From positions 1-15,075 of the forward strand of contig JABSQL010000198.1 in NCBI GenBank assembly GCA_013215865.1: DNA of 15,075 nucleotides, in the 5' to 3' direction. Of the stretch, positions 1 through 15,075 are shown in pieces. A program made the translations under genes and the position numbers. The notes beneath the pieces were generated by a model. That model was not told the DNA's origin. It was given only the letters and a program-made list of their open reading frames with translations, and made no database searches. Source of the DNA: Candidatus Margulisiibacteriota bacterium (GTDB lineage: Bacteria > Margulisbacteria > Marinamargulisbacteria > DT-59). How positions within the stretch are numbered: the first letter of the stretch is position 1; every line of letters begins with the position of its first letter.

Positions 1-81
1 AATAGTTGGAACCAGTTTTATGAGTATGTGATGGATGCGTTTGAGGTGCTTGAGGGTAAGCGAGGCCCTGAGTTTGTGTAG
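1..81 (+). CDS. 3' end of a truncated coding region, function unknown
   Basis: From base 1 a frame is open for 26 codons and stops at TAG (79-81). The visible tail reads NSWNQFYEYVMDAFEVLEGK followed by RGPEFV, a plausible amphipathic C-terminus with ordinary composition. The start lies outside the window, so family and function cannot be judged. It is followed by a ~70 bp intergenic repeat that recurs downstream of the gene ending at 2543, which hints that both genes sit in comparable cassette-like units. It could also be a chance open frame, because only 78 coding bases are seen. Confidence 0.45.
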   Translation, partial: NSWNQFYEYVMDAFEVLEGKRGPEFV

Positions 82-129
82 AAATGGACAAGGGTTTGGG
101 TGTTTTTCAGGTTGCTTCAATTTTGGTTT

Positions 130-199
130 GAGTTTAAATACCACCACAGAGAAATTACACCAGTAGTGTATGTGGGGTTTTGACGGTTGTCGGAATATA
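130..199. repeat. Intergenic repeat, copy A
   Basis: About 70 bp aligning with 2670-2740 at roughly 80% identity by eye, with a 3-base loop insertion and a small compensating deletion. The core shared stretch is TTACACCAGTA and the right part is TTTTGAYGGTTGTCG. Both copies keep the stem TACAC/GTGTA (here 156-160 and 166-170, loop CAGTA). It lies between a gene end (81) and the convergent end of the Xre gene (266). Function unknown; candidates are a structured 3' UTR, a recombination site or a small dispersed repeat. Confidence 0.6.
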
Positions 200-265
200 A
201 GTATACTGAAACTGCCATATTTCCCATAAACAAGGAAATGTAGAGGAAAGAATGTACTTGAAAAA

Positions 266-451
266 TTATAGTGAATCCAAAGAAATTTTCAAAACCTTTG
301 CGATTTTCTTAACTAACTCAAAAGACGGCACGTTTTTATCTTTTTCAATCTTATAAATAGTCTGTGTTGTTACATCTAACTTTCTCGCCAGATTTTCTTG
401 CGTTAACCCTGCTTTTGTGCGGGCCTTTCTAATTTTTGTTCCCAGAGACAT
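266..451 (-). CDS. Small Xre/Cro-type helix-turn-helix regulator
   Basis: A 61-residue protein that is almost entirely one HTH_3 domain: the recognition module runs from GLTQENLARKLDVTTQTIYK through IEKDKNVPSFELVKKIAKVL. The family binds operator DNA as a dimer, commonly as a self-regulating repressor in prophages, islands and toxin-antitoxin modules. The start ATG (449-451) is preceded by AAGGG only one base away, which is unusually close, but the protein length fits minimal family members. It is divergent from the gene at 547, and the 95 bp between them hold the promoter at 496-524, so it probably represses that promoter (inference). No partner domain is fused to it. Confidence 0.85.
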   Translation of the reverse strand: MSLGTKIRKARTKAGLTQENLARKLDVTTQTIYKIEKDKNVPSFELVKKIAKVLKISLDSL

Positions 452-495
452 ACCCTTATAGTATTAAATGATTAGATAATAATAAATAGTTTATA

Positions 496-524
496 TAGAC
501 TAGATAGATATTATTAGTTATAAT
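496..524 (+). promoter_or_regulatory. Predicted sigma-70-type promoter of the small gene at 547
   Basis: TAGACT (496-501), a 17 bp spacer and a perfect TATAAT (519-524). Initiation about 7 bp downstream would place the transcript start near 531, just before the GAGGG ribosome binding site (535-539). This makes a very short leader and strongly limits where translation can begin. It lies between the Xre gene and the small gene, the usual position for a controlled divergent promoter. Confidence 0.6.
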
Positions 525-546
525 TGATTATTACGAGGGTTTAACG

Positions 547-798
547 ATTAAAAAAGATAAAGTAATACGTCCAGAAGTTAAGTCTAAATTATTCAAGAAT
601 ACTCAAGAAGCTGTTTCTTTTGGGGAAACGGCTTCTTTGGATGACATGTCCAGGCTTATAAATCGCCTACACAAAATTTTTAAGTCTAAAGTTTTGGAGT
701 TGAGCTTTGAGCTTCAGTTTTATAACGAGGCTTATCATGCCTTTGTTAAAGATGAGTGGTATGAGGAGTATTATAAAGACACCGCAAAATCTCTCTGA
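547..798 (+). CDS. Small hypothetical protein with apparent ATT start codon
   Basis: An open frame with natural-looking composition ends at TGA (796-798) and encodes 83 residues if it starts at ATT 547. It begins with a lysine-rich stretch (KKDKVIRPEVKSKLFKN) and has an aromatic, acidic C-terminal part (FELQFYNEAYHAFVKDEWYE). No ATG, GTG or TTG lies in frame between the upstream stop (505-507) and TTG 637. GAGGG (535-539) sits 7 bases before ATT 547 (4 before ACG 544), directly downstream of a good promoter. Later in-frame starts are TTG 637 and ATG 646 (51 residues), which would leave a strong hairpin (607-635) in the leader. I recognise no family. The divergent Xre gene suggests a phage- or toxin-antitoxin-like pair, but this is inference. 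Confidence 0.55.
   Translation: MKKDKVIRPEVKSKLFKNTQEAVSFGETASLDDMSRLINRLHKIFKSKVLELSFELQFYNEAYHAFVKDEWYEEYYKDTAKSL
607..635 (+). promoter_or_regulatory. Strong hairpin inside the 5' part of the small gene
   Basis: GAAGCTGTTTC (607-617) pairs with GAAACGGCTTC (625-635) over 11 bp with one G-U pair and a 7-base loop, followed by TTT. It resembles an attenuator or weak intrinsic terminator, and it precedes the alternative starts TTG 637 and ATG 646. Confidence 0.4.
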
Positions 799-829
799 AA
801 AATCAACTACCGAGGATTTCTAGGTAGTT
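797..829 (-). terminator. Likely intrinsic terminator for the minus-strand gene ending at 940
   Basis: AACTACC (805-811) pairs with GGTAGTT (823-829), extended inward by AG/CT after one mismatch. Read on the minus strand the stem is followed by GATTTTTC, a T-run. On the plus strand it is followed by TAAAAATG, which is not a T-run, so its polarity suits the minus-strand gene about 110 bp upstream. Weak stem, so moderate confidence. Confidence 0.45.
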
Positions 830-939
830 TAAAAATGATGATATGTTGGTGGGTGGGTGGAATAACGTTAGAACTTGTTTTGCGATGGGTTAGATACCCC
901 CGTCTTTAACTCTTGGATAGCCTTTTCTAGTTAAATAAG

Positions 940-1389
940 CTAAAAATTCAATGCCAACACCAGAAAATTGCTCCATTCCTTAAAACCAATAGATTTTAAT
1001 GCTGGAAGAATTTTTGTATAGATTTCAAAAGTTTCTTTTGCTTCTTCTTTAGTGACTGTGGTTCTGGCGTTAAGTTTGTCTAGTGCATCAAGTTGAGTGT
1101 TATAGATTAGCCTGTATATTTTTTCAAAAAGTAATTCAAGTTGAGTTTCTTCTCGTTCGTTAGTTTGGGTTTTAGAATAGGGGGCAATTTTGTTAAGGTC
1201 TTCTTCGATTGCTTTTTTTTGAGTTTCCAAAATGGACCCTTTGATTTTTAGTTGATAGTAATGGTTTGAAGATTGTTGCTCATCTATTTCAGATGTAACT
1301 TCGTGTATTTTATTTTCAACTTGCGGGGTTTCTTGTTGGGTTTTGAATTTGAACCAATCTTTGAGTTCACCAGAGCTAATATTCCCCAA
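940..1389 (-). CDS. Coiled-coil hypothetical protein, TTG start or N-terminal nonsense
   Basis: A 149-residue soluble, charged, mostly helical protein. Residues ~20-75 are rich in E, K and Q (ENKIHEVTSEIDEQQ, ETQKKAIEEDLNKIAP) and look like a coiled coil; the C-terminal half (LLFEKIYRLIYNTQLDALDK) is helical and more hydrophobic. No signal peptide or membrane segment, and I recognise no family. The only conventional start in the open frame is TTG at 1389, with no visible ribosome binding site. Immediately before it is an in-frame TAA, and five codons further up an in-frame ATG (1406-1404), giving MQFLR-stop. The gene therefore either uses TTG, reinitiates after a five-codon leader, or carries a nonsense mutation at codon 6. 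A TTGACA-type promoter lies upstream. Confidence 0.5.
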   Translation of the reverse strand: MGNISSGELKDWFKFKTQQETPQVENKIHEVTSEIDEQQSSNHYYQLKIKGSILETQKKAIEEDLNKIAPYSKTQTNEREETQLELLFEKIYRLIYNTQLDALDKLNARTTVTKEEAKETFEIYTKILPALKSIGFKEWSNFLVLALNF

Positions 1390-1402
1390 TTAACGTAGAA
1401 AT

Positions 1403-1453
1403 TGCATTTTTTAAGATAAAAATGCATATGGTAACAGTTAAAAATACTGTCAA
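1403..1453 (-). promoter_or_regulatory. Promoter with overlapping 9-bp dyad for the minus-strand coiled-coil gene
   Basis: On the minus strand a perfect TTGACA (1453-1448) is followed after 17 bp by CATATG (1430-1425), a weak -10. A perfect inverted repeat, TGCATTTTT (1403-1411) and AAAAATGCA (1418-1426) separated by 6 bp, starts inside the -10 and covers the expected transcript start. That position suits an operator, or a hairpin at the very 5' end of the transcript. Confidence 0.45.
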
Positions 1454-1679
1454 GGGCCACTTATAAGAGATAAGGATGGCTTCAGTCATTAGATTAGTAT
1501 TCTATCAGATGTGACCATTTTTGGAATGTTGTTGCATCCATAATCGATGTCTTGGAGGACTAACAAGAGAGGTACTAAATATTTTGTAAACTTGAATTTC
1601 ATTAACTTCTCTCGATTAGCCGACGATTGTCCAGTAATATAACAAATTTTTCAAAGATGGGACTACTGGAGAAATCACA

Positions 1680-2543
1680 ATGGGTGGGCGTGTTAGAATT
1701 AAGTTGAGCAATATGAATAAAATTGAAATAGAACTTTGTAAGATATTTCTTAAGCATCCACTAAAAAAATGTTGTCCTTATGATGAAATAATCATATCCG
1801 GGCCCGGCAGTGAATTGAATGATTGTTTTTATGTGAAGTTTTACCAAGAGGAAGATGAAAAGTTTCCGTCATTATTTATCACTGAAATCAATGGTGATAA
1901 AATTATTGGTAAAAGATGGGACGATATTGCTAACAAATATTCTACGGATGTTAGTATTTCTCTTAAAGATATAAAGCCAGGTTTTTTAGAAGTTACCAAT
2001 TACCATAAAGGGAATATTACTGTTTTTTCAGGGCTTTGGGACTTTGTTATAAATCGGATAACAAGAGCACCCTACGTTTATGCTTTTTTACACACTAAGA
2101 ATTTTCAGATTCAGCAATTTACTTTTAATCAGAAATTATTGGATGTGAATGACCCTATTATGTTACTCGAGGTAGTAAGAAAATATTACCTGGATAAGGG
2201 TGAGCCCATTGGCGCAGTTGATTTGCTTGTAAACTTGTATGAATTAAAGGCCGTTGGACATCCAGATTTTGATGCGACATTAAAAAAAATTGATCGATTA
2301 CTTAATCTTTATACTGAATCTAATGATTTACTGAAAAGAGAATCTAAATATCAAATTACTGGGCAAGGAATAAAGCTGCTTGAACAACATCAGTACCTGG
2401 CAGAAACACGTATTGAGAATCTAAAGCTCCAGAAACAAATAAGGAATTTAACTTGTTGGATATTATTTTTCACTTTTATTATGGTTGGACTCGGGATCAT
2501 TGAAAATTGGCAGTTTATAGAATGTGTAATAACATCCTTTTGA
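1680..2543 (+). CDS. Hypothetical protein with winged-helix-like region and C-terminal membrane segment
   Basis: A 287-residue protein I cannot assign. Residues ~1-160 form a globular alpha/beta region of unknown type. Residues ~165-235 contain GEPIGAVDLLVNLYELKAVG followed by a helix and KYQITGQGIKLLEQ, a pattern like the recognition helix and wing of winged-helix proteins. Residues ~237-255 (AETRIENLKLQKQIRNL) could be a short coiled coil, followed by one hydrophobic helix at ~257-277 (WILFFTFIMVGLGII). This predicts a cytosolic domain anchored to the membrane by its C-terminus. ATG 1680 is chosen because GGAG (1668-1671) sits 8 bases before it. It is followed by repeat copy B and a hairpin terminator, so it is probably monocistronic. 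Confidence 0.75.
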   Translation: MGGRVRIKLSNMNKIEIELCKIFLKHPLKKCCPYDEIIISGPGSELNDCFYVKFYQEEDEKFPSLFITEINGDKIIGKRWDDIANKYSTDVSISLKDIKPGFLEVTNYHKGNITVFSGLWDFVINRITRAPYVYAFLHTKNFQIQQFTFNQKLLDVNDPIMLLEVVRKYYLDKGEPIGAVDLLVNLYELKAVGHPDFDATLKKIDRLLNLYTESNDLLKRESKYQITGQGIKLLEQHQYLAETRIENLKLQKQIRNLTCWILFFTFIMVGLGIIENWQFIECVITSF

Positions 2544-2669
2544 AATTGGCCATCCCATTCCTAGCAATCTAGTTAACGCAACCAAGGAAAAATATTAGGT
2601 TCTAAGTTTAGTTTTTATGCAATTTATTCTGGTTGTTTTGTGATTTTCAAATTTATTTGAGTTTGTTTT

Positions 2670-2740
2670 AAGTTTGACTACCACTACAGGGAATTTACAC
2701 CAGTAAGAGTGTATAGGATTTTGATGGTTGTCGAAATTTA
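2670..2740. repeat. Intergenic repeat, copy B
   Basis: Second copy of the ~70 bp repeat at 130-199, same orientation. The stem TACAC (2696-2700) and GTGTA (2709-2713) is kept, while the loop grows from 5 to 8 bases (CAGTAAGA). Differences are scattered, so this is an old duplication or a dispersed family and not a recent copy. It lies 127 bp downstream of a gene stop; copy A lies 49 bp downstream of one. Confidence 0.6.
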
Positions 2741-2823
2741 GAATTAGGACACAAAAGGTATTTCACGTTAAAAGAGAAAGCCTTGGTATCCAATATACTT
2801 AGTTAGAATTTGGCATTGTGTGA

Positions 2824-2844
2824 AAAAATGCCTGGGGCATTTTT
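2824..2844 (+). terminator. Intrinsic terminator upstream of the AlbA_2 gene
   Basis: AAAAATGCC (2824-2832) and GGCATTTTT (2836-2844) form a perfect 9-bp stem with a 3-base TGG loop, ending in a T-run. It is symmetric and could act on both strands. It may terminate the gene ending at 2543, but it lies 49 bp before the next start, so it could also work as an attenuator for that gene. Confidence 0.6.
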
Positions 2845-2848
2845 AATA

Positions 2849-2881
2849 ATGGTTTAATTGTTGAGTAGGAGATGGTTTAAT
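2849..2881. repeat. Pair of 10-bp direct repeats before the AlbA_2 gene
   Basis: ATGGTTTAAT occurs at 2849-2858 and again at 2872-2881, 23 bp apart, ending 11 bp before the start codon. Position suggests a protein-binding site or a translational element; no known regulator is recognised. Confidence 0.4.
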
Positions 2882-2892
2882 AATGGGCAATT

Positions 2893-4782
2893 ATGAGATC
2901 AGCCAATGAATTGATTAAGCATTTGAATAGCGTAGACGAATGTACCGATGTTGAGGCCAAGAGATGTACAAAAGTTGATAAATCTATTTTAGAGACTATT
3001 TGCTCCTTTTCAAATGAACCAGGTTTAGGTGGAGGGTCCATTCTGCTTGGTGTAGTTAGAAGTAAAGAAAATGGTGATTATGAAAGTAATGGTATTAGTA
3101 ACCCTGATCAGATTCAGTCAGACCTTGCTTCAAGATGTGCTACAGAATTTAATGTCGCCATAAGACCAAGAATAAAAACTGAAGTAATTGGTGGAAATAC
3201 GGTTCTCAACGTTTCAGTTTCTGAGTTATCAAAATCGCAAAAACCGCTTTACTTTAAGAGTGTAGGACTCCCAAAGGGAGCTTTTAGGAGAATAGGTCCT
3301 ACTGATCATCAATGTACAGATGACGATATGTTTGTTTTTTACGAACATAATGACACTTTCGATAAAAGTGTAGTTTATCAGAGCACCATGAGGGATATAG
3401 ATTTAGAGGCTGTAGAAAATTACAGAAGAATTCGAGAAAGAGTGAATTCTTCTGCTGAAGAGTTAACATATACGGATGAGGATTTGTTGCACTCACTTGG
3501 GTGTGTTGAGAATGTTGAAGGGGAGATAAAGTTAACAGTAGCAGGCGTTCTTTTGTTTGGAAGTAAAATGGCACAACGACGATTATTTCCAATGATGCGT
3601 GTTGATTATATAAGGATACCTGGCAATGAATGGGTTTCAAATCCTGATAAAAGGTTTACAACTATAGATATGAGAGGTCCATTACTCAGTTTGGTACAAA
3701 GATTGCTTGATTCTGTAGTCGATGACTTGCCAAAAGGTTTTTATCTTCCTGAAGGTGAAATACAAGCTGACAGAAAAGGATTGCCAGGAAGGGTTCTTCG
3801 TGAGGCTATCGTTAATGCAATAATGCATAGGTCTTACAAAGAAAATCAGCCTATTCAAATATTACGTTACAGCAATCGTATTGAAATTAAGAATCCGGGT
3901 TTTTCATTAAAACCTGAAGAGCATTTAGGGACGCCTGGTTCGAAGACACGAAATCCTTTAATTGCGGCTGTTTTTCACGAAACCAATGTTGCCGAAACAA
4001 AAGGTAGTGGAATTAGGGTTATGAGAAAATTAATGGAACAATCTGGATTAGGACCTCCAACATTTGAATCCGATCATGGTCAAAATTTATTTACCGCTAG
4101 ATTACTGTTGCACCACTTCTTGGGAGAGGAAGACATAAAGTGGCTTGCTTCTTTCGAAAAATATAAATTAAACGAAAGCCAAAAAATATCACTGATTTTT
4201 GTTCGGGAAGTAGGTGCTATAGATAATTCTGTCTATAGACAAATTAATCGATTAGATACATTGAAGGCAAGCTCTGAACTTCGGTTGCTAAAAAAGTGTG
4301 AACTTCTTATTAAAAAAGGGAAAGGGAGATCAACGTATTATGTTCCTGGAAATGAGTTAACTAGGAATATGGACTTAAAAGGTCTAAATCAAGATAGTGC
4401 ACCAGTTACTTCTCATAGTGCACCAGTTACTTCTCATAGTGCACCAGTTACTTCTCATAGTGCACCAGTTCCTTCTCATAGTGCACCAGTTCCTACAGGG
4501 GATAGTGCACCAGTAGATTATTTGATCAATCAACTTCCTCAAGAATTAAAGGATCAAATTAGAGAACTTGGCTCAAAATGTAACGATCCAGAAAAAATAA
4601 AGAAGGTTATAGTAAATTTGTGCCATTATAGAGAATTTAGGCTCAAAGAGCTTGCTATTATATTAGCTAGACAGCCAAAATATATCTTAAGAACGTATCT
4701 AAAACCTTTACTGGAAAGTAAGAAAATTAAATATACCCAGCCTGATATGCCAAATCATCCAAATCAAGCTTATACGGTTTAG
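2893..4782 (+). CDS. AlbA_2 (Schlafen-type) domain protein with GHKL ATPase domain and heptad repeats
   Basis: 629 residues. Residues ~10-140 form an AlbA_2/divergent-AAA_4 domain (VEAKRCTKVDKSILETICSF ... GGGSILLGV). Residues ~300-410 match the RecG-like C-terminal ATP-binding region of the GHKL fold (HATPase_c_4): LREAIVNAIMHRSY is the N-box region, with NP-rich and ETKGSGIRVM motifs following. Residues ~415-490 look like a winged helix. Residues 502-541 are a tandem repeat (SAPVTSH), and a second helical DNA-binding-like domain (LKELAIILARQPKYILRTYL) closes the protein. Family members (COG2865) are annotated as transcriptional regulators; AlbA_2/Schlafen domains also occur in nucleases and anti-phage proteins. 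The ATG at 2893 lacks a good ribosome binding site, unlike the overlapping 8-codon frame at 2883. Role here unproven; defence or island regulation are both possible. Confidence 0.8.
   Translation: MRSANELIKHLNSVDECTDVEAKRCTKVDKSILETICSFSNEPGLGGGSILLGVVRSKENGDYESNGISNPDQIQSDLASRCATEFNVAIRPRIKTEVIGGNTVLNVSVSELSKSQKPLYFKSVGLPKGAFRRIGPTDHQCTDDDMFVFYEHNDTFDKSVVYQSTMRDIDLEAVENYRRIRERVNSSAEELTYTDEDLLHSLGCVENVEGEIKLTVAGVLLFGSKMAQRRLFPMMRVDYIRIPGNEWVSNPDKRFTTIDMRGPLLSLVQRLLDSVVDDLPKGFYLPEGEIQADRKGLPGRVLREAIVNAIMHRSYKENQPIQILRYSNRIEIKNPGFSLKPEEHLGTPGSKTRNPLIAAVFHETNVAETKGSGIRVMRKLMEQSGLGPPTFESDHGQNLFTARLLLHHFLGEEDIKWLASFEKYKLNESQKISLIFVREVGAIDNSVYRQINRLDTLKASSELRLLKKCELLIKKGKGRSTYYVPGNELTRNMDLKGLNQDSAPVTSHSAPVTSHSAPVTSHSAPVPSHSAPVPTGDSAPVDYLINQLPQELKDQIRELGSKCNDPEKIKKVIVNLCHYREFRLKELAIILARQPKYILRTYLKPLLESKKIKYTQPDMPNHPNQAYTV
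4396..4515 (+). repeat. 21-bp in-frame tandem repeat coding for SAPVTSH
   Basis: Three identical 21-bp units (4396-4458), a fourth with ACT changed to CCT (4459-4479), a fifth ending differently (SAPVPTGD, 4480-4503) and a final SAPV (4504-4515). The unit length is a multiple of three, so copy number can change without a frameshift. It separates the ATPase/winged-helix part from the C-terminal helical domain and probably forms a flexible or ligand-binding linker. Confidence 0.9.
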
Positions 4783-4837
4783 GAAACTTTTAATGGCTGT
4801 AGGCGAAAGAAAACCTCGTTTTTACAGACAACCTTAA

Positions 4838-4890
4838 CGGACATTTATCGGACATTTTTTCGACATTCCTCTTGAATTAAACGGACATTT
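4838..4890. promoter_or_regulatory. Array of CGGACATT boxes with 11-bp phasing
   Basis: CGGACATTT at 4838-4846, 4849-4857 and 4882-4890, and CGACATT at 4861-4867. Aligned on ACATT, the boxes begin at 4841, 4852, 4863 and 4885: spacings of 11, 11 and 22 bp, all on one face of the helix. The last lies within the spacer of the promoter proposed for the recombinase operon. The arrangement suits cooperative protein binding: an operator, or binding sites of a recombinase or transposase (read on the minus strand as TGTCCG repeats). Confidence 0.65.
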
Positions 4891-4898
4891 CGTATAAA
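4872..4898 (+). promoter_or_regulatory. Possible promoter of the recombinase operon
   Basis: TTGAAT (4872-4877) and TATAAA (4893-4898), with a 15 bp spacer, shorter than optimal. A CGGACATTT box lies between the hexamers, so bound protein would block or bend the promoter. Initiation near 4905 gives a leader of about 75 bases containing the 4926-4993 structure. Confidence 0.35.
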
Positions 4899-4925
4899 AA
4901 TAGTAGTGTAAGTCAAAATTAAACT

Positions 4926-4993
4926 GCTGAGCCAAAGGAGTTTCCAAGCGACCTTAGCGCAGGCCATAAAAGGAAATGGCCGTGGAACTCAGC
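4926..4993 (+). promoter_or_regulatory. Structured leader with ribosome binding site in a hairpin loop
   Basis: GGCCAT (4962-4967) pairs with ATGGCC (4976-4981), leaving the loop AAAAGGAA that contains the Shine-Dalgarno sequence; the possible ATG start forms part of the stem. An outer stem, GCTGAG (4926-4931) with CTCAGC (4988-4993), encloses it, and GAGTTTCC (4939-4946) could compete for the same partner. This suggests translational control of the operon's first gene. No known riboswitch class is recognised. Confidence 0.45.
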
Positions 4994-5113
4994 AAGTGCA
5001 AAGAAATTTTAAACGAGTTAGATTTAACCGATCAAGACATCATCGAAATTCGGGATACACTAACGGGGATAGTTGAAAATATTGTAGATGCCATTTTTGA
5101 TGAGGACTCTTAA
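4982..5113 (+). CDS. Small acidic protein, first gene of the recombinase operon
   Basis: 43 residues from GTG 4982, or 45 from ATG 4976 in the same frame. GTG is preferred because AGGA (4971-4974) stands 7 bases before it, while ATG 4976 is one base from the same site. The sequence (ELSKCKEILNELDLTDQDII followed by a helix ending NIVDAIFDED) predicts an acidic helical protein, possibly one that binds DNA-binding partners, but I recognise no family. Its stop TAA (5111-5113) directly abuts the next ATG (5114), showing tight translational coupling with the following gene and hence with the recombinase. Likely a regulator or accessory factor of the element (inference). Confidence 0.65.
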   Translation: MELSKCKEILNELDLTDQDIIEIRDTLTGIVENIVDAIFDEDS

Positions 5114-5611
5114 ATGGGTAATGTAACGCATAAGCAGTTAACCGCAAATCGAAGAAATGCTCGTCAGGGTGGGATTAAAACGGTTGAAGGTAAACAAAAA
5201 ATCCGATTTAATGCTCGTAAACATGGTATTCTCGCCAATATCCTGGCAAACTACGAAAATGAGTTTCACCAAAACTATGTTGATCACCTATTTGATGAGT
5301 TTAAACCTCAAAACACATTAGAAGAACTGCTGGTCGAAAGAATCGCAATCCATTATTTAAAGTTGTTTAGACTATCGAAGGCAGAAGGAGAGCACATTCG
5401 ATTCAGCCTAAAAGAAAAAGTACTCGACTTTTCAGATTCGATGTTCGATGATGAAGACAAAATGAGCTTATCAAATAACCAATTTGAAACCTTACTTAAC
5501 TTATATCAGCGCTATGAAACCACCACTGAGAATCGCTTATATCGGGCCTTAAAAGAACTAAAGGAATTGCGTTCCCCTGAGCAAATGGGTTTGTTTGGCA
5601 ATAATGCGTAA
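5114..5611 (+). CDS. Hypothetical protein with ANRRNA...EGK...RFNA.KHG N-terminal motif
   Basis: 165 residues. The N-terminus, with LTANRRNARQGG, VEGKQKIRFNARKHGIL, is a recognisable signature of a widespread but uncharacterised family often found in mobile or repeated genomic settings. The middle (NTLEELLVERIAIHYLKLFR) and C-terminus (YQRYETTTENRLYRALKELK) are helical, also typical of that family. The basic N-terminus suggests nucleic-acid binding (inference). GAGGA (5102-5106) is 7 bases before the ATG. It abuts the upstream small gene and overlaps the recombinase start by 8 bases, so the three are one operon. Function unknown; an accessory factor of the recombinase is a reasonable guess. 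Confidence 0.8.
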   Translation: MGNVTHKQLTANRRNARQGGIKTVEGKQKIRFNARKHGILANILANYENEFHQNYVDHLFDEFKPQNTLEELLVERIAIHYLKLFRLSKAEGEHIRFSLKEKVLDFSDSMFDDEDKMSLSNNQFETLLNLYQRYETTTENRLYRALKELKELRSPEQMGLFGNNA

Positions 5612-7154
5612 AAAAGCGGTCATTTATTGTCGGGTATCTTCTGAAAAGCAAGTCCGTGGAGGTAACGGATTAAAAAGGCAAGAAAAGCGATGCTGTGATT
5701 ATGCCATATTCAATAAATGGAATGTTGTAGCCGTATTTCATGATGAAGGTATATCAGGTGGACTTGTTGATCGTCCGGGCATCCAGAAACTCCTCGATTT
5801 TCTGGATAGGTCAGAAGAAAATATCATAGTGCTGGTTGATGATATTAACAGATGGGCAAGAGATGTTTCTGCTCATTTTGCACTTAAACGAGCTATAGAA
5901 ACTGCTGGTGGGGAACTTCATAGCACTACGATGAAATTTGAAAACAGCCCTGAAGGCCACTTTATTGAAACGATCATGGCTGCGGGTGCTGAACTTGAGA
6001 GAAACAAAAATAAACGACAGGTTAAGCATCGTATGAAGTCACGGTTGGAATTGGGCTATTGGGTGTTTGACAGCCCGCCCGGATATGTTTACAAAAAACA
6101 CCCCATTCATGGAAAAATACTGGTCAAGGATGAGCCCGCTGCAAGCATTTTGAAAGAAGCCTTAGAAGGCTTTTCAAATAATCGATTTATCAGCCAGACA
6201 GATGTTAAAGGTTTCTTAGATTCAAAAGGTTTTCGGGCACGTTCTCGTTCAAAAGCAGTTCATTTGGAAACGGTTAAACGGTTTCTTGTACAACCACTGT
6301 ATAGCGGAGTTATCATCTATGAAAAATGGGGGATTCCCGTACGATCTGGAAAACACGAGCCGATTATTTCTCAAGAAACCTACGATAAAATTCAAGATAA
6401 ATTAAAGGGGAAAGTCAAAGCATTTCGTAAGGACTTAAATGAAGACTTCCCACTGAGAGGTTTTATTTTATGCACTGGATGTGATTGTGCCATGACGGCC
6501 AGTTGGTCGAGAAGCCGAAATGGAGAAAAGCACCCGTATTACCGATGCAAAACCAAGGCCTGTAAGTTTGGTAACAAAAGCGTTCAGCGAAAACGATTAG
6601 AAACTGCTTTCTCAAAACTACTTCAGCAAGTAACGCCTCAAAAACAGATTTTGGATTTGTTGGGTGTTATCGCGCTTGATGTGTATAATCAAAAATTTGA
6701 AGCACATCGAACCAGCCTTAGTGTTAAAGAAAATGAAGTAAACAATATTCAAAATCAAATTAAAAAGCTGGTCGAGAAGTTAACAAAAACTGACAGCGAA
6801 TCTGTGGCCAAAGCGATTGAATCTAGCATTGAAGAAAAAGAACACGATAAACAAAAGTTGCTCAAAGAGCTGGCTCAAAAGAAAAACCATGACTACAATT
6901 TTGAAACCGCTTTGGAAAAAGTCACTAATTTTATAAGCCAACCTCACAATATGTGGGCCAATGGTAATTTAGAGCAAAAACAGAAGGTGCAAAAGCTGGT
7001 TTTTCTTGAGCCTTTGACCTATGGCAAAGAAACAGGGTTTGGAACCGCTAAAAAGGCGCTTCCTTTCGCCTATTTCAATGAAAATGTGAAAACCAAATCA
7101 CATCTGGTGGAGGTGACCGGAGTCGAACCGGTGTCCGAAAAAGCTTTGAATTAA
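5604..7154 (+). CDS. Large serine recombinase (site-specific integrase)
   Basis: 516 residues from ATG 5604; a TTG at 5595 would add three. The resolvase domain spans ~1-145 with the catalytic motif YCRVSS (Ser12, with Arg10) and the DDINRWARD motif supplying further active-site arginines. The Recombinase domain follows (~150-280, GYWVFDSPPGYVY to YDKIQDKLKG), then a zinc ribbon (CTGCDC ... YRCKTKACKFG, ~290-325) and a coiled coil (~370-430), the architecture of phage-type serine integrases. Such enzymes join attP and attB unidirectionally unless helped by a directionality factor. The last 16 codons (LVEVTGVEPVSEKALN) are antisense to the tmRNA 3' end, so the native C-terminus has been replaced by host sequence on integration. 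It overlaps the preceding gene by 8 bases. Confidence 0.93.
   Translation: MRKKAVIYCRVSSEKQVRGGNGLKRQEKRCCDYAIFNKWNVVAVFHDEGISGGLVDRPGIQKLLDFLDRSEENIIVLVDDINRWARDVSAHFALKRAIETAGGELHSTTMKFENSPEGHFIETIMAAGAELERNKNKRQVKHRMKSRLELGYWVFDSPPGYVYKKHPIHGKILVKDEPAASILKEALEGFSNNRFISQTDVKGFLDSKGFRARSRSKAVHLETVKRFLVQPLYSGVIIYEKWGIPVRSGKHEPIISQETYDKIQDKLKGKVKAFRKDLNEDFPLRGFILCTGCDCAMTASWSRSRNGEKHPYYRCKTKACKFGNKSVQRKRLETAFSKLLQQVTPQKQILDLLGVIALDVYNQKFEAHRTSLSVKENEVNNIQNQIKKLVEKLTKTDSESVAKAIESSIEEKEHDKQKLLKELAQKKNHDYNFETALEKVTNFISQPHNMWANGNLEQKQKVQKLVFLEPLTYGKETGFGTAKKALPFAYFNENVKTKSHLVEVTGVEPVSEKALN
7084..7103 (-). terminator. Terminator of ssrA, located inside the recombinase gene
   Basis: On the minus strand, directly after the encoded CCA, ATGTGA (7103-7098) pairs with TCACAT (7089-7084) across an 8-base loop and is followed by TTTTC. 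The position is right for ending the tmRNA precursor. The same bases encode the recombinase near its C-terminus. Confidence 0.5.
7105..7154. other. Probable attachment site: ssrA 3' end fused to the recombinase gene
   Basis: The recombinase frame continues through 50 bp of the T-arm and acceptor region of ssrA before its stop. The 3' end of ssrA is a classic integration target. The crossover should lie near the 3' edge of the tmRNA gene. I see no second copy of this sequence in 1-7000, so the other junction is outside the window or shares only a very short core, as is normal for serine integrases. Confidence 0.55.
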
Positions 7155-7336
7155 CCCACTACGAGCGTAGTTCTTGTTTAGGTTTTAACTTCTCATACGC
7201 CCAAGAACAGGCGAGATAAGAAGCGAGACCGGGTATAGTCTCATCTCATAGCCCCCAATCAAAACCACAAGACCAGTCGGTAAATGATCGTCACGTCACC
7301 TCCACCGACATGAGGTGGGAGACGCTCATAGCTTAA

Positions 7337-7390
7337 TTAAGCTACGAGTAATTCAGCGTTTCCGCTGTGTACAAATGTTTTGTCATTTGT
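7337..7390 (-). other. tmRNA proteolysis-tag reading frame
   Basis: In frame with the hairpin TAA (7339-7337) the tag reads TNDKTFVHSGNAELLVA, 17 residues after the alanine carried by tmRNA. Alignment of TAAAC-ACA-AAT-GAC with the common tmRNA pattern TA..C-GCA-AAC-GAC places the resume codon at ACA (7390-7388). The end LLVA resembles the usual hydrophobic ALAA degron. Two hairpins lie inside: ACAAATG/CATTTGT (7390-7384, 7377-7371) and CAGCG-GAAA-CGCTG (7367-7354). Confidence 0.75.
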
Positions 7391-7507
7391 GTTTAGGTCT
7401 GCCTTTTGACGAGGCCTGGCAGCTCCTCGGCTCGCGTTTTAACCCTAAGGTCTTTCCCGTCGAATCCAAATTCACCCCCAAAGAACAGGGCCAGAAGGCC
7501 AAACACT

Positions 7508-7536
7508 ATCATAACGATTATCATGCGTTAAATCAA
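7508..7536 (-). promoter_or_regulatory. Promoter of ssrA
   Basis: On the minus strand TTGATT (7536-7531), a 17 bp spacer and TATGAT (7513-7508). Initiation near 7500 leaves about 20 bases of 5' leader before the mature end at 7479, to be removed by RNase P as for other tmRNAs. It lies just downstream of the glycosyltransferase stop. Confidence 0.7.
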
Positions 7537-7565
7537 TTATTTTGCGTTAACATATAAAAATATTA

Positions 7566-8252
7566 TCACCATCTAAGATTTTTTAAACAAGTTAATATAA
7601 TAATAAAACCTGCCTTAATGGTTCCAATGATTGTGCCAGAAATTTTAGATTTTCCGATGCGTGGTCGGTAAGAAGTCGGAATTTCAAGGATGCGTAGCTC
7701 GTGATGAATCGCTTTAAGCTGCATTTCAATGTTCCACCCGTAAGATGGATCTGATAGGTTTAACGTTTCAAGAGACCTCATTCTGATCGCTCTGAAAGGA
7801 CCCATATCCTTAAAGTCAACACGATATAGTAGAGATACCAATTTACAAACAAACAAATTACCACATTTTTGAATAAAAGGCATGGCATTTATTTTCATAA
7901 GATTCGGGCAGCGATAGCTCATCACAAGGTCATATTCACCAGAAAAAATAGGTCCAGTTAATAGGGGTAATTGAGTGGGATCATCTGAAAAATCTGCATC
8001 CAGAACAACCACTATTTCTATATCTGGTTTTATAACCCGAACACCCGCTTGTACAGCATTGCCGTATCCTTTTCTGTGCTCACGGATAACGTCAACGTGA
8101 AAAGTTCTGGCTATTGCAGATGTATTGTCTTCAGATCCATTATCGACAACGATGATTTGCCTTACATGATCCTTAGGGATAGATTTTAAGACCTCACCTA
8201 TGGCTAATGCTTCATTAAGAGCAGGGATGATGACCGCAACAGGAGGGGACAC
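7566..8252 (-). CDS. Family 2 glycosyltransferase, polyprenyl-phosphate sugar synthase-like
   Basis: 228 residues from GTG 8252. GT-A fold: VAVIIPALNEALAIGEVL (strand, nucleotide-binding loop), QIIVVDNGSEDNTSAIA, VLDADFSDDPTQL with the DAD metal-binding motif (DxD-type), and SYGWNIEMQLKA typical of DPM1/DPG-synthase-like enzymes. Such enzymes transfer a sugar from a nucleotide donor to polyprenyl phosphate at the inner membrane. One hydrophobic helix near the C-terminus (GFIIILTCL) may bind the membrane. The frame is open further upstream, but GTG is chosen because it overlaps the preceding stop as TAGTG and the family usually begins just before PPVAVIIPALNE. It is the last gene of a coupled three-gene operon, 66 bp before the ssrA transcript. 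Confidence 0.87.
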   Translation of the reverse strand: MSPPVAVIIPALNEALAIGEVLKSIPKDHVRQIIVVDNGSEDNTSAIARTFHVDVIREHRKGYGNAVQAGVRVIKPDIEIVVVLDADFSDDPTQLPLLTGPIFSGEYDLVMSYRCPNLMKINAMPFIQKCGNLFVCKLVSLLYRVDFKDMGPFRAIRMRSLETLNLSDPSYGWNIEMQLKAIHHELRILEIPTSYRPRIGKSKISGTIIGTIKAGFIIILTCLKNLRW

Positions 8253-9064
8253 TAAAAATGATACATTCCACTTAATGCAAGAATTTGTTTTTGTCCTGTA
8301 TTTTTTCCTGATAAAGCTGTGGCAATTCCAAGTCGTATAAAGCATGATGGACTGACTTGGTATGTCATTCCCAAATCAAGATCTATTCGAGACTCCATTA
8401 ATTGATTAAATTGGGTCCCCTGTTGACCTAAATCGAATCCAGAAAGATTAGAGAAACCATTCACTCCTAAAGAAACCCGCCATTTTGTGAACAATGATTT
8501 CGATACGCTAATCCCATAAAACAGTTCATCTGGTATCGTCGAGAAATATCGATACCCTAAATCTCCTCCATAAGACCATCCCCCTGATAGAAAAGAATCG
8601 AAAAACAGGCTTGCTTCCACACCACTTCCTCCATCTCCAGCAGAGAAGGGTTGGTTAATTTCATAATCTCCGTGAGCAATTAAACCAGCTCTGATGCCAT
8701 ATGAGGGAAGGTATGAGTTGTTTAGGGAATCCAGTTGGTCATGAATCTTGTATGAAAGGCCAAGCCGAAAGTCAGACAAGCCATCAGAAACCGACCCTGA
8801 AGCTGCTTCAGATGAAGTGTATCCAAATTCTCCATCAATGGCAAAGTTATCTTTGATGCTGTGGTTTATTTGAACGATAAAGGTTCCCTGAGTGATTCGA
8901 ACATAAGGAGGATTTGAAACAAGTGAACTTTTATTCCAATGTTTATTAAATGTTTCCCAAATATATGATGTAACGACTTCTGTTTTTCCAGTAGGAGGCA
9001 TATATGCCATCAGTGTGCTGCCACATAAAAAAAACAGGCAAAAACAAAAGAAGAAAGATTTCAT
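8252..9064 (-). CDS. Outer-membrane beta-barrel protein of unknown substrate
   Basis: 270 residues with an N-terminal signal peptide (MKSFFFCFCLFFLCGSTLMA) followed by alternating amphipathic strands rich in G, S, Y and F (DGEFGYTSSEAASG, YGGDLGYRYFS, WRVSLGVNGFS, RIDLDLGMTY). It ends in MYHF; a terminal Phe is the usual BAM recognition signal. The fold resembles small transporter or MetA-like barrels, but a substrate cannot be read from sequence. The start ATG overlaps the previous stop as ATGA, and its TAG overlaps the GTG of the glycosyltransferase. The coupling suggests a shared role in the cell envelope, perhaps export or surface display of a glycoconjugate (inference). Confidence 0.8.
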   Translation of the reverse strand: MKSFFFCFCLFFLCGSTLMAYMPPTGKTEVVTSYIWETFNKHWNKSSLVSNPPYVRITQGTFIVQINHSIKDNFAIDGEFGYTSSEAASGSVSDGLSDFRLGLSYKIHDQLDSLNNSYLPSYGIRAGLIAHGDYEINQPFSAGDGGSGVEASLFFDSFLSGGWSYGGDLGYRYFSTIPDELFYGISVSKSLFTKWRVSLGVNGFSNLSGFDLGQQGTQFNQLMESRIDLDLGMTYQVSPSCFIRLGIATALSGKNTGQKQILALSGMYHF

Positions 9065-9423
9065 AAATTCTCCGGGGGTATGTTTATTTTATACCGAATT
9101 AAAAGAAAATAAGATAGCGCATTAAACTCATCTTGGGTTAATTCTCCAGAAAGTTTGTATAGTTCGTAATCATTGTGAGTAATTTGAGTGAGTTTTTGAT
9201 TGATTCTTTGCAACAATTTTTGTTGTGAGGTGATATCTTTTTGTGATAATTCAGGGGCAGAAGAGCCGCCATTAATGAACACCTTTTGGCCGCTTCTGAA
9301 TTCTATAGGGTCTATTTTGAAAAAGTTTTTGCCAAAGTTCTTGAATTGATATCTCCCAGATCCCCAACAGGTAGTTGATAAAGAAAAGATAAGTATTAGC
9401 ACATAATATTTTCTAAATCTCAT
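9061..9423 (-). CDS. Small secreted or periplasmic protein of unknown function
   Basis: 120 residues. A basic N-terminus and a hydrophobic core (MRFRKYYVLILIFSLSTTCW) form a signal peptide; the cysteine lies in STTC, which is not a convincing lipobox, so a lipoprotein is possible but unproven. The mature part is basic then helical (ITSQQKLLQRINQKLTQITH, LTQDEFNALSYFLLIRYKIN). I recognise no family. First gene of the minus-strand operon, with its stop overlapping the barrel gene's ATG by four bases. It likely acts in the periplasm with the barrel protein. Confidence 0.7.
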   Translation of the reverse strand: MRFRKYYVLILIFSLSTTCWGSGRYQFKNFGKNFFKIDPIEFRSGQKVFINGGSSAPELSQKDITSQQKLLQRINQKLTQITHNDYELYKLSGELTQDEFNALSYFLLIRYKINIPPENL

Positions 9424-9441
9424 GTCACCGTCCCATCGAAA

Positions 9442-9470
9442 ATTATATTGATCATGATATCATAATGTAT
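9442..9470 (-). promoter_or_regulatory. Divergent promoter region of the glycosyltransferase operons
   Basis: The 45 bp between the divergent genes must hold control signals for both. On the minus strand there is a perfect TATAAT (9447-9442), with ATACAT (9470-9465) 17 bp upstream as a weak -35. On the plus strand CATAAT (9461-9466) is too close to the ATG at 9469 for a normal leader. A perfect palindrome ATGATATCAT (9454-9463) lies in the middle and could bind a shared regulator. Confidence 0.35.
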
Positions 9471-10776
9471 GAACAGGTCAAAGTTATATTTGCATATTTT
9501 AGGTTTTTTTTCGTGTGTGGGTTATATCGGATTGTTATTGTTTTCTAGGAAAGTACTTCTATGCCAAAACCCACTTACTTTTATCGGAATATTCGCTGTG
9601 ATTTGGGCAGGTTTTATTTTATGCTTACGTTTACTTAATCACAATACACCGTTAAAAATTATTTTATTTTGGGGGATCTTATTTAGACTGATTGGATTAG
9701 CATCTTACCCTATTTTTGAAGATGATGTATATCGATACTTATGGGATGGGTATCAATATTTTTCATTTGGTAATCCATACCTGTATGCGCCGAGTGATTT
9801 TTTTGGTCAGTTGTCGCTGCCTGCGTATATCCATCAGATATTAGATCAAGTCAATTATCCTTTTTTTAAGACTATTTATTCACCAATACTTGAGTATTTC
9901 TTTCTTGCTATGCATATTTTAAGGCCAGGGAGTATTTTTTTTCTGAAATTCTGCTTGATTATTTTTGATCTTCTTATTTTTTCCGTATATTTTTTACGCT
10001 GCTCCAGAAAGATACAGTTTATTTATCTTTGGCTGCCAATATTAGTTTTTGAAGTGGCATTTAATGGTCATGCAGAAATAGTGGGGATATTCTTCCTGTC
10101 GGTTGCTATCATCGTTCGAAACGGAGGCAATATTAAATTAAGCACAATATTACTATCCTGTGCCTGTGGTGCAAAACCGATAGCCTTTATATTTGTTCCT
10201 TTTATTTTAAGATTAAGTTGGAAAAATTGGCTTCTATTTTTTGTGACGCTGGCTGTTATTTATTTTCCCTTGCTTTATTCTGTACAATATAGTGAATGGC
10301 ATACGCTGATTACTTTTTTAAGGCATTGGGAGTATCACTCTACCGGCTATTTGGTTTTATCTCTTATCTTTCCTGGCTATATCAGCAGATGTGTGGGTGC
10401 TATTTTATTTTTAGCCTTTTTTGGACAATTACTTTACAGGCATCTTAAGAATAAAGAAAATGTATTTAAAAATGGCCATATATTGTTATTTGTTTTGCTT
10501 TTTTTATCGCCAGTAGCAAATCCATGGTATTTTTTGTGGGTCATTCCTTTTCTTCCCTATTGTAAAAATTTAGGAGAGGGTCTGATACTGCTCATGTTAC
10601 CCTTAACTTATATACAAACAGATAATTTTTTATTATCTATACCGGGCCAGTATTTGCATCCTTTATGGGTAAATATAGCCGGGATAGCCTTTTTTTTGAT
10701 GACATTTTTAGTGTATTATTTCCCAAAACTAATTTCAGTATGCTTTAATAAAAAATATGATACTACTTCGACGTAA
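9469..10776 (+). CDS. Multi-pass GT-C glycosyltransferase (GT87/mannosyltransferase-like)
   Basis: 435 residues with about ten to twelve hydrophobic membrane segments. After two or three N-terminal helices comes the first external loop with FEDDVYRYLWDGYQYFSFGN and PYLYAP, the acidic motif typical of GT-C enzymes that use polyprenyl-phosphate sugars (the DVYRYLWDG pattern of bacterial MptB/GT87-like proteins). Further motifs are GHAEIVGIF, CGAKPIAFIF and SPVANPWYFLW. It should transfer a sugar to a lipid-linked or envelope acceptor on the outer face of the inner membrane. No ribosome binding site precedes ATG 9469, so the true start may differ. Divergent from the GT2 operon, a plausible supplier of its donor, and overlapping the next gene by 20 bases. 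Confidence 0.8.
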   Translation: MNRSKLYLHILGFFSCVGYIGLLLFSRKVLLCQNPLTFIGIFAVIWAGFILCLRLLNHNTPLKIILFWGILFRLIGLASYPIFEDDVYRYLWDGYQYFSFGNPYLYAPSDFFGQLSLPAYIHQILDQVNYPFFKTIYSPILEYFFLAMHILRPGSIFFLKFCLIIFDLLIFSVYFLRCSRKIQFIYLWLPILVFEVAFNGHAEIVGIFFLSVAIIVRNGGNIKLSTILLSCACGAKPIAFIFVPFILRLSWKNWLLFFVTLAVIYFPLLYSVQYSEWHTLITFLRHWEYHSTGYLVLSLIFPGYISRCVGAILFLAFFGQLLYRHLKNKENVFKNGHILLFVLLFLSPVANPWYFLWVIPFLPYCKNLGEGLILLMLPLTYIQTDNFLLSIPGQYLHPLWVNIAGIAFFLMTFLVYYFPKLISVCFNKKYDTTST

Positions 10777-12790
10777 AATCATTCTATCCTTCACTCAAAG
10801 ATTGGTTTTGTTTTTTGTTTTCTTGATGATTAGTGTGGCAACTATTTGTTCTATTTGGGTATATCAAATAAATAGGAGTATATTATTGTCATCAATTCAA
10901 AAAGAATTATTAAGTATTGTTAATACAACCGCACCTTTCATAGATGGCGCGATGCACGAACGCATATTTGGGATACATAACGAAATCCTCACGCCTACCG
11001 AATTTTATCACGTAAAATCTCTCCTAACAGAGGTAAAAAAATCAAATCAGCTTGATAGTCAATATGGTAGTCCAATCTATACAATGCGAAAATCTTTAGA
11101 TTATGGCGAGACAGGATATTTAGAATTTGTAGTGATGACGGATCCAGACGAAAATGGTCATTTTTATCTTGGGTCACAATATAAAATTAAACCGCATCAA
11201 ATGACCGCTTTTAACGGGACTTCTTCCATTTCAAAAATATACAAAGATGAAGAGGGACAGTGGATTTCTGCTGCTTCGCCAATATATGATAATAACAAGA
11301 AAATTATAGGGATCTTACAAACGGACCGAAACATCTCTCATTTTTCACGGCTTTCCTTAAAACAAGCATTTACTATATTTTGGGGTGCTTTGGTTAGCGT
11401 TATTCTAGGAAGTATAATGGCAACATTTTTCTCTAAACGAATTGTTAAGCCAATAAAGTCCCTTGTTTTAGGCATGACGAAAATTGGGAAAAAGGATTTC
11501 TCAACCAATCTAGACTTTCATAGAGAAGATGAAATTGGGCAGCTAGGGGACGCATTTAATATTGCATCCGCTCAGCTCGAAAAGTTGACATTTGAAATGC
11601 AGGAACTTGTAAAAGAAAAGACCCAAAATTTAAAGGAAATCAACTCTAAAATTGAAACTATGAAAAATTATTATGAAAATTTAATTCAATCCTTACAAGA
11701 TGCTGTTATATCAGTGAATAGTACAGAACAGATTAGTCAAATTAATGCTGCGGGAACTACACTATCTGGTTACGATGAACAAGAGCTTATTGGAAAATCT
11801 GTTTCAACAATATTATCTGTACCTTTTCATTCATTAAGTAGTTCTCCAGAAGAGCACTGTATTTTGTCAAAATCCGGAAAAAAAATCCCTGTTTTGATTA
11901 CGCTTTCAAAGATAGGAAATATTCAAGATGCTTCGCTTGGTGCATATGTAATAACCGCAAAAAATATTGAAAAATTGAAAGCCTTGGAAGTAAAGTTGCA
12001 TCAAGCTGCGAAACTTGAATCTATCGGTACTTTGTCAGCAGGGGTGGCGCATGAAATAAATACGCCTATCCAATATGTTGGGGATAATTTATCTTTCTTT
12101 TCAGAGTCATATTCATCTTTATTAAAACTTTTAAAACAATATAAAAAGCAAAATCTTGATAATGAATGGATAAAAAAAATTAAAAAAGAGATTCAATATA
12201 ATTATTTAATTAAAGAACTTCCTCTTGCTATTAATGGTGCATTGGAAGGAATTCAAAGAGTAAGAAAAATTGTTCATTCAATGAAAGACTTCTCTCATTT
12301 AGAAATGAAAGAAACAAAGGAACTTTCTGATATAAATAAAGCCATAGAAAGTACCATCAATATTTCAAAAAACGAATGGAAATATCATTCAGATATTAAG
12401 GTGCATTTTAATTCAAACATACCAGAAATTTACTGTTTTATTGGAGATATTAAGCAAGTAGTTTTAAATATTATTATTAATGCCTCCCATGCAGTTGAAG
12501 ATGCCATTAATAAAAAAATAATCACAAAGGGTATCATCCAAATTAAAACTGATTTAAAGGACGGTATGGTCAGTATAGATATTTCGGATAATGGAATTGG
12601 AATTCCCCAGAGTATAAAAGAAAAAATATTTGACCCATTCTTTACGACTAAGCCAGTAGGTAAAGGTACGGGTCAAGGCCTTTCATTGGCCTATCGGGCG
12701 ATCGTAACAAAACACAAGGGCACGTTAAGTGTGGAATCGAAGCCTAATCTGGGGACAACATTTACCATACACATTCCAGCGATCTATTAA
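10757..12790 (+). CDS. Membrane sensor histidine kinase (Cache-HAMP-PAS-HisKA-HATPase)
   Basis: 677 residues. First membrane helix ~15-38, an extracytoplasmic sensor of Cache type (~39-200, with DYGETGYLEFVVMTDPDENG and WISAASPIYDNNKKIIGIL), second helix ~205-227 and a HAMP domain (KPIKSLVLGM ... DEIGQLGDAFN). Then a PAS domain (~305-400), the H box ESIGTLSAGVAHEINTPIQ with His432 as the phosphorylation site, N box NIIINASHAVED, G1 DNGIGIP (from Asp611), F box DPFFTTKP and G2 GKGTGQGLSL. It senses an external ligand and phosphorylates a response regulator. No receiver domain is fused to it and none lies in the window. Its start lies within the end of the GT-C gene (20-base overlap), so it may report on the envelope pathway. 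Confidence 0.93.
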   Translation: MILLRRKIILSFTQRLVLFFVFLMISVATICSIWVYQINRSILLSSIQKELLSIVNTTAPFIDGAMHERIFGIHNEILTPTEFYHVKSLLTEVKKSNQLDSQYGSPIYTMRKSLDYGETGYLEFVVMTDPDENGHFYLGSQYKIKPHQMTAFNGTSSISKIYKDEEGQWISAASPIYDNNKKIIGILQTDRNISHFSRLSLKQAFTIFWGALVSVILGSIMATFFSKRIVKPIKSLVLGMTKIGKKDFSTNLDFHREDEIGQLGDAFNIASAQLEKLTFEMQELVKEKTQNLKEINSKIETMKNYYENLIQSLQDAVISVNSTEQISQINAAGTTLSGYDEQELIGKSVSTILSVPFHSLSSSPEEHCILSKSGKKIPVLITLSKIGNIQDASLGAYVITAKNIEKLKALEVKLHQAAKLESIGTLSAGVAHEINTPIQYVGDNLSFFSESYSSLLKLLKQYKKQNLDNEWIKKIKKEIQYNYLIKELPLAINGALEGIQRVRKIVHSMKDFSHLEMKETKELSDINKAIESTINISKNEWKYHSDIKVHFNSNIPEIYCFIGDIKQVVLNIIINASHAVEDAINKKIITKGIIQIKTDLKDGMVSIDISDNGIGIPQSIKEKIFDPFFTTKPVGKGTGQGLSLAYRAIVTKHKGTLSVESKPNLGTTFTIHIPAIY

Positions 12791-12840
12791 ATTAGCCTTA
12801 GATATTGAATTTCAGTAGGTATTAAATGTTTAAAACAGCC

Positions 12841-12969
12841 TCAAAATGGGAAGAATAGGTATATAAGCATAACAGCTAAGGGGGGGGCTAGAATGGATAA
12901 TTTTGAAAATCCAATCGTAAAGAAAGAAAATAGTCCGTCTGGTAAAGAAGGAACATCTTTTTGTTGCAT
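12841..12969 (-). CDS. Possible 42-residue single-pass membrane peptide downstream of fmdB
   Basis: ATG (12969-12967) to TGA (12843-12841), 53 bp after the fmdB stop on the same strand. The product has a polar N-terminus (MQQKDVPSLPDG) and a hydrophobic C-terminal helix (LSILAPPLAVMLIYLFFPF), a plausible small membrane protein. There is no clear ribosome binding site, and an upstream TTG in frame would lengthen it. A run of eight C bases (12887-12880) lies in the coding part. The opposite strand is also open (12893-13018), so only one of the two can be expected to be real; I favour this one from composition and operon position. Confidence 0.35.
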   Translation of the reverse strand: MQQKDVPSLPDGLFSFFTIGFSKLSILAPPLAVMLIYLFFPF

Positions 12970-13018
12970 CTTGGTATTCGGAGAGATGGTTCTGAAAGTC
13001 AATTTGAGTACTAATTAA
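12893..13018 (+). CDS. Alternative small open frame, 41 residues
   Basis: ATG at 12893 follows a run of eight G bases (12880-12887), AAGGGGGGGG, which could act as a strong Shine-Dalgarno sequence at good spacing. The product (MDNFENPIVKKENSPSGKEG and a more hydrophobic tail) matches no family I know. It is antisense to the membrane peptide frame, and its composition is what an AT-rich complement would give by chance. Confidence 0.2.
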   Translation: MDNFENPIVKKENSPSGKEGTSFCCILVFGEMVLKVNLSTN

Positions 13019-13022
13019 GGAC

Positions 13023-13379
13023 TCATTCAGAAGATTTAGACTTTTTTTCTGTTTTCTTTTTCTGAGTGGTTTTTGATTTTTCTTTTGATGAAGTTTCAGA
13101 TTGAGTGCCAGAATCACTTTTGGTTTCAGAATTTTTATCTGAAGATGTTTCTTTGTCGCTCTCTTTTGAAGTGTCTGAAGAAGCGGCTTTCTTGGATTTC
13201 TTTTGGATATCGGTTACATAAAAACCCGAACCTTTGAATTGAATACCAACATTTTTTCCCATGACACGATGAATACTGCCAGAACACTCCGGACAAGTAT
13301 CGAGTTCTTTTTCTATCATAGATTGAACAATATCAAATCGATGAAGACACGAACGACATTTATAGGTATACGTAGGCAT
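13023..13379 (-). CDS. FmdB-family zinc ribbon protein with low-complexity tail
   Basis: 118 residues. The N-terminus MPTYTYKCRSCLHRF with Cys8/Cys11 and the pair Cys29/Cys32 (LDTCPECSG) is the FmdB/CxxC zinc ribbon, ending in VGIQFKGSGFYVTDI, a conserved closing motif of the family. Residues ~65-118 are a lysine-, serine- and glutamate-rich disordered tail (SDKETSSDKNSETKSDSG), common in this family and variable in length. FmdB was described as a putative regulator in methylotrophs; the general role is unsettled. ATG 13379 lies two bases after the stop of the UPF0182 gene, so the two are translationally coupled. Confidence 0.9.
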   Translation of the reverse strand: MPTYTYKCRSCLHRFDIVQSMIEKELDTCPECSGSIHRVMGKNVGIQFKGSGFYVTDIQKKSKKAASSDTSKESDKETSSDKNSETKSDSGTQSETSSKEKSKTTQKKKTEKKSKSSE

Positions 13380-13381
13380 TT

Positions 13382-15075
13382 CTAATTACTTTCAGTCACA
13401 CGAATAAGTTTTTTAATAGAATCATCGACCTGACCTAATTTTTTTCCAAACAATGCCCAATCGTTAGACTTGGCCGCTTGTTTAAATGCATTAAAGTGTT
13501 GTCTAAGGGTATGGACAATTGCCTTCAAAGAACCAGTGGGTTTCGATGAACTTGAAAGCTTGTTTGTATCGTCTTCTGACGATTCGAATTGAGCCCCATC
13601 AAATACACTACTGATCGCAGTATACAAATTTTCTTTCATCTCAATTTGGTTATTATACGCAAATATGACCCGTTTGAGCTCCGGAAGTTTACTAGATGTG
13701 GCTTGTAAATATATAGGCTCAACATAAATTAAAGACTGTTCTATCGGAACAACCATCAAGTTACCCCGAATAACACGAGAACCCATTTGTCCCCAAAGTG
13801 TCAGCTTCTGGGAAATATCCGTATCTTGATCGATACGCGATTCAATTTGCATGGGCCCGTATATGGTTCTGTCTTTTGGAAACTTAAAAACAGTGAGCTT
13901 ACCATATTCATTTAAATCACATTTTGCACCCATCCAGCCAATCATATTGTTTTTATTTGTTGGCGTAAAAGGAAGCATCAAAATAAAGGAATCTGCTTCA
14001 TCATCTGGAAGTTTGGTGACCATATAATAGGCATTCATCCGCTGTTCTGATTCTCCGTATATCTCAGAAGGAATATTCCATAAATCTTCTTTATTATAAA
14101 ACACCTGCGGATTGGTCATGTGATACGTACTATACAAATTTGCTTGTACATGAAATAAATCCTTGGGGTAACGAATATGCGCTTGTAATCCAGCAGGCAT
14201 TTGGTCAAATGGCTTAAATAAATGACCATATATTTTGCTGTACGTTTGAATGAGAGGGTCTTTGGGGTCAACGATATAAAACTGGGTCTCCCCACTATAG
14301 GCATCTATGGTGGCTTTTACAGAATTGCGTATATAGTTAACACCCCGCCTATAAGGTTGTGAATATGGGAAATTTCCGGATAATGTATATGCATCTAACA
14401 TCCAAACCATTCTGCCTTCCGGACTAATGACCAAATAGGGGTCTTGATCAAATACCAAGAAAGGTGCAATGGTGCTCACAATATTTCGTATATCATGATC
14501 ATATAAAATGCGGCTCTTTTTCTTGATTTGAGGGCTAATAAGTATTTTTAGCTCTGAAAATTTAAGGGCATAGACGAATTTTTTAAATAATGAATCTAAT
14601 TGAATACCACCGGCACCTGCATAGTGGGTATACATGTTATCTTCTCCCTTAGGATAGTCAAATTCAGACTCGTCAGTATTTACAATAAGATAGTCTTTGA
14701 TCTTCTCTCCATAATAAACTTCAGGTTGAGTGATTTTAAGATCTATGGAACTATTGGGAGGAAAATCTTTAATATAAAAATGAGGCAGCCCTTCAGAGGT
14801 AACGCGACTCACAGGTGACATAACAACACCATATCCATGCGTATAGACCAAATGCTGATTGATCCATGTTTGGGCAAGAGACGTGAACTTTGAAATGTCC
14901 ATTTCTCTTGGTGATAACATCACTTGCTCAAGATTACCATTGATGGTGTAACGGTCGACATCGATATTGGAAAATTCATAGTATAACCGAATTTCTTGAA
15001 GCTGTGAGAAAGTATCTTTTAACGGGCCCTGATTCCATAACCGAATATTGTTGATGGTGTTGGAATTATTTTGGA
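13382..15075 (-). CDS. UPF0182 (COG1615) protein, C-terminal part, truncated by the window edge
   Basis: At least 563 residues are visible and the frame is open to the window end, so the N-terminal part is missing; family members are usually around 900 residues with several N-terminal membrane helices followed by a large extracytoplasmic region. Family signatures are plain: NNIRLWNQGPLKDTF, QEIRLYYEFSNIDVDRYTIN, VMLSPREMD, a tyrosine/glycine-rich VYTHGYGVVMSPVSRV, HYAGAGGIQLDS, and IRGNLMVVPIEQSLIYVEPI. GTG 14923 is an internal codon, not a start, because these motifs continue upstream. The end is a helical segment (LKAIVHTLRQHFNAFKQAAK) found in many members. Biochemical function is unknown. 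First visible gene of an operon with fmdB. Confidence 0.95.
   Translation of the reverse strand, partial: QNNSNTINNIRLWNQGPLKDTFSQLQEIRLYYEFSNIDVDRYTINGNLEQVMLSPREMDISKFTSLAQTWINQHLVYTHGYGVVMSPVSRVTSEGLPHFYIKDFPPNSSIDLKITQPEVYYGEKIKDYLIVNTDESEFDYPKGEDNMYTHYAGAGGIQLDSLFKKFVYALKFSELKILISPQIKKKSRILYDHDIRNIVSTIAPFLVFDQDPYLVISPEGRMVWMLDAYTLSGNFPYSQPYRRGVNYIRNSVKATIDAYSGETQFYIVDPKDPLIQTYSKIYGHLFKPFDQMPAGLQAHIRYPKDLFHVQANLYSTYHMTNPQVFYNKEDLWNIPSEIYGESEQRMNAYYMVTKLPDDEADSFILMLPFTPTNKNNMIGWMGAKCDLNEYGKLTVFKFPKDRTIYGPMQIESRIDQDTDISQKLTLWGQMGSRVIRGNLMVVPIEQSLIYVEPIYLQATSSKLPELKRVIFAYNNQIEMKENLYTAISSVFDGAQFESSEDDTNKLSSSSKPTGSLKAIVHTLRQHFNAFKQAAKSNDWALFGKKLGQVDDSIKKLIRVTESN

Follow-up and report, generated by a model that had tools for sequence, protein, structure and literature searches.

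A tRNA- and tmRNA-directed family of serine integrases whose C-terminal tail appears to be exchanged on integration

The first 7.1 kb or so of the 15,075-nucleotide stretch of Candidatus Margulisiibacteriota DNA analysed here (the window) probably represent an element that integrated at the tmRNA gene ssrA by means of its own serine integrase, and in doing so exchanged the native C-terminal tail of that enzyme for one encoded by antisense tRNA or tmRNA sequence. We put the probability of this reading at roughly 75%, and the exchange of tails appears well supported by the sequence comparisons described below. The proposed integrated element (positions 1–7111) was delimited by inference from both of its ends.

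The recombinase gene lies on the plus strand (5604–7154) and encodes a large serine recombinase of 516 amino acids with Pfam Resolvase, Recombinase and Zn_ribbon_recom domains. Its integration target, ssrA, lies on the minus strand (7105–7479), as called by ARAGORN and by a match to the full Rfam model RF00023 (181 bits). The earlier note held that ssrA supplies the last 16 codons and the stop of the recombinase, and the coordinates of the open reading frame, ARAGORN and Rfam bear this out. The frame runs past the CCA end of ssrA at 7105, giving LVEVTGVEPVSEKALN followed by TAA (7152–7154), and all of the last 16 codons and the stop are antisense ssrA save for the first base (7104). We assigned the protein to the large serine integrases on the basis of its Resolvase, Recombinase and zinc-ribbon domains, its coiled coil, its catalytic serine and its active-site arginine and glutamine. 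Residues R10, S12, Q26, D80, R83 and R86 are invariant in the alignment of the recombinase family (A1), and R10, S12 and Q26 are active-site positions of phiC31 integrase (PMC12884075). An AlphaFold2 model of the window recombinase contains long paired helices (residues 347–395 and 399–427) in a coiled coil, and Foldseek matched this model best to SPbeta integrase structures (9dxf, 9dxd and 9dxh), with only 18% identity to the top match.

A serine recombinase at ssrA had been thought unusual, a view that the family around this protein does not uphold. Of 508 relatives found in genomes, the 80 best were examined, and at 69 of these 80 loci an antisense tRNA or tmRNA gene covers the end of the recombinase gene; the same holds for 4 of 16 viral loci (the 16 best of 38). 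Among 1,321 other long open reading frames from the same 80 loci (stop-to-stop, at least 200 codons), only 3 had such a gene over their last 90 nt, which places the overlap at the 69 genome loci well above chance. The overlapped genes (n = 73) comprised 20 Arg, 19 Ala, 13 Ser, 7 tmRNA, 5 Tyr, 4 Leu, 2 Met, 2 Thr and 1 Val. The codon phase of the CCA end was identical in 70 of these 73; in the other three (L036, L050 and L096) the called gene begins at GTGGA, without TGG. At these three near junctions, the tRNA or tmRNA has no encoded CCA and element bases precede GTGGA. Several of the 11 genome loci without a called overlap keep a T-arm fragment (for example, L031, L034, L037, L072, L077, L081 and L101). 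The relatives come from Peribacteria, Paceibacterota, Gracilibacteria, Rickettsiales and many other Alphaproteobacteria, Nitrospirales and further groups. A protein search returned 1,251 homologues of the window recombinase, and we analysed the best 120 (query included), which, the query apart, share 40–53% identity with it. When their C-terminal ends were classed, partly by eye, 88 of the 120 were assigned by a motif to the V[DE]xxGxEPxS type that is read from an antisense tRNA T-arm, 18 carried another common tail (V[DE]-x5-[WS]N and a helix-like stretch), which we call the native tail, and 14 were left unclassed. A search from the Roseovarius member L049 added 119 new proteins, 89 of them tRNA-type by a loose motif and 30 other. 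Plasmid and phage collections yielded 137 and 519 matching records, respectively, all below 60% identity and at about 21–30% among the 40 matches listed from each.

Several further features of these loci were observed. In L048, another serine recombinase reading frame (16697–18700) ends over a tmRNA (18530–18937), and the family member at 10001 no longer adjoins a tRNA. Only the 3′ part of a tRNA, broken near the anticodon, follows the recombinase at the end of L210 and in L034, L037, L072, L101 and L106, a pattern that the later insertion of another element might leave. Stretches from the phylum of the window (L172–L191) hold 19 reading frames of distant serine recombinases, of which 4 overlap an antisense tRNA or tmRNA, a further 10 have one at a distance of up to 400 nt and 5 do neither, counts that are biased because the stretches were picked partly for a nearby tRNA or tmRNA. 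Directly 5′ of the recombinase, small open reading frames of one family occur in 61 of 80 genome loci and account for 70 of the 79 upstream frames found among 97 loci examined; this family is a candidate partner or recombination directionality factor (RDF), the helper that large serine integrases use for excision but not for integration. A different protein occupies the place in the window and in L022: in the window it is a 165-residue protein (5114–5611, plus strand) that overlaps the recombinase start, with a homologue at the same position in L022.

The earlier note expected the excised circle to encode a recombinase with a different tail, and such a tail was found, displaced, at window positions 1–81 and at 8 far ends distributed over 7 of the 80 genome loci. 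To locate these ends we built a profile from 17 native tails (16 proteins and that of L117) and searched it over all frames of all loci. Plus-strand matches upstream of the recombinase appeared in L022, L027 (two), L048, L050, L096 and, weakly, L045; L117 matched by construction because its tail is among the sources of the profile. A pattern search for the native arm gave 18 matches, of which we took the 7 with an in-frame core, the rest lying inside the recombinase gene or elsewhere. This search added L042 and also found L045, which we retained (E = 0.15) for that reason. A minus-strand profile match in L107 (E = 0.059) was taken as chance, and others above 0.1 were set aside. The flank examined was 10 kb per locus and many elements may extend further; within it, no native far end was found in most alphaproteobacterial loci. 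We had also considered the short 'MVL stop' ends of alphaproteobacterial matches as native tails, and dropped them when L091 showed that such an end can be tRNA-derived. On the phage contig L117, which carries terminase and portal genes, a native-type tail is joined to the recombinase; no terminal repeat was found in this contig, its first 43 bases occurring once.

The two kinds of end differ in a regular way. In the native arm, GTGGA and a TGGAA-type motif are 16 nt apart at all nine sites (the 8 far ends and L117). At all 73 tRNA and tmRNA junctions, the spacing between the first T of TGG and the T-loop is 18 nt, which puts the loop 11 nt past the core; for the three whose called gene lacks TGG, this count begins two bases further back. 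The putative zinc-domain motif is therefore 5 bp nearer to the centre in the attB-derived than in the attP-derived arm (11 versus 16 nt). The model set out in the relevant passages of Rutherford et al. 2013 (PMC3783163) places this motif at positions 16–24 in attP and 11–19 in attB, and the shift that we see in sequence fits it; taking the GA of GTGGA as the central dinucleotide would put both motifs on the published positions. The shift concerns one half-site; a matching motif was not made out in the left arm. The core common to near and far ends in the relatives is about 5–7 bp. We read the conservation of WN in the native tail as a DNA constraint because the putative zinc-domain motif also spells WN.

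We propose that the enzyme uses the 3′ ends of tRNA and tmRNA genes as attB, with a GTGGA-type core at the acceptor end and the universal T-loop (TCGAACC in antisense) serving as the putative zinc-domain motif. attP would lie inside the last codons of the integrase gene itself, at an invariant valine codon, and it is because of this position that integration would swap the tail. Recombination would sever the native tail (V[DE]-x5-WN and the helix-like stretch), which would remain behind at the element's far end, and the integrated gene would gain a new tail from the antisense tRNA or tmRNA. In the window, the proposed crossover place is the GTGGA at 7107–7111, the core common to near and far ends of relatives, although the exact point of crossover is inferred; the putative motif of the attB-derived arm is TCGAACC at 7123–7129, the antisense ssrA T-loop, and that of the attP-derived arm is TGGAACC at 7–13, all on the plus strand. 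The circle would then make a native-tailed enzyme. The native helix may help integration, and its loss may help to hold the element in place or shift the direction of the reaction; an integrated element, if able to excise, must use the tRNA-tailed enzyme or have help.

Beyond the attachment half-site, native tails still resemble one another. The 22 tails of at least 18 residues, from 27, scored 0.68 (BLOSUM62, per residue pair), whereas 2,000 shuffles averaged −0.88 (s.d. 0.04) and never reached 0.68. For the ten tails with DNA, the coding frame scored 0.41 versus −0.37 and −0.61 in the other frames, with 3, 12 and 18 stops in the three frames (coding frame first). By these sequence measures, the native tail in the part of the family around the window protein is conserved past the half-site and in the coding frame only. 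AlphaFold2 modelled a helix at residues 498–532 of the native-tailed protein P0060 (block pLDDT 47 at the joint and 62–76 beyond), which we count as weak support for a helical tail because the input alignment contained native tails.

What the exchange does to the enzyme can be read in two ways. It may be a neutral by-product, with attP sitting at the 3′ end of the gene by chance and the enzyme working alike with either tail, and we consider this quite plausible, at somewhat short of even odds. It would agree with the varied length and sequence of the tRNA-encoded tails, with a tmRNA tail that is modelled as disordered (pLDDT below 50 for residues 498–516 of the window protein) and with the alphaproteobacterial branch, where comparison of tails and junctions did not resolve a conserved native helix; the frame-specific conservation of the native tail beyond the half-site argues against it. 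Alternatively, the helix could be a state switch written by recombination, in which the enzyme of the circle would be set for integration, the host-encoded peptide would lock integration or turn the enzyme to excision, and direction would be stored in the coding sequence besides any RDF. We regard this second idea as tentative and rather unlikely. The probability left over from these two readings covers uncertainty about the anatomy and weaker effects.

Native-tailed and tRNA-tailed recombinases can be closely related. The native-tailed P0019 shares 91% identity over 480 residues with the tRNA-tailed P0010; identity is 84% between P0080 and P0084 and 78% between P0018 and P0005. On a FastTree tree of sequences trimmed of their tails, in which 19 rows bear the native label (P0076 added), this label requires 10 changes, at least 8 of which are forced by starred branches. 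Shuffled labels required 17.9 changes on average and none of 500 shuffles was as low as 10; the label is clustered, with 11 native rows in one group of 13. Such clustering is what one would see if native-tailed proteins were a separate lineage with a fixed tail rather than the unintegrated state of the same elements. The forced changes, the pair at 91% identity and the displaced native tails upstream of tRNA-tailed recombinases all oppose that view, and we judge it improbable. In sequence terms the distribution agrees with a state that can flip, one branch being observed mostly in its native form; that branch may be a partly fixed lineage.

We now return to the proposed element in the window, whose far end is defined by the displaced native tail at 1–81 (plus strand), NSWNQFYEYVMDAFEVLEGKRGPEFV followed by a stop. 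The native-tail profile matches bases 1–78 (E = 0.011 across all loci), and by eye the closest tail is that of P0019 (WNQFYDYILD). Since GTGGA and the motif are 16 nt apart in relatives, the contig would start about 10 nt inside the attachment site, and the element would therefore make up nearly all of 1–7111, with a circle of about 7.12 kb; the far core of the window lies outside the contig and its spacing is taken from the relatives. Between its ends, the element carries a small Cro/CI-type helix-turn-helix regulator (266–451, minus; PF01381), a 149-residue open reading frame without a family match in Pfam or PHROG (940–1389, minus), a 287-residue frame without a Pfam match (1680–2543, plus; phrog_7611, unknown function) and a Schlafen AlbA_2/HATPase_c_4 protein (2893–4782, plus; PF04326 and PF13749). 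Pfam revealed no second recombinase among the frames of the element. A 66-bp repeat at 77% identity links two intergenic places within it (100–165 and 2640–2705), and 21-bp tandem repeats at 4394–4498, inside the AlbA-domain gene, encode SAPVTSH-type repeats. A first direct-repeat search of the window found no long att repeat. No contig with the second junction was found, the first 90 and the first 22 bases of the window each being single-copy in the genome. Positions 1–81 might instead be part of something else, in which case they would not define the size of the element or its own native tail. The contig does begin inside the site, without a core, and the profile E value is modest; against this, strand, order, motif and distance range are all as in the far ends of relatives, and we consider a foreign origin of this end unlikely.

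Judging from sequence relationships among family members, an insertion at ssrA seems to have produced the overlap with the recombinase gene. The proposal of an insertion finds backing in the overlap, in the displaced tails and in empty sites in relatives of two other members, although none was found for the host of the window itself, whose nearest relatives in the comparison share only its class. The comparison with insert-free relatives that the earlier note suggested gave one site at a tRNA and, approximately, one at ssrA. Filomicrobium sp. ih4 has a tRNA-Ala that matches the occupied one of F. insigne and has no adjoining recombinase; right-hand genes match and the left side is rearranged, and with the left flank rearranged the far end of the F. 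insigne element was not found. At ssrA, L050 carries an element of about 5.4 kb whose far end holds a native tail. G210, which is related to the L050 host, has gene X, the tmRNA gene and smpB in the L050 order without a recombinase (gene X at 70% identity; tmRNA at 94% over 335 nt with an identical tag). This empty site is approximate because about 1.6 kb between gene X and ssrA is mostly not alignable with L050. For L042 no empty site was found: in 18 relatives, read with about 1.5 kb of flank, the left-flank gene does not adjoin tRNA-Tyr, and in the closest relative the contig ends there. The notion that recombinase and ssrA are an ancestral core arrangement without insertion, to which one might bring the distant serine recombinases of the phylum that also adjoin tRNA or tmRNA genes (in stretches partly chosen for that), is very improbable, given that the best score outside the genome of the window was 177 bits versus 758 (143 genomes), that the family occupies a wide range of tRNA genes across many phyla and that the site is free of a recombinase in relatives of two other members.

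The earlier note called a large serine recombinase at ssrA unusual and suggested that integrated and circular forms might differ in activity; a serine recombinase overlapping ssrA, and a like thought about the circle, are already in print for Dehalococcoides (McMurdie et al. 2011, PMC3146451). The passages of that paper on ssrA islands describe DsiB, a serine recombinase of about 540 residues encoded on the strand opposite to ssrA and overlapping it; the authors found the stop unclear and suggested that full function might require the circular form. The same passages report 20-bp ssrA direct repeats, place the insertion in the T-loop and describe a six-gene module that includes a second small serine recombinase; they identify no native tail for DsiB. 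By description, the window recombinase resembles these islands in that its 3′ end overlaps ssrA. Unlike them, its element lacks the second small recombinase of the six-gene module, and no 20-bp repeat of the ssrA end occurs within window positions 1–7600 (among the 20 largest of 30 repeat families), the far core being outside the contig. The window integrase shares its domains, catalytic motif and fold with the A118/LI, SPbeta, Bxb1 and phiC31 integrases, and its family probably also the 5-bp offset of the zinc-domain motif in attP relative to attB (as described in PMC3783163); it differs in that attB would be a tRNA or tmRNA T-loop and attP would lie within the coding end of the integrase. 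Archaeal suicidal tyrosine integrases, as outlined in PMC8371274, likewise have the site inside the integrase gene, so that integration alters the gene. Those genes are split in two, whereas here the enzyme is a serine recombinase, its catalytic domains (Pfam) remain in one gene and only the C-terminal tail would be exchanged. At the int promoter of ICEKp1, according to the account in PMC13023037, the junction also changes integrase output between integrated and circular states, but it acts on transcription and not on the protein end. Among the titles and abstract openings listed by searches of open-licence literature, there was no other report of a tRNA-directed serine integrase family or of a native tail, and the word tRNA occurs 0 times in the main text of Durrant et al. 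2022 (PMC10083194). New here are the breadth of the family, the native tail and the T-loop geometry.

If the tail matters, these elements would have an additional, sequence-readable control of integration direction. Should it prove irrelevant, the near-universal T-loop is still apparently used as attB in many bacterial groups, and a T-loop-directed family would be a large set of tRNA- and tmRNA-directed serine integrases with predictable targets. The displaced tail also offers an answer to the question raised by DsiB in 2011, namely where the missing 3′ end of the gene is kept.
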